Source: Kutzneria viridogrisea
GTDB taxonomy: Bacteria; Actinomycetota; Actinomycetes; Mycobacteriales; Pseudonocardiaceae
Length of the DNA: 64,000 nucleotides
Assembly (NCBI GenBank): GCA_014138725.1
Contig: JACJID010000002.1
Location: 820,001-884,000 of the forward strand
Direction of reading: 5' to 3'
Below, in pieces: positions 1 through 64,000 of this stretch; positions within the stretch are counted from its first letter, which is position 1, and the number at the start of each line of letters is the position of its first letter. The position numbers and the translations under genes were made by a program. Below the pieces are notes generated by a model. The model was not told where the DNA came from, did not search any database, and saw nothing but the letters and a program-made list of their open reading frames with translations.

Positions 1-623
1 CCGTCGATGAAATCGACCGGTTCGCCCTGGTACGACCGGTCCGCGCAGATCCGCGCGATGGCCGCGGCGCAGTCGGCGGCGTTGCCGAACCGGACGTGCC
101 GCAGCCGCACGAAGGGCTTGACCGGCTCCAGGTCGATGCGCAGCCGCAGCGCGTAGCCCAGCGTGCCGTAGGAGTTGGGGAAGCCGTGGAACAGCTCGCG
201 GTGCTCGTTGTCGGCGGTGGCCACCACGACCCGGCCGTCCCCGGTGAGCACCTCCAGCTCGCGGACCGCCTCGTGCGGCAGGCCGTTGCGGAACGAGGAG
301 GACTCGATGCCCAGCCCGGACACCGCCCCGCCCAGGGTGATCGTCTTGAGCTGGGGCACCACCGAGGGCATCAGGCCGTGCGCCAGCGTGGCGTCGGCCA
401 GGTCCTCGTAGGTGGTCATGCCGCCGACCTCGGCGGTGCGGGTCACCGGGTCCACGTGCAGCACCCGGTTGAACCGGGACACGTCCAGTCCGGGGTGCGC
501 GTTGGCCTCGCGGAAGCGGAACAGGTTCGAGGTGGGCTTGGCCAGCCGGACCGGCGTGCCCGGCGGCAGGGCCGAGTACTGCGCCCGCAGCGCGGCCACC
601 TCGGCCACGTGGTCATCCGGCAC
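1..623 (-). CDS. FAD-binding oxidoreductase, N-terminal part (partial)
   Basis: Only about 207 N-terminal residues are inside the window; the gene runs off the left edge. They hold the FAD-binding type 4 (PP-loop) fold of FAD/FMN-dependent dehydrogenases, with the glycine-rich stretch TITLGGAVSGLGIESSSFRN and the following LEVLTGDGRVVVAT. The lack of a transit or signal segment and the start right at the flavin domain recall the DIMINUTO/24-sterol reductase-like branch, but the substrate half is missing, so the substrate is open. GTG at 623 is chosen because GAGG lies about ten bases upstream; a GTG at 632 has no separate ribosome site. The gene is divergent from the next one. Confidence 0.8.
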   Translation of the reverse strand, partial: MPDDHVAEVAALRAQYSALPPGTPVRLAKPTSNLFRFREANAHPGLDVSRFNRVLHVDPVTRTAEVGGMTTYEDLADATLAHGLMPSVVPQLKTITLGGAVSGLGIESSSFRNGLPHEAVRELEVLTGDGRVVVATADNEHRELFHGFPNSYGTLGYALRLRIDLEPVKPFVRLRHVRFGNAADCAAAIARICADRSYQGEPVDFID

Positions 624-766
624 GGAAGTCACACCTCGTTGGTTGCCCACGACAACCGACTCTAGGGTGCGGTCACGCGCTCGTCACCCGGGTTTCACCC
701 GATCAACTGTCATCCTCGCCACACGGTCTGCCCACGGGGGCGCAGACCGCCCCCACCCCGTCGGGC

Positions 767-772
767 TATCGT
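767..772 (+). promoter_or_regulatory. -10 element of a leaderless promoter
   Basis: TATCGT fits the actinobacterial TANNNT -10 box and ends six bases before the ATG at 779, which has no Shine-Dalgarno sequence. Transcription would start at or next to the start codon. Confidence 0.5.
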
Positions 773-778
773 CGTCAC

Positions 779-1261
779 ATGGCCGATTTGCACGAGATCG
801 CACCCAGTTTTGTCGAGATGGCCCACCAGATCGTGTGGTGCACCGTCTCCACGGTGGACAGCTCCGATCGGCCGCGCAGCCGGGTGCTGCACCCGCTGTG
901 GGAGTGGCAGGACGGCGAGCTCACCGGCTGGATCCTCACCGGGGCGACCCCGGCCAAGCGGGCGCACCTGGCCCGCAGCCCGCACGTGGCCTGCAACTAC
1001 TGGACGCCCAGCCACGACACCTGCCTGGCCGAGTGCCACGCCGAGTGGGTGGCCGACCTGGACACCAAGACCCGGATCTGGAACCTGTTCCGCGAGGCCC
1101 CCGAGCCGCTGGGCTACGACCCCGGCGGCATCGGCGTGCCCGGCTGGACCGGCCCGGACGCGCCCACCGTCGCACTGCTCAGGCTGCGGCCCTGGCGGCT
1201 GCGCGTGCTGCCCGGCGAGAACCTGGCCAAGGGCGTACCGGCGACCTCCTGGCGGGCCTGA
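779..1261 (+). CDS. Pyridoxamine 5'-phosphate oxidase-like (FMN split-barrel) protein
   Basis: 160 residues. The fold is that of the PNPOx/F420-FMN split barrel: residues 15-35 give the first strands (VWCTVSTVDSSDRPRSRVLHP), followed by the ligand-facing TGATPAKRAHLARSPHVACNYW stretch around residues 54-75. Such proteins bind FMN or F420 and reduce or oxidise small substrates; the substrate cannot be told here. It lacks the C-terminal PLP-site signature of true PdxH, so vitamin B6 synthesis is unlikely. It ends six bases before the next gene, which suggests one transcript. The start is supported by the leaderless promoter just upstream. Confidence 0.8.
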   Translation: MADLHEIAPSFVEMAHQIVWCTVSTVDSSDRPRSRVLHPLWEWQDGELTGWILTGATPAKRAHLARSPHVACNYWTPSHDTCLAECHAEWVADLDTKTRIWNLFREAPEPLGYDPGGIGVPGWTGPDAPTVALLRLRPWRLRVLPGENLAKGVPATSWRA

Positions 1262-1267
1262 GCCGAG

Positions 1268-1981
1268 GTGGAGCCCGAGCCGGAGGACCTCAACCGCTGG
1301 GTGGCTGCCGGGTTCGCCCGCGGCGAGGCGGCCTCGTGGCGGCGCTGGCGGTTCACCATCGACCTCGCCCGCTCCTGGATCAGCGCGGGCGTGGGCACCG
1401 GGCTGAGCGCCGCCCAGTGGGCGATCGCCGGGGTCAACCCGGACACCGTGGGCCAGTGGCGGGAGGCGGGCATCCAGCCGCAGGACGCGGTGCGCTGGCA
1501 CGAGTTCGGCATCGGCCTGGAGCAGGCGCGCCGCTACCGGGCGCAGGGCGTCACCCCGGACCAGGCGTGGCAGCGCGGGCAGCAGGCCGAGCCGGGTGCC
1601 GACGCCGAGCAGGCCACCCGCCGGTTCCGCGAGGCGGGGGTCACCGGGGCGCTGCTCAGCTCGTACGTGCTGCGGCAGTGGCTGGACGAGCAGGCGCTGG
1701 AGTGGGCCCGGCACGGGGTGGACGCCGGGGACGCGCGGGCCTGGCTGGACCTGGGGCTGACCCCGGCGGAGGGCGCGGAGCTGTCCCGCGCCGGGCAGGA
1801 GCCGATGGCGGTGATCCGCGCCTGGTGGCGCACCGGCGTGCCCTTCGAGGAGGTCGCCGACTGGCTCGGCGCGGGCTTCGACCCGGAGGAGGCCGCACGC
1901 CGCCGCGCCGCGGGCATCACCGCGCGGCAGGCCGCCGCACTGCGCGAGCTGCGCCGTCACCAAGGGTTGCCTGAGGTCTAG
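1268..1981 (+). CDS. Hypothetical protein made of 13-residue helical repeats
   Basis: 237 residues with a GTG start, directly behind the split-barrel gene. I recognise no family. The protein is built from tandem units of 13 residues with the pattern W-x3-G-[IVLF]-x-P-x2-A, for example AQWAIAGVNPDTV, GQWREAGIQPQDA, VRWHEFGIGLEQA and RRYRAQGVTPDQA in direct succession, and again near the C-terminus (ADWLGAGFDPEEA, ARRRAAGITARQA). Each unit probably forms one helix and a turn, giving a solenoid that could bind protein or peptide. There is no signal peptide, membrane segment or catalytic motif. Cytoplasmic scaffold or binding protein is an inference only. Confidence 0.75.
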   Translation: MEPEPEDLNRWVAAGFARGEAASWRRWRFTIDLARSWISAGVGTGLSAAQWAIAGVNPDTVGQWREAGIQPQDAVRWHEFGIGLEQARRYRAQGVTPDQAWQRGQQAEPGADAEQATRRFREAGVTGALLSSYVLRQWLDEQALEWARHGVDAGDARAWLDLGLTPAEGAELSRAGQEPMAVIRAWWRTGVPFEEVADWLGAGFDPEEAARRRAAGITARQAAALRELRRHQGLPEV

Positions 1982-2082
1982 AGCATCCCTCAGCCCGGCG
2001 ACGGGCCAACTCTTTCGACTGATGTGTCAGGGCATTTGCCGTTTCGTCACCTACCGTCGCATGTGGACGACGTGGAGGTGGA

Positions 2083-3039
2083 ATGCGAGCGGACGGTGCC
2101 GAACCCGCCGAGACCGTGGTGTCGGTTGCCGGGAACCGCCTGCCGCTGGCCGAGTTCCTCGCCGACTGTCTCGACCCGGTCGGCGACGCCGAACTCCTCG
2201 CCGCCCGGCTGACCTTCCTCGCGGGCGGGCTGGACGCGCTGCGCAGCGCGGGCGCACCCCGCTGGACCCAGCTCGGGCTCGGCGGCGTGCGTGCCGCCCT
2301 GTACCCGGAACTCGCCCGGTGCGCCCGGTCCCTGCTCGCGCGGGGCGAGGTCACCGACTTCTTCTTCATGCACAAGCCGCCCGGGCTGCGGGTGCGGTTC
2401 GCCGCCGCGCAGGGCAGGGCGGCCGCGGTGCGCGAGCAGGTGCGCCGCGAAGCCGACCGGTGGCGCCGCGAGGGCCTGGTCGCCGAGGTGTCGCCCGGGC
2501 TGTACGAGCCCGAGGCGCACCTGTTCGGTGGGCCCGCGTCCATGCGGCACGTGCACCGACTGTTCACAGTGGACTCGCTCGCCTGGCTCGACCACCTCGC
2601 CGTGGCCGAGGGGCGGGCCCCGAACTGGGTGGTCTCCTTGCTGATGCTGCGATCGGTGTTCTCCGGGCTGGAGGTGGCGGGGTGGGAGGACCGGGACGTG
2701 TGGGCCAGGGTCCGCGACTGCGCACACCGCACGCTGCCGGGAGAGCTCACCACCGGACCCACCGCCACCGCCTGCCGTGAGCTGCGGGCCCGCTGGCGCG
2801 CACCGGAGGAGTTGCGGGCCGCACTCCCCGAACGGGCACAGGAGGTGCTGCGGGCGCACGACGCCGCGGTGCGGCCCGTGCTGGCGGACTGGCGCACGGA
2901 GTACTTCGCCAGCGAGCGGGCCAGGGTGGGGCCCCGCGAGGCGGCCTCCTACCACGTGGTGTTCCACTGGAACCGGGGGCGGCTCACCGGGGGCAGGCAG
3001 GCGCTGATCGCCGAGGCGCTGGCGGGCAGCGATGACTGA
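2083..3039 (+). CDS. lanB: Lanthipeptide dehydratase, elimination (SpaB C-terminal/thiopep_ocin) subunit
   Basis: 318 residues, ATG start with GGAGG six bases upstream. The protein matches the family called thiopeptide-type bacteriocin biosynthesis protein, equal to the C-terminal domain of full-length LanB. Typical landmarks are WTQLGLGG near residue 62, DFFFMHKPPGLRVRF near 92, and the C-terminal YHVVFHWNR. In the known pathway this domain removes glutamate from glutamylated Ser/Thr to leave dehydroalanine or dehydrobutyrine. It overlaps the following dehydratase gene by eight bases, so the two halves of LanB are made as separate, coupled subunits, as in thiopeptide and some class I lanthipeptide clusters. 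Here the elimination half comes first. Confidence 0.88.
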   Translation: MRADGAEPAETVVSVAGNRLPLAEFLADCLDPVGDAELLAARLTFLAGGLDALRSAGAPRWTQLGLGGVRAALYPELARCARSLLARGEVTDFFFMHKPPGLRVRFAAAQGRAAAVREQVRREADRWRREGLVAEVSPGLYEPEAHLFGGPASMRHVHRLFTVDSLAWLDHLAVAEGRAPNWVVSLLMLRSVFSGLEVAGWEDRDVWARVRDCAHRTLPGELTTGPTATACRELRARWRAPEELRAALPERAQEVLRAHDAAVRPVLADWRTEYFASERARVGPREAASYHVVFHWNRGRLTGGRQALIAEALAGSDD

Positions 3040-5548
3040 CGGGCCGCTGATCGGGGCCGGCGGGCTGCTGCGCGTGGCCGGGCTGCCCGCGCGGCTGTGG
3101 ACCGAGGCGGGCAACCCGGAGTTGTTCACGCGGTTGCGGGAACGGGTCGTGGAGCAGCAGTGCTACGCGGAGTTCGCGGGCACGCTGGCCGACCGGCTGG
3201 GCGCCGAACTGGTGCCGCACCCGTACCTGGAGCCCGAGGAGCGGGCCGGGCTGCTCGCGCTGCGCAGGCTGCTGCACCGGGGTTCGCCGGTGCCCGAGGC
3301 GGACTGCTACGCGCTGGCCGGTGCCGTGTCGGGCCTGTCCCCCGAACTGGCCGAGGACCTGGCGCACGCGGGGGACTGGTCCGCCGCGCTGGCGGTCCGC
3401 GAGCAGGCTGCGGAACAGGCCGTGCTGGCCGAGCAGCGGCGACTGGCCGGGCTGCCGTGGCGGCTGGTGACCGCCTCCCCGTTCGCGACCAGGGCGGTGA
3501 CCGAGGCCGCGCCGGGCATGATGGACGACATCCAGCGCAGGCTGGACTTCGGCGAGAACTGGGACAGCAAGCGCTTGCGGCACCGGGCCGACTACCTGCT
3601 GCGGGTGCTCGCGCGCGGCGCGGCCAAGCCCACGCCCCGGGACTGGCTGGGCCACGTGGGGCTGCTGCCCGTCGGCGAGCGCCGCGGCAACTGGACCCAG
3701 GTCGGCGCGAGCGCGGCGCACTGGGTGGCCAACATCCAGGCGGAGCGCAGGCAGCTGGCGGCGAACCTGGACCTGCGCGGTGCCACGATGACCATCACCG
3801 GCCTGCACTGGCTGCGCGACCACGAGCACATGTCCTGCTGGGTGGTCGATCCGGCCGACCGCACCGCGCTGCGCCGGGTGCTGGTGCGGCGCACGCCCGC
3901 GCTGGACGCGGTGCGGCGGGCACTGGAGTCGGGCGTGCGCGACGCCGACGAGCTGGTGCGCCTGCTGTCGCCGACCGCCGACGAGGAGCGCCGCGAGGTG
4001 CTGCGCGGATTCCTGCGCCACCTGGTGGAACTGGGCGTGGTGCAACTGTCCGCCGAACCCGCCAGCGAGCTGATCGGCTGGGACGGGGAGGTCACCAGCC
4101 ACGCCGAACCCGGGTTCGTCGACGTCTACCGGCAGGTCGGCGGCACCATGCCCGCCGACGCCGTGGGACGCCTCCAGGAGCTGGTCGGCCAGGCGTCCCG
4201 GGTCGGCGAGTTGCTGGCCTCGGCCAGCCCGCCGCCGCGCGAGCACCCGATCCTGGCTCTGGTCGGGCCCGCGCCCAGGCCCGTCACCGAGGTGCTCGCC
4301 GAGTACCTGCGTGCGCACCGGGACTGCGCTGATCCCGAACTCCGCTTGTGGGACAACGGGATCGCGCACGATCGGCCGAGCTGGCCGGAACCGCCCGCGG
4401 ACCCGGCGAGCCCGTACGGGCGGCTGCTGGCGCTGCTGGACACCGACGCCGAGCAGGTCGTGCTGACCCCGCGGCAGCTCGACGAGCTCGGCGCCCCGCC
4501 CGCGCAGCCCTCGTCCTGGCCGATGGACTGCCTGGTGCGCCCCATCGGCGGCGGCGGGTCCTCCGGTGCCGTGCTGGAGGCGGTGACCTACGCCGGTGTG
4601 GTGGACGCCCGCTTCGCCGAGGCGCTGCACCAGTTGCACGGGGAGGTCCCGCAGGTGACCGCGTACCGGCGCTTCCTCGACGAGCTGGCCCGCCGCTGCG
4701 GCGCGGAGTTCGTGGAGATCCTCGTGCCCCCGCTGCACGACAAGGCCGCCAACGCCGTGCGCCGCCCGCACTACTGCCCGACCTGGACCGGGGACGCCGA
4801 CGCGGCCAGCTACCAGCCGGGCGGCGGCCGGTACCTGCCGCTGGAGCGGATCACCGTGCGGCGGGTCGGCTCGCGCATCGTGGCCGAGGACGTGGACGGC
4901 CCGGACGGCATGGCCCTGTGGCCGATCCACCACGCGACCAGGACCCCGCTGGCCCCGTGGGGGCTGGTGATCACCCTGTTGTCGGCGGCCTCCCCCGCGC
5001 GGCAGCTGGCCAGGCCGCTGGCGCTGGGCAGCCCGGCCACGGCCCTGCGGCACCGCGACCGGCTGCCGCGTCTGGTGCTGGCGGGTGGGCTGGTGCTGTG
5101 CGGTGCCCAGTGGCGGATCGGCCGCGAGCAGCTGCCCGCCACGGATCTTCCTGTGCCGCAACGGATCCGCGAGCTGGCCGCGCTGCGCATCGGCACCGGG
5201 GTGCCGCGCTGGGTGTTCGCCCGCACCGAGGGCGGTCACCAGCCAAGGCCGGTGGACCTGGACTCGGTGGGCGCGCTGCGGGTGCTGGACAAGCTGCTCG
5301 CCGACGCCCCGCACGGCACCCTGCTGTTCGAGGAGATGCTGCCCGACCCGGAGCACCTGCCCTTCCGGGACGCCGACCGCGCGCCGATCGCGGGCCAGCT
5401 GCTGGCCCGGCTGCCGCACGAGAGCACCCCGAACCGCCTGGCCGCCAGGGCAACCCTGGCCTGGGCCCGGTTGATCAACGCCGAACAGGACCGCGCGCTG
5501 CCCAGTCAGCGCGCCCAGAGCACCACCGGCATCCCGGTGGGGAACTGA
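3032..5548 (+). CDS. lanB: Lanthipeptide dehydratase, glutamylation (Lant_dehydr_N) subunit
   Basis: 838 residues, shorter than the roughly 1000 residues of one-piece LanB because the elimination domain is encoded by the preceding gene. The N-terminal half shows LanB landmarks: 'ASPFATRAV' near residue 149, where NisB-like enzymes have SP(F/L)-S-T, and the downstream leader-binding winged-helix region. The C-terminal part has the YLPLERITVRR and HHATRTPLAPWGL segments of the family. Family knowledge: it uses glutamyl-tRNA to glutamylate Ser and Thr in the precursor core while binding the leader. It ends 30 bases before the precursor gene. Substrate is therefore very likely the peptide at 5579-5725. 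Confidence 0.88.
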   Translation: MTDGPLIGAGGLLRVAGLPARLWTEAGNPELFTRLRERVVEQQCYAEFAGTLADRLGAELVPHPYLEPEERAGLLALRRLLHRGSPVPEADCYALAGAVSGLSPELAEDLAHAGDWSAALAVREQAAEQAVLAEQRRLAGLPWRLVTASPFATRAVTEAAPGMMDDIQRRLDFGENWDSKRLRHRADYLLRVLARGAAKPTPRDWLGHVGLLPVGERRGNWTQVGASAAHWVANIQAERRQLAANLDLRGATMTITGLHWLRDHEHMSCWVVDPADRTALRRVLVRRTPALDAVRRALESGVRDADELVRLLSPTADEERREVLRGFLRHLVELGVVQLSAEPASELIGWDGEVTSHAEPGFVDVYRQVGGTMPADAVGRLQELVGQASRVGELLASASPPPREHPILALVGPAPRPVTEVLAEYLRAHRDCADPELRLWDNGIAHDRPSWPEPPADPASPYGRLLALLDTDAEQVVLTPRQLDELGAPPAQPSSWPMDCLVRPIGGGGSSGAVLEAVTYAGVVDARFAEALHQLHGEVPQVTAYRRFLDELARRCGAEFVEILVPPLHDKAANAVRRPHYCPTWTGDADAASYQPGGGRYLPLERITVRRVGSRIVAEDVDGPDGMALWPIHHATRTPLAPWGLVITLLSAASPARQLARPLALGSPATALRHRDRLPRLVLAGGLVLCGAQWRIGREQLPATDLPVPQRIRELAALRIGTGVPRWVFARTEGGHQPRPVDLDSVGALRVLDKLLADAPHGTLLFEEMLPDPEHLPFRDADRAPIAGQLLARLPHESTPNRLAARATLAWARLINAEQDRALPSQRAQSTTGIPVGN

Positions 5549-5562
5549 GTACGGGGCTAGTT

Positions 5563-5570
5563 GGAAGGGG
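5563..5570 (+). promoter_or_regulatory. Ribosome binding site that fixes the precursor start
   Basis: GGAAGGGG lies eight bases before GTG at 5579. The nearby GTG at 5574 is in a frame that stops after eight codons, so this site supports 5579 as the true start of the precursor peptide. Confidence 0.65.
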
Positions 5571-5578
5571 ATAGTGCT

Positions 5579-5725
5579 GTGCAACCGACACTGGAACTGA
5601 CCGAGTTGGACTCCTTGATCGACCAGTTGGACACGCAGGTCAGCGAGATCGCCGTGGACGCGAGAACTCCCGACTCCGCGATCTGCACGCTCGTCGGCTG
5701 TTCGATCAGTCGCTGGGAGTGCTGA
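5579..5725 (+). CDS. lanA: Class I lanthipeptide precursor peptide
   Basis: 48 residues, GTG start, placed between the dehydratase and cyclase genes. The N-terminal part (about residues 1-29) is acidic and helical, with an LTELDSL segment in the place of the FNLD-type box of class I leaders. The C-terminal 19 residues form the likely core and are rich in Ser/Thr and Cys: SAIC (33-36), TLVGC (37-41) and SRWEC (44-48). Each of the three Cys has a Ser or Thr three or four residues before it, which suits three non-overlapping (methyl)lanthionine rings. The leader-core border, perhaps near Ala28-Arg29, is a guess. The stop overlaps the cyclase start by seven bases. Annotation pipelines may miss this gene because of its length and start codon. 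Confidence 0.87.
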   Translation: MQPTLELTELDSLIDQLDTQVSEIAVDARTPDSAICTLVGCSISRWEC

Positions 5726-6765
5726 CGGTCCCAGCCGCACGAGTGCTCAGCTCGTGGACCGCGAGCGCGGACGAGGCACCGGACCTCGGTCCGGCCGCGC
5801 TCGCGGTCCTGCTGGCCGAGACCGGTGACGCCGCCGCGCACAGCGTGGTGCGGGCGGCGTTGCCGAAGTGGTTGTCCGGCGCCGTGCGCCCCAGCGCGCG
5901 CGTCGGCCTGCACGGCGGCATGGCGGGCACCCTGCTCGGCGTCCAGCTCATCGCCCGCCTGCACCCGCCCGCCGCCCGGTTGGCGGGCCGCGTGTCCGCC
6001 TGGATCGAGGACCACCTCGACCGGCACCCCTGGCGCACCTCGCAGTTGCGGTACCCCGACTACGACGTGATCAGCGGATCCGCCGGGCTCGCGCTCGCCG
6101 GGGTCAAGCGGGGCGAGGACCACCTGGACCGGCTCGGCTCGTTGCGGGTGGGCGGTCACGAGGGCGATCCGCTCAGCGGCTGGATCCAGGGCGGGATCGA
6201 CACCGGAATGGCCCACGGCGCCGCCGGGGTGCTGACCGCCCGGCCGAACCGCGAGCTGGCGGACTGGCTGGCCGCCGAGTCCTATCGGGACGGACTCGGG
6301 GTGCTTTCCTGGGCCAGACGGGCACGTGAGGGTGCGCCGCCTCCCCCACATGCGGTAAATCGCCAGGCTTGGTGCTACGGAACCCCCGGCATCGCCTGGG
6401 CCCTGTGGGTGGGCGGCGCCCGCGAGCAGGCGACCGAGGCGATGCTTTCCCTCTGTGCCGCCTGGGATCCCGAGGTGCACCTGACCGGGTCGACCGGCGA
6501 CCGGCTCGGCCTGTGCCACGGCGCGGCGGGCGTGCTGCTGGTCGCCGACGCCTTCGCCAGGCACGCCGACCTGGGCGAGGCCGCCTCACTTCGTGATCGA
6601 GTGGAGCGGTACCTGCTGGACCGGTTGGACACCGTGCGGGAGCTCGCCGCGACTGATCTCGGGCTGCTCACCGGGGCCTGCGGGGTGCTCTGCGCGCTGT
6701 TGACCGTGCGCGGCGGGCACCGCGGCTGGCTATCCTGCCTTGGACTGACTCCCCCTGAGGGATGA
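5719..6765 (+). CDS. lanC: Lanthionine synthetase C family cyclase
   Basis: 348 residues, GTG start inside the precursor's last codons, so translation is probably coupled. The zinc site of LanC enzymes is intact: Cys219 in WCYGTPG and Cys266-His267 in LCHGAAG. The usual catalytic region is also seen: Asp116 in YDVISGSAGL and His166 in GMAHGAAG, with GLHGGMAG near 63-70 forming one of the repeated alpha-toroid motifs. Family role: it activates cysteine thiols and adds them to dehydrated residues to form (methyl)lanthionine. It closes the operon; no protease, ABC exporter or immunity gene follows before the 6C RNA. Confidence 0.92.
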   Translation: MLTVPAARVLSSWTASADEAPDLGPAALAVLLAETGDAAAHSVVRAALPKWLSGAVRPSARVGLHGGMAGTLLGVQLIARLHPPAARLAGRVSAWIEDHLDRHPWRTSQLRYPDYDVISGSAGLALAGVKRGEDHLDRLGSLRVGGHEGDPLSGWIQGGIDTGMAHGAAGVLTARPNRELADWLAAESYRDGLGVLSWARRAREGAPPPPHAVNRQAWCYGTPGIAWALWVGGAREQATEAMLSLCAAWDPEVHLTGSTGDRLGLCHGAAGVLLVADAFARHADLGEAASLRDRVERYLLDRLDTVRELAATDLGLLTGACGVLCALLTVRGGHRGWLSCLGLTPPEG

Positions 6766-6890
6766 ATTTCTCTTTGACTTTCAACAGCCGGGAATACCCG
6801 ACCGGGCGAAGCGTTGAACATGCCCGCGCGGAAACGGCAGGTCAGCGGCTTGCCTCCCCCACAGGGACTAGGCCCCTTCCGTGACCCCCC

Positions 6891-6919
6891 TTGGAGAGAA
6901 GGGCGAAGTAACGTAGAGT
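6891..6919 (+). promoter_or_regulatory. Promoter for the 6C RNA
   Basis: TTGGAG (6891-6896) and TAGAGT (6914-6919) are separated by 17 bases, a good sigma-70-type promoter. Start of transcription would be near 6926, just before the structured RNA. Confidence 0.5.
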
Positions 6920-6925
6920 CGTAAG

Positions 6926-7063
6926 TGGTGCGGTTCGAGTAACAACGATCTTGACTAATGCGAAGCCGCACTGAACAACCACAGACACCCCGCTACTCCT
7001 CCCCCCGGTAGCGGGTTTTGCGAGACCCCCGTCCACCTCCCCCCTCTGGGACGGGGGTCTCGC
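6926..7063 (+). ncRNA. 6C RNA
   Basis: Two adjacent GC-rich hairpins each carry a run of six C in the loop, which is the defining mark of the actinobacterial 6C motif. Hairpin 1: CCCGCTAC (6989-6996) pairs with GTAGCGGG (7008-7015), followed by TTTT. Hairpin 2: the 15-base arm 7020-7034 pairs with 7049-7063. A 5' stem between GTGCGG (6928-6933) and CCGCAC (6966-6971) may close an upstream domain. Whether transcription ends after hairpin 1 or 2 is unclear; hairpin 2 also lies just beyond the stop of the convergent GGDEF gene and could serve as its terminator. The whole intergenic stretch 6766-7078 holds nothing else I can support. Confidence 0.75.
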
Positions 7064-7078
7064 TCTACCTCGGGCGGC

Positions 7079-8386
7079 TCAGCCCGCCGGTCTGATCACC
7101 GGCGTCTCGCGTCCCCAGGAGGCGAGGCAGGTCCGGTTGCGGCCCGCCCGCTTGGCGGCGTACAGGGCGCGGTCGGCGACCTGGAGCAGGCCGTCCAGGG
7201 TGAGCGCGTCGAAGGGGTAGAGCGCGGCCCCGACCGAACCGGTCACGGTGGCGACCGCGACACCGCCCTCCTGGCAGGTGACGGCCACGGTCAACCGCTC
7301 GATGCAGCGCCGCACCCGGTCGCCTGCCATGAGCAGCGAGCCCTGGGTGTGCACCCCGGGCACGAGCACGATGAACTCCTCGCCGCCGAAGCGCCCGACG
7401 AAGTCCGAGTCGGGCACCTCCCCGCGCAGGGCGTCGGCCACGGCGCGCAGCACCTCGTCCCCGGCCAGGTGCCCGTACCGGTCGTTGAGGTTCTTGAAGT
7501 GGTCCAGGTCCACGATCAGCAGCCCCATGCCGCCCGCGTTGCGGCGGGCGCCGTCCAACTGCTTGTGCGCCACGTCCCGCCAGTACGTGGCGTTGGCGAG
7601 CCCGGTCTTGGCGTCCCGGCTGGCGGCCCGCTCGAACTGGCCGACCAGGATCGCGCGGTGCAGCACCAGGGCGACCGGCACGGCGAACAGCAGGAGCAGT
7701 GGCTGCTCGGACAGCACGAGCGCGATGAGCAGCCCGAGGCAGACCGTGGCGGCGTCGAGCACGTTGAGGTCCCAGTCGCCGAGCAGGCCGACCACCGTGG
7801 GCCGCCGCGTGGTCAGCGCGAACACCCCGGCGACGAGCACCAACTGGCAGGCCCAGTAGGCGACTCCGGCGACGACCAGCACGGTCAGCGAGTCCACCGA
7901 CTGCAACAGCCCGGTCCACGGCCCGAACCCGTGCCCGGCCAGTTGCAGCACCCCGCTTGCCGAGCAGGCCGACAGCGTGATGGTCGCCGCGGCGAACAGG
8001 TTGCGGTGCGGCGGGCGGCTGCTCATCGACCAGCGCAGGGCCCTGGTCACGAGGACCACGCACAGGGCCAGCGCGGGCGGCAGGCTGCACACGGCGCCGA
8101 CGACCCAGATCGAGGTCAGGTCGACCTGAGGACCGCTCGGGGCCAGACTGCGCACCCGCTCGATCCGCCGGGTGGCCAGCAGGTGGGCGGCGGCGCAGCC
8201 CACCACCATGGCGAACGCAACCCACTGCACGGCACTGGGTTCGCTCGCGCTGGCCAACACCGCACCGGACACGAGCAGGGCGGCCAGTTCCACGGCGAGC
8301 ACGTAGGCGATGGAGGCCCAGGGCAACCGCCACAGCGACCACTGCGCCATTCGCCAGGTACGGGCGGGCCGACCGCCGTCGTCCAT
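7079..8386 (-). CDS. Membrane-bound diguanylate cyclase (GGDEF domain)
   Basis: 435 residues from ATG at 8386, preceded by GGGGGG eight bases upstream; a TTG at 8440 would add 18 residues and has no better ribosome site. The first about 250 residues contain seven or more hydrophobic helices of an integral membrane sensor. The C-terminal part is a GGDEF domain with DxLTGL replaced by DAKTGLAN, the LIVDLDHFKNLND metal motif and the active-site signature RFGGEEF. The domain should make cyclic di-GMP from GTP; no RxxD inhibitory site is evident just before GGEEF. No EAL domain is fused. Its 3' end faces the 6C RNA. Confidence 0.87.
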   Translation of the reverse strand: MDDGGRPARTWRMAQWSLWRLPWASIAYVLAVELAALLVSGAVLASASEPSAVQWVAFAMVVGCAAAHLLATRRIERVRSLAPSGPQVDLTSIWVVGAVCSLPPALALCVVLVTRALRWSMSSRPPHRNLFAAATITLSACSASGVLQLAGHGFGPWTGLLQSVDSLTVLVVAGVAYWACQLVLVAGVFALTTRRPTVVGLLGDWDLNVLDAATVCLGLLIALVLSEQPLLLLFAVPVALVLHRAILVGQFERAASRDAKTGLANATYWRDVAHKQLDGARRNAGGMGLLIVDLDHFKNLNDRYGHLAGDEVLRAVADALRGEVPDSDFVGRFGGEEFIVLVPGVHTQGSLLMAGDRVRRCIERLTVAVTCQEGGVAVATVTGSVGAALYPFDALTLDGLLQVADRALYAAKRAGRNRTCLASWGRETPVIRPAG

Positions 8387-8535
8387 CGCCACCGCCCCCC
8401 GGTCCTGATGAGGTCCGACTGCCTGACGGTAACCAGCCAATCACTGCCGTGTCAGACGAATGGCGGCACCCGGCACCCGATTACGCCGATTCGGTCACGT
8501 TCGGGCAGAGCTGCCGACCAACGGACAACCTTCCG

Positions 8536-9672
8536 TCAACCAATGACACGGCGCTCGCGCAGTTCGCTCACCTCCGCCCCGGACAGCCCGAGCTCGGCGA
8601 GCACCTCGTCGGTGTGCTGGGCGGGTTTCGGCGGTGCCACCGGGGTCGCCGTCGGCGTGCGGTCGAAGCGCGGCGCGGGTGCGGGCTGCACCACCCCGGC
8701 CAGCTCCACGAAGCTCTCCCTGGCCTTGTTGTGCGGGTGGTCGGCGGCCTCCTCCGGCGCGAGCACCGGGGCCAGGCACGCGTCGCTGCCCGCCGACAGC
8801 GCCGACCACTCGTCCCTGGTGCGCCGCTTCACCGCGGCGGCGAGCAGCTCGCGCAGCCGCGGCCAGTGCGCGGGGTCGAGCTGGTTGCCGGGCAGCTGCG
8901 CCGGGTCGATCTCCAGCAGGGCCAGCAGGTCGGCGAAGAACTTCGGCTCGATGGCGCCGATCGCCACGTACTTGCCGTCGGCGGTCTCGTAGGTGTCGTA
9001 GAACGGCGCACCGCCGTCGAGCATGTTGGTACCGCGTGGCCCGGACCAGCCACCCGCCGCCTTCATGCCGTGCACGAAGGTGGACAGCAGGGCGGCGCCG
9101 TCGACCATCGCGGCGTCCACCACCTGGCCCAGGCCCGAACGCTCCCGCTCGTAGAGCGCGGCGAGGATGCCGGTGGCCAGCAGCAGCCCGCCGCCACCGA
9201 AGTCCCCGACCAGGTTCAGCGGCGGCACCGGCCGCTGCCCCGCCCGGCCGATCGGCTCCAGCGCACCGGCCACCGCGATGTAGTCGATGTCGTGCCCGGC
9301 CCGGTCGGCCAGCGGCCCGTCCTGGCCCCAGCCGGTCATCCGCCCGTAAACCAGCCTGGGATTGCGCGCGTGGCACTGCCGCGGCCCCACGCCCAGTCGC
9401 TCGGCCACACCCGGTCGGTAGCCCTCGACCAGGACGTCGGACCGCTCGGCCAGGCGCAGCACGAGCTCCGCGCCCTCCGGCACCTTCAGGTCCACCGCGA
9501 TGGCGCGACGGCCGCGGGTGAGCGGGTCGTTGGGGACCAGCGAGCCCGCGCCGGGCCGGTCGATGCGGATCACCTCGGCCCCGAGGTCGGCCAGCACCAT
9601 GCAGCCGAACGGGGCGGGCGCGAGTCCGGCCAGCTCGACGACCTTGACTCCGGAAAGCGGCCCCGCCTTCAC
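8536..9672 (-). CDS. CaiB/BaiF (type III) CoA transferase, alpha-methylacyl-CoA racemase-like
   Basis: 378 residues. The N-terminus GVKVVELAGLAPAPFGCMVLADLGAEVIRID is typical of family III CoA transferases and of alpha-methylacyl-CoA racemases. The catalytic Asp region is seen as RAGHDIDYIAVAGAL, and GGGGLLLATGILAAL follows as in the racemases. The likely reaction is epimerisation of 2-methyl-branched acyl-CoA, or CoA transfer. GTG at 9672 overlaps the stop of the upstream acyl-CoA dehydrogenase by four bases, so the genes are coupled. Together they suggest breakdown of branched or steroid-side-chain acyl-CoAs, which is inference. Confidence 0.85.
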   Translation of the reverse strand: MKAGPLSGVKVVELAGLAPAPFGCMVLADLGAEVIRIDRPGAGSLVPNDPLTRGRRAIAVDLKVPEGAELVLRLAERSDVLVEGYRPGVAERLGVGPRQCHARNPRLVYGRMTGWGQDGPLADRAGHDIDYIAVAGALEPIGRAGQRPVPPLNLVGDFGGGGLLLATGILAALYERERSGLGQVVDAAMVDGAALLSTFVHGMKAAGGWSGPRGTNMLDGGAPFYDTYETADGKYVAIGAIEPKFFADLLALLEIDPAQLPGNQLDPAHWPRLRELLAAAVKRRTRDEWSALSAGSDACLAPVLAPEEAADHPHNKARESFVELAGVVQPAPAPRFDRTPTATPVAPPKPAQHTDEVLAELGLSGAEVSELRERRVIG

Positions 9673-10817
9673 AGCGTCCGCCCGATGATTTCCTTCATGA
9701 TCTCGTTGGTACCGCCGTAGATCTTCTGCACCCTGGCGTCGGCCCACAGCCGCGCGATCGGGTACTCGTTCATGTAGCCGTAGCCGCCGAACAGTTGCAG
9801 GCAGCGGTCGGCGACCCGGCACAGCCGCTCACTGGTCCACCACTTGGCCATGGCCGCGGTCGGCACGTCCAGCTCACCCTTGAGGTGCGAGAGCACGCAC
9901 TGGTCCACGAACGCCTTGGTGACGGCCACCTCCGTGCTGCACTCGGCGAGCTCGAACTTGGTGTTCTGGAACTTGATCAGCTCGCGGCCGAAGGCCTGGC
10001 GCTGCTTGACGTAGTCCAGGGTCAGCTCCACGGCGATCTCCATGCCCGCCAGCGCGGCCGTGGCGATCAGCAGCCGCTCCTGGGGCAGCTGCTGCATGAG
10101 CTGGATGAAGCCCAGCCCCTCCTGGCCGCCGAGCAGGTTGTCCACCGGCACGCGGACGTCGTCGAAGAACAGCTCCGAGGTGTCCTGGCCCTTGAGGCCG
10201 ATCTTGTCCAGGATGCGGCCGCGGCGGAAGCCCTCCACCTGGTCGGTCTCCACCACCACCAGGGAGATGCCGTGCGCGCCCTGGTCGCTGTCGGTCTTGA
10301 CCACCACGATGATCAGCTCGGCCTGGCTGCCGTTGGTGATGAAGGTCTTGGCCCCGTTGACCACGTAGTGGTCCCCGTCGCGGACCGCCTTGGTGCGCAC
10401 GTTCTGCAGGTCCGAGCCGGTGCCCGGCTCGCTCATCGCGATGGCGCCCACCTTCTCGCCGGAGGCCAGCTTGGGCAGCCAGCGCTGCTTCTGCTCCTCG
10501 GTGCCGTAGGCGTTGAGGTAGTGCGCCACGATGCCGCTGTGCACGCTGTTGCCCCAGCAGCTGTCCTGGGCGCGGGCCTGCTCCTCCAGGATCACCGCCT
10601 CGTGCGCGTAGGTGCCGCCGCCACCGCCGTACTGCTCCGGGATGCTCAGGCAGAGCAGGCCGACCTCGCCCGCCTTGTTCCACAGCTCGCGGTCCACGGC
10701 CTGCTGCTTGGCCCAGCGCTCCTGGTGGGGCGTGAGCTCCTTGGCGAAGAAGGTCCTGGCCAGCTCGCGCAGCTGGTCGAGGTCCTCGGTCATCCAGGGC
10801 GAACGGTGCGGGGCCAC
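9669..10817 (-). CDS. Acyl-CoA dehydrogenase
   Basis: About 382 residues, the normal length. Seen: AIAMSEPGTGSDLQNVRT (flavin and substrate contact), FITNGSQAELIIVVVKT, the QAFGRELIKFQNTKFELAE stretch of the C-terminal helical domain, and QLFGGYGYMNEYPIARLWADARVQKIYGGTNEIMKE at the end. The catalytic base of the family falls in that last stretch (YGGTNE, Glu). FAD-dependent alpha,beta-dehydrogenation of an acyl-CoA, electrons passing to ETF. GTG at 10817 follows GGAGG by about five bases; a downstream ATG at 10793 is an alternative. It is divergent from the TetR gene and shares a palindrome-bearing promoter region with it. Confidence 0.9.
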   Translation of the reverse strand: MAPHRSPWMTEDLDQLRELARTFFAKELTPHQERWAKQQAVDRELWNKAGEVGLLCLSIPEQYGGGGGTYAHEAVILEEQARAQDSCWGNSVHSGIVAHYLNAYGTEEQKQRWLPKLASGEKVGAIAMSEPGTGSDLQNVRTKAVRDGDHYVVNGAKTFITNGSQAELIIVVVKTDSDQGAHGISLVVVETDQVEGFRRGRILDKIGLKGQDTSELFFDDVRVPVDNLLGGQEGLGFIQLMQQLPQERLLIATAALAGMEIAVELTLDYVKQRQAFGRELIKFQNTKFELAECSTEVAVTKAFVDQCVLSHLKGELDVPTAAMAKWWTSERLCRVADRCLQLFGGYGYMNEYPIARLWADARVQKIYGGTNEIMKEIIGRTL

Positions 10818-10844
10818 ACCCACCTCCAAGTGAAAAACATTCAG

Positions 10845-10879
10845 GGCTGCCGGTAACTTCGCCCAACTTACCGGCAGCC
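10845..10879. promoter_or_regulatory. Candidate TetR operator
   Basis: A perfect 12-base inverted repeat, GGCTGCCGGTAA (10845-10856) and its complement at 10868-10879, with an 11-base spacer, sits between the divergent acyl-CoA dehydrogenase and TetR genes. Size and position fit an operator for the adjacent TetR repressor controlling both directions. Confidence 0.6.
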
Positions 10880-10902
10880 TGGATTGTTTGTGAAGTGCTC
10901 GC

Positions 10903-10908
10903 TAGCAT
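10903..10908 (+). promoter_or_regulatory. -10 element of leaderless TetR promoter
   Basis: TAGCAT ends seven bases before GTG at 10916, which lacks a ribosome site; this decides for 10916 over the earlier GTG at 10895, which lies upstream of the box. Confidence 0.5.
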
Positions 10909-10915
10909 CAGCCTG

Positions 10916-11515
10916 GTGACCAGGCCCAGACTGACCCAGCAGGAGCGCACCGAGCGCACCCGTGAACTGCTGCTCGACGCCACCATCGACTGCCTGGTCG
11001 AGCTGGGTTACGCCCGCACCTCCACCAATGAGATCTGCCGCAGGGCCGGGGTCTCACGCGGCGCGCAGCAGCACCACTTCGCCACCAAGGCCGAGCTGAT
11101 GGCCAGCGCCGTGGAACACCTGGTGAGCAAGATCATCGACCGGATGACCAGCGGCGCCCGCGAGGCACTGACCGGTCCGGACCGGATCAGCCAGGGCATC
11201 GACATGCTGTGGCGCGGCTACTCCGGCTCGCTGTCCACCGCCGTGATGGAGCTGTGGGTGGCCGGGCGCACCGACCCCGAGCTGCACACCGCCATGCAGC
11301 CGATCGACAAGGCCCTGGCCAGGCGCACCGCCGAGCTGTTCCGCGAGATGCTCGGCGAGCAGGTGGCCGGGGACCGCCCCGACCTGCCGCTCTGGCTGAC
11401 CGTCAACCTCATCCGCGGGCTCGCGCTGGACTCGATGATCGGCGGCGACCCGGCCCGCCGCAGGCAGCTGCTGGACGAGTGGAAGACCATCGCCGTCAAG
11501 ACCTACGGTTCCTGA
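10916..11515 (+). CDS. TetR/AcrR family transcriptional regulator
   Basis: 199 residues. The N-terminal helix-turn-helix is clear: ELLLDATIDCLVELGYARTSTNEICRRAGVSRGAQQHHFATKAELM (about residues 16-61). The remaining 135 residues form the all-helical ligand and dimer domain. By position it should repress the divergent acyl-CoA dehydrogenase/CoA transferase operon and itself through the palindrome at 10845-10879, with an acyl-CoA as a possible inducer; this is inference from context, as with other fatty-acid TetR regulators. A long hairpin follows three bases after its stop. Confidence 0.88.
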   Translation: MTRPRLTQQERTERTRELLLDATIDCLVELGYARTSTNEICRRAGVSRGAQQHHFATKAELMASAVEHLVSKIIDRMTSGAREALTGPDRISQGIDMLWRGYSGSLSTAVMELWVAGRTDPELHTAMQPIDKALARRTAELFREMLGEQVAGDRPDLPLWLTVNLIRGLALDSMIGGDPARRRQLLDEWKTIAVKTYGS

Positions 11516-11517
11516 GC

Positions 11518-11570
11518 GTCATGAAAGTGCCGTTCGAGACACTAGATGTCTCGAACGGCACTTTCATGAC
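11518..11570. terminator. Long hairpin, family A copy 1
   Basis: Perfect 24-base inverted repeat with loop CTAGA, directly after the TetR stop. The stem core AAAGTGCCGTTCGAGACA is shared with hairpins at 25379 and 48030. Probably a terminator or a dispersed palindromic repeat; there is no T-run. Confidence 0.65.
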
Positions 11571-11651
11571 ATGGGTTCGCCGCTTCCAGGCCTGACCCGA
11601 TCGCGACGGCGCTGGGCACCGACGCCGTAGCGCGGGACGCGGTCCAGGACG

Positions 11652-11657
11652 TAGGTT
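11652..11657 (+). promoter_or_regulatory. -10 element of leaderless MFS promoter
   Basis: TAGGTT ends eight bases before GTG at 11666; no Shine-Dalgarno sequence is present. Confidence 0.45.
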
Positions 11658-11665
11658 GATCCGAC

Positions 11666-12853
11666 GTGCTCACTGCTCGCCTGACCGCCGTGCTCGCCGT
11701 GACCTGCGCGGTGACCTCCTCGAACATCTACCTGGTGCAGCCCGTGCTGGAGCAGGTCGCCGCCGACCTGCACGTCAGCGAGGGCGCCGCCGGGACCGTG
11801 CCGACCGCGACGCAGCTCGGCTACGCGGCGGGCATCCTGCTGTTGGTACCGCTGGGGGACATCCGCAACCGCCGACCGCTGATCCTGGCCATGATGGCGG
11901 CGACCACACTGGCGCTGGTCGCGGCGGCGCTGGCGCCCTCGATCGGCTGGCTCGCGGGGGCGGGCTTCGCCATCGGACTGCTCACGCCGATCCCCCAGCT
12001 CGTGCTGCCGCTGGGCGTCGCACTGGCGGGCGGGCAGCGGCAGGGCCGGGTCGTCGGCGTGTTGCAGGGCGGTCTGCTGGTGGGACTGCTCGCCTCCCGC
12101 GCGTACTCCGGGGCGCTGGGCGAGTTGCTGGGCTGGCGCCAGGTCTACTGGTGTTCGGTGGCGATGATGGTCGTGGTGGGCCTGGTGCTGCTGCGCGCAC
12201 TGCCCTCGGCCCCGGCGAAGGCCACGGGCCTGAGCTACGCCGCGCTGCTGCGCACCCTGCCGAAGCTGTTGCTGGGCAACAAGGTCGTGCTGGGCGTCTG
12301 CGTGTCCGGGGTGCTGGTCGGCGTGGCCTTCGGCGCGTTCTGGAACACCCTGTCCTTCGTGCTGCTGCGCGAGTTCGGCTTCGGACCGGCGATCGTGGGC
12401 CTGTTCGGGCTGGTGGCCGCGGCCAGCGCGGCGACCTCCCCGATGGCGGGGCGGTTCACCGACCGGTTCGGCGGGCGGCGCGGGCAACTGCTGCTGATCG
12501 GCACGGCCATCCTGGGCTGGGGCGTGCTGGCGATCGGCCCGAGCTGGGTGGGCTGGTTCCTGCTCGGCACGGTGCTGCTGGACATCGGGGTGTGGGGCAA
12601 CCAGGTGGTCAACCAGGCGGTGCTGTTCGGGCTGCACTCCGGGGACCACAGCAGGCTGAACACCCTGTACTTCTTCACCCGGTTCCTGGGCATCGCGGCG
12701 GGTTCGGCGGTGGGCGCCCAGCTGTGGTCGGACTGGGGCTGGGGTGCGGTGAGCCTGCTGGGTGTGCTGGCCGCGGTGGCGGCGCTGCCGATCGCGCTGG
12801 CCGCGGCACCGCGGGCCGGGCAGCCTCAGCCCGCGTCGCCCTCGGTCAGGTGA
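11666..12853 (+). CDS. MFS transporter
   Basis: 395 residues with about twelve hydrophobic helices. The loop 2-3 signature is PLGDIRNRRPLIL (about residues 61-73) and its second-half copy is AGRFTDRFGGRRGQLLL, as in the major facilitator superfamily. The type resembles the drug:H+ antiporter/YgaY-like group of single-substrate exporters, often placed next to a MarR or TetR gene. The substrate is not deducible. The last 28 bases overlap the convergent MarR gene. Confidence 0.87.
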   Translation: MLTARLTAVLAVTCAVTSSNIYLVQPVLEQVAADLHVSEGAAGTVPTATQLGYAAGILLLVPLGDIRNRRPLILAMMAATTLALVAAALAPSIGWLAGAGFAIGLLTPIPQLVLPLGVALAGGQRQGRVVGVLQGGLLVGLLASRAYSGALGELLGWRQVYWCSVAMMVVVGLVLLRALPSAPAKATGLSYAALLRTLPKLLLGNKVVLGVCVSGVLVGVAFGAFWNTLSFVLLREFGFGPAIVGLFGLVAAASAATSPMAGRFTDRFGGRRGQLLLIGTAILGWGVLAIGPSWVGWFLLGTVLLDIGVWGNQVVNQAVLFGLHSGDHSRLNTLYFFTRFLGIAAGSAVGAQLWSDWGWGAVSLLGVLAAVAALPIALAAAPRAGQPQPASPSVR

Positions 12854-13299
12854 CGGTAGCCCAGGTGCACGCCGACGGGCAGCTCGTGCCCGTCGGCCAG
12901 CCTGCGCAGCAGGTCGGTCAGCACGCCCGCCTCGCGCTCGCTGAGCGGGGCGCAGACCTCGCGCTCGAACTCCACCGCGATCACGCTCACCGAGGCCAGG
13001 GTCTCCCAGCCCCGCTCGGTGGGGTGCAGCGCGTAGAGCCTGCGGTCCTGCGGGTTGCGGCTGCGCTCGACCAGCCCGCGCGCCTCCAGGTCGTCGACCA
13101 GGCCGACCATCCGGCTGGGCAGGATGCCCAACCGGTCGGCCAGCGCCTGCTGGCTCAGGCCGGGGGTCTGCGAGATCAGCCGCAGCACGCCCACCTGCGG
13201 CGGGGTCAGCCCGAGCGCCGCGACGCGCTCGGCGAAGCCGTCCGAGACGAACACGCCCATCTGCGACAACAGGAAACCCACGCCGGTCGGTGACTGCAC
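12826..13299 (-). CDS. MarR family transcriptional regulator
   Basis: 157 residues, GTG start. The winged helix is clear: LGLTPPQVGVLRLISQTPGLSQQALADRLGILPSRMVGLVDDLEARGLVERSRNPQDRRLYALHPTERG (about residues 29-97), including the wing motif DRRLYALHPTE. MarR proteins bind palindromes as dimers and respond to small aromatic ligands or oxidants. It overlaps the MFS transporter 3' to 3' by 28 bases and may regulate it, although the opposite orientation leaves that open. Confidence 0.88.
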   Translation of the reverse strand: MQSPTGVGFLLSQMGVFVSDGFAERVAALGLTPPQVGVLRLISQTPGLSQQALADRLGILPSRMVGLVDDLEARGLVERSRNPQDRRLYALHPTERGWETLASVSVIAVEFEREVCAPLSEREAGVLTDLLRRLADGHELPVGVHLGYRHLTEGDAG

Positions 13300-13319
13300 A
13301 CGCGGACTCTACCGGCCGG

Positions 13320-14777
13320 TCAGGTCCGCAACCTGCGTCTGCGCCACACCACGGCCAGTCGCTCCACCCCGGCGCGCACGGTGTCCGGTCCCACCGCGTA
13401 GGACAGCCGCACCCGGTCGGTCTGCCCGTCGATGGCGGAGAACGCGGGCCCCGGTGTGATCAGCACCCCGCCGCGGCGCGCGGACTCGGCCAGCGCGACC
13501 GCGTTGCCCCCGGGCAGCCGCACCCACAGCGAGGCCCCGCCGTCGGGCACCACCCAGCTCCAGTCCGGCAGGTGCGCGGCCAGCAGCTCGGTGATCCACA
13601 GGTAGCCCGTGCGCAGCTCGCGGGCGCGCACCCTGCGGGCCCTTGGCACGTAGTCGAGCAGGCGCAGCGCGGCGAGCTGGCTGGGCACGGAGCTGCCCAG
13701 GTCCGCCGAGGACCGGTGGGACACCAGCTGGCGCACGGCCTGCGCGGTGGAGCGGACCCAGCCGATCCGGATGCCGCCCCAGAACAGCTTGGACAGCGAG
13801 CCGATGGTCAGCACCGGGGCCTCCGGCACCAGCGAGGCCATGGGGGTCGGTGGCGGCCCGGAGAACAGGGTGTCCACCGTGGACAGATCCTCCAGCAGCG
13901 TGGTCCCCGTGTCGGCCACCGCCTCCGCGACGGCCTTGGCCGCGGCGGGCCGCAGGGTCACGCCCACCGGGTTGTGCACGGCGGGCAGCAGGTAGAGCAG
14001 CCGGGGACGCCTGCTGCGCAACAGCCGGACCAGTACCTCGGCGTCCAGCCCGTCCTCCCGCAGCGGGATCGTGCGCAGGCGCGCGCCGCGGTCCCGGAAG
14101 GCCTCCAGCGCCCCGCGGTAGGTGGGGTCCTCGACCAGCACCTCGTCGCCGGGGGCGATCAACGCGCCCGCGACCAGTTGCAGCGCCTGCTGCGAGCCGC
14201 TGGTGACCAGGACCTGCTCCGGCTTGGTGGGCAGGCCGTCAACGGTGCACTGCCGGGCCAGGGCCTCGCGCAGCGGCGGCAGACCGGCCGGGTGGTAGCC
14301 GTGGCCGCGCACCCAGGACCGCAACTCGTCCGGCCCCACCGAGCCGACCACGTCGGCCACCCAGTCCTGGCCGGGCAGCGCCCCGCTGGACAGGTCGACC
14401 TGCTGCTGCCCGACCTTCGCGGTGAACGAGACCAGCCGCGCCGAGGGCACCGCCACACCCGGTTGGGGCACGCCGCGCACCCGGGTTCCGCTGCCCTGCC
14501 GGGAATCCACCAGTCCCAGTGAGCGCAGGGTGGTGTACGCCGTCACCAGCGTGCCCCTGCTGACCGCCAGCGCGGTGGCCAGGCTGCGCTCGGAGGGCAG
14601 CACCGTGCCGGGCGGCAGTTCGCCGGAGCTGATCAGCGCGGTGAGCGCTGCCGCCAACTGCCGGTGCAACGACTCCCGCGAGTCGGTGCACCAGCCTTCG
14701 AGCAGGCGGACCAGTGCGGCCTCGCCGATCCGGGAGTTGTCCACCAACGTTGTCCACTTCCAGCGAATTGGACTCAT
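13320..14777 (-). CDS. MocR-type GntR regulator with aminotransferase-like domain
   Basis: About 485 residues. An N-terminal GntR winged helix (LHRQLAAALTALISSGELPPGTVLPSERSLATALAVSRGTLVTAYTTLRSLGLVDSRQGSGTRV) is joined to a fold-type I PLP domain. The PLP lysine is in IGSLSKLFWGGIRIGW, and TSGSQQALQLVAGAL and LLPAVHNPVGVTL are typical of the cofactor site. Such proteins usually control amino-acid, PLP or GABA genes and are often autoregulated. ATG at 14777 has no ribosome site and lies right next to a palindrome; a GTG at 14744 is an alternative. The gene is divergent from the prim-pol-like gene. Confidence 0.87.
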   Translation of the reverse strand: MSPIRWKWTTLVDNSRIGEAALVRLLEGWCTDSRESLHRQLAAALTALISSGELPPGTVLPSERSLATALAVSRGTLVTAYTTLRSLGLVDSRQGSGTRVRGVPQPGVAVPSARLVSFTAKVGQQQVDLSSGALPGQDWVADVVGSVGPDELRSWVRGHGYHPAGLPPLREALARQCTVDGLPTKPEQVLVTSGSQQALQLVAGALIAPGDEVLVEDPTYRGALEAFRDRGARLRTIPLREDGLDAEVLVRLLRSRRPRLLYLLPAVHNPVGVTLRPAAAKAVAEAVADTGTTLLEDLSTVDTLFSGPPPTPMASLVPEAPVLTIGSLSKLFWGGIRIGWVRSTAQAVRQLVSHRSSADLGSSVPSQLAALRLLDYVPRARRVRARELRTGYLWITELLAAHLPDWSWVVPDGGASLWVRLPGGNAVALAESARRGGVLITPGPAFSAIDGQTDRVRLSYAVGPDTVRAGVERLAVVWRRRRLRT

Positions 14778-14779
14778 CC

Positions 14780-14801
14780 ACTGGCCGGTGATGCGGCCAG
14801 T
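14780..14801. promoter_or_regulatory. Candidate operator of the MocR regulator
   Basis: ACTGGCCG (14780-14787) and its complement CGGCCAGT (14794-14801), six bases apart, lie immediately upstream of the MocR start and inside the divergent promoter region. Autoregulation through this site is an inference. Confidence 0.45.
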
Positions 14802-14874
14802 CTGTCCACTGCAAGGTAGCGCCACCCCCGCGAAGGATGATCATGATCCCCACACTCACGTCCGCGCGACGGTC

Positions 14875-15474
14875 GTGACCCCACCTCGCCACGACCGCGC
14901 CGATCCCGTGCCGCAGCGGCAGTTCCGACGAGCAGCCCTGGACTACGCCGCACACGGCTGGCCGGTGGTGCCCGCCGCCCACTTCGACGGCCGCCGCTAC
15001 GTCTGCGTCCAGGTGGACTGCGAGGAGGACGGCCCGCACCCAGTGTGGCGGCTGTGGCAGGACAGGGCCAGCACCGATCCCGCGACGGTGAGCAGTTGGT
15101 ACCGGTTGTTCTCCTTCGCCGTCGCGCTGGCCACCGGCGTGGTGTTCGACGTGCTGGAGCTGCCCGAGTCGGCAGCGATCCGCGTGCAGGCCGCACTGAC
15201 CGAGGCCGGGCACACCACCCCGGTCGCGGTGTGGCGGGAGCGGGAGTGTCGCCTGTTCTGGACGCGCCCCGGTCTGGACCCGGCCGCGGTGACCGTTCCC
15301 GGCGCGCGGGTGCGGGGCGCGGGCAACTGGGTTTCCGCACCACCGACGCCCACCCGGCGCGGGGCGGTGCAGTGGGCGGTCAGCCCGGAGCAGGCCGAGT
15401 GGCAACCGGTGGAACCGGCTGCGCTGATCGCCGCCCTGGCACTGGCGGGCGTGGCCGGGGACGCGGTCCGCTGA
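14875..15474 (+). CDS. Bifunctional DNA primase/polymerase-like (prim-pol, AEP) N-terminal domain protein
   Basis: 199 residues from GTG at 14875. The pattern ALDYAAHGWPVVPAAHFDG followed by HPVWRLWQDRASTDPATVSSWYRLFSFAVALATGVVFDVLELPESAA matches the N-terminal prim-pol domain protein common in streptomycetes. Only this domain is present; the acidic catalytic pair of active archaeo-eukaryotic primases is not clear (VFDVLELPE in place of hhhDhD with following His), so activity is doubtful. No helicase or plasmid genes are near. Function unknown; it may be a regulatory or NTP-binding remnant. Confidence 0.7.
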   Translation: MTPPRHDRADPVPQRQFRRAALDYAAHGWPVVPAAHFDGRRYVCVQVDCEEDGPHPVWRLWQDRASTDPATVSSWYRLFSFAVALATGVVFDVLELPESAAIRVQAALTEAGHTTPVAVWRERECRLFWTRPGLDPAAVTVPGARVRGAGNWVSAPPTPTRRGAVQWAVSPEQAEWQPVEPAALIAALALAGVAGDAVR

Positions 15475-15547
15475 ACCCCCCGGCTGGCGTCGGCCCAGGC
15501 CAACGGGGCAAGCTGTCAGGGATGAGCCCCCTGTCGATCCGTCACCC

Positions 15548-16039
15548 GTGACACCGAACCGACCGATCGCCGCCGGGCAGGCGGTTGTCGGTGTGCTCAT
15601 GATCGGCTGCGCCGCGTTCGGCGGTTTCCCGTCCCCGGTGCCACTGCTGTTCCTGGCCGGCGCCGCGGGCACCGCCAACGCCGCGTTCCCGCTGATGCGC
15701 ACCTTCGGCTCGGCCCTGCTCGGTGGCGTGGCCGCCGCCTCGATCGCGCTGGCCGCCGTGCCGTTCAGCACCTGCGCGTCCCCGCATCCGTCCCCGGTCT
15801 TCTCCTGCACCGGCCAGGACCCCAGCTGGCACCTCGCGGGCAGCGTGGTCGCCGCCGGGCTGTGCGGGGCGAGCCTGGTGCTGGCCCGGGTCGCCGCCCA
15901 GGCCGACACGACGGAGGCACTGGCCAGGTTGGGCGCCCAGGTCACCGAGCTGAGCACGCGGCTGGTCCCGGCCGCACCCCGCCCGGCCGGGACCAGTCCC
16001 CGCACCCGGCGGGACCCGCGCTCCGCGGAACGGGACTGA
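15548..16039 (+). CDS. Small membrane protein of unknown function
   Basis: 163 residues, GTG start. Three or four hydrophobic helices lie in the first 120 residues (for example AVVGVLMIGCAAFGG, VPLLFLAGAAGTANAAF, ALLGGVAAASIALAAVPF, AGSVVAAGLCGASLVLARV). The tail has a short amphipathic stretch (TTEALARLGAQVTELSTRL) and a basic, proline-rich end. I recognise no family. It is in the same direction as the prim-pol-like gene, 73 bases away. Confidence 0.6.
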   Translation: MTPNRPIAAGQAVVGVLMIGCAAFGGFPSPVPLLFLAGAAGTANAAFPLMRTFGSALLGGVAAASIALAAVPFSTCASPHPSPVFSCTGQDPSWHLAGSVVAAGLCGASLVLARVAAQADTTEALARLGAQVTELSTRLVPAAPRPAGTSPRTRRDPRSAERD

Positions 16040-16373
16040 CCGCCCCCAGCACGGGACTCACGCTCGGCTGGGCGGGACTCGTGCGCCTGAGGGCGGGACT
16101 CGCGGTGGGCGGCCGACTGGCTCGGCGTGTCCCGCTCGGCGGCGGCCGAGTCCCGGTTTCACCCCAACCGGGCAGGGGCTGGGGATCCCTGCCCGGCTGG
16201 AGTGTCCGGTCACCACCCGCACCCAGGCAGACGCACCGGTGCCTCCCCACACCGACCGCGTCTGCTCCCCCCTCGGTACGGGTGGGGGCCAGACTGGTCA
16301 CCTGACGCCAGGAGCTGGCGCTGGTGACACGTCCGGTCTACCGGGAACCAGTTGTTCACGCTCGACACGGGGG
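16040..16373. other. Intergenic region with GGGACTC copies and a hairpin
   Basis: The first 65 bases hold three copies of GGGACTC(G/A)CG-type sequence (near 16046, 16074 and 16093) related to the minisatellite at 36232. CCGGGCAGGG (16168-16177) and its complement (16187-16196) form a perfect 10-base hairpin, possibly the terminator of the preceding gene. No gene is supported. Confidence 0.5.
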
Positions 16374-16396
16374 TGTGGACAATCAACCGTGGACAA
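16374..16396 (-). promoter_or_regulatory. Two DnaA-box-like sites upstream of the STAND gene
   Basis: On the minus strand 16374-16382 reads TTGTCCACA, the exact actinobacterial DnaA box, and 16388-16396 reads TTGTCCACG, one mismatch. They are 14 bases apart and lie 16 bases before the downstream start. Function is unproven. Confidence 0.3.
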
Positions 16397-16411
16397 CACC
16401 TGGGGGTCCAC

Positions 16412-19400
16412 GTGCCACGACCCGAGCGCCCGCTCGATCCCGACGGAGGCCCTGCTCAGCGGTTCGCGCTGGGGCTGCGCGCGCTGCGCGTGGCGGCGGG
16501 CAACCCCGGCTACCGCGAGATGGCGGCCAGGGTGCACTACTCGGCGGCTGCCCTGTCCGCCGCGGCCAACGGGCGCAAGCTGCCGACCCTGGACATCGCC
16601 CTGGCCTACGTGCGGGCGTGTGCCGGTGACGAGGCGGTGTGGCGGGCGAGGTGGCAGGAGGCGACGCAGGAGCTGACGCCACCGGAGCCGGTGTTCGACG
16701 GGGTGGCGCCGTACCTGGGGCTGGCCGCCTTCCAGTCGGAGGACGCCGACCGGTTCTTCGGGCGCGAGCGACTGGTGGCCGACCTGGTCGCCCGGTTGGC
16801 GCGCGCACCGTTCCTCGCGGTCTACGGCGCCTCGGGCAGCGGCAAGTCCTCGCTGCTGCGGGCCGGTCTGCTGCCCGCGCTGACCCAGGCCCAGCCGACC
16901 TGGTCGCCGGTGGTCTTCACCCCGGGCGCCGATCCGCTGCGGGAGTGCGCCGTGCGGCTGGCCGCCCGCGCGGGGGTCACCGCCGGCACACTGGCCGCCG
17001 AGTTGGCGGCGGACCCCTCGGGGCTGGCCCTGGTGGTACGGCAAGCGCTTGCGGAGCAGCCCGAGGACGCGCAGCTGGTGCTGGTGGTCGACCAGTTCGA
17101 GGAGGTCTTCACGCTCTGCACCGACCGGCAGACCCGCAACCGCTTCGTCTCGGCACTGGTCAGCGTGGCCGTGGACGGGCAGAGCCGGGCACGAGTGGTG
17201 CTGGGCGTGCGCGCGGACTTCTACGCGCGCTGCGCCGAGCACCCGGACCTGGTCGCCGCGCTGAGCGACGCGCAGCTGCTGGTCGGGCCGATGACCGAGC
17301 ACGAGCTGACCGAGGCGGTGACCCGGCCCGCGCAGCGCGCGGGACTGATGGTGGACAAGGCGCTGGTGGCCACGATCGTCGAGCAGGCCAGGGACCGGCC
17401 GGGTGCGCTGCCGCTGGTCTCGCACGCGCTGCTGGAGACCTGGCGCAGGCGGCAGGGCAGCGCCCTCACCCTGGCCGGGTACCAGGCCACCGGCGGGGTG
17501 GACGGGGCGGTGGCCCAGTCGGCGGAGCGCGTGTACCAGGGCCTGGACGACCGGACGCGGCGGCGGACCAGGGACGTCTTCCTGCGGCTGACCGCGCTGG
17601 GTGAGGGCACCGAGGACACCCGGCGCAGGGTGGACCGTGCCGAGCTGGGGGCGGACGAGGAACTGGCCCGGGTGCTGGACCAGCTGGCCGCGGCCCGGCT
17701 GGTGACGCTCGGGCGGCAGAGCGTGGAGATGGCGCACGAGGCGCTGATCGGCGGGTGGCCCAGGCTGCGCGAGTGGCTGGCGGAGGACCGCGAGCAGCTG
17801 CGCGCGCACCGCGGGCTGACCGTGGCGGCGGCCGAGTGGCAGCGGCACGGGCGGGACGAGTCGGAGCTGTACCAGGGCAACCGGCTGGCGCTGTGCGAGT
17901 CGATCGAGGTGGACCGGCTCAACGAGCTGGAGCGGGAGTTCCTGAGGGCCAGCAGGGCGCGGATCACCCGGGAGCAGACGGCGCGGGCGCGGCGCAGGAA
18001 GCTGACCTTGACCGCGCTGGTGGCCACGGCGGTGGTGATGGCGGTGCTGGCGGCGGGCGCGCTGTTCGCGGTGCGCCAGGCCACCGAGGAACGCGACCTG
18101 GCCTACTCCCACCAGTTGGTGGCCATGGCGCGCGGACGGCTGGACCGGGACCCGGAGCTGGGGCTGCTGCTCGCGGTGCGGGCCTTCCAGTCGCGGCCGA
18201 CCGCGGAGGCGCAGTCCCTGCTGCGGCAGGCCACGCTGAACTCGCGGCTGCGGCTGGCCCGGCCGATGAACCAGGGCCGCGTGGTCGGGGTGGCCATCAA
18301 CGGCAAGGGCGACCTGGTGGCCACCAGCGGCGAGGACGGCACCGTGGACGTGCTGCGGGCCGACGGCCAGGGCGCGCCGACCGTGCTGCGCGGGCACGAG
18401 GGCCCGGCGTGGAGCCCGGTGTTCAGCCCGGACGGCACGCGGCTGGCCAGCACCGGGGCCGACCGCGCGGTGTTGATCTGGCACCTGGGCAGCGCGGAGC
18501 CACCGGTGCGGTTGGACTGGGTGACGGGGTTGTGGGGCCTGTCCTACAGTCCGGACGGCACGCGGCTGGCCGGGGCGGCGGCCGACGGCACGATCGTGCT
18601 GTGGGACCTGGCCACTCGCACCGCGCGCACGCTGACCGGGCACACCGGTGACGTGTCGGGCATCGCGTTCAGCCCGGACGGCAGGCACCTGGCCAGCGGG
18701 GGCGCGGACGGCACGCTGCGGGTGTGGGACTCGGCCACCGGCCAGCAGGTGAGCCTGCGCACCGGGCACCAGGGCACGGTGGACCGGGTGACCTACGACC
18801 GCAGCGGTCGGCACCTCGCGACCGCGGGCATCGACGGCACGGTCCGGGTGTGGCCCGCCGAGGGCGGGGACCAGCCGCTGGTGCTGCACGGACACGACGA
18901 GGCGGTGGAGTCGGTGGCCTTCACCCCGGATGGCAACCGCGTGGTCAGCGGCGGGGCGGACGGCACGGTGCGGATCTGGAGCACCACCAGCGAGGCCAAC
19001 CCGCTGGTGCTGCGCGGGCATCACGGCGAGGTGTGGAACGTGGTGACGACCCCGGACGGCCGCCGGGTGTTCAGCGGCGGCAACGACGGCAGCCTGCGGA
19101 TCTGGGACTCCACCGTGGTCGGCGATCCGAAGGTGCTCAGCGGGCACGTCGGCAGCGTGGCCGCCGCGGTCTTCGACCGGTCCGGGCGGCGGGTGGTCAG
19201 CGGGGGCGCGGACGGCACCGTGCGGCTGTGGGACACCGGGGGCACCGGCGAGTCGAGCGTACTGGCCACAGTGGACGGTGAGGTCAGGGCGGTGGCCTTC
19301 AGCGCGGACGGCAGGTCGGTGGCCGCCGCCAGCGACCAGGGCAGGATCGAGGTCCGCGCCGCCGACGGGCACGGCCGGCCGGTGGTGCTCACCGGGCACC

Positions 19401-20095
19401 GCGACGTGGTGTCCGGGCTGGCCTTCAACCCCAGCGGCACGCTGCTGGCCAGTGCGGGCGACGACGGCACGGTCCGGCTGTGGCACACCGACGGCTCGGG
19501 CGAACCCCGGGTGCTCGCCAACTCGGCGGGCGAGCCCGCGCGCGGCGTGGCGTTCAGCCCGGACGGGCGCTGGCTCGCGGCGGCCCTGCACGATGGCACG
19601 GTGCGGGTGTGGCCCGCCGACGGGCACGGCGATCCCGTTGTGCTGCAAGGAAGTCAGGGCCCCGTGTGGAAGGTGGCCTTCAGCCCCGACAGCTCGCTGC
19701 TGGCCAGCGGCGGCAACGACGGCACGGTGCGGGTGTGGCACACCGGGACCTGGGGTGATCCGCTGGTGCAGCACGGGCACGACGGCCTGGTGTGGAGCCT
19801 GGGCTTCAGCGCGGACGGCAAGCAGCTGGTCAGCGCGGGCAACGACCACACGATGCGGATCTGGAACACCGACGGCGCCGGCGAGCCGCTGGTGGTCACC
19901 GGGCAGGGCGCCGCCGTGAACTCGGCCGAGTTCAGCGCCGACGGCCACCTGGTGACCACGCACGAGGACGGCACGGTGCGGGTGGGCAACTGCCCGGAGG
20001 CCGGTCCGATCGAGGGGGTGCTGGCCCTGGCCCAGGCGCACTCCACCCGCGAGCTGACCCCCGAGGAGAACCGGCTCGCCAGTCCCGGTCAGTAA
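16412..20095 (+). CDS. HTH-STAND NTPase with WD40 repeats (nSTAND1 type)
   Basis: 1227 residues from GTG at 16412, with TGGGGGT upstream. Order: XRE-like helix-turn-helix (about 15-75), STAND ATPase with Walker A GASGSGKSSLL (about 139) and Walker B LVLVVDQFEEVF, one membrane helix near 530-554 (LTLTALVATAVVMAVLAAGA), then 14 WD40 repeats (about 618-1203), most ending in DGTVR(V/I/L)W. Fourteen blades would make two seven-bladed propellers. This plan is common in actinobacterial signal-transducing STAND proteins: the propellers sense a ligand or protein and the ATPase assembles. The HTH before and the membrane helix after the ATPase suggest a membrane-tied regulator. The target is unknown. 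Confidence 0.88.
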   Translation: MPRPERPLDPDGGPAQRFALGLRALRVAAGNPGYREMAARVHYSAAALSAAANGRKLPTLDIALAYVRACAGDEAVWRARWQEATQELTPPEPVFDGVAPYLGLAAFQSEDADRFFGRERLVADLVARLARAPFLAVYGASGSGKSSLLRAGLLPALTQAQPTWSPVVFTPGADPLRECAVRLAARAGVTAGTLAAELAADPSGLALVVRQALAEQPEDAQLVLVVDQFEEVFTLCTDRQTRNRFVSALVSVAVDGQSRARVVLGVRADFYARCAEHPDLVAALSDAQLLVGPMTEHELTEAVTRPAQRAGLMVDKALVATIVEQARDRPGALPLVSHALLETWRRRQGSALTLAGYQATGGVDGAVAQSAERVYQGLDDRTRRRTRDVFLRLTALGEGTEDTRRRVDRAELGADEELARVLDQLAAARLVTLGRQSVEMAHEALIGGWPRLREWLAEDREQLRAHRGLTVAAAEWQRHGRDESELYQGNRLALCESIEVDRLNELEREFLRASRARITREQTARARRRKLTLTALVATAVVMAVLAAGALFAVRQATEERDLAYSHQLVAMARGRLDRDPELGLLLAVRAFQSRPTAEAQSLLRQATLNSRLRLARPMNQGRVVGVAINGKGDLVATSGEDGTVDVLRADGQGAPTVLRGHEGPAWSPVFSPDGTRLASTGADRAVLIWHLGSAEPPVRLDWVTGLWGLSYSPDGTRLAGAAADGTIVLWDLATRTARTLTGHTGDVSGIAFSPDGRHLASGGADGTLRVWDSATGQQVSLRTGHQGTVDRVTYDRSGRHLATAGIDGTVRVWPAEGGDQPLVLHGHDEAVESVAFTPDGNRVVSGGADGTVRIWSTTSEANPLVLRGHHGEVWNVVTTPDGRRVFSGGNDGSLRIWDSTVVGDPKVLSGHVGSVAAAVFDRSGRRVVSGGADGTVRLWDTGGTGESSVLATVDGEVRAVAFSADGRSVAAASDQGRIEVRAADGHGRPVVLTGHRDVVSGLAFNPSGTLLASAGDDGTVRLWHTDGSGEPRVLANSAGEPARGVAFSPDGRWLAAALHDGTVRVWPADGHGDPVVLQGSQGPVWKVAFSPDSSLLASGGNDGTVRVWHTGTWGDPLVQHGHDGLVWSLGFSADGKQLVSAGNDHTMRIWNTDGAGEPLVVTGQGAAVNSAEFSADGHLVTTHEDGTVRVGNCPEAGPIEGVLALAQAHSTRELTPEENRLASPGQ

Positions 20096-20249
20096 ACAAG
20101 TCGAATCGTCAACTACACGTTCCAGTGATCAAGGCAGCCGATCGCGCGACCGATAGCCGCAACCCTTCGTGACTAAACCCCTGATGGACTGAATCGTTTG
20201 CATCGAATCGGTCACCAAACTGGCGGTCCCGGCGTGTCGAGGCGCGGGC

Positions 20250-20255
20250 TAGGTT
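20250..20255 (+). promoter_or_regulatory. -10 element of leaderless nos promoter
   Basis: TAGGTT ends eight bases before ATG at 20264; there is no ribosome site, so a leaderless message is likely. It supports ATG 20264 over upstream in-frame starts. Confidence 0.45.
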
Positions 20256-20263
20256 CGTTCGCC

Positions 20264-21550
20264 ATGGCCGCGCCCACCGAGAACACCACACCGCCCAGCG
20301 GGTGTCCCGTACGGCACCAGGAGCCCGAGCACCACGAGGCGCCCGCAGCCGATGTCCTGGGCCAGGCCGAGGAGTTCCTCGCCCAGTTCCACCGCGAGCA
20401 CCCGAAGGTCGGGCCGGTCGGCCCCCGGCTGGCGCAGGTCGCCGAGGAGATCGACCGCACCGGGACGTACCGGCACACCGAGGGCGAGCTGGCCTTCGGC
20501 GCGCGGGTCGCCTGGCGCAACAGCGCGCGCTGCATCGGCAGGCTGTACTGGCACAGCCTGCGGGTGCGCGACATGCGGCGGCTGCGCTCGGCCGCCGACG
20601 TGGCCGCGCAGTGCGCCGAGCACCTGAGGCTGGCCACCAACGGCGGCCGGATCCGGCCCACCATGACCGTCTTCGCCCCGGACACACCAGGACAGCCGGG
20701 GCCGCGCATCTGGAACGAGCAGCTCATCCGGTACGCCGGGTACTGGGAACCGGAGACCGGCACCGTACTCGGCGACCCGCGCTACGCCGAGTTCACCGAG
20801 GAGGTGTGCAGACTCGGTTGGGTCCCCCCGACCGATCGCGGCCGGTTCGACGTGCTGCCGCTGGTCGTGGAGACCCCCGAGGACGGGGTGACCCTGCACC
20901 AGCTGCCCCCCTCGGTGGTGCAGGAGGTGGAGCTGAGCCACCCCGAGCACGCCTGGTTCGCCGGGCTGGGCCTGCGCTGGCACTCGGTGCCAGCCATCAG
21001 CAACATGCGCCTGGTGATCGGCGGGATCTCCTATCCCGCGGCCCCGTTCAACGGCTGGTACATGGGCACCGAGATCGGCGCCCGCAACCTCGCCGACGTC
21101 GATCGCTACGACCTGCTCGGCGAGATCGGGGCCCGGCTGGGCCTGGACACCTCCTGCGAGCAGACCCTGTGGCGCGACCGCGCGCTGGTCGAGCTGAACC
21201 GCGCCGTGCTGCACTCCTTCGCCCGCGCGGAAGTGGCGATCACCGACCACCACACGGAATCCGCCCGGTTCCTCACGCACCTGCGCAAGGAGGAGGAGGC
21301 CGGGCGGAGTTGCCCCGCCGACTGGAGCTGGATCGTGCCACCGATGTCCGGCTCGCTCACCCCGGTGTTCCACCGCTATTACGACACCGAGCAACTGCGC
21401 CCCGAGTTCGTGCTCGACGAGGACGCGGTGAGCCGGGGTGTGCGGGCCACTCCACGGTGCTTTCCCGAGCCCAAGCCCACGACCGATCCGCAGCGGCTCG
21501 GCCGGTGGAGGTTGAACTGGCGGGCGCGGCGGGCGGTGTCCTACGTGTAG
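20264..21550 (+). CDS. nos: Bacterial nitric oxide synthase oxygenase
   Basis: 428 residues, oxygenase domain only, as in other bacterial NOS. The heme ligand is Cys90 in WRNSARCIGR. The substrate pocket is seen in RWHSVPAISNMRLVIGGISYPAAPFNGWYMGTEIGARNLAD, including the Glu that binds the arginine guanidinium (GTEIG), and the pterin side in the DWSWIVPPMSGSLTPVFH region. It should oxidise L-arginine to citrulline and NO with electrons from a host reductase; no flavin reductase domain or gene is adjacent. No nitration P450 or peptide synthetase is near, so thaxtomin-like use is not supported; NO signalling or stress defence is possible. A sensor kinase gene follows 120 bases later. Confidence 0.93.
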   Translation: MAAPTENTTPPSGCPVRHQEPEHHEAPAADVLGQAEEFLAQFHREHPKVGPVGPRLAQVAEEIDRTGTYRHTEGELAFGARVAWRNSARCIGRLYWHSLRVRDMRRLRSAADVAAQCAEHLRLATNGGRIRPTMTVFAPDTPGQPGPRIWNEQLIRYAGYWEPETGTVLGDPRYAEFTEEVCRLGWVPPTDRGRFDVLPLVVETPEDGVTLHQLPPSVVQEVELSHPEHAWFAGLGLRWHSVPAISNMRLVIGGISYPAAPFNGWYMGTEIGARNLADVDRYDLLGEIGARLGLDTSCEQTLWRDRALVELNRAVLHSFARAEVAITDHHTESARFLTHLRKEEEAGRSCPADWSWIVPPMSGSLTPVFHRYYDTEQLRPEFVLDEDAVSRGVRATPRCFPEPKPTTDPQRLGRWRLNWRARRAVSYV

Positions 21551-21670
21551 GTGGTGTCGGGGCGCGGAATAGCACCCGAGCGCCCACCGCTTTTCACTGA
21601 TGGACAACGCCGTTGGGGTTCGAGTACGAGACCCGGGCGAAGGCCATCGCGGAACCGGATCCACCCCCGG

Positions 21671-23950
21671 ATGGCTACTGTGTTTCGCGTGGCCTCCCCT
21701 ACCAGTGGCGCCGGTCCCCGCTCGGCGGTGCCGATGTGGCTGCTGGCCACGGCACTGATCCTGCTCACCCTGGCCTCGCTGGTGGTCCGCATGGCGACGC
21801 CCTCGGACGGCACGACCATCGACAGCGGGGACCACGTGCTCACGGCGGGCGCGGTGCGGGTGCACGGCACGCACGACTCGGGTGAGTTGCAGGTCGGCGA
21901 CCAGGTGCTGGCCATCGACGGCCACCCGGTGCGGGACGTGACCGCGGTGCCGCTGCCCGAGGACCGGCCGCTGGTCTACACGGTGCTGCGCGGGGGCGCG
22001 CAGACCACGGCGAACGTCACGCTGCACACCTTCGACCTGGCGCAGGCGCTGACCGACTCGTGGGCGATGCTGCTGCTGATCGCCGCACTGCTCGGCGTGG
22101 CGATCTTCCTGTACCGGCTGCGACCGGCGAACCCGGCGGCCAGAACGGGTCTGCTGATCGCCTCGCTGGCCCTGCTGAGCGGGATCCCGGGCGGGATGCT
22201 CACCCTCCAGGCAGTGGACCTGGTCAGCGGCACGAGGTTCTGGTGGTGGCTGCTGGCCCAGCTCGCCTACGCCACGCTGTGGGCGGCGATGCTGCACTTC
22301 ACGCTGGTGTTCCCGGAGCAGCGGGCGGGCCGCGGGCACCGGCTGGCGGTGACCCTGGTCTACGCGGGGCCGTGGCTGTTGCTGCTCGCGAAGCTGGCGC
22401 TGTTGCTGCCCGCCGCGAGCACTTCGCTGGAGCGCTTCGACCTGGTCGGGTCCCCGGTGTACCCGACGATCTACCTGTACCCGGTGCTGGTGCTGGTCGC
22501 GCTGGTGTACAGCTACCACTCCAGCGCCGACGAGCTGACCCGGCACAGGTTGTCCGCGCTGGCGATCACCATGGCCAGCGGGTCGGCGCTGTACCTGGTG
22601 CTGTGGGTGCTGCCAGCCCAGTTCGCGCACGGCCCGCTGCTGCCGTGGGGCCTGTTCCCGCTGGTGTTCGTACCCGCGCCCTTCGCGGTGGCGGCGGCGA
22701 TCCTGCGGCACCGGGCGCTGGACATCGACGTGGCGGTCAGCCGCACCCTGGTGTACCTGGTGCTCAGCGTGGCCGTCGCGGGCATCTACCTGCTGGTGAC
22801 CGTGCTGCTCGGCATGGTGCTGCACCCGCTGGGACCGCCCTGGGAGCAGGTCATCGCCGCCAGCGTGGTGGCCGCCGCCGTGCAACCGCTGCGGACCTGG
22901 GCGCAGAGCACGATCAACCTGCGGCTGTTCGGTGCCAGGGACGACCCGTACCGGCTGCTGTCGGTGCTGGCCTCCCGGCTGGAGACGGTGCACTCGCCGG
23001 AGTCCCCGCTGCCCGCCGTGGTGCAGGCCGTGGGCACCACGCTGCGGCTGCCCTACGTGGCGATCGAGACCCTGGTCGGCGGCCGGGCCGAGCAGGTGGC
23101 CAGCTACGGCACGCCCGCGCGCGGGCTCGTCCGCTTCCCGCTGATCTACCAGGGCAGCGCCGTGGGCTACCTGGTGGCGGCCAGCCGGTCCCCGCGCGAG
23201 CCGCTGCGCCGCCGGGACCACCAGGCGCTGGCGAGGGTGGCCACCCAGGCCGGTGCGACGGTGTACGCGGCGCGGGTCACCGCGGACCTGGCCCGCAGCA
23301 AGGAGAAACTCGTCGCGGCGCGGGAGGAGGAGCGGCGCAGGCTGCTGCACGACCTGCACGACGGGGTGGGCCCGACCCTGGCGGCGATCGCGCTGGGCCT
23401 GCCGATGGTGGGCAGCACCCTGCGGGCCGATCCGGACTCGGCGGTGGACCTGCTCGACCGGCTCGGCGCCGAGTTGCAGGGCGCGATCAGGGAGATCCGC
23501 CGGGTGTCCAAGGACCTCGGGCCGACCATGCTGAGCCAGCTCGGCCTGGTGACGGCGGTTCGCGAGCACGCCTCGGCACTGGCACAGCGCCAGCCCGACC
23601 CGTCGCGGCGGGTGGACTTCACCATCGAGGCCAGCCGCAACGGGCTGGGCAAGCTGCCCGCGGCGGTGGAGATCGCCGCGTACCGGATCATCTGCGAGGC
23701 GCTGACCAACGTGGTGCGGCACGCCGCCGCCACGCGGTGCCAGGTGCGGGTGTGGCTGGCGGGCGGGGCGCTGCGGCTGGAGGTCACCGACGACGGCAGG
23801 GGCCTGCCGGGCACGGCGGCGCGCGGGGTCGGCCTGGACTCGATGCGGGAGCGGGCGGTGGAGTTGGGCGGCTCCTGCGTGATGGAAAAAGCCGTGGGCG
23901 GCGGCACCGTGGTGAGCGCTACGCTGCCGCTAGCCAGCGAACAGGACTAG
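21671..23950 (+). CDS. PDZ-containing membrane sensor histidine kinase (HisKA_3, NarL-type)
   Basis: About 759 residues. Order: one N-terminal membrane helix, an extracytoplasmic PDZ-like segment (GELQVGDQVLAIDGHPVRD, about 70-95), six or more membrane helices, a GAF-like region (LPAVVQAVGTTLRLPYVAIETLVGG), the phosphoacceptor box RRRLLHDLHDGVGPTLAAIALGL (His near 560), and a HATPase with NVVRHAAATRCQV and VTDDGRGLPG. It autophosphorylates and should pass phosphate to the response regulator that starts seven bases after its stop. ATG at 21671 is chosen; a GTG at 21689 is close. A PDZ sensor suggests recognition of a peptide or misfolded protein C-terminus. Confidence 0.88.
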   Translation: MATVFRVASPTSGAGPRSAVPMWLLATALILLTLASLVVRMATPSDGTTIDSGDHVLTAGAVRVHGTHDSGELQVGDQVLAIDGHPVRDVTAVPLPEDRPLVYTVLRGGAQTTANVTLHTFDLAQALTDSWAMLLLIAALLGVAIFLYRLRPANPAARTGLLIASLALLSGIPGGMLTLQAVDLVSGTRFWWWLLAQLAYATLWAAMLHFTLVFPEQRAGRGHRLAVTLVYAGPWLLLLAKLALLLPAASTSLERFDLVGSPVYPTIYLYPVLVLVALVYSYHSSADELTRHRLSALAITMASGSALYLVLWVLPAQFAHGPLLPWGLFPLVFVPAPFAVAAAILRHRALDIDVAVSRTLVYLVLSVAVAGIYLLVTVLLGMVLHPLGPPWEQVIAASVVAAAVQPLRTWAQSTINLRLFGARDDPYRLLSVLASRLETVHSPESPLPAVVQAVGTTLRLPYVAIETLVGGRAEQVASYGTPARGLVRFPLIYQGSAVGYLVAASRSPREPLRRRDHQALARVATQAGATVYAARVTADLARSKEKLVAAREEERRRLLHDLHDGVGPTLAAIALGLPMVGSTLRADPDSAVDLLDRLGAELQGAIREIRRVSKDLGPTMLSQLGLVTAVREHASALAQRQPDPSRRVDFTIEASRNGLGKLPAAVEIAAYRIICEALTNVVRHAAATRCQVRVWLAGGALRLEVTDDGRGLPGTAARGVGLDSMRERAVELGGSCVMEKAVGGGTVVSATLPLASEQD

Positions 23951-23956
23951 ATCACT

Positions 23957-24607
23957 GTGGACAAGCTCCGCGTACTCGTCGTCGACGACCACCCGTTGTT
24001 CCGCTACGGGCTGAGTTCCGTGCTGGCCAAGGACTCCGAGATCGAGGTGGTCGGCGAGGAGGCCACCGGGGGTACGGCGGTCAGCGCCGCCGCCCGGCTG
24101 CGGCCCGACGTGGTCGTGATGGACCTGCACCTGCCCGACATCAACGGGGTGGAGGCCACCCGGCGCATCGTCGGCGAGGACCCGTCGGTGCGGGTGCTGA
24201 TGCTGACGATGTTCGACGACAACGACTCGGTTTTCGCCGCGATGCGCGCCGGGGCCAGGGGCTACCTGCTCAAGGGCTCCGGGCCCGAGGAACTGGTCCG
24301 CGCCGTGCAGTCGGTCGGCAGGGGCGAGGCCATCTTCGGCCAGGACATCGCCGCCAAGATGATCACGTTCTTCGCCGCGGGCCCGCAGCGCCCCGCCACG
24401 GCCTTTCCCGAGCTGACCACCCGTGAGCTGGAGATCCTGAACCTGATCGCGCGCGGGGAGTCCAACTCCGGCATCGCCGCGGCCCTGGTCATCAGCCCCA
24501 AGACCGTGCGCAACCACGTGTCGAACATCTTCAGCAAGCTCCAGGTGGCCGACCGGTCCCAGGCGATCGTGCGGGCGCGCGAGGCGGGGCTGGGCGATCA
24601 ACCCTGA
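23957..24607 (+). CDS. NarL/LuxR-family response regulator
   Basis: 216 residues, GTG start. Receiver domain with acidic pair Asp10-Asp11, phosphoacceptor Asp56 (VVVMDLHLP) and Lys of LLKGSG; C-terminal LuxR helix-turn-helix with LTTRELEILNLIARGESNSGIAAALVISPKTVRNHVSNIFSKLQV. It is the cognate partner of the PDZ sensor kinase, in one operon. Target genes are not evident; the adjacent nos gene or the following orphan regulator are candidates by position only. Confidence 0.92.
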   Translation: MDKLRVLVVDDHPLFRYGLSSVLAKDSEIEVVGEEATGGTAVSAAARLRPDVVVMDLHLPDINGVEATRRIVGEDPSVRVLMLTMFDDNDSVFAAMRAGARGYLLKGSGPEELVRAVQSVGRGEAIFGQDIAAKMITFFAAGPQRPATAFPELTTRELEILNLIARGESNSGIAAALVISPKTVRNHVSNIFSKLQVADRSQAIVRAREAGLGDQP

Positions 24608-24722
24608 GTCCTGCCCGGACGGGCAAGGTCGGGACACAGGTCCCATGCGACCGGGACACCGGGCACGTCATCGTTGTCCTCGACGCACACTGCCACAGGG
24701 TGTGCATCGATGGGGAGGGCAC

Positions 24723-25361
24723 GTGCTGACTACCGCTACGAAGACCGCTGTGATGGTGTGCGCCACCGATCCGATCCTGCGCGGCGGTGTTGCCATGACC
24801 CTGCGCGCAAGGCCCGAGGTGCACCTGGTCGACGAGAGCTTCGGCGACCCGGAGCACACCGTGGTGCTGGCCGTGGGCGACCGGCTCGACGACCGGGTCA
24901 GGCAGTTGCTGCGGGGGCTGTACGCCAGGGGGTACCGGAAGATCGTGCTGATCGCCGGGGACATCGACGACAACGAGGTGCTCGCCGCCGTGGAGTCGGG
25001 GGTCTGCGCGGTGGCGCGGCGCGGCGACACCTCGGCGGAGGCACTGGTCCAACTGGTGCACGCGGCGATGGCCGGGGAGGGCGCCCTGCCGCCGGACCTG
25101 CTGGGCCGCCTGTTGGACCGGGTGGCGCGGCTGCAACGCCAGGTGCTGGAACCGAGGGGTCTGCACCTGGCTGGCATGACCGCGCGGGAGACCGAGGTGC
25201 TGCGCCTGGTCGCGCAGGGGCTGAGCACCAAGGAGATCGCCGACAAGCTGTGCTACTCGCAGCGGACCGTGAAGAGCGTCCTGCACGACGTGACCAAGCG
25301 GTTCCAGCTGCGCAACCGGTCGCACGCCGTGGCCTTCGCACTGCGCGAGGGCCTGATCTGA
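24723..25361 (+). CDS. Orphan LuxR-type regulator with atypical receiver domain
   Basis: 212 residues from GTG at 24723, with GGGGAGGG upstream. The C-terminal helix-turn-helix is clear (MTARETEVLRLVAQGLSTKEIADKLCYSQRTVKSVLHDVTKRFQLRNRSHAVAFAL). The N-terminal domain has the length and alternation of a receiver but lacks the acidic pair (ATDPI in place of DD) and a clear phosphoacceptor (VVLAVGDRLDD). It is therefore probably controlled without phosphorylation. Such atypical regulators in actinomycetes often govern secondary metabolism or development. It lies 115 bases behind the canonical regulator. Confidence 0.83.
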   Translation: MLTTATKTAVMVCATDPILRGGVAMTLRARPEVHLVDESFGDPEHTVVLAVGDRLDDRVRQLLRGLYARGYRKIVLIAGDIDDNEVLAAVESGVCAVARRGDTSAEALVQLVHAAMAGEGALPPDLLGRLLDRVARLQRQVLEPRGLHLAGMTARETEVLRLVAQGLSTKEIADKLCYSQRTVKSVLHDVTKRFQLRNRSHAVAFALREGLI

Positions 25362-25378
25362 CCCGGGGGTAGGGGTGA

Positions 25379-25427
25379 CAGGAAAGTGCCGTTCGCGACA
25401 TCTGATGTCGCGAACGGCACTTTCCTG
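25379..25427. terminator. Long hairpin, family A copy 2
   Basis: Perfect 23-base inverted repeat with loop CTG between convergent genes (LuxR stop at 25361, protease stop at 25437). The stem matches copies at 11518 and 48030 except for a G-to-C change and a changed loop. Probably a two-way terminator. Confidence 0.7.
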
Positions 25428-25436
25428 ACATGGGGA

Positions 25437-26270
25437 CTAGCGGGAGGGCTTGGGGAGCTGGCAGCCCGCCTTGTTCAGGTTGATCTTGTTGCCGGGGTCC
25501 ACGCAGGTGTTGATGTAGTAGGTCTCCTGCGCGTAACCGACGTTGGGCAGCACCTTGACGTTGCCCGAGGCGTCCACCTCACACGGGTTGTTCAGCGTGC
25601 ATTCCTGCCCGTCCTCGTTGATGGTGTTGTTGACGGCGACCACCTTGCCGGTGTTCGCGTCCACCACGGGGGAGCCGGAGGTGCCGCCGATGATCTCGCA
25701 GCCGGGCTCGGTGTAGCGCACCGAGTCCTTCCACACCCAGTCGCTCTCGTGCAGCTCGTGCACGAAGCCGTCCACGTTGCAGCTGTAGATCCGCTTCCAG
25801 TAGCCGGAGACCACCTTGATCGGTGTGCCCGCGACCGGGTGGGTGTCCTGCAGGTCCAGCGCCTTGATGCCGTACTGCGAACGGATCTGGGCGTAGGTGC
25901 TGGTGAGCTGGTACAGCGAGACGTCGGTGGTGGTCATGGTGCCGTAGACGATCTTGCTCGCGCGCAGGGTGCCCAGGCTGCTCTGGCCGTTGGGGGTGAG
26001 CAGGCTGAACGTGCGCGAGGACGCCTTGTTCACGATGACCTGGCCGGGCGAGGGCATGCCGCTCTCCAGGCAGTGCCCGTTGGACAGCACCAGGGCGTAG
26101 TCGTTGTCCGAGGCGGCGGCCGGCCGGACGACGGAACCCGAGCAGTTGCTCAGCTTGACGGTGCCGGAGAAGTCCACGGCCGCGGGCTTGGCGGCGGCCA
26201 CGGCCGGGACGGCGGCCAAGGCGGCCCCGATGACCGTGGCGGCCAGCACGCCGAGCAGTCGGTTGACCAT
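25437..26270 (-). CDS. Secreted trypsin-like serine protease
   Basis: 277 residues from ATG at 26270 with AAAGGA seven bases upstream. A Sec signal peptide is evident (basic start, GVLAATVIGAALAAVPAVAAA, cleavage near Ala26-Ala27). The triad of the S1 chymotrypsin/V8 clan is in order: His66 (SNGHC), Asp116 (TTTDVSLYQL) and Ser198 (GGTSGSPVVD). Several Cys (C43/C67, C164/C191, C-terminal pair) could form disulphides. It should be an extracellular endopeptidase; there is no long pro-region. Convergent to the LuxR regulator, with the hairpin between. Confidence 0.82.
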   Translation of the reverse strand: MVNRLLGVLAATVIGAALAAVPAVAAAKPAAVDFSGTVKLSNCSGSVVRPAAASDNDYALVLSNGHCLESGMPSPGQVIVNKASSRTFSLLTPNGQSSLGTLRASKIVYGTMTTTDVSLYQLTSTYAQIRSQYGIKALDLQDTHPVAGTPIKVVSGYWKRIYSCNVDGFVHELHESDWVWKDSVRYTEPGCEIIGGTSGSPVVDANTGKVVAVNNTINEDGQECTLNNPCEVDASGNVKVLPNVGYAQETYYINTCVDPGNKINLNKAGCQLPKPSR

Positions 26271-26376
26271 GAGGGGTCCTTTCCACCTCAACGATGCAGG
26301 GGTTATCACTGCACCGCGCGCAACCAACAGCGCACAACCGACGAACGTAGGGGGCGATTCGCACTTTTCGCCGGTG

Positions 26377-27195
26377 TCAACCGCCGAGGGCCTCGGCCAG
26401 CACCCCGTCGGTGAACGGGGGCCACACCTGCACGGCCCAGTCGTCGAAGGGGCGGTCGGTCAGCGCGACGCAGGCCAGGCCCGCCACCGGGTCCACCCAC
26501 AGGAACGTGCCCGACCCGCCGAAGTGCCCGAAGGTGCGGGGCGAGGAGTTGGCCCCGGTCCAGTGCGGGCTCTTGTGGCCGCGCAACTCGAAGCCCAGGC
26601 CCCAGTCGTTGGGCCGCAGCGTGCCGAACCCGGGCAGCACCCCGTCCAGTCCCGGGTAGGCCACGGTGGTCGCCTCGGCCAGGGTCGCCGGGTCGATCAG
26701 CGTGGGGGCCTGCACCTCGGCGGCGAAGCGGACCAGATCGTTCACAGTGGACACCGCACCGGACCCGGCGGGGCCGACCAGCTTCGAGGCTGTCATGCCC
26801 AGCGGGGCGAACACCGCGTCGTGCAGGTACCGCGGGAACGGGATGTCGGTGGCCTGCTGCACGGCGGCGGCCAGCGCGGCGAACCCGCCGTTGGAGTAGA
26901 TGCGGCGACTGCCCGGGGCGGCGACCACGTTGGTGCCGTCGAAGTCCAGGCCCGAGGTGTGCGCGATCAGGTGCCGCACGGTGGCGCCCCGCGGGCCCGC
27001 GGGCAGGTCCCACTCCACGGCGCCCTCCTCCACCGCGACCAGCGTGGCGTAGGCCACCAGCGGCTTGGTCACCGAGGCCAGTTCGAACACCCGGTCCACC
27101 GGCCCGTGGCTGCCCAGCAGCGTGCCGTCCGCGCGGACCACCGCCGCCGCGGCGTTGTCGACCGGCCACTGTTCGATCACCTTCAGGCTGCGCAT
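26377..27195 (-). CDS. Serine hydrolase, beta-lactamase/class C-like family
   Basis: 272 residues from ATG at 27195. The SxxK motif is Ser41-Lys44 (ELASVTKPL), the tyrosine motif is Tyr100-Ser-Asn (RRIYSNGGFAAL), and a GHFGGSGTF stretch near residue 240 stands for the KTG-like motif (HxG). No signal peptide is present, so the enzyme acts in the cytoplasm, like many esterase-type members. Likely an esterase or peptidase with unknown substrate rather than a resistance enzyme. Transcribed in the same direction as the two-component genes, 17 bases downstream. Confidence 0.85.
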   Translation of the reverse strand: MRSLKVIEQWPVDNAAAAVVRADGTLLGSHGPVDRVFELASVTKPLVAYATLVAVEEGAVEWDLPAGPRGATVRHLIAHTSGLDFDGTNVVAAPGSRRIYSNGGFAALAAAVQQATDIPFPRYLHDAVFAPLGMTASKLVGPAGSGAVSTVNDLVRFAAEVQAPTLIDPATLAEATTVAYPGLDGVLPGFGTLRPNDWGLGFELRGHKSPHWTGANSSPRTFGHFGGSGTFLWVDPVAGLACVALTDRPFDDWAVQVWPPFTDGVLAEALGG

Positions 27196-27212
27196 GGCCC
27201 TGACCGTACCCA

Positions 27213-27875
27213 TCAGCCCCGGCGCCACTCGTACTGGTGCTCGGGGCGGCCGGTGGCCCCGTAGCGCAGGGTCATCAGCGCGGCCCCGTCCTGGGCCAGC
27301 GCCGCGAGGTAGCGCTGGGCGGTGGCACGCGCGATGCCCAGACCGGCGGCGATCTCGGCGGCCGACTGGGCGCCCCCGGCCGCGCGCAGGGCGTCGGCCA
27401 CGAGCTTGGCGGTCACCGTGGACTGCCCCTTGGGGGCGTGCGGGTGGTCGCCCTCGTGCAGGGCGCGCACCGCCCGGTCGACCTCCTCCTGGGTCAGCGT
27501 GCGCACCGAGGCGGACAGCTGCCCGCGGTACCTGGCGTACGCGGTGAGCCGGTCCGCCAGCTGCTCGGAGGTGAACGGCTTGATCAGGTAGTTGAGCGCG
27601 CCCGCGGCGAGGGCGGCGCGGACCGAGTCGCTGTCCGAGGCGGCGGTCAGCATGATCGTGTCCACCTCCAGCTCGGCAAGCAGGGCCACCCCGGCCCGGT
27701 CGGGCAGGAAGTTGTCCAGCAGCACCAGGTCCGGGGACAGCTCACGCACCAGCCGGGTCGCCTCCGCCGCGGTGCGCGCGGTGCCCACGACCACGAACCC
27801 GGCCACCCGGTCGGTGAACGCGGCGTGCACCTGCGCCACCCGGAAGTCGTCCTCCACAACCAGAACCCTGATCAC
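27213..27875 (-). CDS. CitB/DcuR-type response regulator
   Basis: 220 residues. Receiver with Asp9-Asp10 (VVEDDF), phosphoacceptor Asp54 (LVLLDNFLPD) and Lys in YLIKPF. The C-terminal part is the winged-helix output of the CitB/DctR group: AKLVADALRAAGGAQSAAEIAAGLGIARATAQRYLAAL. ATG overlaps the kinase stop by four bases, so they are translated together. Such pairs sense carboxylates outside the cell; the divergent importer at 29617 is the obvious target. Confidence 0.9.
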   Translation of the reverse strand: MIRVLVVEDDFRVAQVHAAFTDRVAGFVVVGTARTAAEATRLVRELSPDLVLLDNFLPDRAGVALLAELEVDTIMLTAASDSDSVRAALAAGALNYLIKPFTSEQLADRLTAYARYRGQLSASVRTLTQEEVDRAVRALHEGDHPHAPKGQSTVTAKLVADALRAAGGAQSAAEIAAGLGIARATAQRYLAALAQDGAALMTLRYGATGRPEHQYEWRRG

Positions 27876-29455
27876 GCCAGCACCTCCGGCAGGGTCGCGG
27901 AGAAAACCGCGCCATGCTCGGTTCCACCGGGATCGGCCAGCCGCACGTCCCCGCCGAGGCTGCGCGCGGCCTGCCTGGTCAGCGCCAGGCCGAGACCGCG
28001 CCCCTCACCGTCCCGTGTGGACACTCCCTCCAGGAACAGCACCTCCCGCAGGTGCTCGGGCACGCCGTCCCCGCTGTCGGCCACCGACACGTGCAGCGAG
28101 CTGCCCTCGGCGACCAGGTCCAGCTCCACCCGGGCCGGGCGCCTGCCACCCACCCGGGCCGCCTCGATCGCGTTGTCCACCAGGTTGCCCAGCACGGTGG
28201 TGACCTCCACCGGCGCGAGCACCCTGGTCGGCACCCAACTGGCCTCCCCCACCTGCAACGCGACCCCCTTCTCGGCGGCGGCAACGCTCTTCGCGGACAC
28301 GAACGCCTGAAGATACGGGTCCGGCACGGCCTCCGTCGCCGCGCCCAGCGGCACGGCCGGGGCCTCGAACAGGGCGTGCAGGTACTCCACCGCCTCCCGG
28401 TGGTGGTCGGTCTGCAACAGCCCGGACAGGGTGTGCAGCCGGTTGGCGAACTCGTGCTGCTGGGCGCGCAGCGCGTCGGTGAGCCTGCGCACCGAGTCCA
28501 GCTCCCTGGTCAGGGTCTCCAGGTCGGTGCGGTCGCGCAGGGTCAGCACCCCGCCCAGGTCCACCCCGTCCCTGCGGACCTGCCGGTGCGTGGCGACCAG
28601 CACCCGGTCCCCGGCCACGGCGATCAGGTTGTCCACCGGCTCACGCCGCAGCACCGCCTCGGCGAGCCGGCCCGGCAACTCCAGCTCCGCGAGCGGCGTA
28701 CCCGGCTCAGGCGAGCGGCCCAGCAGGCGCGCCGCCTCCCCGTTGCACACCGAGAGCCGCCCCGCCGCGTCCACGGCGAGCACGCCCTCGCCGATGCCGT
28801 GCAGCACCGCCTCCCGCTGCTGCACCAGCTCGGTCAGCTCGTTGGGCTCCAGCCCCAGGGTCCGGCGCTTGAGCAGGCGGGTCAGCAGCGCCGAGCCCGC
28901 CACGCCCAGCGCCAGGGCGCCCGCCGCCACGGGTGCGGCCAGCCCGAGCAGCGCCAGCAACTGGTCGTGGATGCCCTCGGCGTTGAAGCCCACGCTGACC
29001 TCGCCGACGATCGTGCCCGCCGTGTCGCGCAGCGGCACCTTGCCCCTGGCCGACAGACCCAGCGTGCCCTGCTCCACGTTGGAGACCTCGTTGCCCGCCA
29101 CGGCCTGGCTGAAGTCCGTGCTGACCTGTTCGCCCACCTCGTCCGGATTGGGGTGCGCGTAGCGCTTGCCGGACTTGTCGGTCACCACGACGAACAGCGC
29201 GCCGGTGGCCAGCCGCGCGCGCTCCGCCCTGGCCTGCACCACGTGCTGCGGGTCGGCCTGCGCCACGGCGGCGCCGATGTCCGGGTCGGCGGCCACGGCG
29301 CGGGCCACCGCCACGGCGCGCTGCTCGTACTGGTGGGTCAGGTTGTCGTTCAACAGCCACCCGGTGAAGGCGAAGCCGACCCCGACGACAAGCGCGACCA
29401 GTCCGATCTGGAGCAGCAGCACCTGCCTCGCGAAGGGCATGCGGGGTTGGGACAT
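27872..29455 (-). CDS. CitA/DcuS-type sensor histidine kinase
   Basis: 527 residues. Membrane helices at about 12-34 and 166-192 enclose an extracytoplasmic PAS-like (Cache) domain of about 130 residues with HPNPDEVGEQVSTDF and GTIVGEVSVGFN, typical of CitA/DcuS. A cytoplasmic PAS follows (about 212-310), then the phosphoacceptor His334 in QQHEFANRLHTLSGLLQ, and HATPase motifs NLVDNAIEAA and DSGDGVPEH, GRGLGLALTRQ. It should sense a small anionic ligand outside the cell and phosphorylate the overlapping regulator. Confidence 0.92.
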   Translation of the reverse strand: MSQPRMPFARQVLLLQIGLVALVVGVGFAFTGWLLNDNLTHQYEQRAVAVARAVAADPDIGAAVAQADPQHVVQARAERARLATGALFVVVTDKSGKRYAHPNPDEVGEQVSTDFSQAVAGNEVSNVEQGTLGLSARGKVPLRDTAGTIVGEVSVGFNAEGIHDQLLALLGLAAPVAAGALALGVAGSALLTRLLKRRTLGLEPNELTELVQQREAVLHGIGEGVLAVDAAGRLSVCNGEAARLLGRSPEPGTPLAELELPGRLAEAVLRREPVDNLIAVAGDRVLVATHRQVRRDGVDLGGVLTLRDRTDLETLTRELDSVRRLTDALRAQQHEFANRLHTLSGLLQTDHHREAVEYLHALFEAPAVPLGAATEAVPDPYLQAFVSAKSVAAAEKGVALQVGEASWVPTRVLAPVEVTTVLGNLVDNAIEAARVGGRRPARVELDLVAEGSSLHVSVADSGDGVPEHLREVLFLEGVSTRDGEGRGLGLALTRQAARSLGGDVRLADPGGTEHGAVFSATLPEVLA

Positions 29456-29550
29456 GCGCAGACGGTACCTCCGACCAGCGGTTGTACCGCGAGCAAAACG
29501 TGCGAAACACGAGCAACGTGCAATGGGCGAACAACCTCGACAAGCTTCGT

Positions 29551-29575
29551 GACGGTGACCGTCCTCACCTACGGT
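29551..29575 (+). promoter_or_regulatory. Candidate operator and -10 box of the ABC importer
   Basis: The palindrome GACGGTGACCGTC (29551-29563) lies seven bases upstream of a TACGGT -10 box (29570-29575), in the 161-base gap between the divergent kinase and importer genes. It is a candidate binding site for the CitB-like regulator. Confidence 0.45.
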
Positions 29576-29616
29576 CCCGCAACAACGAAACCTCGACTTA
29601 ACCAGGGAGTCACGCC

Positions 29617-30420
29617 ATGACAGCGCCTGTCATCGAGCTGCGGAGCGCCACCAAGCGCTTCCGCAGCGGGTCCGGCGGGGTGCACACCGCAGTGCAGTCC
29701 CTGAGCATGACGGTGCGTCCAGGCGAGTTCGTCGCCGTGGTCGGTCCGACCGGCTGCGGCAAGTCCACCACCCTGTCGCTGGTCTCCGGGCTGGAGCCGC
29801 CCTCGGAGGGCCAGGCCCTGGTGCGCGGTGAGAACGTGTCAGGCATCCCCGAGGGCGTGGGCTACATGTTCCAGAACGACGCGGTCATGCCCTGGCGCAC
29901 CGTGCTGGACAACGTGGCCGCGGGCCCGCGCTTCCGCGGCGCGTCCAAGGCCGAGGCCCGCAAGCGCGCCGAGATCTGGGTGGACAAGGTCGGTCTCGGC
30001 AAGTTCGGCGGCTACTACCCGCACCAGCTCTCCGGCGGCATGCGCAAGCGCGTGGCCCTGGCCCAGACCCTGGTCAACGAGCCGGAGATCCTGCTCATGG
30101 ACGAGCCGTTCAGCGCACTGGACGTGCAGACCCGCGCGCTGATGCAGGACGAGCTGCTGCGCCTGTGGTCGGGCACCGGCGCGGCGGTCATCTTCGTGAC
30201 CCACGACCTCGACGAGGCGATCGCGCTGGCGGACAAGGTGGTCGTGATGACCGCCAGCCCGGCCACGGTCAAGGCCACCTTCGAGGTGGGGCTGGACCGG
30301 CCGCGCGACGTGGAGGAGATCCGGATGACGCCTGAGTTCCAGGACGTGTACCGGGAGATCTGGCAGTCACTGAAGGAAGAGGTCGACAAGACCCGGGAGA
30401 GGAGCTCGGCCGGTGTCTGA
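29617..30420 (+). CDS. NitT/TauT-type ABC importer, ATP-binding protein
   Basis: 267 residues. Walker A GPTGCGKSTT (about 46-55), Q-loop MFQNDAVMPWRTVLDNV, signature LSGGMRKRVALAQTL, Walker B ILLMDEPFSALD and switch HisD in FVTHDLDEAIALAD. The MPWRT after the Q-loop is characteristic of the nitrate/taurine/sulfonate importer ATPases. AGGGAG precedes the ATG. First gene of a three-gene operon; the stop overlaps the permease start by eight bases. Confidence 0.93.
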   Translation: MTAPVIELRSATKRFRSGSGGVHTAVQSLSMTVRPGEFVAVVGPTGCGKSTTLSLVSGLEPPSEGQALVRGENVSGIPEGVGYMFQNDAVMPWRTVLDNVAAGPRFRGASKAEARKRAEIWVDKVGLGKFGGYYPHQLSGGMRKRVALAQTLVNEPEILLMDEPFSALDVQTRALMQDELLRLWSGTGAAVIFVTHDLDEAIALADKVVVMTASPATVKATFEVGLDRPRDVEEIRMTPEFQDVYREIWQSLKEEVDKTRERSSAGV

Positions 30421-31267
30421 GGCAATCGCAGTCGGCACGCCCAAGCGCGAGGTGAGCGTGGCCGTGTCCGCGGTGCGCAAGCGCCGGATCAAGGTGTGGT
30501 CGATCCGCGCCGCGCTGGTGGTGCTGTGGCTGGCCAGCTGGGAGATCGCGGCCACCTACTGGATCGACCCGTTCTACTACTCCAAGCCCAGCCAGGTCTG
30601 GCTGAAGCTGGTGGAGTGGTTCACCCAGGGCACCAGCTTCGGCTCGATCTGGGCCAACATGCTGGTCACCATGGAGGAGGCCGTCGGCGGCTTCCTGCTC
30701 GGCGCGCTGGCCGGGGTGGTGCTGGGCATCCTGCTGGGCCGCAGCCCGCTGCTGGCCGAGATCTGCGCCCCGTTCATCAAGGCCGTCAACGCCGTGCCGC
30801 GCATCGTGCTGGCCTCGCTGTTCCTGATCTGGTTCGGCCTCGGCCTGCAGTCCAAGGTGGCGACCGCGTTCATCCTGGTGTTCTTCGCGGTGTTCTTCAA
30901 CGCCTTCCAGGGCGCCCGCGAGGTGGACCGCAACCTGATCAACAACGCCAGGATCCTGGGCGCCAGCCGGGTGCAGGTGCTCACCACGATCGTGGTCCCC
31001 AGCGCGACCTCCTGGATCCTCGCCTCGCTGCACTCCGCATTCGGCTTCGCCCTGATCGGTGCGGTGGTCGGTGAGGTGGTCGGCGCCGAACAGGGCCTCG
31101 GCCTGCTGATCGCGCGCTCCCAGGGCAACTTCGACACCCCGGGCATCTACGCGGGCATGATCGTGATCACCGTGCTGGCCCTGGTCGCCGAGGCCCTGCT
31201 GACCGCGCTGGAGAAGCGGCTGCTCAAGTGGCGTCCGCCCGCCGCGCACACCGAAGTCCAGATCTGA
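30413..31267 (+). CDS. NitT/TauT-type ABC importer, permease
   Basis: 284 residues, GTG start overlapping the ATPase gene. Six or so membrane helices; the EAA loop for contact with the ATPase is seen as EVDRNLINNARILGASRVQVLTTIVVPSATSWILASL. The family is BPD_transp_1 of the SsuC/TauC type. It forms the channel for the substrate delivered by the lipoprotein encoded 14 bases downstream. Confidence 0.92.
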   Translation: MSEAIAVGTPKREVSVAVSAVRKRRIKVWSIRAALVVLWLASWEIAATYWIDPFYYSKPSQVWLKLVEWFTQGTSFGSIWANMLVTMEEAVGGFLLGALAGVVLGILLGRSPLLAEICAPFIKAVNAVPRIVLASLFLIWFGLGLQSKVATAFILVFFAVFFNAFQGAREVDRNLINNARILGASRVQVLTTIVVPSATSWILASLHSAFGFALIGAVVGEVVGAEQGLGLLIARSQGNFDTPGIYAGMIVITVLALVAEALLTALEKRLLKWRPPAAHTEVQI

Positions 31268-31280
31268 GGAGACCCCCGAG

Positions 31281-32315
31281 ATGAAGCTCCGCACCCCCGC
31301 GGTCGTGCTGCTGGCCGCCGCGACCGCACTGAGCCTGGCCGCCTGCCGGGACTCCCGCTCCGACGGCGCGGGTGGTACGCAGACCAACCTGAAGATCATG
31401 GTCGGCGGCATCGACAAGGTGATCTACCTGCCCGCCAAGCTCACCGAGCAGCTCGGCTACTTCAAGGAACAGGGCCTGACCGTGGACCTGGCCACCCAGC
31501 AGGCCGGGGTCACCGCCGAGAACTCGCTGATCGCCGGTGACGTGCAGGGCGTGGTCGGCTTCTACGACCACACCATCGACCTGCAGACCAAGGGCAAGTG
31601 CCTGCAGAGCGTGGTGCAGCTGGCCAACATCCCCGGTGAGGTGGAGGTCGTGGCCACCGACAAGGCCGACCAGGTGCGCTCCGCCGCCGACTTCAAGGGC
31701 CGCAAGCTGGGTGTGACCGATCTGGGCTCCTCCACCGACTTCCTCACCCAGTTCATGGGCTACCAGCACGGGCTCAAGGCGGGCACCGACTTCAGCGTGG
31801 TCAAGGCCGGGGCCGGGTCCACCTTCGTGGCCTCGCTGGAGAACGGCCAGATCGACGCGGGCATGACCACCGACCCGACCGTGGCCCAGCTGACCTCCAC
31901 CGGCAAGGGCAAGGTGCTGGTGGACATGCGCACCGTGGAGGGCACCAAGGCCGCGCTGGGCGGGCTGTACCCGGCCAGTTCCCTGTACATGACCTGTGAC
32001 TACGTGGCCGCGCACCAGGACGTCGTGCAGAAGTTGGCCAACGCCCTTGTGAAGACGTTGAAATTCGTCAACACGCACTCCGCCGCGGAGATCGCCGAGA
32101 AGATGCCCGCCGACTTCGCGGGCGGCAACAAGGACCTGTACGTCAAGGCCATCAACGACACCAAGTCCATGTTCAACGCCGACGGCCGCATGCCCGCCGA
32201 CGGCGCCGCCAACGTGTTGACCGTGCTCAGCCAGTTCTCGCCCAACGTCAAGGGCAAGAAGGACACGGTGGACCTGTCCAAGACCTACACCACCCGGTTC
32301 GTGGACAAGTCCTGA
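31281..32315 (+). CDS. NitT/TauT-type ABC importer, substrate-binding lipoprotein
   Basis: 344 residues with a lipoprotein signal: hydrophobic stretch AVVLLAAATALSL and lipobox LAAC, lipidated Cys25. The mature part has the NMT1/SsuA fold features (KVIYLPAKLTEQLGYFKEQGLTVDLA, KGRKLGVTDLGSSTDFLTQFM). Ligands of this family include sulfonates, nitrate, pyrimidine precursors and aromatic acids; nothing here decides. The neighbouring CitA/CitB-like system suggests an organic acid. A strong hairpin follows the stop. Confidence 0.9.
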   Translation: MKLRTPAVVLLAAATALSLAACRDSRSDGAGGTQTNLKIMVGGIDKVIYLPAKLTEQLGYFKEQGLTVDLATQQAGVTAENSLIAGDVQGVVGFYDHTIDLQTKGKCLQSVVQLANIPGEVEVVATDKADQVRSAADFKGRKLGVTDLGSSTDFLTQFMGYQHGLKAGTDFSVVKAGAGSTFVASLENGQIDAGMTTDPTVAQLTSTGKGKVLVDMRTVEGTKAALGGLYPASSLYMTCDYVAAHQDVVQKLANALVKTLKFVNTHSAAEIAEKMPADFAGGNKDLYVKAINDTKSMFNADGRMPADGAANVLTVLSQFSPNVKGKKDTVDLSKTYTTRFVDKS

Positions 32316-32320
32316 ACCGC

Positions 32321-32363
32321 CCCGGGAATGCCGCACAACCCCCTGCCGTGCGGCATTCCCGGG
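32321..32363 (+). terminator. Intrinsic terminator of the ABC operon
   Basis: Perfect 16-base stem, CCCGGGAATGCCGCAC (32321-32336) with its complement at 32348-32363, loop of 11 bases, six bases after the lipoprotein stop. No T-run. Confidence 0.75.
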
Positions 32364-32469
32364 CTCTTGACCGGTCTACTAGCGTGATGTGGGTCGTGTT
32401 GGAGCATCCGGTCACGCTCCACGGCGTACCGTCGACTCACCCGTTGGACCGAAGAAGAGGAGACCGGCG

Positions 32470-32844
32470 GTGCGTGCCTTGTGGGCCACCTCGGGGTCGG
32501 CAGTGGCCGCTTCCGCGGTGGTCGGCGTCCTGCTGGGTGCCTACTTGCACGAACGGTCGGTCAACGAGCACGAGGCCGCGCACACCCAGGCCCCGGTGGC
32601 CACCACCACCGTGCGCACCGAGGTGTCCACCATCGTGGTCACGATGACGCCGACCTCCACCACCTCCAGTGCCCCGCAGGCCGTGGTCAACAAGCCCGTG
32701 GACCCGAGCTCACCGTCCAGTGCGGCCCCCCGGCCGACGACGACCACCACCACCACGAGGACCACGCCCAGGCCCACCTCGGCGTCCCCGACCACCACCA
32801 GCACCTCGTGCGGCTGGATCTGGTGCCCGCCCGCCGGGCAATAA
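32470..32844 (+). CDS. Small membrane-anchored Thr/Ser/Pro-rich protein
   Basis: 124 residues from GTG at 32470, with AGGAG about nine bases upstream. One N-terminal hydrophobic helix (GSAVAASAVVGVLLGAYL) is followed by a long extracytoplasmic segment very rich in Thr, Ser and Pro (runs such as PRPTTTTTTTRTTPRPTS) and a short Cys-containing end, CGWIWCPP. Probably anchored with a possibly mannosylated stalk outside. No family recognised. The tail with two Cys and two Trp may be a small structured or redox tip. Confidence 0.65.
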   Translation: MRALWATSGSAVAASAVVGVLLGAYLHERSVNEHEAAHTQAPVATTTVRTEVSTIVVTMTPTSTTSSAPQAVVNKPVDPSSPSSAAPRPTTTTTTTRTTPRPTSASPTTTSTSCGWIWCPPAGQ

Positions 32845-32890
32845 CCCCGCCGAAACACGCAGGCAACGGCGGTCGGTCACGCTGGAGGCC

Positions 32891-33964
32891 ATGAGCACCT
32901 CGACTTGGCGGCTGCGCGTCCACCTGGACGACAACCCCGGCGTGCTGGCCAAGCTGACCGTGCACCTGGCCGCGCGGGACTGCAACGTGCTGGCCCTGTC
33001 TGTGCTGCCCGTGCCCGGCGGTGTCGTGGACGAGCTGGTGATCAGCGCGCCCGACTCGCTGCGGCCCGCCGACCTGGTCGGCGTGGTCCGCGCCGAGGGC
33101 GGCAGGCGGGTCGCCATCACCGCCGCCCGGGTGCACGACCTGGTCGACGAGCGGGCCGCCACCCTGCGGGCCGCCGCCCGCGCCGTGGCCGACCCCGCCG
33201 AGGTGGCCGCCGCGCTGCGCACCGTGCTCGGCGCCGACTCCGTGGAGCCCGTGAACACCGGCTCCGCCCTGGTCGGCTGGGGTGTGGAGGCCGTGGACGC
33301 CCACCAGTTCGTCCTCGGCATGCCCGAGGGCGGCGCCATCCTCGTGCGCCGCGGCTGGGCCCCGTTCACCGACACCGAGCTGTCCAGGGCCTTCGCCCTG
33401 GTCGAGCTGCTGCGCGCCACCCAGAGCATCCCGCTGGGCCCCCGCGCCGTGCTGACCTCCGACGGCGCCGGGATCGTGCTGCGCGCCGGTCGGCAGGCCG
33501 ACACCGAGGCCGTGGCCGCCCTGCACCGCCGCTGCTCCATGCGGAGCCTGTTCGCCCGCTACCACGCCGGGGTGCGCAGCGTGCCCCGCCGCTGGCTGCA
33601 CCGCCTGCTCGCCCCGCCGCGCGGCAGCACCGTGCTCGCCGTGTGCGGGCACCAGGTCGTCGGCATCGGGCAGCTCATCGGCATGACCACTCCTGACCTC
33701 GCCGAGGTGTCCCTGCTCGTCGAGGACGAGTGGCAGCGACGTGGGGTGGGCACCGCCCTGCTCGGCTACCTCGCGGGCATGGCCCGGGGCGCCGGGTTCG
33801 CCGAGCTGATCGGCTGGTGCCTGCCCGCCGAGGAGGCGCTGATCCGCACCGGCAGCCGTGCCGGGCTGCCCGGCTCCGTGCGCACCGAGGACGGGCTGCT
33901 GCGGGTGTCGCTGGCCCTGAGCCACCAGGACAGAGGGGATAAGCTGCACCCGAGTTGCCGGTGA
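32891..33964 (+). CDS. ACT domain-GNAT acetyltransferase
   Basis: 357 residues from ATG at 32891 with GGAGG four bases upstream. An N-terminal ACT-like domain (RVHLDDNPGVLAKLTVHLAARDCNVLALSV, about 7-75) is joined to a C-terminal GNAT domain with the acetyl-CoA loop EDEWQRRGVGTALLGYLAGMARGAGF (about 280-305). ACT domains bind amino acids, so this may be an acetyltransferase gated by an amino acid; the acceptor is unknown. The stop is 14 bases before the LacI gene. Confidence 0.8.
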   Translation: MSTSTWRLRVHLDDNPGVLAKLTVHLAARDCNVLALSVLPVPGGVVDELVISAPDSLRPADLVGVVRAEGGRRVAITAARVHDLVDERAATLRAAARAVADPAEVAAALRTVLGADSVEPVNTGSALVGWGVEAVDAHQFVLGMPEGGAILVRRGWAPFTDTELSRAFALVELLRATQSIPLGPRAVLTSDGAGIVLRAGRQADTEAVAALHRRCSMRSLFARYHAGVRSVPRRWLHRLLAPPRGSTVLAVCGHQVVGIGQLIGMTTPDLAEVSLLVEDEWQRRGVGTALLGYLAGMARGAGFAELIGWCLPAEEALIRTGSRAGLPGSVRTEDGLLRVSLALSHQDRGDKLHPSCR

Positions 33965-33977
33965 GGAGTGGTGCGGT

Positions 33978-35006
33978 GTGGTGATCCAGCGGCCTGATGC
34001 GCGTCCCACCCTGGAGGACGTGGCCGCCAGGGCCGGGGTGTCCCGCGCGACTGCCTCCCGCGTGCTCAACGGCTCGCCCCGGGTCAGCCCCGCCGCGCTG
34101 GAGGCCGTGACCACCGCCGTGGTCGAACTCGGCTACCAGCCCAACCAGGCCGCCCGCACCCTGGTCACCCGGCGGACCGGGGCCGTGGCCGTGCTGTTCT
34201 CCGAGCCCCAGCCCAAGATCTTCAACGACCCCCACTTCGCCGGGATCGTGAAGTGGGCCGCCACCGGCCTCGCCGTGCACGACTCGCAGATGGTGCTCGT
34301 GCTCGTGCACTCCGAGGAGGACCAGCTGCGGGCCCAGCGCTTCCTCGCGGGCGGCCACGTGGACGGCGCCCTGCTGTTCACCCCGCACCAGGACGACCCC
34401 CTGCCCGAGGCCGCCCACAAGCTGCCGCTGCCCGTCGTGTTCGGCGGTCGGCCCTGGGGCACCCTGCGCGGCCTGCACACCGTCGACAACGACAACGAGG
34501 GCGGCGGCGAACTCGCCACCCGCCACCTGCTCGACCTCGGCTGCCGCCGCGTCGTCAGCATCACCGGCCCCTCCGACGAACTCGCCGCCCTCGACCGCCT
34601 CGCCGGCTGGCAGCGCGCCGTCGGCGCCGACGAGACCCAGACCGCCCACCTCACCGAGAGCGGCGGTTTCAGCCGTGAGGGCGGTGAGCGCGCCATGACC
34701 GAACTGCTGCGCCGCGTCCCCGACCTCGACGGCGTGTTCGCCGCCAACGACCTGATGGCCGCTGGCGCCCTCACCGCCCTGCGCGCCGCCGGCAAACGCG
34801 TCCCCGAGGACGTCGCTCTCATCGGCTTCGACGACGACCCCTCCGTCGCCCCGCACACCGATCCCCCGCTGACCACCGTCCGCCAGGAGATCGGCACCCA
34901 GGTCCAGGCCATGATCGACTGCCTGTTCCTGCTGATCCGCGGCGAGGAGCCCAAGCAGCGCCACGAGGTGCTGCCCGTCCAGCTGGTCCGCCGCCGCTCC
35001 TCCTAG
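33978..35006 (+). CDS. LacI family transcriptional regulator
   Basis: 342 residues, GTG start with GAGGAG nine bases upstream. The N-terminal DNA-binding part is textbook (PTLEDVAARAGVSRATASRVLNGSPRVSPAALEAVTTAVVELGYQPNQAARTLVTRRTGAV) and is followed by a periplasmic-binding-protein-like sugar domain (GVFAANDLMAAGAL, VALIGFDDDPSVAPHTDPPLTTVRQ). It likely represses sugar genes. The GH1 beta-glucosidase at 37559 carries a LacI-type site but is 2.5 kb away, so a link is only possible. It overlaps the convergent HNH gene by four bases. Confidence 0.9.
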   Translation: MVIQRPDARPTLEDVAARAGVSRATASRVLNGSPRVSPAALEAVTTAVVELGYQPNQAARTLVTRRTGAVAVLFSEPQPKIFNDPHFAGIVKWAATGLAVHDSQMVLVLVHSEEDQLRAQRFLAGGHVDGALLFTPHQDDPLPEAAHKLPLPVVFGGRPWGTLRGLHTVDNDNEGGGELATRHLLDLGCRRVVSITGPSDELAALDRLAGWQRAVGADETQTAHLTESGGFSREGGERAMTELLRRVPDLDGVFAANDLMAAGALTALRAAGKRVPEDVALIGFDDDPSVAPHTDPPLTTVRQEIGTQVQAMIDCLFLLIRGEEPKQRHEVLPVQLVRRRSS

Positions 35007-36117
35007 CTTCTTCGCCTCCTCCGGAGCCAGCCCGGCGGCGTGAACTCCGGCCTGCCGTCGACCATGTGGATTGTCCAGCCGCTGTGGTGGATCAGTCGGT
35101 GGTGCATTCCACAGAGCAGCACCAGGTTGGTCAGCGCCGTGTCCCCTCCGTCCGCCCAGTGGATGATGTGGTGCGCATGGCAACTGCTCGGCCGTCGCCT
35201 GCACCCTGGGAAGGCGCAATGCTTATCCCTGACGATCAGTGCTCGCCGGAGGTGGGGCGGCACGGTGTAGCTGATCCGCCCGATATCGAGCGGTTCGGAG
35301 TTGCTGCCCAGTACCACTGGGAGGACCTTCGCATCACAGGCCAGTCGGCGGATCGCTGATGGGGCGAGTTCGGTGGTGCCGAGCCCGTTCTGGAGTGTTG
35401 TCAGCGGGATCGTCACCGCGATGTGCGGGCGTTCCCCACCCTCCGTCGGCGTGGTGCTGGTCTCCAGCAGTTCCGCGAACGCATCCCCTTGCCGCTCGGG
35501 CAGGGTGCGTGTGTCGTGGGCGTCGTGTGGTTTCGCCAGCGGGCTGAGGACTGCCTCCAGCAGGGCGCCGGTCTCCGCGTCCAGGCACCCGTGGAACCGT
35601 ACTGACCCGTCCCGCCGTGTGTCGTACCGGAACTCACGTCGCGGATGGGCGAGTTCGTCCTCGCCCGGTAGCGCCCCGTCGGGATCCAACCGGTTGACGA
35701 TCTCCCGGCCCAGCGGCACCAGGTTGGACGCGTCCAGCGACTGGGCCGCTGCTGCCAGGAACTCGACAGCCTGCTCCCGGTCGGCTGCACCGATGTGTGG
35801 CGGCAACTCTCTCAGCACCCGGTTGATCACCGACAACTGCTCCGGCTCCAGTGGAACTGCGACCGGAACGCCCGCGTGCGCGATCCGCTGCCTGGCTTCC
35901 TTCTTACTCACGCAGAGCACACCACGCAGCAACTCTGCCAGGCTCGGATACCCCACCCGCTCCGCCACACCCCGCGCATCCGCCTCCGCGACCAACCCCA
36001 ACACCCGCGCATACGCTTGCCGCAGAACCACTTCCGCGTCCTGCACTCACCCAACAGCTCCGCGTCCCCCAACCGCCACAACTCCGTGACGGTCACAGTG
36101 TCCACAAACGCTGTCAT
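35003..36117 (-). pseudogene. DUF222-HNH endonuclease-like gene with an apparent 5' frameshift
   Basis: The main open frame (35003-36046, GTG start, 347 residues) has a DUF222 region and a C-terminal HNH motif (KHCAFPGCRRRPSSCHAHHIIHWADGGDTALTNLVLLCGMHH), as in the actinobacterial 13E12-type family. Its N-terminus is short. Just upstream, in another frame, ATG at 36117 opens MTAFVDTVTVTELWRLGDAELLGE, which looks like the missing start; joining needs a single-base shift near 36050. So the gene is either disrupted, translated from GTG 36046 in shortened form, or affected by a sequencing error. All HNH residues are kept. Function of the family is unclear; many copies per genome are usual. Confidence 0.6.
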
Positions 36118-36231
36118 ACCAACAACTCTACTCCCCAATCCACCCCAAAACCTTTACCCAACAACGGCTATCCATGTGGGTGACCAACCCCAAACCCGAC
36201 ACACCCAAATCAAACAGCAGGCCCCACACCC

Positions 36232-37025
36232 GAGACCGGGACTCGTCCTCCCCCAGACCAGGACTCGCCCTCCCCCGAGCGGGACTCACACACCCCAAGC
36301 CGGGACTCGCCCTCCAGACAGCGGAACTCGCACTCCCCGAACCGGGACTCGTGCTCCAGGCAGCGGAACTCGCGCTCCCCAGCACGGGACTCACGCTTCA
36401 GACAGCAGGACTCACACCCGAGGCCGAAACTCACCCTCCCCCAGACCGGACTCACCCTCCCCGGAGCGGGATTCGCGCTCCCCCAAGCGGGACTCACACA
36501 CCGGAGACCGGGACTCAGGTTCCCCAGACCGGGACTCGCCCTCGCCCAGAGCGGGACACCCGCTCACCAAGCCGGGACTCGCGCCCCAGACAGCGGGACT
36601 CGCCCTCCCCCAAGCGGAACTCATGCTCGCTAAACCGGGACTTGCCCTCCCCAAGCCGGGACTCGCGTTCACCAGAGCGGGACTCGTGCTCCTCAGACCG
36701 GGACTCGCACTCCACACAGCGGGACCCACACACCGGAAGCCGGGACTCGCCCTCCCCAGACCGGGACTCACGCTCCCCCGAGCGGGACACCCGCTCACCA
36801 AGCCGGGACTCACCCTCCCCAGACCGGAACTCGCCCTCCCCCGAGCGGGACTTACACACCCCAAGCCGGGACTCGCACCCCAGACAGCAGAACTCGGCCC
36901 ACCGGCGGCCGGGCCTCACACACCAGAGGCCGGAACTCGCCCTACCCAGAGCGGGACTCACACTCCACACAGCGGGACTCACACACCTCAGACCGGAACC
37001 CACCCTCCCCAAACCGGGACTCGCC
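36232..37025. repeat. 21-bp minisatellite (tandem repeat tract)
   Basis: About 35-40 degenerate units with a period of mainly 21 bases, typified by GGGACTCGCCCTCCCCAGACC. Because 21 is a multiple of three, several frames on both strands stay open and give seven-residue repeats such as DSPSPDR; these are not genes. The stretch 36118-37558 contains no supported gene. Related single copies occur near 16046, 37333-37425, 54803-54930 and 62872-62907. Confidence 0.8.
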
Positions 37026-37102
37026 CCACCACAAGCGCCACCACGCCCGCACCCCACCCTCCGACCCGCACCACCCAACCCCCGTACGCACCAACCTCAA
37101 CC

Positions 37103-37219
37103 GGGTTGGTTTTGTGTGGGTAGCGGCGGCCTTACGCTCGTCGGCGAATCGGAGCATCCCCCCATGCCCCGGAACCCCCGATCCAAGGCCGCCGCGAGGG
37201 ACCCACACCAAACCAACCC
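37103..37219. repeat. Long imperfect inverted repeat
   Basis: The arm 37103-37133 pairs with 37185-37219. The inner AGCGGCGGCCTT/AAGGCCGCCGCG part (12 bases, 37122-37133 with 37185-37195) is nearly perfect; the outer part GGGTTGGTTTTGTGTGGGT matches with one mismatch and a short bulge. The 51-base loop has a small inner stem. It could be a structured RNA or a terminator; it is not a tRNA. Confidence 0.55.
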
Positions 37220-37439
37220 ACGCCCCCAACCCCGCCACACCCCGTACCCCGCCCCCGCATCCCACCAACCGAGAAACCACCCCACCACCGCAAACACACC
37301 ACCCCGCAAATCCCGGCACGCCCCCACCGCACAGCGGGACTCGCACACCCCAGACCGGGACTCACGCCCCTGAGGCCGGGACTCGCGCTCTCCAACGCGG
37401 GACTCGCGCCCCACAGAGCGGGACTCGCCGCACACCAAC

Positions 37440-37550
37440 CGACGACACACCACCCCCGAACGCCCGACACGCCGCCCCGGAACGTCCGACACACCGCCCT
37501 GCAAACGCCGACACGCGCTACCGCAACCGCCGACACGCGCCGCGCACCCC
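37440..37550. repeat. GACACGC-type short repeats
   Basis: Five or so copies of a unit like GGAACGTCCGACAC(G/A)C or AACGCCGACACGC at intervals of about 21-25 bases, just beyond the 3' end of the beta-glucosidase gene. The same unit appears at 62975-63120. Confidence 0.5.
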
Positions 37551-37558
37551 ACCCGACC

Positions 37559-38941
37559 TCACACCGGCAGTTCGTTCTCCGCTGCGATGCGCGCGAACAG
37601 CCGCCCGCTGTCCTTGATGGTTCGGCGCTGGGTCTCGAAGTCCACGTGCACCAGGCCGAAGCGCTGGCCGTAGCCCGCGGCCCACTCGAAGTTGTCCAGC
37701 AGGGACCAGGCGAGGTAGCCGCGCACGTCGACCCCGGCGTCCACGGCGCGGTGCACCGCCCGCAGGTGGTCCACGAGGTAGCCGCTGCGCTCAGGGTCCT
37801 CGACCGTCCCTTGTGGACTGATCAGGTCGGGGAAGGCGGACCCGTTCTCGGTGACGATCATCGGCACCCCGGGGTAGTCCCGGCCAAGTCGGCGCAACAG
37901 GGTGTGGAACGCGTCGGCGTTCTGCTCCCAGCCGAAGCCGGTGAGCTGCCCGCGCGGTTCGAGCATGCGCACGCCGCGCAGACCGGGCAGGTTGCCGGGG
38001 GTGACCGCGAGCGGTTCGTCGGCCAGGGAAACACGGACCGGGCTGTAGTAGTTGATGCCGTACCAGTCCAGCGGGGTGGCGATCAGGTCGAGGTCCCCGT
38101 CGGCGACGACCCGCTGCCAGTCGCCCAGCCAGGCGGTGTCGGCCAGCACGTCCGCCGGGTAGCCGCGGCCGAACACCGGGTCGAGGAAGAACCTGTTCTG
38201 CAGGCCGTCCACCTTGCGCACGGCCTCGCCCGCGGACGGGTCCTCCGCCAGCACGGGCGACAGGTTCAGCACGATGGACAGCTGGTGGTCCGAGGGCGCC
38301 TGCGCGCGCAGGGCCCGCATGGCCAGACCGTGCCCGAGCAGCAGGTGGTGGGCCGCCTTCAGCGCGGCGACCGGGTCCTGGCGGCCCGGGGCGTGGATCC
38401 CGCTGCAGTAGCCCAGGAAAGCCGAGCACCAGGGTTCGTTCAGCGTGGTCCACATCCGCACCCGGTCGGCGAACCTGGCGTGCACCAGTGCCGCGTACTC
38501 GGCGAACCGGTGGGCGGTGTCCCGGTTGGGCCAGCCGCCCGCGTCCTCCAGCGCCTGCGGCAGGTCCCAGTGGTACAGCGTGGCGACCGGTTCGATCCCC
38601 TTGTCCAGCAGGCGATCCAGCAGCCTGTCGTAGAAGTCCAGACCACGTCGTTCGACCGGGCCACGGCCGTCGGGCTGCACGCGCGGCCAGGCCACCGAGA
38701 ACCGGTACGCGGCCAGGCCCAGGTCCGCCAGCAGTTCCACGTCCTCGCCGTAGCGGTGGTAGTGGTCGCAGGCCGGGTCGCCGGTGCCGCCGCCGTCCAC
38801 CTTGCCGCGCGTGGCCGAGAACGTGTCCCAGATCGAGGCCCCTCGGCCGTCCTCGTGTGTGGCGCCCTCGATCTGGAACGAGGAAGTGGCCACCCCCCAC
38901 AGGAACCCGGCGGGGAACCGCAGCGCGGTGCCCGTGGTCAT
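37559..38941 (-). CDS. GH1 family beta-glucosidase
   Basis: 460 residues, normal for the family. GH1 start signature FPAGFLWGVATSSFQIEGA; acid/base Glu169 in TTLNEPW; nucleophile Glu365 in IVTENGS; sugar-binding SLLDNFEWAAGYGQRFGLVHVDF near the end. Retaining hydrolase for cellobiose or other beta-glucosides, cytoplasmic since no signal peptide is present. GGGGGAG lies six bases before the ATG. A LacI/CebR-like site upstream suggests sugar control. No transporter gene is next to it. Confidence 0.93.
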   Translation of the reverse strand: MTTGTALRFPAGFLWGVATSSFQIEGATHEDGRGASIWDTFSATRGKVDGGGTGDPACDHYHRYGEDVELLADLGLAAYRFSVAWPRVQPDGRGPVERRGLDFYDRLLDRLLDKGIEPVATLYHWDLPQALEDAGGWPNRDTAHRFAEYAALVHARFADRVRMWTTLNEPWCSAFLGYCSGIHAPGRQDPVAALKAAHHLLLGHGLAMRALRAQAPSDHQLSIVLNLSPVLAEDPSAGEAVRKVDGLQNRFFLDPVFGRGYPADVLADTAWLGDWQRVVADGDLDLIATPLDWYGINYYSPVRVSLADEPLAVTPGNLPGLRGVRMLEPRGQLTGFGWEQNADAFHTLLRRLGRDYPGVPMIVTENGSAFPDLISPQGTVEDPERSGYLVDHLRAVHRAVDAGVDVRGYLAWSLLDNFEWAAGYGQRFGLVHVDFETQRRTIKDSGRLFARIAAENELPV

Positions 38942-38964
38942 CTGACTCCCCCTTCAGCCAAAAT

Positions 38965-38976
38965 GAGAGCGCTTCC
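38965..38976 (-). promoter_or_regulatory. LacI/CebR-like operator upstream of the beta-glucosidase
   Basis: GAGAGCGCTTCC, read on the minus strand as GGAAGCGCTCTC, has the AGCGCT centre of CebR-type sites and lies 24 bases before the start of the GH1 gene. Confidence 0.55.
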
Positions 38977-39022
38977 ACTTTTTTGGGTGACAGCCCTCAC
39001 TGTCAAGCTCCCGAAGCAGATC

Positions 39023-39051
39023 TGTGACCAAAAGGCACGAGCGGGTACACT
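39023..39051 (+). promoter_or_regulatory. Promoter of the mgtA leader
   Basis: TGTGAC (39023-39028) and TACACT (39046-39051) are 17 bases apart. Transcription from about 39058 would give a leader of about 143 bases before mgtA. Confidence 0.45.
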
Positions 39052-39073
39052 CCGCTACGGCGAGCAACGCCCT

Positions 39074-39148
39074 GTGAGCGCGAGGAGGTGGTTGGCGTTG
39101 AGTACTGACGGCAGTAGTCCGCTGGCCGCCCCGCTCCCGCGCGCCTGA
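39074..39148 (+). CDS. Candidate proline-rich leader peptide of mgtA
   Basis: A 24-codon frame (GTG at 39074), or 17 codons from TTG at 39098 with GAGGAGG nine bases upstream, ends with PLAAPLPRA and stops 52 bases before mgtA. The end recalls the proline-rich MgtL peptide of enterobacteria, whose translation speed governs mgtA read-through. A stem TGGCCGCC (39123-39130) with GGCGGCCA (39160-39167) overlaps its last codons and could be the switching structure. The match is by composition and position, not by homology. Confidence 0.35.
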   Translation: MSARRWLALSTDGSSPLAAPLPRA

Positions 39149-39200
39149 GCGCACCCGTCGGCGGCCACTCCCCTTCACCCCTCCGCCAGGGAGTTCCGCC

Positions 39201-41801
39201 ATGCGCACCACGACCTCGGTCGCCGCCACGCTCACCGAACTGTCCACAATGGACACCAAGGCCCTGATCCGGCACCTGGACGGGCACCCCGCGGGGCTGA
39301 CCACCTTCGAGCGCGACGCGCGGCTGGCCAGGCACGGCAAGAACCTGGTCGCCGCCGGTGAGGCCCAGCTGTGGGCCAACCAGCTGCTGCGCTGCTTCGC
39401 CAGCCCCTTCGTGGTGATCCTGCTGGTGCTGGACCTCGTGCTCGCGCTGACCGGGGACCACAAGGGCACGATCACGGTCAGCGCGATGGTGCTGATCAGC
39501 GTCGGACTGCGCTTCTGGCAGGAGTTCCGCTCCGGGCGCGCGGCCCAGCGGCTGCGTGCCATGGTCACCACCACGGCGACCGTCGCGCGCAGGGGCACCG
39601 GCGGCACACGGCGCGGCGTGTCCGGGGCCGTCACCACCGAGCTGCCCTTCGAGCTGCTGGTGCCCGGGGACGTGATCCACCTGTCGGCCGGGGACCTGGT
39701 GCCCGCCGACTGCCGGCTGCTCACCGCCACCCACCTGGTCGTCGACCAGGCCACACTGTCCGGCGAATCCCTGCCGGTGGACAAGGAGGCGGGCGCCCCG
39801 GTGCCCGCGGGCCGCAACGTGTTGGACTCGCCCTCGTTCTGCTTCCTCGGGTCCACGGTGCTCAGCGGCACGGCGACGGCAGTCGTGGTGGGCACCGGCG
39901 CGCGGACCTACCTGGGCTCGATCGCCGAACGGCTCACCCACCGGGTGGAGGACACCAGTTTCGACCGCGGCGTGCGCGCGGCCAGCTGGACGCTGATCCG
40001 CTTCGCGCTGGTCATGGTGCCGATCGTGTTGGCCGTCAACGGGTTCAGCCGGGGCGACTGGGCGCAGGCCCTGCTGTTCGCGGTGTCGGTCGGGGTCGGG
40101 CTGGTGCCCGAGATGCTGCCGGTGATCGTGACGGCGAACCTGGCCAGGGGCGCGGTGGCGCTGTCGCGCAGGCAGGCGATCGTCAAGCAGCTGCGGGCCG
40201 TGCAGAACTTCGGCGCGATGGACGTGCTGTGCACCGACAAGACCGGCACGCTCACCGAGGACCGGATCGTGCTGGACCGCTACCTGGACGCGCGCGGGCG
40301 GCACGAGGACTCGGTGCTGGAGCTGGCTTTCCTGAACTCCGCCCTGCAGACCGGTCTGCGCAACCTGCTGGACCGCGCCGTGACCGAACGCGTGGACGCC
40401 GACCGGGCGATGATGCTGGAGGCCACGTGGCGGCTGGTGGACGAGATCCCGTTCGACTTCAGCAGGCGGCGGCTGTCGGTCGTGGTCCGCGACACGGACG
40501 CACACCACCTGCTGATCACCAAGGGCACGGTCGAGGACGTGCTCGCCGGGTGCACCGCGCTGGCGGTGGACGGGGTCGAGTTGCCGATCAACTCCTTGGT
40601 GCGCAAGGACTTGCTCGAACAGGCCGAGGAGCTGGCCGCCGACGGACTGCGGGTGCTGGCCGTCGCGCGCAAGGCCGTGCCGGAGCAGGAGGTCTACCAG
40701 GTCGAGCAGGAGCAGGGGCTGACCTTCGTGGGCTACCTGTGCTTCCTGGACCCGCCGAAGGACTCCGCGGCGGCGGCCGTGCGGGAGCTGACCGGGCACG
40801 GGGTCGCGGTCAAGGTGATCACCGGCGACCACCCGCTGGTGGCGGCGAAGGTGTGCCGCGAGGTCGGCATCGAGGTGGGCGAGGTCGTGCTGGGCAACCA
40901 GATCGACGCCGCCGATGACGCGAAGCTGGCCGGACTCGTCGAGCGCACAACGGTGTTCGCCAGAACCACGCCCACGCAGAAGGCCCGCGTGGTGCGGGCA
41001 CTGCGGGCCAACGGGCACACCGTGGGCTACCTGGGCGACGGGGTGAACGACGCGGCGGCGCTGCGCGAGGCCGACCTGTCGGTGTCGGTGGGCTCGGCGG
41101 TGGACGTGGTGCGGGAGGCGGCCGAGGTCATCCTGCTGCGCAAGGACCTCACCGTGCTGGCGCACGGGGTGGTCGAGGGCAGGCGCACCTTCGGCAACAC
41201 CATGAAGTACGTCAAGCTGACCGCGAGCTCCAACTTCGGCAACGTGCTCAGCGTGCTGGCCGCCAGCGCCTTCCTGCCGTTCCTGCCGATGTTGCCGGTG
41301 CAGCTGCTGGTGCAGAACCTGATCTACGACCTGTCCCAGCTGGCCATGCCCTGGGACCGGGTGGACCGCGAGTACCTGCGGGCGCCCCGGCGCTGGGAGG
41401 CGCGCGGGCTGGCCCGGTTCATGCTGGTCATCGGGCCGCTCAGCTCGGTGTTCGACCTGGCCCTGTTCGCGGTGATGTGGCGGCTGTTCGGCGCGGACCA
41501 GCCCGCGCTGTTCCAGACCGGCTGGTTCGTGGAGGGCCTGCTCTCCCAGGTGCTGATCGTGCACGTGATCCGCAGCCGCCGCGGGCTGGCCAGCCGGGCG
41601 AGCTGGCCGGTGGTGCTGGCCACCGCCCTGGCCGTGGCCGCGGGCCTGGCGCTGCCGTTCAGCCCGGTGGCCGCCTCGCTGGGCATGCGGGTGCTGCCCG
41701 TCTCGTACCTGCCCTGGCTGGCTGGAGCACTGCTCGGTTACTGCCTGCTCGTGCAGCTGGTGAAGACCTGGTACGTCCGCAAGTTCACCAGTTGGCTGTG
41801 A
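39201..41801 (+). CDS. mgtA: Magnesium-translocating P-type ATPase
   Basis: 866 residues, type IIIB P-ATPase. Seen: actuator loop TLSGESLP (about 185), phosphorylation site DKTGTLTED (Asp near 346), ITGDHPLVAAKVCREVGIEVG, the hinge GYLGDGVNDAAAL, and PFDFSRRRLSVVV in the nucleotide domain as in MgtA/MgtB. About ten membrane helices, with VGLVPEMLPVIVTANLARGA as helix 4. Imports Mg2+ at the cost of ATP in the plasma membrane. GGGAG precedes the ATG. Followed after 85 bases by mgtC, an arrangement like Salmonella mgtCB in reverse order, so response to low magnesium is likely. Confidence 0.93.
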   Translation: MRTTTSVAATLTELSTMDTKALIRHLDGHPAGLTTFERDARLARHGKNLVAAGEAQLWANQLLRCFASPFVVILLVLDLVLALTGDHKGTITVSAMVLISVGLRFWQEFRSGRAAQRLRAMVTTTATVARRGTGGTRRGVSGAVTTELPFELLVPGDVIHLSAGDLVPADCRLLTATHLVVDQATLSGESLPVDKEAGAPVPAGRNVLDSPSFCFLGSTVLSGTATAVVVGTGARTYLGSIAERLTHRVEDTSFDRGVRAASWTLIRFALVMVPIVLAVNGFSRGDWAQALLFAVSVGVGLVPEMLPVIVTANLARGAVALSRRQAIVKQLRAVQNFGAMDVLCTDKTGTLTEDRIVLDRYLDARGRHEDSVLELAFLNSALQTGLRNLLDRAVTERVDADRAMMLEATWRLVDEIPFDFSRRRLSVVVRDTDAHHLLITKGTVEDVLAGCTALAVDGVELPINSLVRKDLLEQAEELAADGLRVLAVARKAVPEQEVYQVEQEQGLTFVGYLCFLDPPKDSAAAAVRELTGHGVAVKVITGDHPLVAAKVCREVGIEVGEVVLGNQIDAADDAKLAGLVERTTVFARTTPTQKARVVRALRANGHTVGYLGDGVNDAAALREADLSVSVGSAVDVVREAAEVILLRKDLTVLAHGVVEGRRTFGNTMKYVKLTASSNFGNVLSVLAASAFLPFLPMLPVQLLVQNLIYDLSQLAMPWDRVDREYLRAPRRWEARGLARFMLVIGPLSSVFDLALFAVMWRLFGADQPALFQTGWFVEGLLSQVLIVHVIRSRRGLASRASWPVVLATALAVAAGLALPFSPVAASLGMRVLPVSYLPWLAGALLGYCLLVQLVKTWYVRKFTSWL

Positions 41802-41886
41802 ACGCGCAACGCCCCGTACAGCTCGCGGTCCGCCCTGCCGATGTCGAATGGGGCCGACGCTCGTCCACAGTGGAGGTTTGCGGTTC

Positions 41887-42615
41887 ATGTCTACCCTGGA
41901 GATGTCGCTGCGCCTGATCGCGGGCGTCGGGCTCGGCGCGGCCATCGGCTTCGAGCGGCAGTACCGGGCCAGGATGGCGGGCCTGCGCACCAACGCCCTG
42001 GTCGCCACCGGAGCGACCCTTTTTGTGCTGTTGTCCGGTTTCGGCTTCACCTCCGTGCCCGGGGCGCACGAGGCCGACCCGACCCGGGTGGCCGCGCAGA
42101 TCGTCTCCGGCATCGGCTTCCTCGGCGCGGGCGTGATCATGCGTGACGGGCTGAACGTGCGCGGGCTGAACACCGCCGCCACGCTGTGGTGCTCCGCGGC
42201 GGTCGGCGCGCTGTGCGGTGCCGGGCTGTACGAACCGGCGGTGGCGGGCACCGTGGTGGTGCTGCTGGCCAACGTGGCGCTGCGCTGGGTGGGCCGCATG
42301 GTGGACCGGCGGCCGGACTCCGGCGAGGAGACGACCACCAAGTACACGTTCATGGCCGTGACCAAGGACGAGGCCGAGGCGCACATCCGAGCACTGCTCG
42401 TGCAGTCCATGTCCGGCACCGGCTTCCAGTTGCAGTCGGTGTCCAGCCGCAACAGCTCGGTGGAGGGCTACGTGGAGGTGCGCGCGGACCTGCTCACCGA
42501 CCAGCGAGACGACAAGCAGATGGAGTCGGCGGTGTCCCGGCTGAGCATGGAACCGCAGGTCACCAGCGTGCGCTGGAACGCACGGTCCACCGGCGGCGGC
42601 AAGAGCGACGACTGA
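41887..42615 (+). CDS. mgtC: MgtC/SapB family membrane protein
   Basis: 242 residues from ATG at 41887. Four or five membrane helices with the family signatures GLGAAIGFERQYRARMAGLRTNALVATGATLFVLLS and QIVSGIGFLGAGVIMRDGLNVRGLNTAATLWCSAAVGALCGAGLY. The C-terminal about 85 residues form a soluble ACT-like domain as in M. tuberculosis MgtC. Family knowledge: needed for growth at low Mg2+ and for virulence in pathogens, acting on F-ATPase or Mg2+ homeostasis rather than as a transporter. In operon with mgtA. Confidence 0.9.
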   Translation: MSTLEMSLRLIAGVGLGAAIGFERQYRARMAGLRTNALVATGATLFVLLSGFGFTSVPGAHEADPTRVAAQIVSGIGFLGAGVIMRDGLNVRGLNTAATLWCSAAVGALCGAGLYEPAVAGTVVVLLANVALRWVGRMVDRRPDSGEETTTKYTFMAVTKDEAEAHIRALLVQSMSGTGFQLQSVSSRNSSVEGYVEVRADLLTDQRDDKQMESAVSRLSMEPQVTSVRWNARSTGGGKSDD

Positions 42616-42697
42616 TCCGATCACAGCCCCGCGCACAGGTCGATCCGGTATCGTGGCCGGGCCATCGCCACCATCCGCTGCACCTCGGGGGAACCCA

Positions 42698-43858
42698 GTG
42701 GGACTGTTCGACAAGATCCGCGGCGAGTTCATCGACATCGTCGAGTGGCTCGACGACAGCCGCGACACGATCGTCTGGCGGTTCCCGCGCTACGAGAACG
42801 AGATCAAGATGGGCGCCAAGCTCACCGTGCGTGAGTCCCAGGCGGCCGTCTTCGTCAACGAGGGCCAGGTGGCGGACGCCTTCCCGCCCGGCATGTATAC
42901 CCTGCAGACGCAGAACATGCCGATCATGTCCACCCTCAAGGGCTGGAAGTACGGGTTCAACTCCCCGTTCAAGGCCGAGGTGTACTTCGTCAACACCCGG
43001 CAGTTCACCGACCTGAAGTGGGGCACGCAGAACCCCGTCATCGTGCGGGACCCCGAGTTCGGCATGGTGCGGCTGCGCGCGTTCGGCGCGTTCGCCATCC
43101 GGGTCATCGACCCGCCCGCCCTGCTGCGCGAACTGGCGGGCACCGACCCGCAGTTCCGCACCGAGGAGGTCTCCGAGTACCTGCGGCAGATCATCGTCGG
43201 CAGGCTCGGCACGGCCCTGGCCAGCTCCGGGGTGCCGATGCTGGACCTGGCCACCCAGCAGGGCATGATCGGGGACAAGCTGGCCGCGGCGCTGAGCCAG
43301 GAGCTCGCCCCGGTCGGCATCCAGATCCCCAAGTTCGTCATCGAGAACATCTCGCTGCCGCCCGAGGTCGAGGCGGCCATCGACAAGCGCAGCCAGATGG
43401 GCATCGTCGGCAACCTGGACCAGTACACCCAGTTCCAGGCGGCCAACGCCATCCAGGACGCGGCCAACAACCCCGGCGGGGCCGGTGAGGGCCTGGGCGT
43501 CGGCCTGGGCATGGCGCTGGGCCAGCGCGTGGCGGCGGGCTTCCCGCAGCCCGGCCAGCCCCAGTACCAGCAGCAGCCGCAGCAGTACCAGCAGCCGCAG
43601 ACCGCGCCCCAGCCCGCCGCACCGGGTGGACCGCCCCCGCTGCCCGCGCAGGAGCAGTGGTACCTGGGCACCGCCGACGGGCAGCGCATCGGCCCGCTGG
43701 ACCAGGGCGCGCTCGCCCAGCAGGCGGGCGCCGGGGTGCTGACCCCGAACACGCTGGTCTGGAAGACGGGCATGGCGCAGTGGGTGCCCGCCTCGCAGGT
43801 GCCCGAACTGGGTTCGCTGCTGGCCAACACCCCGCCGCCGCTGCCCCCGCAGGGCTGA
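42698..43858 (+). CDS. SPFH domain protein with C-terminal GYF_2 domain
   Basis: 386 residues from GTG at 42698 with GGGGGAA eight bases upstream. Residues about 1-270 match the SPFH/'virion core protein' group (GLFDKIRGEFIDIVEWLDDSRDTIVWRFPRYENEIKMGAKLTVRESQAAVFVNEG at the start). A Gln/Pro-rich linker (about 285-325) leads to a GYF_2 domain, WYLGTADGQRIGPLDQGALAQ to TLVWKTGMAQWVPASQVPEL, which binds proline-rich peptides. It probably forms an oligomeric ring or shell. It is coupled to the zinc-ribbon protein that follows after six bases; this pair is widespread and of unknown role. Confidence 0.85.
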   Translation: MGLFDKIRGEFIDIVEWLDDSRDTIVWRFPRYENEIKMGAKLTVRESQAAVFVNEGQVADAFPPGMYTLQTQNMPIMSTLKGWKYGFNSPFKAEVYFVNTRQFTDLKWGTQNPVIVRDPEFGMVRLRAFGAFAIRVIDPPALLRELAGTDPQFRTEEVSEYLRQIIVGRLGTALASSGVPMLDLATQQGMIGDKLAAALSQELAPVGIQIPKFVIENISLPPEVEAAIDKRSQMGIVGNLDQYTQFQAANAIQDAANNPGGAGEGLGVGLGMALGQRVAAGFPQPGQPQYQQQPQQYQQPQTAPQPAAPGGPPPLPAQEQWYLGTADGQRIGPLDQGALAQQAGAGVLTPNTLVWKTGMAQWVPASQVPELGSLLANTPPPLPPQG

Positions 43859-43864
43859 GCGGCG

Positions 43865-44998
43865 ATGACCGACCCGTACCAGCAGACCGGGATGGTGTCC
43901 TCGCACACCTACCCGTGCGGCGGCTGTGGGGCCCGCGTGCAGTTCGCGCCGGGCACCAACGTGCTGAAGTGCCCGTACTGCGGGTTCCAGCAGCAGATCA
44001 CCGCCGGCGACCGGCAGATCCGCGAGTACGCGCTGGCCGAGCTCGGCACGTTACCCCGCAAGCCCGTCGGCAGCATCGGGGCGTACGTGCTGGCCTGCCC
44101 GCGCTGCGCGGCCCGCACCGAGACCAACGAGTCCGCCAGCCCGTGCCAGTTCTGCGGCACCCCGCTGGTGGTGGACCCGAACGCGACCGGGCAGATCGTG
44201 CCCGAGGCCGTGCTGCCGTTCCGCCTGGACCACAACGGGGTTCGCGGCGCGCTGGGCAGTTGGATCTCCTCGCGGTGGTTCGCGCCCAACGCGCTGAAGA
44301 AGGTCAGCACCGCCGAGTCCACCAAGGGCACCTACCTGCCGCACTGGACCTTCGACTCGCAGACCACGTCCTACTACACCGGGGCGCGCGGCGAGCACTA
44401 CTACGTCACCGAGAGCTACACCGACAGCGACGGCAACCGGCAGACCCGGCAGGTCCGGCACACCCGCTGGTACCACGTCAGCGGACAGGTCAGCCGGTTC
44501 TTCGACGACGTGCTCGTGCCCGCCAGCGTGGTCGTGCCCCCGCAGAAGCTGGACCAGCTCGCGCCCTGGCCGCTGCCCGAGGCCCAGCCGTACCAGCCGC
44601 AGTACCTCGCCGGGTACCACTCGCTGCGCTACGACATCGAGCCCGAGACCAGCCTCGAAGAGGCCAAGGCGCGGATGGCCCAGGTCATCCAGCAGGACTG
44701 CAGCAACGACATCGGCGGCGACGAGCAGCGCGTGGAGTCGGTCAACACCAACCACGCCGACATGACCTTCAAGCTGATGCTGCTGCCAGTGTGGATCGCC
44801 TGCTACGTGTACGCGGGCAAGAACTGGCAGGTCCTGATCAACGGGGTCACCGGTGAGGTCATCGGCGACCGCCCGTACAGCAAGGGCAAGATCGCGCTCG
44901 CCGTCGTCCTCGCCCTGCTGGTGGTCGCCGTACTCGTGTACTTCTTCTTCATCAACGGCCACCACACGACGACCGGCACCACGACGAAGCACCGATAG
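43865..44998 (+). CDS. Zinc-ribbon membrane protein, partner of the SPFH protein
   Basis: 377 residues. Two C4 zinc ribbons at the N-terminus (CGGC...CPYC at about 18-39, CPRC...CQFC at about 78-97), a middle domain with two WY/SYY-rich strands (LPHWTFDSQTTSYYTGARGEHYY), a hydrophobic hairpin near 298-310 (LMLLPVWIACYVYAG) and a C-terminal membrane helix (IALAVVLALLVVAVLVYFFF). Such proteins are often annotated as TFIIB-type zinc-ribbon or primosome-like; no nucleic-acid function is shown. Its link to an SPFH protein suggests a membrane-associated complex. Confidence 0.8.
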   Translation: MTDPYQQTGMVSSHTYPCGGCGARVQFAPGTNVLKCPYCGFQQQITAGDRQIREYALAELGTLPRKPVGSIGAYVLACPRCAARTETNESASPCQFCGTPLVVDPNATGQIVPEAVLPFRLDHNGVRGALGSWISSRWFAPNALKKVSTAESTKGTYLPHWTFDSQTTSYYTGARGEHYYVTESYTDSDGNRQTRQVRHTRWYHVSGQVSRFFDDVLVPASVVVPPQKLDQLAPWPLPEAQPYQPQYLAGYHSLRYDIEPETSLEEAKARMAQVIQQDCSNDIGGDEQRVESVNTNHADMTFKLMLLPVWIACYVYAGKNWQVLINGVTGEVIGDRPYSKGKIALAVVLALLVVAVLVYFFFINGHHTTTGTTTKHR

Positions 44999-45007
44999 CA
45001 CTCCGCA

Positions 45008-45052
45008 TTGAGGTGGCTTTTCTTCCATTGACCGGAAGAAAGGCCACCTCAA
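45008..45052 (+). terminator. Terminator after the SPFH/zinc-ribbon pair
   Basis: A 19-base stem with one mismatch (TTGAGGTGGCTTTTCTTCC at 45008-45026 with 45034-45052), loop ATTGACC, ten bases after the stop. Confidence 0.7.
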
Positions 45053-45082
45053 TTGCTGCCCGGCATCGTGGGCGCGTAATCT
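45053..45082 (+). promoter_or_regulatory. Promoter of the TIR-NACHT gene
   Basis: TTGCTG (45053-45058) and TAATCT (45077-45082) are 18 bases apart. Start of transcription near 45089, just before GAGGGG (45101-45106). Confidence 0.45.
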
Positions 45083-45115
45083 GGCCACTCGATTCGGGTC
45101 GAGGGGTGAACCACA

Positions 45116-48094
45116 CTGCCTGAGTTCTTCGTCAACTACCGCACAGGAGATGAGGAGTGGGCGGCAACCCTCATCGCACGCGAACTCATCGAACACTTCG
45201 GCAAGCAGAACGTCTTCTTCGCCAGTAAGTCGATCGAGCTCGGGCACGACTTCGCCAACGAGATCATCACGAAGCTGCCGCAGTGCAAGGTGCTGGTGGC
45301 GGTGATCGGCTCGGGCTGGCTCACGACCGAGCGCGGCGGACGCACGATCGCCGATCCGCAGGACTGGGTACACCGGGAACTGGCCATGGCCTTCGCGAGC
45401 GGTCTGCACGTCATTCCGGTGCTCATCGGCGAAGTGAGCCGGCTGAAGGCGGAGGACCTGCCGCCCGAACTGGCCCAACTCGCTCCGCTCCAGTACCTGA
45501 GAATGCGGCACCGCGAGGAGGACTTCGCGATCCTCCGGCTGCTCGACAAGCTGCACGAGTTCGTGCCGGACTGCGCGGCCCGGTGCGAGCGCTCCCCCGC
45601 TCCCGACGCACACCCCGAACTGGACAAGGCGGCGAGCCAGCTCGCCGACGCGGTCCGGCTCCAGTGGTCCCGGGAGGAGGAACGGCGCCGGATCCACGAC
45701 CCGCGCAGCCTCGACGTCGGCTGGCACACCGCGCCCGAGGCCCTGATGGACCACTGGCCCAACATCCACCGGTCGCGCCAGCAGAAGCCCGTGGACCTGG
45801 GCGGGCGAATGGACCAGATCCTCGAGGTCTACCGCAGGGTTCCGTCCGGACGACTGGTGATTCTGGGCCCAGCCGGTTCCGGCAAGACAATCCTCACGAT
45901 CCGGTTCGTGCTCGATCAACTCGACGAACGCCAGGCCCACGAACCCGTGCCGGTCATCTTCAGCCTCGGTTCGTGGAATCCAGCCGTCACACAGTTACGT
46001 GACTGGCTCACCGAGCAACTCATCCGCGACCACCCGGGGTTCGCCGCGGCCGGGGCGGCCGGGGCCCGCCTGGCCGCCGCACTGGTCGACGCCAACCGGA
46101 TCCTGCCCGTGCTCGACGGGTTCGACGAGATCGCCACCGGCCTGCACCGCGCCGCACTCGATGCGATCAACCGCGTGGACATGCCGCTGCTGCTGACCAG
46201 TCGGCTCGCCGAGTACACCGCCGCCGTGGGCGCCGCCGACGTGCTCACCCATGCCGCCGCCATCGAACTGGACCCGCTCACGCTGCGCGACCTCGACGAG
46301 TACCTGCCCCTCACCGCCCGCCGCCGGGTCTGGCAGCCGGCGCTGAACCGACTGGCCGTGCACCCCGACCTGGCCTCCCAGCACGTGATCCAGGTGCTGT
46401 CCAACCCGCTGATGGTCGGCCTCGCCCGCACGATCTACAGCGATGGCCCCGGCCCGGAACCGCTCGAACTGTTCGACACCAAGCGCTTCCCAACCCCCGA
46501 GTCGCTGGAAACCCACCTGCTCGACGCCTTCGTTCCTGCCGCCTACCAGGAGAAACCCCGCTGGAACCCCGAGAACACCCAGCAGTGGCTCGGTTTTCTC
46601 GCACAGCACCTCACCAAGCTCGGCACCCCCAACCTCGCCTGGTGGCAGTTCGGCGACTCCATGCCCCGCCTGAAACGCGCGTCGCTGATCGGCGCGGCGG
46701 TGGGCGTGATCATCTGCCTCGTCGGCCTCACGTGCGGTGGGACCGGTGTCGTCCTCCCGGCAGCCGCGGGGTGCTGCCTGGTCAGCGGACTTGCCGTCGG
46801 AATCGGCTACCACCTCACCGCGCTGATCGGGCTCTGGCTCGCCTTCGGCACCGCGATCGGTTTCGCCTTCGGCCCCAGTCACAACTTCTCCCTACCAATC
46901 AGCATTGGCGGAGGGCTCACACTGAGCCTGCTCTATGCGGCCGCATACCGCCTTTCGGGCGGCACGGAATCCACCCCCTCGCGCGCTCGCATGAACATCC
47001 GCCGCAGGGCGACACGCCTGGCGCCGATGGCGAAGTTCCTCACCATCGGGAGCCTACTGGGCGCAGTGGATTTCACGTGGCTGTACGTAGTATCGACAAT
47101 AGACCACAACGCGACCTTCAACACAAGCGATCTGCTCGCCTACTCAGGATTCGGCGCAGCCCTCGGAGCCCTGATAGGGATGTCAACCGGACCAACACGA
47201 GGTCGATCAATCCACTTCGACAGGAGCCTGTTCTTTCGTTTCACAGCGCTCAGTGGATTCGGCCTCATCGCCATAGCGGCCATCGGTGCACAGCTGCTTC
47301 CCAACGCCCCCAGCATCGGGGCAGTAATCACGGTGGCTCCGCCGTTGGCGCTCTCCCTGGGCCTCGCAGGAGCAATCGAGCGAAGCGCGCGACCGCGAAC
47401 ACAACGTGGACTCCGGGCGAACCTCGCCAGCCGAGCGAGTTGGATCTTTCCGCTGGCCGGGGCCACGATACTCACCGTCAGCATCATAGCAAACAAAGAT
47501 TCCGAATCGACAGTACCCACCCTGACTTCGAACGACATCCCGGGAACCGGAGTCCACCTCTCCATACTCATCGTCTTGGGAATATCATTCGGCCTCATCG
47601 CCAAGGCTGCCGTGAGCATGTTCTCAACACTCGTGACCTCGGACGTGGAAATCGAGAGCACACACGGCTCAACCGGAAGAACACTGCTCAAAGCGGACAG
47701 AAACAGCGCTCTACTTAAATCCGCCAGCTATCTGACCGTCACAGCCCTGCTCATGGGAGCACTCTTTCCCACGCTGACCGGAAACAGGCTGGACCTCCTC
47801 ACCGGCGTCCTCAGCGGAAGCATCCTTGCCGTGGCGGCTCTCGCGGGCAAGGCATGGGGGCGGTGGCTGGTGATCGCGCGGTTCTGGCTGCCGCTGACCG
47901 GGCGGGTGCCGTGGCGGCTGGTGGCCTTCCTCAACGACGCGCACCAACGCGGTGTGCTGCGGCAGGCGGGAGCGGTCTACCAGTTCCGCCACGCGAAGCT
48001 GCAGAAACACCTCGCGAACAAGGCGTCCCGTCAGGAAAGTGCCGTTCGAGACACTAGATGTCTCGAACGGCACTTTCCTGACAAACCGGGCTAG
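45116..48094 (+). CDS. TIR domain-NACHT NTPase with C-terminal multi-membrane region
   Basis: 992 residues if translation starts at CTG 45116, the only start after the in-frame stop at 45107 that keeps the whole TIR domain; GAGGGG is nine bases upstream. TIR domain (1-105) begins PEFFVNYRTGDEEWAATLIA and holds DWVHREL with Glu88, matching the catalytic motif of the SARM1 NADase. NACHT NTPase follows: Walker A GPAGSGKT (251-258) and Walker B LDGFDE (about 333-338). From about 523 there are some ten membrane helices, then a conserved tail GVLRQAGAVYQFRHAKLQKHLA. The membrane half has clearly lower GC and rarer codons (ATA, AAA, AGA) than its neighbours. The last 20 residues are read from a dispersed hairpin. 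Likely a phage-triggered NAD-depleting protein; this is inference. Confidence 0.87.
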   Translation: MPEFFVNYRTGDEEWAATLIARELIEHFGKQNVFFASKSIELGHDFANEIITKLPQCKVLVAVIGSGWLTTERGGRTIADPQDWVHRELAMAFASGLHVIPVLIGEVSRLKAEDLPPELAQLAPLQYLRMRHREEDFAILRLLDKLHEFVPDCAARCERSPAPDAHPELDKAASQLADAVRLQWSREEERRRIHDPRSLDVGWHTAPEALMDHWPNIHRSRQQKPVDLGGRMDQILEVYRRVPSGRLVILGPAGSGKTILTIRFVLDQLDERQAHEPVPVIFSLGSWNPAVTQLRDWLTEQLIRDHPGFAAAGAAGARLAAALVDANRILPVLDGFDEIATGLHRAALDAINRVDMPLLLTSRLAEYTAAVGAADVLTHAAAIELDPLTLRDLDEYLPLTARRRVWQPALNRLAVHPDLASQHVIQVLSNPLMVGLARTIYSDGPGPEPLELFDTKRFPTPESLETHLLDAFVPAAYQEKPRWNPENTQQWLGFLAQHLTKLGTPNLAWWQFGDSMPRLKRASLIGAAVGVIICLVGLTCGGTGVVLPAAAGCCLVSGLAVGIGYHLTALIGLWLAFGTAIGFAFGPSHNFSLPISIGGGLTLSLLYAAAYRLSGGTESTPSRARMNIRRRATRLAPMAKFLTIGSLLGAVDFTWLYVVSTIDHNATFNTSDLLAYSGFGAALGALIGMSTGPTRGRSIHFDRSLFFRFTALSGFGLIAIAAIGAQLLPNAPSIGAVITVAPPLALSLGLAGAIERSARPRTQRGLRANLASRASWIFPLAGATILTVSIIANKDSESTVPTLTSNDIPGTGVHLSILIVLGISFGLIAKAAVSMFSTLVTSDVEIESTHGSTGRTLLKADRNSALLKSASYLTVTALLMGALFPTLTGNRLDLLTGVLSGSILAVAALAGKAWGRWLVIARFWLPLTGRVPWRLVAFLNDAHQRGVLRQAGAVYQFRHAKLQKHLANKASRQESAVRDTRCLERHFPDKPG
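48030..48082. terminator. Long hairpin, family A copy 3, inside the TIR-NACHT 3' end
   Basis: Perfect 24-base inverted repeat with loop CTAGA, the same stem as at 11518 apart from one base pair. It lies inside the last codons of the TIR-NACHT frame and 9 bases from the convergent FtsX gene's stop. Confidence 0.7.
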
Positions 48095-50610
48095 GCCTCG
48101 GCCATTCCGGCGACCACGGAGGTCCGGGCGGCACGGCGGGCGGGCAGGACGGCGGCCACGGCGGCGGCGAGCACGGCGACGGCGAGCATCACGGCGAGCT
48201 GGCCCGCGGGCAACACGAAGCCCACTTGCAGCTTGTCGGTGGACAACGCGGAGACCACCAGCTTGGCGAACCCGATGCCGAGCAGCACGCCGATCACCGC
48301 CCCCATCAGGCCGATCAGCACCGACTCGATGAGCAGCATGAAGCCGAGCTGGCCGCGGGTCAGGCCCAGCGCCCGCAGCAGGGCGGACTCGCGGGTGCGC
48401 TCCAGCACCGACAGGGTGAGCGTGTTGGCGATGCCGAACAGCGCGATCACCACGGCCAGCCCGACCAGGGCCCACATGATCATCAGCATCTGGTCGACGC
48501 GGCCGGCCAGGTCGGACTTGCGGGCGGCGCCACTGGCGACCTCGGCGATGGGGCTGCTCGCGGTGGCCTTCTCCACGGCGGCCTGCCCCGCCTGCGGGCT
48601 GACCCCGTCCCGGGCCTTGATCATGATCATCCGATACCCGGTGCCCGGGGCGATCCGTTGCAGGGTCTCCAGGGAGACGATGGCACTGCTCTGGTCCTCG
48701 TTGGAGTAGGTACCGGCCAGGGTCAGCGTGGCGCCACCGGCCCGCACGCGGTCACCGACCTTCAGCCCGTACCGGGTGGCCTGGCTGTCGCTGAGCAGCA
48801 GGGTGTCCGGTCCGAGCCTGCTGACATCCCCCTGGGACTGCTTGAGCTGCACCGACTTGCCCAGTGAGTCGGCGGGCGTACCGAACAGGTACAGCGACTT
48901 ACCGTTGACCTTGACCTCGGCGGAGCCGGTCGGGGTCACGGTCTGCACCTCGGGCTGGGCGCGCAACTGGTCGGCCAGCGAGGTGGGCAGCGGGTGCTCG
49001 CGCACCGCGGAGGTCACCAGGTAGTCCGCGGGGAACTGCTTGTCGATCTCGCTGGTGACGCTCTCCTTGCCACTGGCGGCCGCCACGGTGATCATCGTGA
49101 CGATCGTGACGCCGATCATCAGCGCGGCGGTGGTCGCGGCGGTCCGCTTGGGGTTGCGGGTGGCGTTGGCGCTGGCCAGCTTCGCGGGCACGCCGAACAG
49201 CAGCCGGGGCAGCGCGCCGAGCACCCGGTTGACCGGGCCGACGATCACCGGGCCGAGCGCGATCACCGCGCCGAGCAGCACCATGGTGCCCAGCCCGGTG
49301 ACGATGAAGCCGACGGAGTCCCCCGAGCGCAGACCGATGAAGCACACGCCGCCGCCCAACAGGGCGAGGATGGCCACGAACGCCATGCGCACCACGCTGG
49401 TGCGGCGCACCTCGTCCTGACTGTCCGGCAGGCTGCGCAGCGCGGCCAGCGGCGCGACCCTGGTCGCGCGCAGCGCGGGCAGCACGGCGGAGAGCACGGT
49501 GACCACCACGCCGACCCCGAAGGCGATGAGCACGGTGTTCACGGTCAGCGGCAACTGCACGGGACCCTTGCTGCCGCCGAAGACCGAGCCGACCCCGGCC
49601 TGCAACGCCGCGGACAGGCCGACGCCGGCGCCCAGGCCGAGCACCGAGGCGAACAGGCCCATCACCAGTGCTTCCAACAGCACGCTGCGGAACACCTGGC
49701 CGCGGTCGGCGCCGATGCACCGCAGCAGGGCCAGCTCCCTGGTCCGCTGCGCGACCAGGATGGTGAAGGTGTTGTAGATGACCATGGCGGCCACCACCAG
49801 CGCGATCAGCGCGAACACCAGCATGAACTGGGTCAGCCCGCCGGAACCGCGGCTGATCTGCTTGAGCACGTCGACGGTGTACTGCTCGCCGGTCTTGACC
49901 GACAGCTTGCCGCCCACCGCGGTGCTGATCCGGTCGGCCAGCTGCTGCTGGCTCACCCCCTGGTCGGCGGCCACCACGACCTGGCCGACGTAGTGCTCCT
50001 TGGCCAGCGGGGCGAGCGCACTGGGCAGCAGCACGGCGGCGTCCCCGCTCAGCGAGGACTTGGACACGCCCTGGGTGTAGGTGCCGACGATCGTCAGCGG
50101 CACGGGCTTGTCGGCCTGGTCCAGCACGGAGACCTTCTGGCCGACCGCGAGCTTGGCGGTCTGCGCGGTCGTGGCGTCCAGCGCGATCTCGTCCGCCTTG
50201 GCGGGCATCCGGCCCTCTTGGAGGTCGGTCATCCGCAGCCGCTGGTCGCCCTCCAGCGCGGACACGGTGGCCGACTTGGCCTTGCCGTTCGCGCCGACCA
50301 GCGGCACCTGGGCGCCCCAGCGCGCGTCGGCCGCGGCCACGCCGGGCACGGCCCGCACCTGGTCCAACTGGGTCTGGCTGATGCCGCCGCGGTCCTCGTC
50401 AGCGCTGCCGGAGCTGCTGCGGCCGGGTTCGACCGACACGTCCACGCCCCGCGTCTGCCGGGCGAAGTCGTTGTGCAGGTTGGCGTCCAGGGCGCTGCCC
50501 AGGATCAGCGTGCCGCTGACGAAGGCGACGCCGAGCACGATCGCGATCGAGGACAGCACGAGTCGAGCGGTGCGGGCGCGCAGGCCCGCGAGGGTGGTCT
50601 TGAGCATCAC
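48091..50610 (-). CDS. ABC transporter permease, FtsX/MacB family
   Basis: 839 residues with two FtsX modules: N-terminal helix (LVLSSIAIVLGVAFVSGTLIL), large extracytoplasmic MacB-like domain (about 50-245), membrane helices near 262-400, a second group near 415-510, a second outer domain (about 520-700) and the last helices (730-830). Repeated RxREL/xLLRxxGxxRGQ loops (ELALLRCIGADRGQVFRSVLLEAL; ESALLRALGLTRGQLGFMLL) mark ATPase contacts. The duplicated outline is that of lipoprotein or peptide exporters of actinomycetes. The start overlaps the ATPase gene by four bases. Confidence 0.9.
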   Translation of the reverse strand: MMLKTTLAGLRARTARLVLSSIAIVLGVAFVSGTLILGSALDANLHNDFARQTRGVDVSVEPGRSSSGSADEDRGGISQTQLDQVRAVPGVAAADARWGAQVPLVGANGKAKSATVSALEGDQRLRMTDLQEGRMPAKADEIALDATTAQTAKLAVGQKVSVLDQADKPVPLTIVGTYTQGVSKSSLSGDAAVLLPSALAPLAKEHYVGQVVVAADQGVSQQQLADRISTAVGGKLSVKTGEQYTVDVLKQISRGSGGLTQFMLVFALIALVVAAMVIYNTFTILVAQRTRELALLRCIGADRGQVFRSVLLEALVMGLFASVLGLGAGVGLSAALQAGVGSVFGGSKGPVQLPLTVNTVLIAFGVGVVVTVLSAVLPALRATRVAPLAALRSLPDSQDEVRRTSVVRMAFVAILALLGGGVCFIGLRSGDSVGFIVTGLGTMVLLGAVIALGPVIVGPVNRVLGALPRLLFGVPAKLASANATRNPKRTAATTAALMIGVTIVTMITVAAASGKESVTSEIDKQFPADYLVTSAVREHPLPTSLADQLRAQPEVQTVTPTGSAEVKVNGKSLYLFGTPADSLGKSVQLKQSQGDVSRLGPDTLLLSDSQATRYGLKVGDRVRAGGATLTLAGTYSNEDQSSAIVSLETLQRIAPGTGYRMIMIKARDGVSPQAGQAAVEKATASSPIAEVASGAARKSDLAGRVDQMLMIMWALVGLAVVIALFGIANTLTLSVLERTRESALLRALGLTRGQLGFMLLIESVLIGLMGAVIGVLLGIGFAKLVVSALSTDKLQVGFVLPAGQLAVMLAVAVLAAAVAAVLPARRAARTSVVAGMAEA

Positions 50611-51359
50611 GCGCCCAGGTGGCGCAGCGCGGCCAGCACGGAGTCGGCGGTCGGGTTGGCGATCTCCCCGGCCAGGTGCCCGTCAGCCATCAGCACGACG
50701 CGGTCGGCGTAGGAGGCGGCCACCGGGTCGTGCGTCACCATGATCACCGTCTGGCCGAACTTGCGCACCGACATGCGCAGGAAGTCCAGCACCTCGGCCC
50801 CGGAGCGCGAGTCCAGGTTGCCGGTGGGCTCGTCGGCGAAGACCACCTCGGGCTTGCTCACCAGCGCTCGGGCGCAGGCCACACGCTGCTGCTGGCCGCC
50901 GGAGAGCTCGGTGGGCTTGTGCCGCAGTCGATCGCGCAGGCCGACGGTGTCCACAATGGTGTCGAACCAGACCTGGTCGGGCTTGCGACCGGCCAGTTCC
51001 AGGCCCAGCAGGATGTTCTGCTCGGCGGTCAGCGTGGGCAGCAGGTTGAACGCCTGGAACACGAAGCCGACCCGGTCGCGGCGCAGCTTGGTGAGGTCGC
51101 GGTCGGACAGCCTGGTGATCTCGCTCTGTCCGATGTGGACAGATCCGGAGTCCACGGTGTCCAGACCGGCGAGGCAGTGCATGAGGGTGGACTTGCCCGA
51201 GCCGGAGGGGCCCATGATCGCGGTGAACTGGCCCGCGGCGAAGGCCACGCCGACCCCGTCCAGCGCGCGCACCGCGGTGTCGCCCTTGCCGTAGACCTTG
51301 ACCAGGTCACGGGCCGCGACCGCGGTCCGGGTGCCGACGTCGGACGCCAGTGCTGACAT
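50607..51359 (-). CDS. ABC transporter ATP-binding protein (LolD/MacB type)
   Basis: 250 residues from ATG at 51359, GTGGAG six bases upstream. Walker A GPSGSGKST, Q-loop VFQAFNLLPTLTAEQN, signature LSGGQQQRVACARAL, Walker B VVFADEPTGNLD, switch MVTHDPVAASYADR. The TGNLD after Walker B is usual in MacB/LolD/FtsE-type ATPases. Works with the permease encoded next; substrate unknown, possibly a peptide or antibiotic. The large LuxR ATPase regulator upstream, in the same direction, may control it. Confidence 0.93.
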   Translation of the reverse strand: MSALASDVGTRTAVAARDLVKVYGKGDTAVRALDGVGVAFAAGQFTAIMGPSGSGKSTLMHCLAGLDTVDSGSVHIGQSEITRLSDRDLTKLRRDRVGFVFQAFNLLPTLTAEQNILLGLELAGRKPDQVWFDTIVDTVGLRDRLRHKPTELSGGQQQRVACARALVSKPEVVFADEPTGNLDSRSGAEVLDFLRMSVRKFGQTVIMVTHDPVAASYADRVVLMADGHLAGEIANPTADSVLAALRHLGA

Positions 51360-51491
51360 GTTCCACTCCACTCACGCAAACGAGTTCCTGACAGCCGCAA
51401 CGCTAGGGGCACCGCACCCGCGCGGGCGTCACCACAGGGGCTGCAAGCGGAGTCGTCCCGCAGGCTGACCGGTTGTCATCCCGCAGGCTGA

Positions 51492-54437
51492 TCAGGGTTC
51501 CAGCAGGCCCCTGTCGTACGCCGCGGCCACCGCCTCGGCACGGCGTCCCGCGCCCAGCTTGGCCATGATCCGGGACAGGTGCACGCTGACGGTCTTCTCG
51601 CTGATGAACAGCTCCGCGCCGACCTCGCGGTTGGTCCGCCCCAGCGCGACCAGCGACAGCACCGAACGCTCCCTCGGGGTCAGCGGGTCCACCGTGTCCC
51701 GCAGCACCATTCCGTTGTCCTCCAACGGAATCCGTGCCCGCTTGGCAAGCTGGTTGAGGGCGGACAGCAGCGGGGCCGCACCCAGTCGCTGCGCGGACTC
51801 GCGGGCCAGCGCGAGCTGCTGGGCCGCGCCGTCCTGCTTGGCGGCCAGCATCGCGGCGGCCAGCCGCCAGCGGGCCAGCGCGCGCTCGTAGGAGTGGCCG
51901 TAACCGAAGCCGTCCACCACGGCCCGCCACGCCTCGGGATCACCGGCGCCGGTCAGCCTGCTGTGCTCGGCGTGCAGCCGCGCCAGCCACGCCCTGCCCT
52001 CGGGGCCGAGCCGCCCGCTGCGGTGCGAGCCCTCGGCAGCGGCCAGCCCGCTGGCCAGCAACTCCTCGGCCACCTCCAGCGCGGCCCGCTCGGCCTGTTC
52101 GTCACGACGTCGACGGGCCCGCTGCGCGAGGTCCGCGGCGGCCCCGATCCCCAGCGCGGACAACCGGATCCCGCCGGTGGCGCGCGGCAGCATCGCCTCG
52201 ACCGCGGCCAGGCCCTCCCGCACGGCCTCCAGCGCGCGGTCCGGCCGCCCGCGCCAGCTGTGCAGCTCGGCGCTGGCCGCCGTGCAGAACATGGGCAGCT
52301 GGAAGTCCGTCGGCCACTCGGGGCGCAGCCGCTCCAGCAGGTGCTGGGCCTGCTCGAACCGTCCCGAGCCGACGTCCACCACCACGGTGGCCGCCGCCAC
52401 GATCGAGGTCGCGATGGTCGCCACCGGGTCGCGCGGCAGGTCGGCGGCCTCGGCCACCCCGGCCCAGTCCCCGGCCACGTACCGGGTCACCACCAGCAGC
52501 ACCCGCAACTGGAAGCCGAACGGCCCCCAGGACAGTCCCGCCTCCTGCGCCCGCCGCAGGCCCTCACCGAAGACCTTGCCCGCCTCGCCGATCAGCCCCT
52601 GCTCGTACCGGTTGATGCCGAGGTTGAACCAGGCCCGCAGCTCCACGCTGTGCGCCCCGGCCTCGATCGCCCGGTCGCGGGCCACCACCAGGCGGCCGCA
52701 CGCCTCCTCCACGTCACCGCCGCGCTCGTCCATCACCGCCAGGGTGATCAGCGCGTCCGCCTCGGCACTGCGCGAACCGGCGGCGCAGGCGTCGCTCACC
52801 GCCTGCTCGGCCATCTCGCGGGCCGTCTGGTAATCGCCGATCGCCCGCCTGGCCCGCGCCTTGATCGCCAGTACCCAGGCGCGCTGCGGGCTCGACGGCT
52901 GGTCCCGGACCAGCTCCCAGGCCTCGTTGATCACCTCGGCGGCCTTGTCCTCGCGGCCGTCCACGTTCATCAGCGCCATGGACAGCCTGCGGTACGCCTC
53001 CGGCTTGTTCTCGGCGTCGGCGGCGTTGACGGCCTCCCGCGCGTAGGCGATGCCGCGCTCCAGCTCGCCCGCGCTGATCGCGTGGAAACTGGCCCGGTGC
53101 AACAACTTGAGCTGCCCCACCCCGGTGTGCGACTCGGGGTCGTCCACCGCGCCCCACAGCTTGAGCGCCTGCTCGGTGTAGTGCAGGGCCTCCCCCGGCG
53201 CGCCGAGGTCGTCCGCCTCGGTGGCGGCACGGGTGGAGAACTCCAGCGCCTCGGGCAGCGAGTGGCTCTCCATGTAGTGGTAGGCCAGTCGCGCCGCGGT
53301 GCCGCGCATCGCGGGCTCCCCGCGCAGCTGCTTGGCGTAGGCCAGGTGCAGCCGCACCCGCTCGCCGGGCAGCAGGTCGTTGTAGACGGCCTCGCGCAGC
53401 AGCGCGTGCCGGAACGTGTAGGCGCCCTCGCTGTCGACGGTCTGCAACACGTTGTGCTGCACGGCTTCGCGCAGCGCCTCCTCCAGATCGGGCGCGGGCA
53501 GGTCGGCCACGGTGTGCAGCCGCGCGTAGCCCACCCGCCGGCCCCCGACCGAGGCGGCGCGGATCACCTGCTGGGCGGTGGGGCTGAGCCGTTCGATGCG
53601 CGACAGCAGCACGTCGGCCAGCCCGGTGGGCATCGCGGCGGGCTCGCCGCAGTCCAGGCAGCTCGCCAGGAGTTCCTCGGCGAAGAACGGGTTGCCCTCG
53701 GAGCGGGTCGCGATGCGCAGCACCGCGGCGTCGGTGACCTCCTCGTCGGCCAGCGCGCGCACGAAGCTCACGGTGTCGGCCTGGTCGAAGGGGTTCAGCT
53801 CGACGCGCTCCACGGAGGTCAGCCGCACCAGCTCGGCCAGCACCGCGCGCAGCGGGTGCCTGCGGTGCAGTTCGTCGGCGCGATAGGTGACCAGCACCAG
53901 CAGCCGCTGCGAGCGCAGCCGGGACAGCAGGAAGTGCAGCAGGTGCCGTGAGGAGGAGTCGGCCCAGTGCATGTCCTCCAGCGCCAGCACCACGCAGCGC
54001 TGCCCCGCCAGCTCGTCGAACAGGCCCAGCACGGCGTCGAACAGCTGCAACTGGCTGAGGTCGGCCTCCTCGCCGACGGTCTTCGGGCTGGCGGGCTCGG
54101 CGGCCAGCGCGGGCAGCAGCCTGGCTAGCACGGGCCTGCTGTGCAGTGCCTCGGGGTGCTGCTGGCGGAGCTGGCCGAGCACGTCGGCGAACGGCAGGTA
54201 AGGCAGGCCGCTGCCCGCACCCACGCAGCGCCCGGTAAGGACCAGTGCGCCCTGCTGGGCGGCGAACTCGGACAGATCGGTCAACAGGCGGGTCTTGCCC
54301 ACCCCGGCGTCACCGGAGAGCAGGGCCGCCGAGGCGGTGCCGTCCTGGGCACGCGCGAAGGCGGCGCGCAGTCGGCTTCGTTCCGAACTGCGCGCCACCA
54401 GCGGAATTCCCGATCCGAGTCTCGGCACGACCTGCAT
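51492..54437 (-). CDS. LAL-type (LuxR C-terminal) ATPase regulator
   Basis: 981 residues. N-terminal AAA ATPase with Walker A GDAGVGKTRLL (about 42-52) and Walker B CVVLALEDMHWADSSS, a long middle part of helical TPR-like repeats (about 350-880), and a C-terminal LuxR helix-turn-helix (LTPRERSVLSLVALGRTNREVGAELFISEKTVSVHLSRIMAKLGAGRR, about 922-970). This is the large ATP-binding LuxR (LAL/MalT-like) plan; members activate antibiotic or sugar genes. It stands between a small gene 11 bases upstream and the ABC exporter 132 bases downstream, all on the minus strand. Confidence 0.9.
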   Translation of the reverse strand: MQVVPRLGSGIPLVARSSERSRLRAAFARAQDGTASAALLSGDAGVGKTRLLTDLSEFAAQQGALVLTGRCVGAGSGLPYLPFADVLGQLRQQHPEALHSRPVLARLLPALAAEPASPKTVGEEADLSQLQLFDAVLGLFDELAGQRCVVLALEDMHWADSSSRHLLHFLLSRLRSQRLLVLVTYRADELHRRHPLRAVLAELVRLTSVERVELNPFDQADTVSFVRALADEEVTDAAVLRIATRSEGNPFFAEELLASCLDCGEPAAMPTGLADVLLSRIERLSPTAQQVIRAASVGGRRVGYARLHTVADLPAPDLEEALREAVQHNVLQTVDSEGAYTFRHALLREAVYNDLLPGERVRLHLAYAKQLRGEPAMRGTAARLAYHYMESHSLPEALEFSTRAATEADDLGAPGEALHYTEQALKLWGAVDDPESHTGVGQLKLLHRASFHAISAGELERGIAYAREAVNAADAENKPEAYRRLSMALMNVDGREDKAAEVINEAWELVRDQPSSPQRAWVLAIKARARRAIGDYQTAREMAEQAVSDACAAGSRSAEADALITLAVMDERGGDVEEACGRLVVARDRAIEAGAHSVELRAWFNLGINRYEQGLIGEAGKVFGEGLRRAQEAGLSWGPFGFQLRVLLVVTRYVAGDWAGVAEAADLPRDPVATIATSIVAAATVVVDVGSGRFEQAQHLLERLRPEWPTDFQLPMFCTAASAELHSWRGRPDRALEAVREGLAAVEAMLPRATGGIRLSALGIGAAADLAQRARRRRDEQAERAALEVAEELLASGLAAAEGSHRSGRLGPEGRAWLARLHAEHSRLTGAGDPEAWRAVVDGFGYGHSYERALARWRLAAAMLAAKQDGAAQQLALARESAQRLGAAPLLSALNQLAKRARIPLEDNGMVLRDTVDPLTPRERSVLSLVALGRTNREVGAELFISEKTVSVHLSRIMAKLGAGRRAEAVAAAYDRGLLEP

Positions 54438-54448
54438 CGTCGCACACC

Positions 54449-54658
54449 TCAGGCGGCGTGTAGGGCCGGTTCTCCAAGCTCGTTCGGGTCGGCTGAGTCA
54501 CTGGCCAACTGCTCGCCGCGCGGCCTGCGCACCAGGCGTGCCAGCCAGCTCTCACTGTGCCGCTGCTGCGCCGCGCGGGCCGCCCGCATACGGTCGCGGG
54601 CCAGCTCCTGCCGGTAGTCGATCTCCGCCTTGAGCGACTCGGGCGTCCACTCCAACAT
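54449..54658 (-). CDS. Small hypothetical protein upstream of the LAL regulator
   Basis: 69 residues from ATG at 54658 with GGAGG six bases upstream. The sequence is charged and helical (WTPESLKAEIDYRQELARDRMRAARAAQQ), then basic (WLARLVRRPRGEQ), then acidic. No membrane segment or known family. The stop is 11 bases before the LAL regulator start, so it shares that transcript. Good ribosome site and codon use support it as a real gene. Confidence 0.6.
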   Translation of the reverse strand: MLEWTPESLKAEIDYRQELARDRMRAARAAQQRHSESWLARLVRRPRGEQLASDSADPNELGEPALHAA

Positions 54659-54802
54659 CTCGTTCCTCCACTGCTCGTCGGTGACAGTGGAGAGGTTCGT
54701 CCTGAGGTGGGCCGCCCGGCATCGGCTGATCACCTCGGTACTGCCTTACCCCGCGGCCCCGCGCGGCCCTGAGCCCCGAGTAAGGCCCCTCAGTCCCCAC
54801 CC

Positions 54803-54930
54803 CGCGAGTCCCGCCCACAGGACGCCGAGCCCCGCTCTGGGGCAGCCGAGTCCCGCTCTGGGCGCGGGCCGGGGCCGCGGTTCCCGCACCGGTGGGCGGG
54901 ACTCGCGTGCGGGAGAGCGGGACTCGCGGG
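54803..54930. repeat. Inverted copies of the GGGACTCGC motif
   Basis: Two GAGTCCCGC copies (54806, 54849) face two GCGGGACTCGC copies (54897, 54918). CGCGAGTCCCGCCC (54803-54816) and its complement (54894-54907) are perfect over 14 bases with a 77-base loop. It lies just downstream of the SARP gene stop (54937) and may help terminate it. Confidence 0.5.
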
Positions 54931-54936
54931 GTGGGG

Positions 54937-57747
54937 TCAGGCTGTCAGGCGGGCGCGGGCCAGGCGGGAGCGCACGCCGTCGGTCTCCGGGGCGCCCAGC
55001 TCGGTGAGCAGGCCCAGCGCACGCTGCCAGTGGCCCTGGGCGCCGGGATCGCGCTGGGCGTCCAGGGCCTGCGCGATCCGGTCGTGCGCGATGCCCTGGT
55101 GGTAAGGGCTCGCCGCGGACACGGCGATCTCCAGCGCGCGGCGGGCCGTCGACATGGCCTGCACCACCTCACCCGTCGCCAGCAGCGAGGTCACCAGGTC
55201 GCTCAGGCAGGCGGTCTGCCCGATCACCTCACCGGTCTCGGCGTACACCCGTAGGGCCGTGCGCAACCGCTGCTCGGCCTCGCCGTGGCGCTGCTGGTCC
55301 GCGTGCAGGATGCCGAGGTTGTGCAGGGCATTGGCCTGGGCGAACCGGGCCCCGCAGCGCTCACCGATCTCGGCGGCGCGCAGGTAGTGCTCCTCGGCGA
55401 GGGCGAGCTGGCCGGTCTCGTGGTGGATGTTGGCGATCGAGGTCAGCACCCTGGCCTGCCGCTCGCCGTGCCCCTCGCGGCGGCTCACGGCAAGCGCTTC
55501 CCGGTGCGCGTCCAGCGCTTCGGCGAACCGCTCGTGCATGGTGAGCACCACACCGAGGTTGTGCAGGGTCACGAACTGGGCCTCGGCGTCACCGCAGCCG
55601 CGCACGACCTGCGCCGCGGCCTCGTGGGTGGACAGCCAGGTCGCGCGGTCGGCGCTGAGCCAGAACAACCGGCTCATCGTGTAAGGCAGCTGCCAGGCGT
55701 GCGTGGTCCAGCCCTGCGCGGCCGCGTACCCGGCGGCGGCCAGCAGGTTGCCCCGCTCCGCCTCCAGCCAGGCCATGGCAGTGCCGGAGCCGTCGATGAC
55801 CGGCACGGCGGCGGGCGGGTGCTCGGGGGCGATCGGCACCTTGCCCCGGGTGATGGGCAACAGGCCGTCGGCGAGGTCCGCGCAGTGCAGGTAGTAGTCG
55901 AGCATGCGACCGGCCACCGCACGGTGCTCCTCGGCGGTCAACTCCTCGGCGGCCAGCGTGACGCAGTAGGCGCGGACGAGGTCGTGCGGGGCGTAGCGGC
56001 CGGGTTCGGACGCGCTGAGCAGGTGGGCGGCGGCCAGTGCGTCGAGGGCCCGCGTGGCCTCGCCGAGCCCGACCTGGGCCAGGGCAGCGGCCAGGTGCGG
56101 GGTGACGTCCGCGCCCGGGTGCACGCCGAGCAGGGTGAGCAGGCGCGCGGGCAACCTGGGCAGCGCGCGACGTGAGGCGTCGAAGGCCGCGCGGACCACG
56201 CTGTCCCCGCCCTCCAGGCCGAGCCCGGCGAGCCTGCCCCGCTCGTCGTCCAGCTCGGCGACCAGCCCCGCCACTGACAGCCGCGGGGTGCCCGCCAGCC
56301 GCGCGGCGGCCACCCGCAGCGCCAGCGGCAGCCGGTCGCACAGGGCGGCGAGCCGCAGCGCGGCCTCCGGCTCGGCGAGCAGGCGCTGCTCCCCGGCGAT
56401 GCGGCCGAGCAGCCCCACGGCGTCCGTTGGCGAGAGCAGGGCGACGTCCACGACCTGCGCGTCGGCGTGCGCGACCAGCCCGTCCAGCCGCCGACGGCTG
56501 GTCACCAGCACGCAGCTGTGCGCCCCGGGCAGCAGCGGCAGCAGTTCCTGCGAGCCGCGCGCGTTGTCCAACACCACGACGAGCCTGCGGTCGGCGAGCA
56601 TCGTCCGGAACAGGGCGGAACGCTCGTCCAGGGTCGCGGGCACCTCGGTCGTCGGCACGCCCAGCGCGCACAGGAACCGGCGCAGCACCTCGGCCGGGTC
56701 CAGCGGATCGCGCTGCGGGTCGTACCCGTGCAGGTCCACGTAGAGCTGGCCGTCCGGGAACCGGTCGCGGGCCCAGTGCACCGCCAGCGCCGTCTTGCCC
56801 ACCCCGGCCGGACCCGTCACGGCCACCACCAGCCCGGCGGGCGTGTCCCCGGCCAGCTGCGCGAGCCGGTCCAGTTCCCGTTGCCGCCCCACGAAGTTCG
56901 CCGGTCCGCGCGGCAGCTGGCTCGGCGCGGCCACCGGCCGGGAAGTGGTCACCGGCGGGGACGGGTCGGTCAGGTCCTCACCGGCCAGCACCGCCTGGTG
57001 CAGCCGTTGCAGCTCAGGCCCCGGCTCGACCCCCAACTCCTCGATCAGCACCTGCCGCGCCGACCGGTAGACCGACAGCGCCTCGGCCTGCCTGCCCGCC
57101 TGGCACAGTGCGCGCATCGCCATGCCGTGCAGTCGTTCCCGCAACGGGTTCTCCGCGACCAGCCGGGTCAGCTCGCCCACGGCCTCGGCACCGCGGCCCA
57201 GCGCCAGGCGCAGTTCCGCGCGGTCCTCCAGCACGACGAGCCTGCGCTCCACCAGCCGACCCCGCTCGACCTCCGCGAACAGGCCCGGCAACCCCGACAG
57301 CGGTTCGCCGCGCCACAGCCCCAGCGCCTCGTCCAGCACCTCGTGCGCACCGAGCAGGTCGCCCGCGGCGCGCAGCTTGCCCGCGGCCGCCACGCGAGCC
57401 TCGAACACGTCCAGGTCCACCGCGTCCTGGGGCAGCCGCAGCAGGTAGCCGTCCCCGGAGGAGCGCAGCAGTGAGCCCGGCGCCCGGTTGGCCCGGCTGG
57501 GCTCCAGCGCGCGGCGCAGGCCGGCCACGTAGGTGTGCACGACGTTGACCGCGCTGCTGGGGGCCGACTCACCCCAGACCGCCTCGATGATCTGGTCCCT
57601 GGCCACGAGCGTGTTGCGCCCCAGCAACAGGATCGCCAGCACGACCCGCTGCTTGGGTGCCCCCAGTGGCACGTCCTGGCCGTCGCGGCCCGCGCGCAGG
57701 GCGCCGAGCACCTCGAACCACCAGGTGGTGGTGCACAAGTCCGACAA
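54937..57747 (-). CDS. AfsR/SARP family regulator with NB-ARC and TPR domains
   Basis: 936 residues. Order: OmpR-like winged helix (FEVLGALRAGRDGQDVPLGAPKQRVVLAILLL..., about 10-95), bacterial transcriptional activation domain (DLDVFEARVAAAGKLRAAG to GVEPGPELQRLHQAVL, about 100-250), NB-ARC ATPase with Walker A GPAGVGKTAL (about 315) and LVVVLDNARGSQELLPLLPG, then TPR repeats (about 690-920). This is the full AfsR plan; such proteins switch on antibiotic clusters. TTG at 57747 follows GAAGGGCGGG; other TTG or GTG starts up to 57711 remain possible. No cluster lies directly beside it, though the lanthipeptide operon is in the same window. Confidence 0.9.
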   Translation of the reverse strand: MSDLCTTTWWFEVLGALRAGRDGQDVPLGAPKQRVVLAILLLGRNTLVARDQIIEAVWGESAPSSAVNVVHTYVAGLRRALEPSRANRAPGSLLRSSGDGYLLRLPQDAVDLDVFEARVAAAGKLRAAGDLLGAHEVLDEALGLWRGEPLSGLPGLFAEVERGRLVERRLVVLEDRAELRLALGRGAEAVGELTRLVAENPLRERLHGMAMRALCQAGRQAEALSVYRSARQVLIEELGVEPGPELQRLHQAVLAGEDLTDPSPPVTTSRPVAAPSQLPRGPANFVGRQRELDRLAQLAGDTPAGLVVAVTGPAGVGKTALAVHWARDRFPDGQLYVDLHGYDPQRDPLDPAEVLRRFLCALGVPTTEVPATLDERSALFRTMLADRRLVVVLDNARGSQELLPLLPGAHSCVLVTSRRRLDGLVAHADAQVVDVALLSPTDAVGLLGRIAGEQRLLAEPEAALRLAALCDRLPLALRVAAARLAGTPRLSVAGLVAELDDERGRLAGLGLEGGDSVVRAAFDASRRALPRLPARLLTLLGVHPGADVTPHLAAALAQVGLGEATRALDALAAAHLLSASEPGRYAPHDLVRAYCVTLAAEELTAEEHRAVAGRMLDYYLHCADLADGLLPITRGKVPIAPEHPPAAVPVIDGSGTAMAWLEAERGNLLAAAGYAAAQGWTTHAWQLPYTMSRLFWLSADRATWLSTHEAAAQVVRGCGDAEAQFVTLHNLGVVLTMHERFAEALDAHREALAVSRREGHGERQARVLTSIANIHHETGQLALAEEHYLRAAEIGERCGARFAQANALHNLGILHADQQRHGEAEQRLRTALRVYAETGEVIGQTACLSDLVTSLLATGEVVQAMSTARRALEIAVSAASPYHQGIAHDRIAQALDAQRDPGAQGHWQRALGLLTELGAPETDGVRSRLARARLTA

Positions 57748-57912
57748 CCGGCCCGCCCTTCACTGCGCTTGCTGCAGCGTGCGAAGCCTAGTGGCCTCTC
57801 CAGCCGTGCTCCAGAGGGCGTGTAGAGGAATCAGTAATGATTGTTCCCAGTTCCACCGAGGGCCACCGGCCCGGTGGGACGGCCCGGAGCTCAGGCTCCC
57901 CCAGAGCGACGC
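57748..57912. other. Intergenic region upstream of the SARP gene
   Basis: The 165 bases before the palindromic cluster hold the presumed SARP promoter; GAAGGGCGGG is close to its TTG. No gene is supported here. Confidence 0.4.
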
Positions 57913-58267
57913 GGGCCGATCGACGTGCAAAGGGCACAAGCCCGCGGCGGCGGAACGTCGATCGGTTCGCGTCCCCACTCGGCCCGCACGACGGCCCGCA
58001 CAGCGCCCCAGGCCGATCGACGTGCACTGAATCCACCGTGCAGGGGCACCCAAGCCCGCGGCGGCGGAACGTCGACCGGTTCGCGTCCCCACACCACTCG
58101 GCCCGCGGCGGCGCAAGATCAACCGCTACGCGTCCCCGCACCACCTGGCCAGCACCACGGCCCGCGACCTCCCCCTGGAGCGACGCGGGCCGATCGACGT
58201 GCGCTGGGCCTGGTGCGCGAGGGCGCCCCAGCCCGCGGCGGCGGAACGTCGACCGGTTCGCGTCCCC
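57913..58267. repeat. Cluster of CCGATCGACGT inverted repeats
   Basis: Three units at about 57913-57977, 58010-58090 and 58187-58267 start with GGCCGATCGACGTGC and end with GCGGCGGAACGTCGA(T/C)CGGTTCGCGTCCCC-like sequence (given here only in outline). CCGATCGACGT is the reverse complement of ACGTCGATCGG, so each unit can fold into a hairpin with a loop of about 30-45 bases. A worn fourth unit lacks its left arm (58103-58137). No protein gene is supported from 57748 to 58368. Confidence 0.6.
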
Positions 58268-58368
58268 CTCCAGCGGCCACCGGTCCGCGCCTGGACACCG
58301 GCAGCCTCAGTGGTCGTTGTGGACTGACAGGCGCGGGGCGCACCGCACGGCACACCCCGCGATCACAC

Positions 58369-58578
58369 TCAGTTCGGGCCGAACTCACCCGTCTTGGCGG
58401 CGAGCAGGAAGCGGTTCCACACCCGCTCGTCGAAGAACAGGGCGTCGCTGTCGGGGTTCTTCGAGTCACGGACGGCGGTGGCCGCACCCGTGAACGCGAT
58501 CTCCACGCAGCACACGTCCCTCGGTCCGCTCAGACTGCTCTTCCGCCAACTCAGGGCGGACAACGGGGAACCGCTCAC
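58369..58578 (-). CDS. DUF397 protein
   Basis: 69 residues from GTG at 58578, with GAGG seven bases upstream. Typical DUF397 layout: LSWRKSSLSG at the start, a middle Cys/Val strand (CCVEIAF), then AVRDSKNPDSDALFF and a final RFLLAAKTGEF. Such small proteins pair with XRE/DUF5753 regulators in actinomycetes and behave in some cases like toxin-antitoxin or anti-regulator partners (for example BldB/WhiJ-related systems). It lies 32 bases behind the XRE gene, on the same transcript. Confidence 0.88.
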   Translation of the reverse strand: MSGSPLSALSWRKSSLSGPRDVCCVEIAFTGAATAVRDSKNPDSDALFFDERVWNRFLLAAKTGEFGPN

Positions 58579-58610
58579 GACAACCTCACTTCTTGTGCAA
58601 ACGATCGGCA

Positions 58611-59459
58611 CTAGTCGAATTGGCTGGCCGCGTCCGCGATGAATGCGACGGTGTCCTTGGCACACAGGCCGGAGGCCACCAGATGCCCCCACAGCATCGT
58701 GTAGTAGTCGACTTCATCGGCGTTCTCCTGGAACTGCCCGTCCACGGTGCCCTCGACGTAGACCACGTCGCGGTCGGCGGGATCGGGAAACTCCATGATC
58801 ACGAAAGACGAGCCCATTCCTGGGTACGAACCGTGTGCGAAGGGGATCACCTGGAAGCTGACGTTCGGTCGCTCGGCCAGTTCCACCAGGTGGTCGAGCT
58901 GGGCCCGCATCACCTCGGGGCTGCCGACCGGCCGCCGCAGGATCGCCTCGTCCAGGACGAAGGAGACCCGCGGCGGATCCTGCCGGTCGAGGATCCGCTT
59001 GCGCGTCATGCGCATGGCGATGCGGCGCTCGGCCTCCTCGGCCGACATGTCCGGCGCACCCTCGCGGATCAGTGCCCTGGTGTAGGCCTCTGTCTGGGCG
59101 AGGCCGGGCACCAACATCGCGTTGTAGGTGCGCAGGATCGCCGCCTCGGCCTCGAAGCCGAGGAACGCTCCGCGACCGACGTCGCCGAAGGACTCCCACC
59201 AACCCTTGATCCGGGCTTCCCTGGCGATCTGCACGAGGTACTCGCGCTGTTCCTCCGGGACGCCGTAGAGCAGTAGCATGTCCCGTACGTCTCGGGGCGT
59301 GACCCCGACCCGCAGCGTCTCGATGCGACTGATCTTGGACGGCGAGCACTCCAACTTCTCGCCGACGTCCTCGATGGTCAGCCCGGCGGCCTCGCGCAGC
59401 CGACGCAGCTCACTGGCGAGACGACGCTTGCGGACCGTGGGACTGGGCTCCCTGGTCAT
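58611..59459 (-). CDS. XRE regulator with DUF5753 domain
   Basis: 282 residues. N-terminal helix-turn-helix (LASELRRLREAAGLTIEDVGEKLECSPSKISRIETLRVGVTPRDVRDML, about 14-62) and DUF5753 (about 95-275) with the family marks YNAMLVPGLAQTEAYTRALI and FQVIPFAHGSYPGMGSSFVIMEF. WhiJ-like regulator working with the DUF397 partner encoded downstream. Such pairs affect development and antibiotic production in Streptomyces. Divergent from the small genes at 59645. Confidence 0.92.
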   Translation of the reverse strand: MTREPSPTVRKRRLASELRRLREAAGLTIEDVGEKLECSPSKISRIETLRVGVTPRDVRDMLLLYGVPEEQREYLVQIAREARIKGWWESFGDVGRGAFLGFEAEAAILRTYNAMLVPGLAQTEAYTRALIREGAPDMSAEEAERRIAMRMTRKRILDRQDPPRVSFVLDEAILRRPVGSPEVMRAQLDHLVELAERPNVSFQVIPFAHGSYPGMGSSFVIMEFPDPADRDVVYVEGTVDGQFQENADEVDYYTMLWGHLVASGLCAKDTVAFIADAASQFD

Positions 59460-59644
59460 CTGTCAACCGCCTTTCGCACGAACCTCAGTGTGGAACGGGA
59501 CTTGAGAGCCAGCAAAGACCTGTCATCCAATCGTGTACTGCAACTTGCAGAAACCCATCCGCCAGTCGCAGGCTGCTTTCCAGCACACCGCTGCCGGGGA
59601 ACGTCAACAAGGCGGGTGCCACTCCAATCCCGGAAGGACCAAGG

Positions 59645-59875
59645 ATGACCGAGATCACCGGACGTCGTTGGGACATCGCCTGCCTGGACGCTCTCGACCG
59701 GCAGCGGCAGGTGAGGGTCTGGTCCAGCCCCGGCCGAGTAGTCATGATCTCACCACCGGCCGAGACCTCGTGCCTGACCATCGACGAAGCGACGAAACTG
59801 CGCGACAGCCTGGAACGCGCCATCGAGGAAGCGGGCGCGCTCGCCGGCAGGACCCGCACCGCCAGGGCCTGGTGA
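59645..59875 (+). CDS. Small hypothetical protein, first of a pair
   Basis: 76 residues, ATG with GGAAGGA about ten bases upstream. Strand-rich first half (RRWDIACLDALDRQRQVRVWSSPGRVVMISPP) then a helix (TIDEATKLRDSLERAIEEAGALAG). No family recognised. It stops five bases before the next small gene, and both face away from the XRE/DUF397 pair, so the four genes may belong together. Confidence 0.65.
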   Translation: MTEITGRRWDIACLDALDRQRQVRVWSSPGRVVMISPPAETSCLTIDEATKLRDSLERAIEEAGALAGRTRTARAW

Positions 59876-59879
59876 CCCG

Positions 59880-60227
59880 GTGCCTTCGAGCGTGTTCAGC
59901 CACTTGGACAAGTCCCTGCACGACCACCTGTCAGACCTGGTCCGGCTCGCCGAGGGCGCCGATGAGCGCACCGCGGTCGGGCTGGCCCGCTCGGAACTGC
60001 CCCGCATGGTCACCGCGCTCAAGGCACTGCTCGACGAACACCAGCCCGACGAGAACGGGCGCTGCCCCACCTGCCGCTCGCGGCGGTTCAGCCGCAGGCT
60101 GCCCTCCCCGTGCCGCGCGTACCTGGCGGCGCACCTCTGCCTGACGATCACTCGCGAGGAGCAGTCGGCCCCGCAGCAGGACGGCGCGACACCGAGGCGC
60201 CGCAACCACCTCCGCAGTGCTGGATAA
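59880..60227 (+). CDS. Small hypothetical protein with a Cys pair, second of a pair
   Basis: 115 residues, GTG start. The first 65 residues are helical (SHLDKSLHDHLSDLVRLAE, LPRMVTALKALLDEHQP); then CPTCRSRR and a later pair SPCRAYLAAHLC could bind zinc (C-x2-C ... C-x8-C). The tail is basic. No family recognised. Tight spacing to the previous gene suggests a shared transcript; there is little ribosome site of its own. Confidence 0.65.
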   Translation: MPSSVFSHLDKSLHDHLSDLVRLAEGADERTAVGLARSELPRMVTALKALLDEHQPDENGRCPTCRSRRFSRRLPSPCRAYLAAHLCLTITREEQSAPQQDGATPRRRNHLRSAG

Positions 60228-60324
60228 GCACTGACCCCCTGAACGGCACGGGTACCCGCCCGTGTTCGAGCCGGGTGACGCCTCCCCCCGTACGCCCCCC
60301 TTCCGCGTCACCTGGCACACCCCC

Positions 60325-60371
60325 GACAGCGGGGTCGACAGCCCTCCCCGACGGCTGCCGACCCCGCTGTC
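60325..60371 (+). terminator. Terminator after the small gene pair
   Basis: A 19-base stem with one mismatch (GACAGCGGGGTCGACAGCC with 60353-60371) and a nine-base loop. The rest of 60228-60608 holds an AT-richer stretch (about 60400-60520), probably the promoter of the SulP gene, and no gene. Confidence 0.7.
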
Positions 60372-60608
60372 GTGCGTCCGGGCACAACACCCGGTCAGAA
60401 AACATGAAAATCCATGCAAAACTTGCGACGCATGAACCAAGTGACCTTGACTAACGTAGGACGTCTGGCCCAGGTTCCGTAAACTTCATTTTACAGTCTG
60501 TTGACCGTTTTTAGTGGAAAAGCTCTCCCGGAGTGGGCATCATGGAGATCGGCGCGATCCATGACGGGCGTCACATGCCGCCCGACCCGCAGAGAATCGG
60601 AGAGATCC

Positions 60609-62870
60609 TTGACCACCAAGCAGCACCGCGGCACGAAGTCGCACGCTGGTGACCACTCCACCACCGGGCCGCCTGCCGCGTCCGGCTGGAGAGGCATCCT
60701 GCGCAACGACCTCCCAGCCTCGTTCGTGGTGTTCCTCGTGGCCATCCCCCTGTCACTGGGCATCGCGGCCGCCTCGGGCGCACCGCTGATCGCGGGCCTG
60801 ATCGCCGCCGTGGTCGGTGGCGTCGTGGGTGGCGCGCTGAGCGGGGCACCGCTACAGGTCAGCGGACCCGCGGCCGGGCTGACCGTGATCGTGGCCGGGC
60901 TGGTCAGCCAGTTCGGCTGGGCCGCGACCGCCGCGATCTCCGCCGCCGCCGGCCTGGTGCAGTTGCTGCTGGGCCTGAGCAGGGTGGGCAGGCTCGCGCT
61001 CTCGCTGTCCCCCGCCGTGGTGCACGGCATGCTCGCCGGCATCGGTGTGGTCATCGCCGTCGGCCAGTTCCACGTGGTGCTCGGCGGCAAGAACCAGGGC
61101 GACGTGCTGGACAACCTGCGCGAACTGCCCGCGCAGATCATGGGCCACAACATGGGTGCGCTGCTGGTCGGCGCCGTCACCGTGGCCGTCATGCTGCTGT
61201 GGCCCAAGCTGCCCAAGGTCAAGGTCGTGCCCGCCCCGCTGGTGGCGGTCGCCGCGGGCACCGCGCTGGCCTCGGGTCTGAACCTCACGCTGGCCAGGGT
61301 CAACCTGCCCGGCGACATCCTCAGCGAGGTCGTGCTGCCGAAGCTCCCGGAGGGCCCGTGGCTCGCCGTGCTCGGCGGCGTGCTCACCGTCGCCCTCGTG
61401 GCCAGCGTCGAGTCCCTGCTCTCCGCGGTCGCGATCGACAAGCTGCACGACGGCCAGCGCGCCAACCTGGACCGCGAGCTGATCGCCCAGGGTGCGGCCA
61501 ACTTCGTCTCCGGCGCGCTCGGCGGACTGCCGGTCACCGGCGTGATCGTGCGCAGTTCCACCAACGTGGCCGCGGGCGCCAAGAGCAGGGCCTCGGCCAT
61601 CATGCACGGCCTGTGGGTGCTGGTCTCCGTGCTGTTGCTGGCCAGCGTGCTGGAGCTGATCCCGATGGCCGCGCTGGCCGCGGTGCTGGTGGTGATCGGC
61701 ATCAAGCTGGTCAGCGTCGGCCACATGAAGCACCTGTGGCGGCACCGCGAGCACGTGGTCTACGCGGCGACCCTGCTGGGTGTGATCGCCTTCGGGCTGG
61801 TGGAGGGCGTGCTGCTCGGCCTGGTCGTGGCCATGCTGCGCGCGCTGTACCGGCTCACGCACAGCACCGTGGAGGTCAGCCAGCGCGCGGACGGCGCCTG
61901 GCTGGTCAAGGTCAGCGGCTCGCTGGTGTTCCTCGGCGCGGGCAGGCTGGTGCGTGAGCTGCGCGCGATCCCGCTGCGCGAGCAGGTGGTGCTGGAGCTG
62001 CACGTGGACTTCATGGACCACGGGGTGTTCGAGGCGATCAGCGACTGGCGCTCCGGCTACGAGCGCATGGGCGGCCGGGTCCGCGTGGACGAGGTGCTGG
62101 ACAGCTGGTACCACCGCGCCGTCGGCGGGCGGCCCGCGCGCCGCAAGTCCTTGCGCACCACCGAACCGCGCTGGTTCGCGCCCTGGTCGCACTGGCAGAG
62201 CACGCAGGCCGAGGACATCGTGGTCGACGTGCCCGATCCCAGGGTCGAGGACGACCCGATGCTGGTCGGCGTCCGGGCCTTCGAGAAGCAGACGGCCCCG
62301 CTGATGCGACCGTTCTTCACCGACCTGGTGGAGAACGGCCAGCGGCCCAAGCAGCTGTTCATCACCTGCTCGGACTCGCGCGTGGTGCCGAACCTGATCA
62401 CCAGCAGCGGGCCCGGCGACCAGTTCAGCGTGCGCAACGTGGGCAACCTGGTGCCGCGCAACGGGTCTGGCGGGGACGTCTCGGTGGGCGCCGCCGTGGA
62501 GTACGCGGTGGACGTGCTCGGTGTGCAGGAGATCGTGGTGTGCGGTCACTCCGACTGCGGGGCGATGAAGGCGGTGCTGGACTCCACGGCGCGGGCCGAC
62601 TCCGCGCTGGGTGACTGGCTCAAGCACGCCGACCCCAGCGTGCTGCGCTTCGCGGGCTCCCCCGGCGACGAGCAGCTGGCGGTCAACGAGCGGCTCTGCC
62701 TGGCCAACGTGGCTCAGCAGCTGGACAACCTGTGCAGCTACCCGAGCGTGCAGGAGGCCGTGGCGGAGGGCCGGGTCAAGCTGGTCGGCATGTACTTCGA
62801 CATCGCCGCGGCCCGCGTCTACCTGGTGGACCAGGAGCGCAGCACCCTGAACGAGCTCACCCCCCACTAA
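60609..62870 (+). CDS. SulP anion transporter fused to a beta-carbonic anhydrase
   Basis: 753 residues from TTG at 60609, preceded by GGAGAG; an ATG at 60561 is possible. Ten to twelve SulP membrane helices (about 30-410) with the family stretch VVFLVAIPLSLGIAAASGAPLIAGLIAAVVGG and DRELIAQGAANFVSGALGGLPVTGVIVRSS, then a STAS-like segment (about 415-510), then beta-carbonic anhydrase with the zinc motifs CSDSR (about 586) and CGHSDCG (about 646). The fusion should import bicarbonate (or sulfate) and interconvert it with CO2 at the inner face. Such fusions are common in actinobacteria. It stands alone. Confidence 0.92.
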   Translation: MTTKQHRGTKSHAGDHSTTGPPAASGWRGILRNDLPASFVVFLVAIPLSLGIAAASGAPLIAGLIAAVVGGVVGGALSGAPLQVSGPAAGLTVIVAGLVSQFGWAATAAISAAAGLVQLLLGLSRVGRLALSLSPAVVHGMLAGIGVVIAVGQFHVVLGGKNQGDVLDNLRELPAQIMGHNMGALLVGAVTVAVMLLWPKLPKVKVVPAPLVAVAAGTALASGLNLTLARVNLPGDILSEVVLPKLPEGPWLAVLGGVLTVALVASVESLLSAVAIDKLHDGQRANLDRELIAQGAANFVSGALGGLPVTGVIVRSSTNVAAGAKSRASAIMHGLWVLVSVLLLASVLELIPMAALAAVLVVIGIKLVSVGHMKHLWRHREHVVYAATLLGVIAFGLVEGVLLGLVVAMLRALYRLTHSTVEVSQRADGAWLVKVSGSLVFLGAGRLVRELRAIPLREQVVLELHVDFMDHGVFEAISDWRSGYERMGGRVRVDEVLDSWYHRAVGGRPARRKSLRTTEPRWFAPWSHWQSTQAEDIVVDVPDPRVEDDPMLVGVRAFEKQTAPLMRPFFTDLVENGQRPKQLFITCSDSRVVPNLITSSGPGDQFSVRNVGNLVPRNGSGGDVSVGAAVEYAVDVLGVQEIVVCGHSDCGAMKAVLDSTARADSALGDWLKHADPSVLRFAGSPGDEQLAVNERLCLANVAQQLDNLCSYPSVQEAVAEGRVKLVGMYFDIAAARVYLVDQERSTLNELTPH

Positions 62871-62871
62871 C

Positions 62872-62907
62872 GGCGAGTCCCGCTCACAGGCGGGCGAGTC
62901 CCGCTCA
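62872..62907 (+). repeat. Two direct copies of GGCGAGTCCCGCTCA
   Basis: 15-base direct repeats at 62872-62886 and 62893-62907, right after the SulP stop; members of the GAGTCCCGC/GGGACTCGC motif family. Confidence 0.5.
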
Positions 62908-62911
62908 GGCG

Positions 62912-62952
62912 CAGTGGCCGCCGACCTCACAGCACGAGGTCGGCGGCCACTG
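62912..62952 (+). terminator. Terminator after the SulP-carbonic anhydrase gene
   Basis: Perfect 17-base stem, CAGTGGCCGCCGACCTC (62912-62928) with 62936-62952, loop ACAGCAC; it lies between convergent genes. Confidence 0.75.
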
Positions 62953-62974
62953 GTGTGTTCGGGGGCGCAACACG

Positions 62975-63031
62975 CCGTACCGGAAGCGCCGACACGCGGG
63001 GCAGCTTCGCGTGTCGGCGCTTCGCGTACGG
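62975..63031. terminator. Hairpin made from GACACGC repeats
   Basis: 24-base arms with two mismatches (62975-62998 and 63008-63031), loop of nine bases. The arm contains GAAGCGCCGACACGC, the same unit found near 37500 and again at 63082-63120. Probably a terminator for the convergent carboxypeptidase gene. Confidence 0.6.
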
Positions 63032-63137
63032 TGTGTTCGCGCTCGGCGGGCGGTTTCCCAGCTGGTGGGAGCGCGTACCGGAACGTCCGACACGCGGTAC
63101 CGGAAGCGCCGACACGCGCTGGTCCCCGGGTGCTACC

Positions 63138-64000
63138 TCAGCAGGACTTGGTCCAGGCGCACTCCAGGGCGGTGCGGCGGTCGGCGGGGGCGTGCTGGGG
63201 GCTGACCCGCGGCGCCAACCGGGGCTGGGCGGTGTCGGCGGCGCCGTTGTAGGTCGCCAGCCGGAGGGCGACGGCGTCTTCAACCGACCGGACCGAACCG
63301 GCCAGGAAGTTGTTCTCCAGCAAGGAGAAGACCAGCTTCTGACCGTTCGCGGCGGTGACGTAGCCGGACAGCCCGCTCACCCCGGTCATCGAGCCGGTCT
63401 TGGCGTGCAGGTTGTTCGCGGCGGGCGTGCCCACCAGCCGGTTGCGCAGCGTGCCACCGACCATCCGCTCGGAGTTGCCCGCGATCGGCAGGGCCTCGTA
63501 CCAGGACTGGAACCACGGCCTGCCCTTCGCCGCGACCAGCAGCGCGGTGAGCTGCCCGCTGCTGACCAGGTCCATCCGGGACAGCCCCGAGCCGTCCACG
63601 CGCTGCATCGCGGCCGGGTCCACGCCCAGGCCGGTGAGCTTGTCGCCCAGCGCGCGCAGGCCCGCGTCCCAGGTGCCCTGGCCGTGCACCTTGCGGCCCG
63701 CGGCCTTGGTGAGGATCTCGGCGTGCATGTTGTTGCTGAGCTTGAGGAACGGCACCTGGAGCTGGCTCAGCGGGATGGACTTGCGGTCGGCGATCCGCGT
63801 GGCCTCAGCGGGCGTCGCACGGAAGGACGTGCCGCCGACCACGCGGACCCCGTTGTCGGCCAACGCCTTGCGGAAGACCGAAGCCGCCACCGCGGTGGGG
63901 TTGCCCGCGGCCATGAACTCGTTGGCGGCGGCGCCACCGGCCGGGATCGTGCCGCTGACGGTGATCGTGTCGCTGCCGTGCGGGCGGTCCACCACCACGG
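63138..64000 (-). CDS. dacB: D-alanyl-D-alanine carboxypeptidase/endopeptidase, PBP4 type (partial)
   Basis: The last about 287 residues are inside the window; the start is beyond the right edge. The family S13 motifs SxN (LKLSNNMHAEILTKAAG) and KTG (LHAKTGSMTGVSGLSGYVTAANG) are present; the SxxK serine is in the missing part. DGSGLSRMDLVSSGQLTALL between them is typical. A penicillin-binding protein acting outside the cell on peptidoglycan cross-links. The mature end has an extension with a final Cys pair (ALECAWTKSC). Confidence 0.9.
   Translation of the reverse strand, partial: VVVDRPHGSDTITVSGTIPAGGAAANEFMAAGNPTAVAASVFRKALADNGVRVVGGTSFRATPAEATRIADRKSIPLSQLQVPFLKLSNNMHAEILTKAAGRKVHGQGTWDAGLRALGDKLTGLGVDPAAMQRVDGSGLSRMDLVSSGQLTALLVAAKGRPWFQSWYEALPIAGNSERMVGGTLRNRLVGTPAANNLHAKTGSMTGVSGLSGYVTAANGQKLVFSLLENNFLAGSVRSVEDAVALRLATYNGAADTAQPRLAPRVSPQHAPADRRTALECAWTKSC

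Follow-up and report, generated by a model that had tools for sequence, protein, structure and literature searches.

We suggest that a compact run of four plus-strand genes in Kutzneria is very probably a minimal class I lanthipeptide operon, which uses enzymes of the SapT (spt) family to make a three-ring product and depends on a protease and an exporter encoded outside it. The genes (positions 2083–6765 of the window, the 64,000-nucleotide stretch analysed here, from contig C2 of a 10.25 Mb genome, G000) encode, in this order, a glutamyl lyase (E), a glutamyl transferase (G), a precursor peptide (A), and a LanC cyclase (C). The arrangement is already known: a split LanB and a cluster devoid of a protease gene have been published for SapT, and the E-G-A-C order recurs in Pseudonocardiaceae and Streptomyces. 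New are the syn-lyase marks in E and a core whose rings, as predicted from the sequence, would equal SapT-type rings B, C, and D without ring A, that is, a new product from known machinery. The SapT enzyme family thereby reaches beyond Streptomyces into the Pseudonocardiaceae, where related leaders carry several dissimilar cores. These form a natural series for probing the influence of the core on syn elimination and ring size, in which the window core, with one Thr ring and two Ser rings, is a simple case.

Table 1. Features of the operon (window coordinates) and the evidence for each
Feature	Coordinates	Strand	Evidence
E, stand-alone glutamyl lyase, LanB elimination half, SptBb-like, 318 aa	2083–3039	+	PF14028, TIGR03891, AlphaFold model
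G, stand-alone glutamyl transferase, LanB glutamylation half, SptBa-like, 838 aa	3032–5548	+	PF04738, AlphaFold model
Likely ribosome-binding site of the precursor, GGAAGGGG	5563–5570	+	Sequence; identical letters before the second-operon precursors
A, 48-aa precursor	GTG 5579 to TGA 5725	+	Alignment of 26 precursors; pN/pS comparison
Putative core, residues 30–48 (tryptic fragment)	5666–5722	+	Conserved block in Kutzneria precursors
C, LanC cyclase, 348 aa	5719–6765	+	PF05147; alignment of 11 LanCs; NisC 2g02 alignment

Layout and setting of the operon

All four genes of the first-pass annotation are present, tightly packed, with an 8-bp overlap of E and G, a 30-bp gap between G and A, and a 7-bp overlap of A and C. 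As that annotation had pointed out, the LanB halves stand in the reverse of the one-piece order, the elimination half preceding the glutamylation half. Its remark that no protease, tailoring, or immunity gene is adjacent holds for the nine neighbours scanned with Pfam (779–14825), two of which were without a family. One transporter was found among them, an MFS protein (11666–12853) lying ~5 kb off behind other genes and outside the operon.

The window gave no Rfam match at the gathering score; a permissive search returned a 6C RNA-like element (RF01066) just 3' of the LanC gene (6984–7066; 42.4 bits, cut-off 47). Elsewhere in the genome there are two full-length LanB genes (L073, C2:1079627-1080355; L074, C5:516735-517481), each followed, by eye, by a LanC-like frame and, at L074, then by an isoaspartate-methyltransferase-like frame. 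A tandem pair of PF14028 genes (L075, G000:C10:307996-309957) stands behind a frame that resembles LanB-N by eye.

The elimination half and its active site

E is matched by PF14028 (4.4e-21) and TIGR03891 (2.2e-29), and its AlphaFold model (pLDDT 88.5) by MadB, MibB, PbtD, and NisB in Foldseek (TMq 0.40–0.60), MadB and MibB being best. The profiles, and the match of the predicted structure to solved LanB halves, bear out the earlier assignment to the elimination half. One could instead regard E as the [4+2] pyridine synthase of a thiopeptide-like or other pathway, as TIGR03891 is named for thiopeptide-type proteins and Foldseek also returns PbtD and TbtD. We find this scarcely credible in view of the better structural matches to MadB and MibB, the presence of LanC, the S/T–C ring spacing of the precursor, and the lack of an azoline-forming gene among the nine Pfam-scanned neighbours, and we retain the reading of E as a lyase.

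For active-site mapping, NisB (4wd9) was aligned via a full-length LanB of the same genome, and MadB and MibB were aligned to the E profile, with completion by eye. NisB Y776 corresponds to K98 of E, R784/R786 to R103/R105, E823 to E144, and R826 to L147; H961 falls at V293, a placement made by eye with an NR pair as anchor. The marks of syn-glutamyl lyases given in the accessible parts of PMC9011353 and PMC9486935 are Lys for the NisB Tyr, a hydrophobic residue for Arg826, and no catalytic His, and E carries all three (K98, L147, and V293 at the position of H961). Judged by these residues, E is a syn-type lyase, a trait absent from the first-pass annotation. SptBb makes (E)-Dhb through net syn elimination (PMC9890492).

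The operon could still be of class I with E as an ordinary anti lyase, which would lead to standard DL-MeLan. The anti type is the largest group of class I lyases and includes some lyases of split systems (PMC9486935), and family members from Actinophytocola (L035/L050) and Saccharothrix (L051) keep Arg at the R826 position. The window enzyme, however, has no equivalents of Tyr776, Arg826, and His961 and does have the syn-type Lys, and we consider an anti lyase unlikely and the syn type preferable. After removal of ten duplicate places, non-orphan loci supplied 25 lyases, and 24 of these have Lys at the Tyr776 position (23 by motif, L070 by eye); the remaining lyase, L055, is without the stretch that bears it. 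Across 396 genomes sampled evenly from the phylum, lyase matches at E ≤ 1e-10 occurred in 10 and below 1e-80 in 3, own genome included.

Transferase and cyclase

PF04738 matches G weakly (3.5e-11, best stretch residues 521–752). The G profile gave no match among PDB sequences, and the predicted structure was therefore used instead. The AlphaFold model (pLDDT 88.5) has TbtB as its top Foldseek match (6ec8; E 9.5e-31, TMq 0.61), followed in order by GodF, MibB, MadB, and NisB. This likeness to solved LanB halves, together with PF04738, upholds the earlier designation of G as the glutamylation half.

C is matched by PF05147 (4.4e-17). Its residues H166, C219, C266, and H267 are invariant across 11 LanC homologues, and its AHG, WCYG, and ICHG motifs fall in register with NisC 2g02. 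Read against what we take to be the zinc-binding residues of NisC, the zinc-ligand and catalytic His motifs are there, consistent with the intact zinc site claimed before. At the level of families and folds, the operon encodes the parts expected of a class I system, namely LanB transferase and lyase halves, LanC motifs, and a leader/core precursor.

Precursor and predicted product

Read from 5579, A has no family above the cut-off in the profile scan. Residues 1–28 are leader-like, with a conserved ELDxLIxxLDxx. The 48-residue frame of the first-pass annotation is real, but its description as Cys-rich hardly suits a peptide with three Cys in 48 residues. A precursor frame beside homologous lanB/lanC genes had been proposed as a test, and such a frame is present at all five Kutzneria second operons (see below) that hold G and LanC. 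Four of these homologues are collinear, have 48 codons, lie between G and LanC, and are 52–56% identical to A, while the fifth (genome G003) is cut short by an in-frame stop that follows residue 41; the frame is absent at six congener loci that also lack LanC. Compared with the four intact paralogues, window A shows pN below pS in both leader and core, with pN of 0.15–0.22 in the core and 0.32–0.40 in the leader. Comparisons within that set of four do not put pN clearly below pS, with pN exceeding pS in 2 of 6 pairs; the gene there partly overlaps the G frame. We conclude, by sequence comparison, that the precursor frame of the window is not a chance one. At the second operons the G frame extends ~60 bp into the precursor in another frame (L042:7744-7804 and the other four).

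Decay of the window operon, with no product made, would match what is seen in congeners, six of which are missing A and C at this locus and one of which (G003) has a broken second operon. Yet all four window genes are open with their motifs intact, and the core varies less than the leader. We hold decay to be very improbable and favour an operon that makes a product.

The alignment of 26 precursors predicts the ring pairs S33–C36, T37–C41, and S44–C48, T30 and S42 not being conserved. The cores of the Kutzneria second operons (APDSAICSLVGCDMSHWHC and related sequences) retain S33, S/T37, and S44 together with C36, C41, and C48, and vary at T30 and S42. Where the first-pass annotation foresaw the loss of up to five waters, we expect three, because only three Ser/Thr sit at conserved ring positions. 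For the tryptic fragment T30–C48, the calculated [M+H]+ is 2040.919 unmodified and 1986.887 after three water losses. In the pathway that we infer, G would glutamylate the precursor at S33, T37, and S44 with Glu-tRNA as donor, E would eliminate the glutamate (net syn for Thr) to leave Dha, (E)-Dhb, and Dha, and LanC would add C36, C41, and C48, closing three non-overlapping rings (SxxC, TxxxC, and SxxxC). The product would contain two Lan and one D-allo-L-MeLan and have lost three waters; leader removal and export would fall to genes elsewhere in the genome.

The window core (..S..CT...CS.S...C) aligns with SapT-type rings B, C, and D at equal ring sizes, with two residues in the linker before the last ring versus one in SapT-type cores. 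Its hydropathy (GRAVY) is 0.43, compared with 1.56 in the SapT-type core of S. eurythermus; being far less hydrophobic, it leaves a surfactant role unsupported, and a surface-active function in aerial growth, by analogy with SapT, is a doubtful guess. The nisin-type lipid II motif, SxxxCTP(G/S)C (PMC7268733), is absent from the window core, which reads SAICTLVGC. Cores from Actinophytocola, Actinokineospora, and Amycolatopsis (L050, L052, and L056) have SLLLCSxxC, near to that motif but not identical with it. The core, which the first-pass annotation did not recognise among known lantibiotics, has no match within the literature searched, which covered few subscription papers and no supplements: four fragments of the core occur in none of these papers, and no title or abstract on Kutzneria lanthipeptides, split LanB, SapT, or glutamyl lyases treats this operon. 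The accessible part of PMC10232511 mentions class I clusters in general.

Distribution of the family

When 84,980 species genomes were scanned with a pattern drawn from an alignment of G, 28 loci emerged. At 20 of these, including loci of Pseudonocardiaceae and Streptomyces, there were matches to all of E, G, and C in that order. The other eight comprise three Kutzneria orphan loci with E and G (L045, L047, and L048), a Kutzneria MAG with G only (L046), L055 with E and G, L058 and L069 with G only, and L072 with G and C, whose contig starts inside G. With the E-G-C order at 20 of 28 loci, the E-first arrangement is a family trait; as read from these sequences, the split and the leading elimination half belong to the whole SapT-like family and are thus not novel here.

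The search for precursor frames in named genomes covered 24 intervals (L053 and L054 being the same places as L042 and L041) and succeeded in 21, the misses being L055, L058 (contig end), and L069. Streptomyces precursors at these loci resemble YTQGCSGLCTIVICATVVICG, which we take to be the SapT sequence. In nine of 11, Thr, Ser, Thr, and Thr are each paired with a following Cys, and a fifth, C-terminal S-G-x-x-C is present in two of 11; the exceptions are L065, with Ser in the first ring, and L060 (Streptomyces sp. WAC05374), without the first ring and hence with the same three-ring set lacking ring A as the window. Streptoalloteichus loci L057 and L068 hold two different precursors between G and LanC.

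Around 19 loci, the only genes that recur widely are G (19), C (17), and E (15), of which the latter two are undercounted as the ORF chooser skipped some; other listed ORF families occur at four loci at most. No exporter or protease family recurs widely within ~8–9 kb of these 19 loci. At one locus, in Actinokineospora spheciospongiae (L034, oriented 11759-13524), an ABC-transporter-like ATPase frame lies, by eye, directly behind LanC.

Orphan transferases in other Kutzneria

The window's own locus in six congeners (G001–G006; L028–L033) has G in every case, 65–70% identical, without a precursor or LanC match. LanC matches in five congeners belong to a second operon, located elsewhere and with the same gene order; G004, a 93%-complete MAG, has none. 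In G003 the second operon (L043, G003:C1:1866360-1870132) is broken: its G gene is fragmented over different frames, and a stop interrupts the precursor core. As A and C are missing at the same locus in all six, the product would seem dispensable in the genus.

The retention of G at these loci was the result that we least expected. The orphan lyases have Gly for Lys in four congeners, are truncated in one (G002, front half gone), and were not found in one (G004), whereas the orphan transferase is intact in all six. Pairwise dN/dS for orphan G is 0.10–0.17 (10 pairs, five congeners) and for orphan E 0.21–0.28 (6 pairs, four genomes), compared with 0.20–0.29 for G (6 pairs, four genomes), 0.25–0.38 for E (6 pairs), and 0.21–0.40 for C (10 pairs, five genomes) of the second operons. 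Values are higher in G pairs with G004 or the window (0.36–0.41) and in E pairs with the window (0.39–0.49). In five of the six congeners, then, strong purifying selection acts on orphan G. A 6C RNA-like element also lies downstream of orphan G in 6 of 6.

In a tree of G, the window sequence and the G004 orphan pair together (96/91) within the orphan clade (100/99), and it follows that A and C either disappeared on two or more occasions or were regained in the window lineage. A tentative scenario, which we put forward as one possibility, is that the Kutzneria split dehydratase was freed from lanthipeptide making, probably twice, that orphan G may modify a new peptide substrate in an aminoacyl-tRNA-dependent manner, and that the window species has the ancestral operon. 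The congeners present an apparent case of a LanB transferase half retained without a working lyase, cyclase, or precursor alongside. The idea that orphan G acts in trans for the second operon is weakened by G004, without E or C matches, and by the broken second operon of G003. In the congeners, a conserved frame that separates orphan G from the 6C element was considered as a substrate peptide and set aside; it contains no Cys, and the DNA around it is itself conserved as far as that element.

Comparison with known systems

Split LanBs occur in a number of class I clusters (PMC7268733). The dehydratases NisB (nisin), MibB (microbisporicin), and MadB have the fold of both halves in common with window E and G but are one protein with an anti-type site, and sequence similarity to them is weak for E and none was found for G. 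Thiopeptide split LanB (TbtB/TbtC) and goadsporin GodF have a stand-alone transferase, as in G, for which TbtB is the best match and GodF the next. Thiopeptide and goadsporin pathways also carry azole-forming enzymes, none of which is encoded by the nine neighbours scanned here.

The elimination domain of CoiSA, from the coi cluster, has the same Lys–Arg spacing (K46-R51-R53) as E (K98-R103-R105), but is fused to a methyltransferase and found beside a full-length LanB, whereas E is the only lyase of its operon (PMC9486935, PMC9011353).

SapT of Streptomyces lavenduligriseus (SptA, SptBa, SptBb, SptC) is closest in design, with a split LanB, syn-lyase marks, LanC, four genes, and, in the accessible text of PMC9011353 and PMC9890492, no protease gene. 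For SptA, co-expression needed an actinobacterial GluRS/tRNA-Glu. The same part of PMC9011353 reports SapT homologues solely from Streptomyces and describes these peptides, SapT included, as containing one Lan and three MeLan, some with an additional N-terminal S-G-[VILF]-[VIGF]-C; in the Streptomyces precursors analysed here the extra S-G-x-x-C is C-terminal. By sequence, precursors of the Streptomyces E-G-A-C loci fit the published description of SapT. It is through these related loci, and not spt itself, that the E-G-A-C order and the alignable leaders are shared with the window, whose proteins are 40–41% (G) and 44–48% (E) identical to those of Streptomyces. SapT has four rings and a hydrophobic core, whereas the window peptide has three S/T–C pairs, no ring A, and a polar core with Arg, Trp, and Glu.
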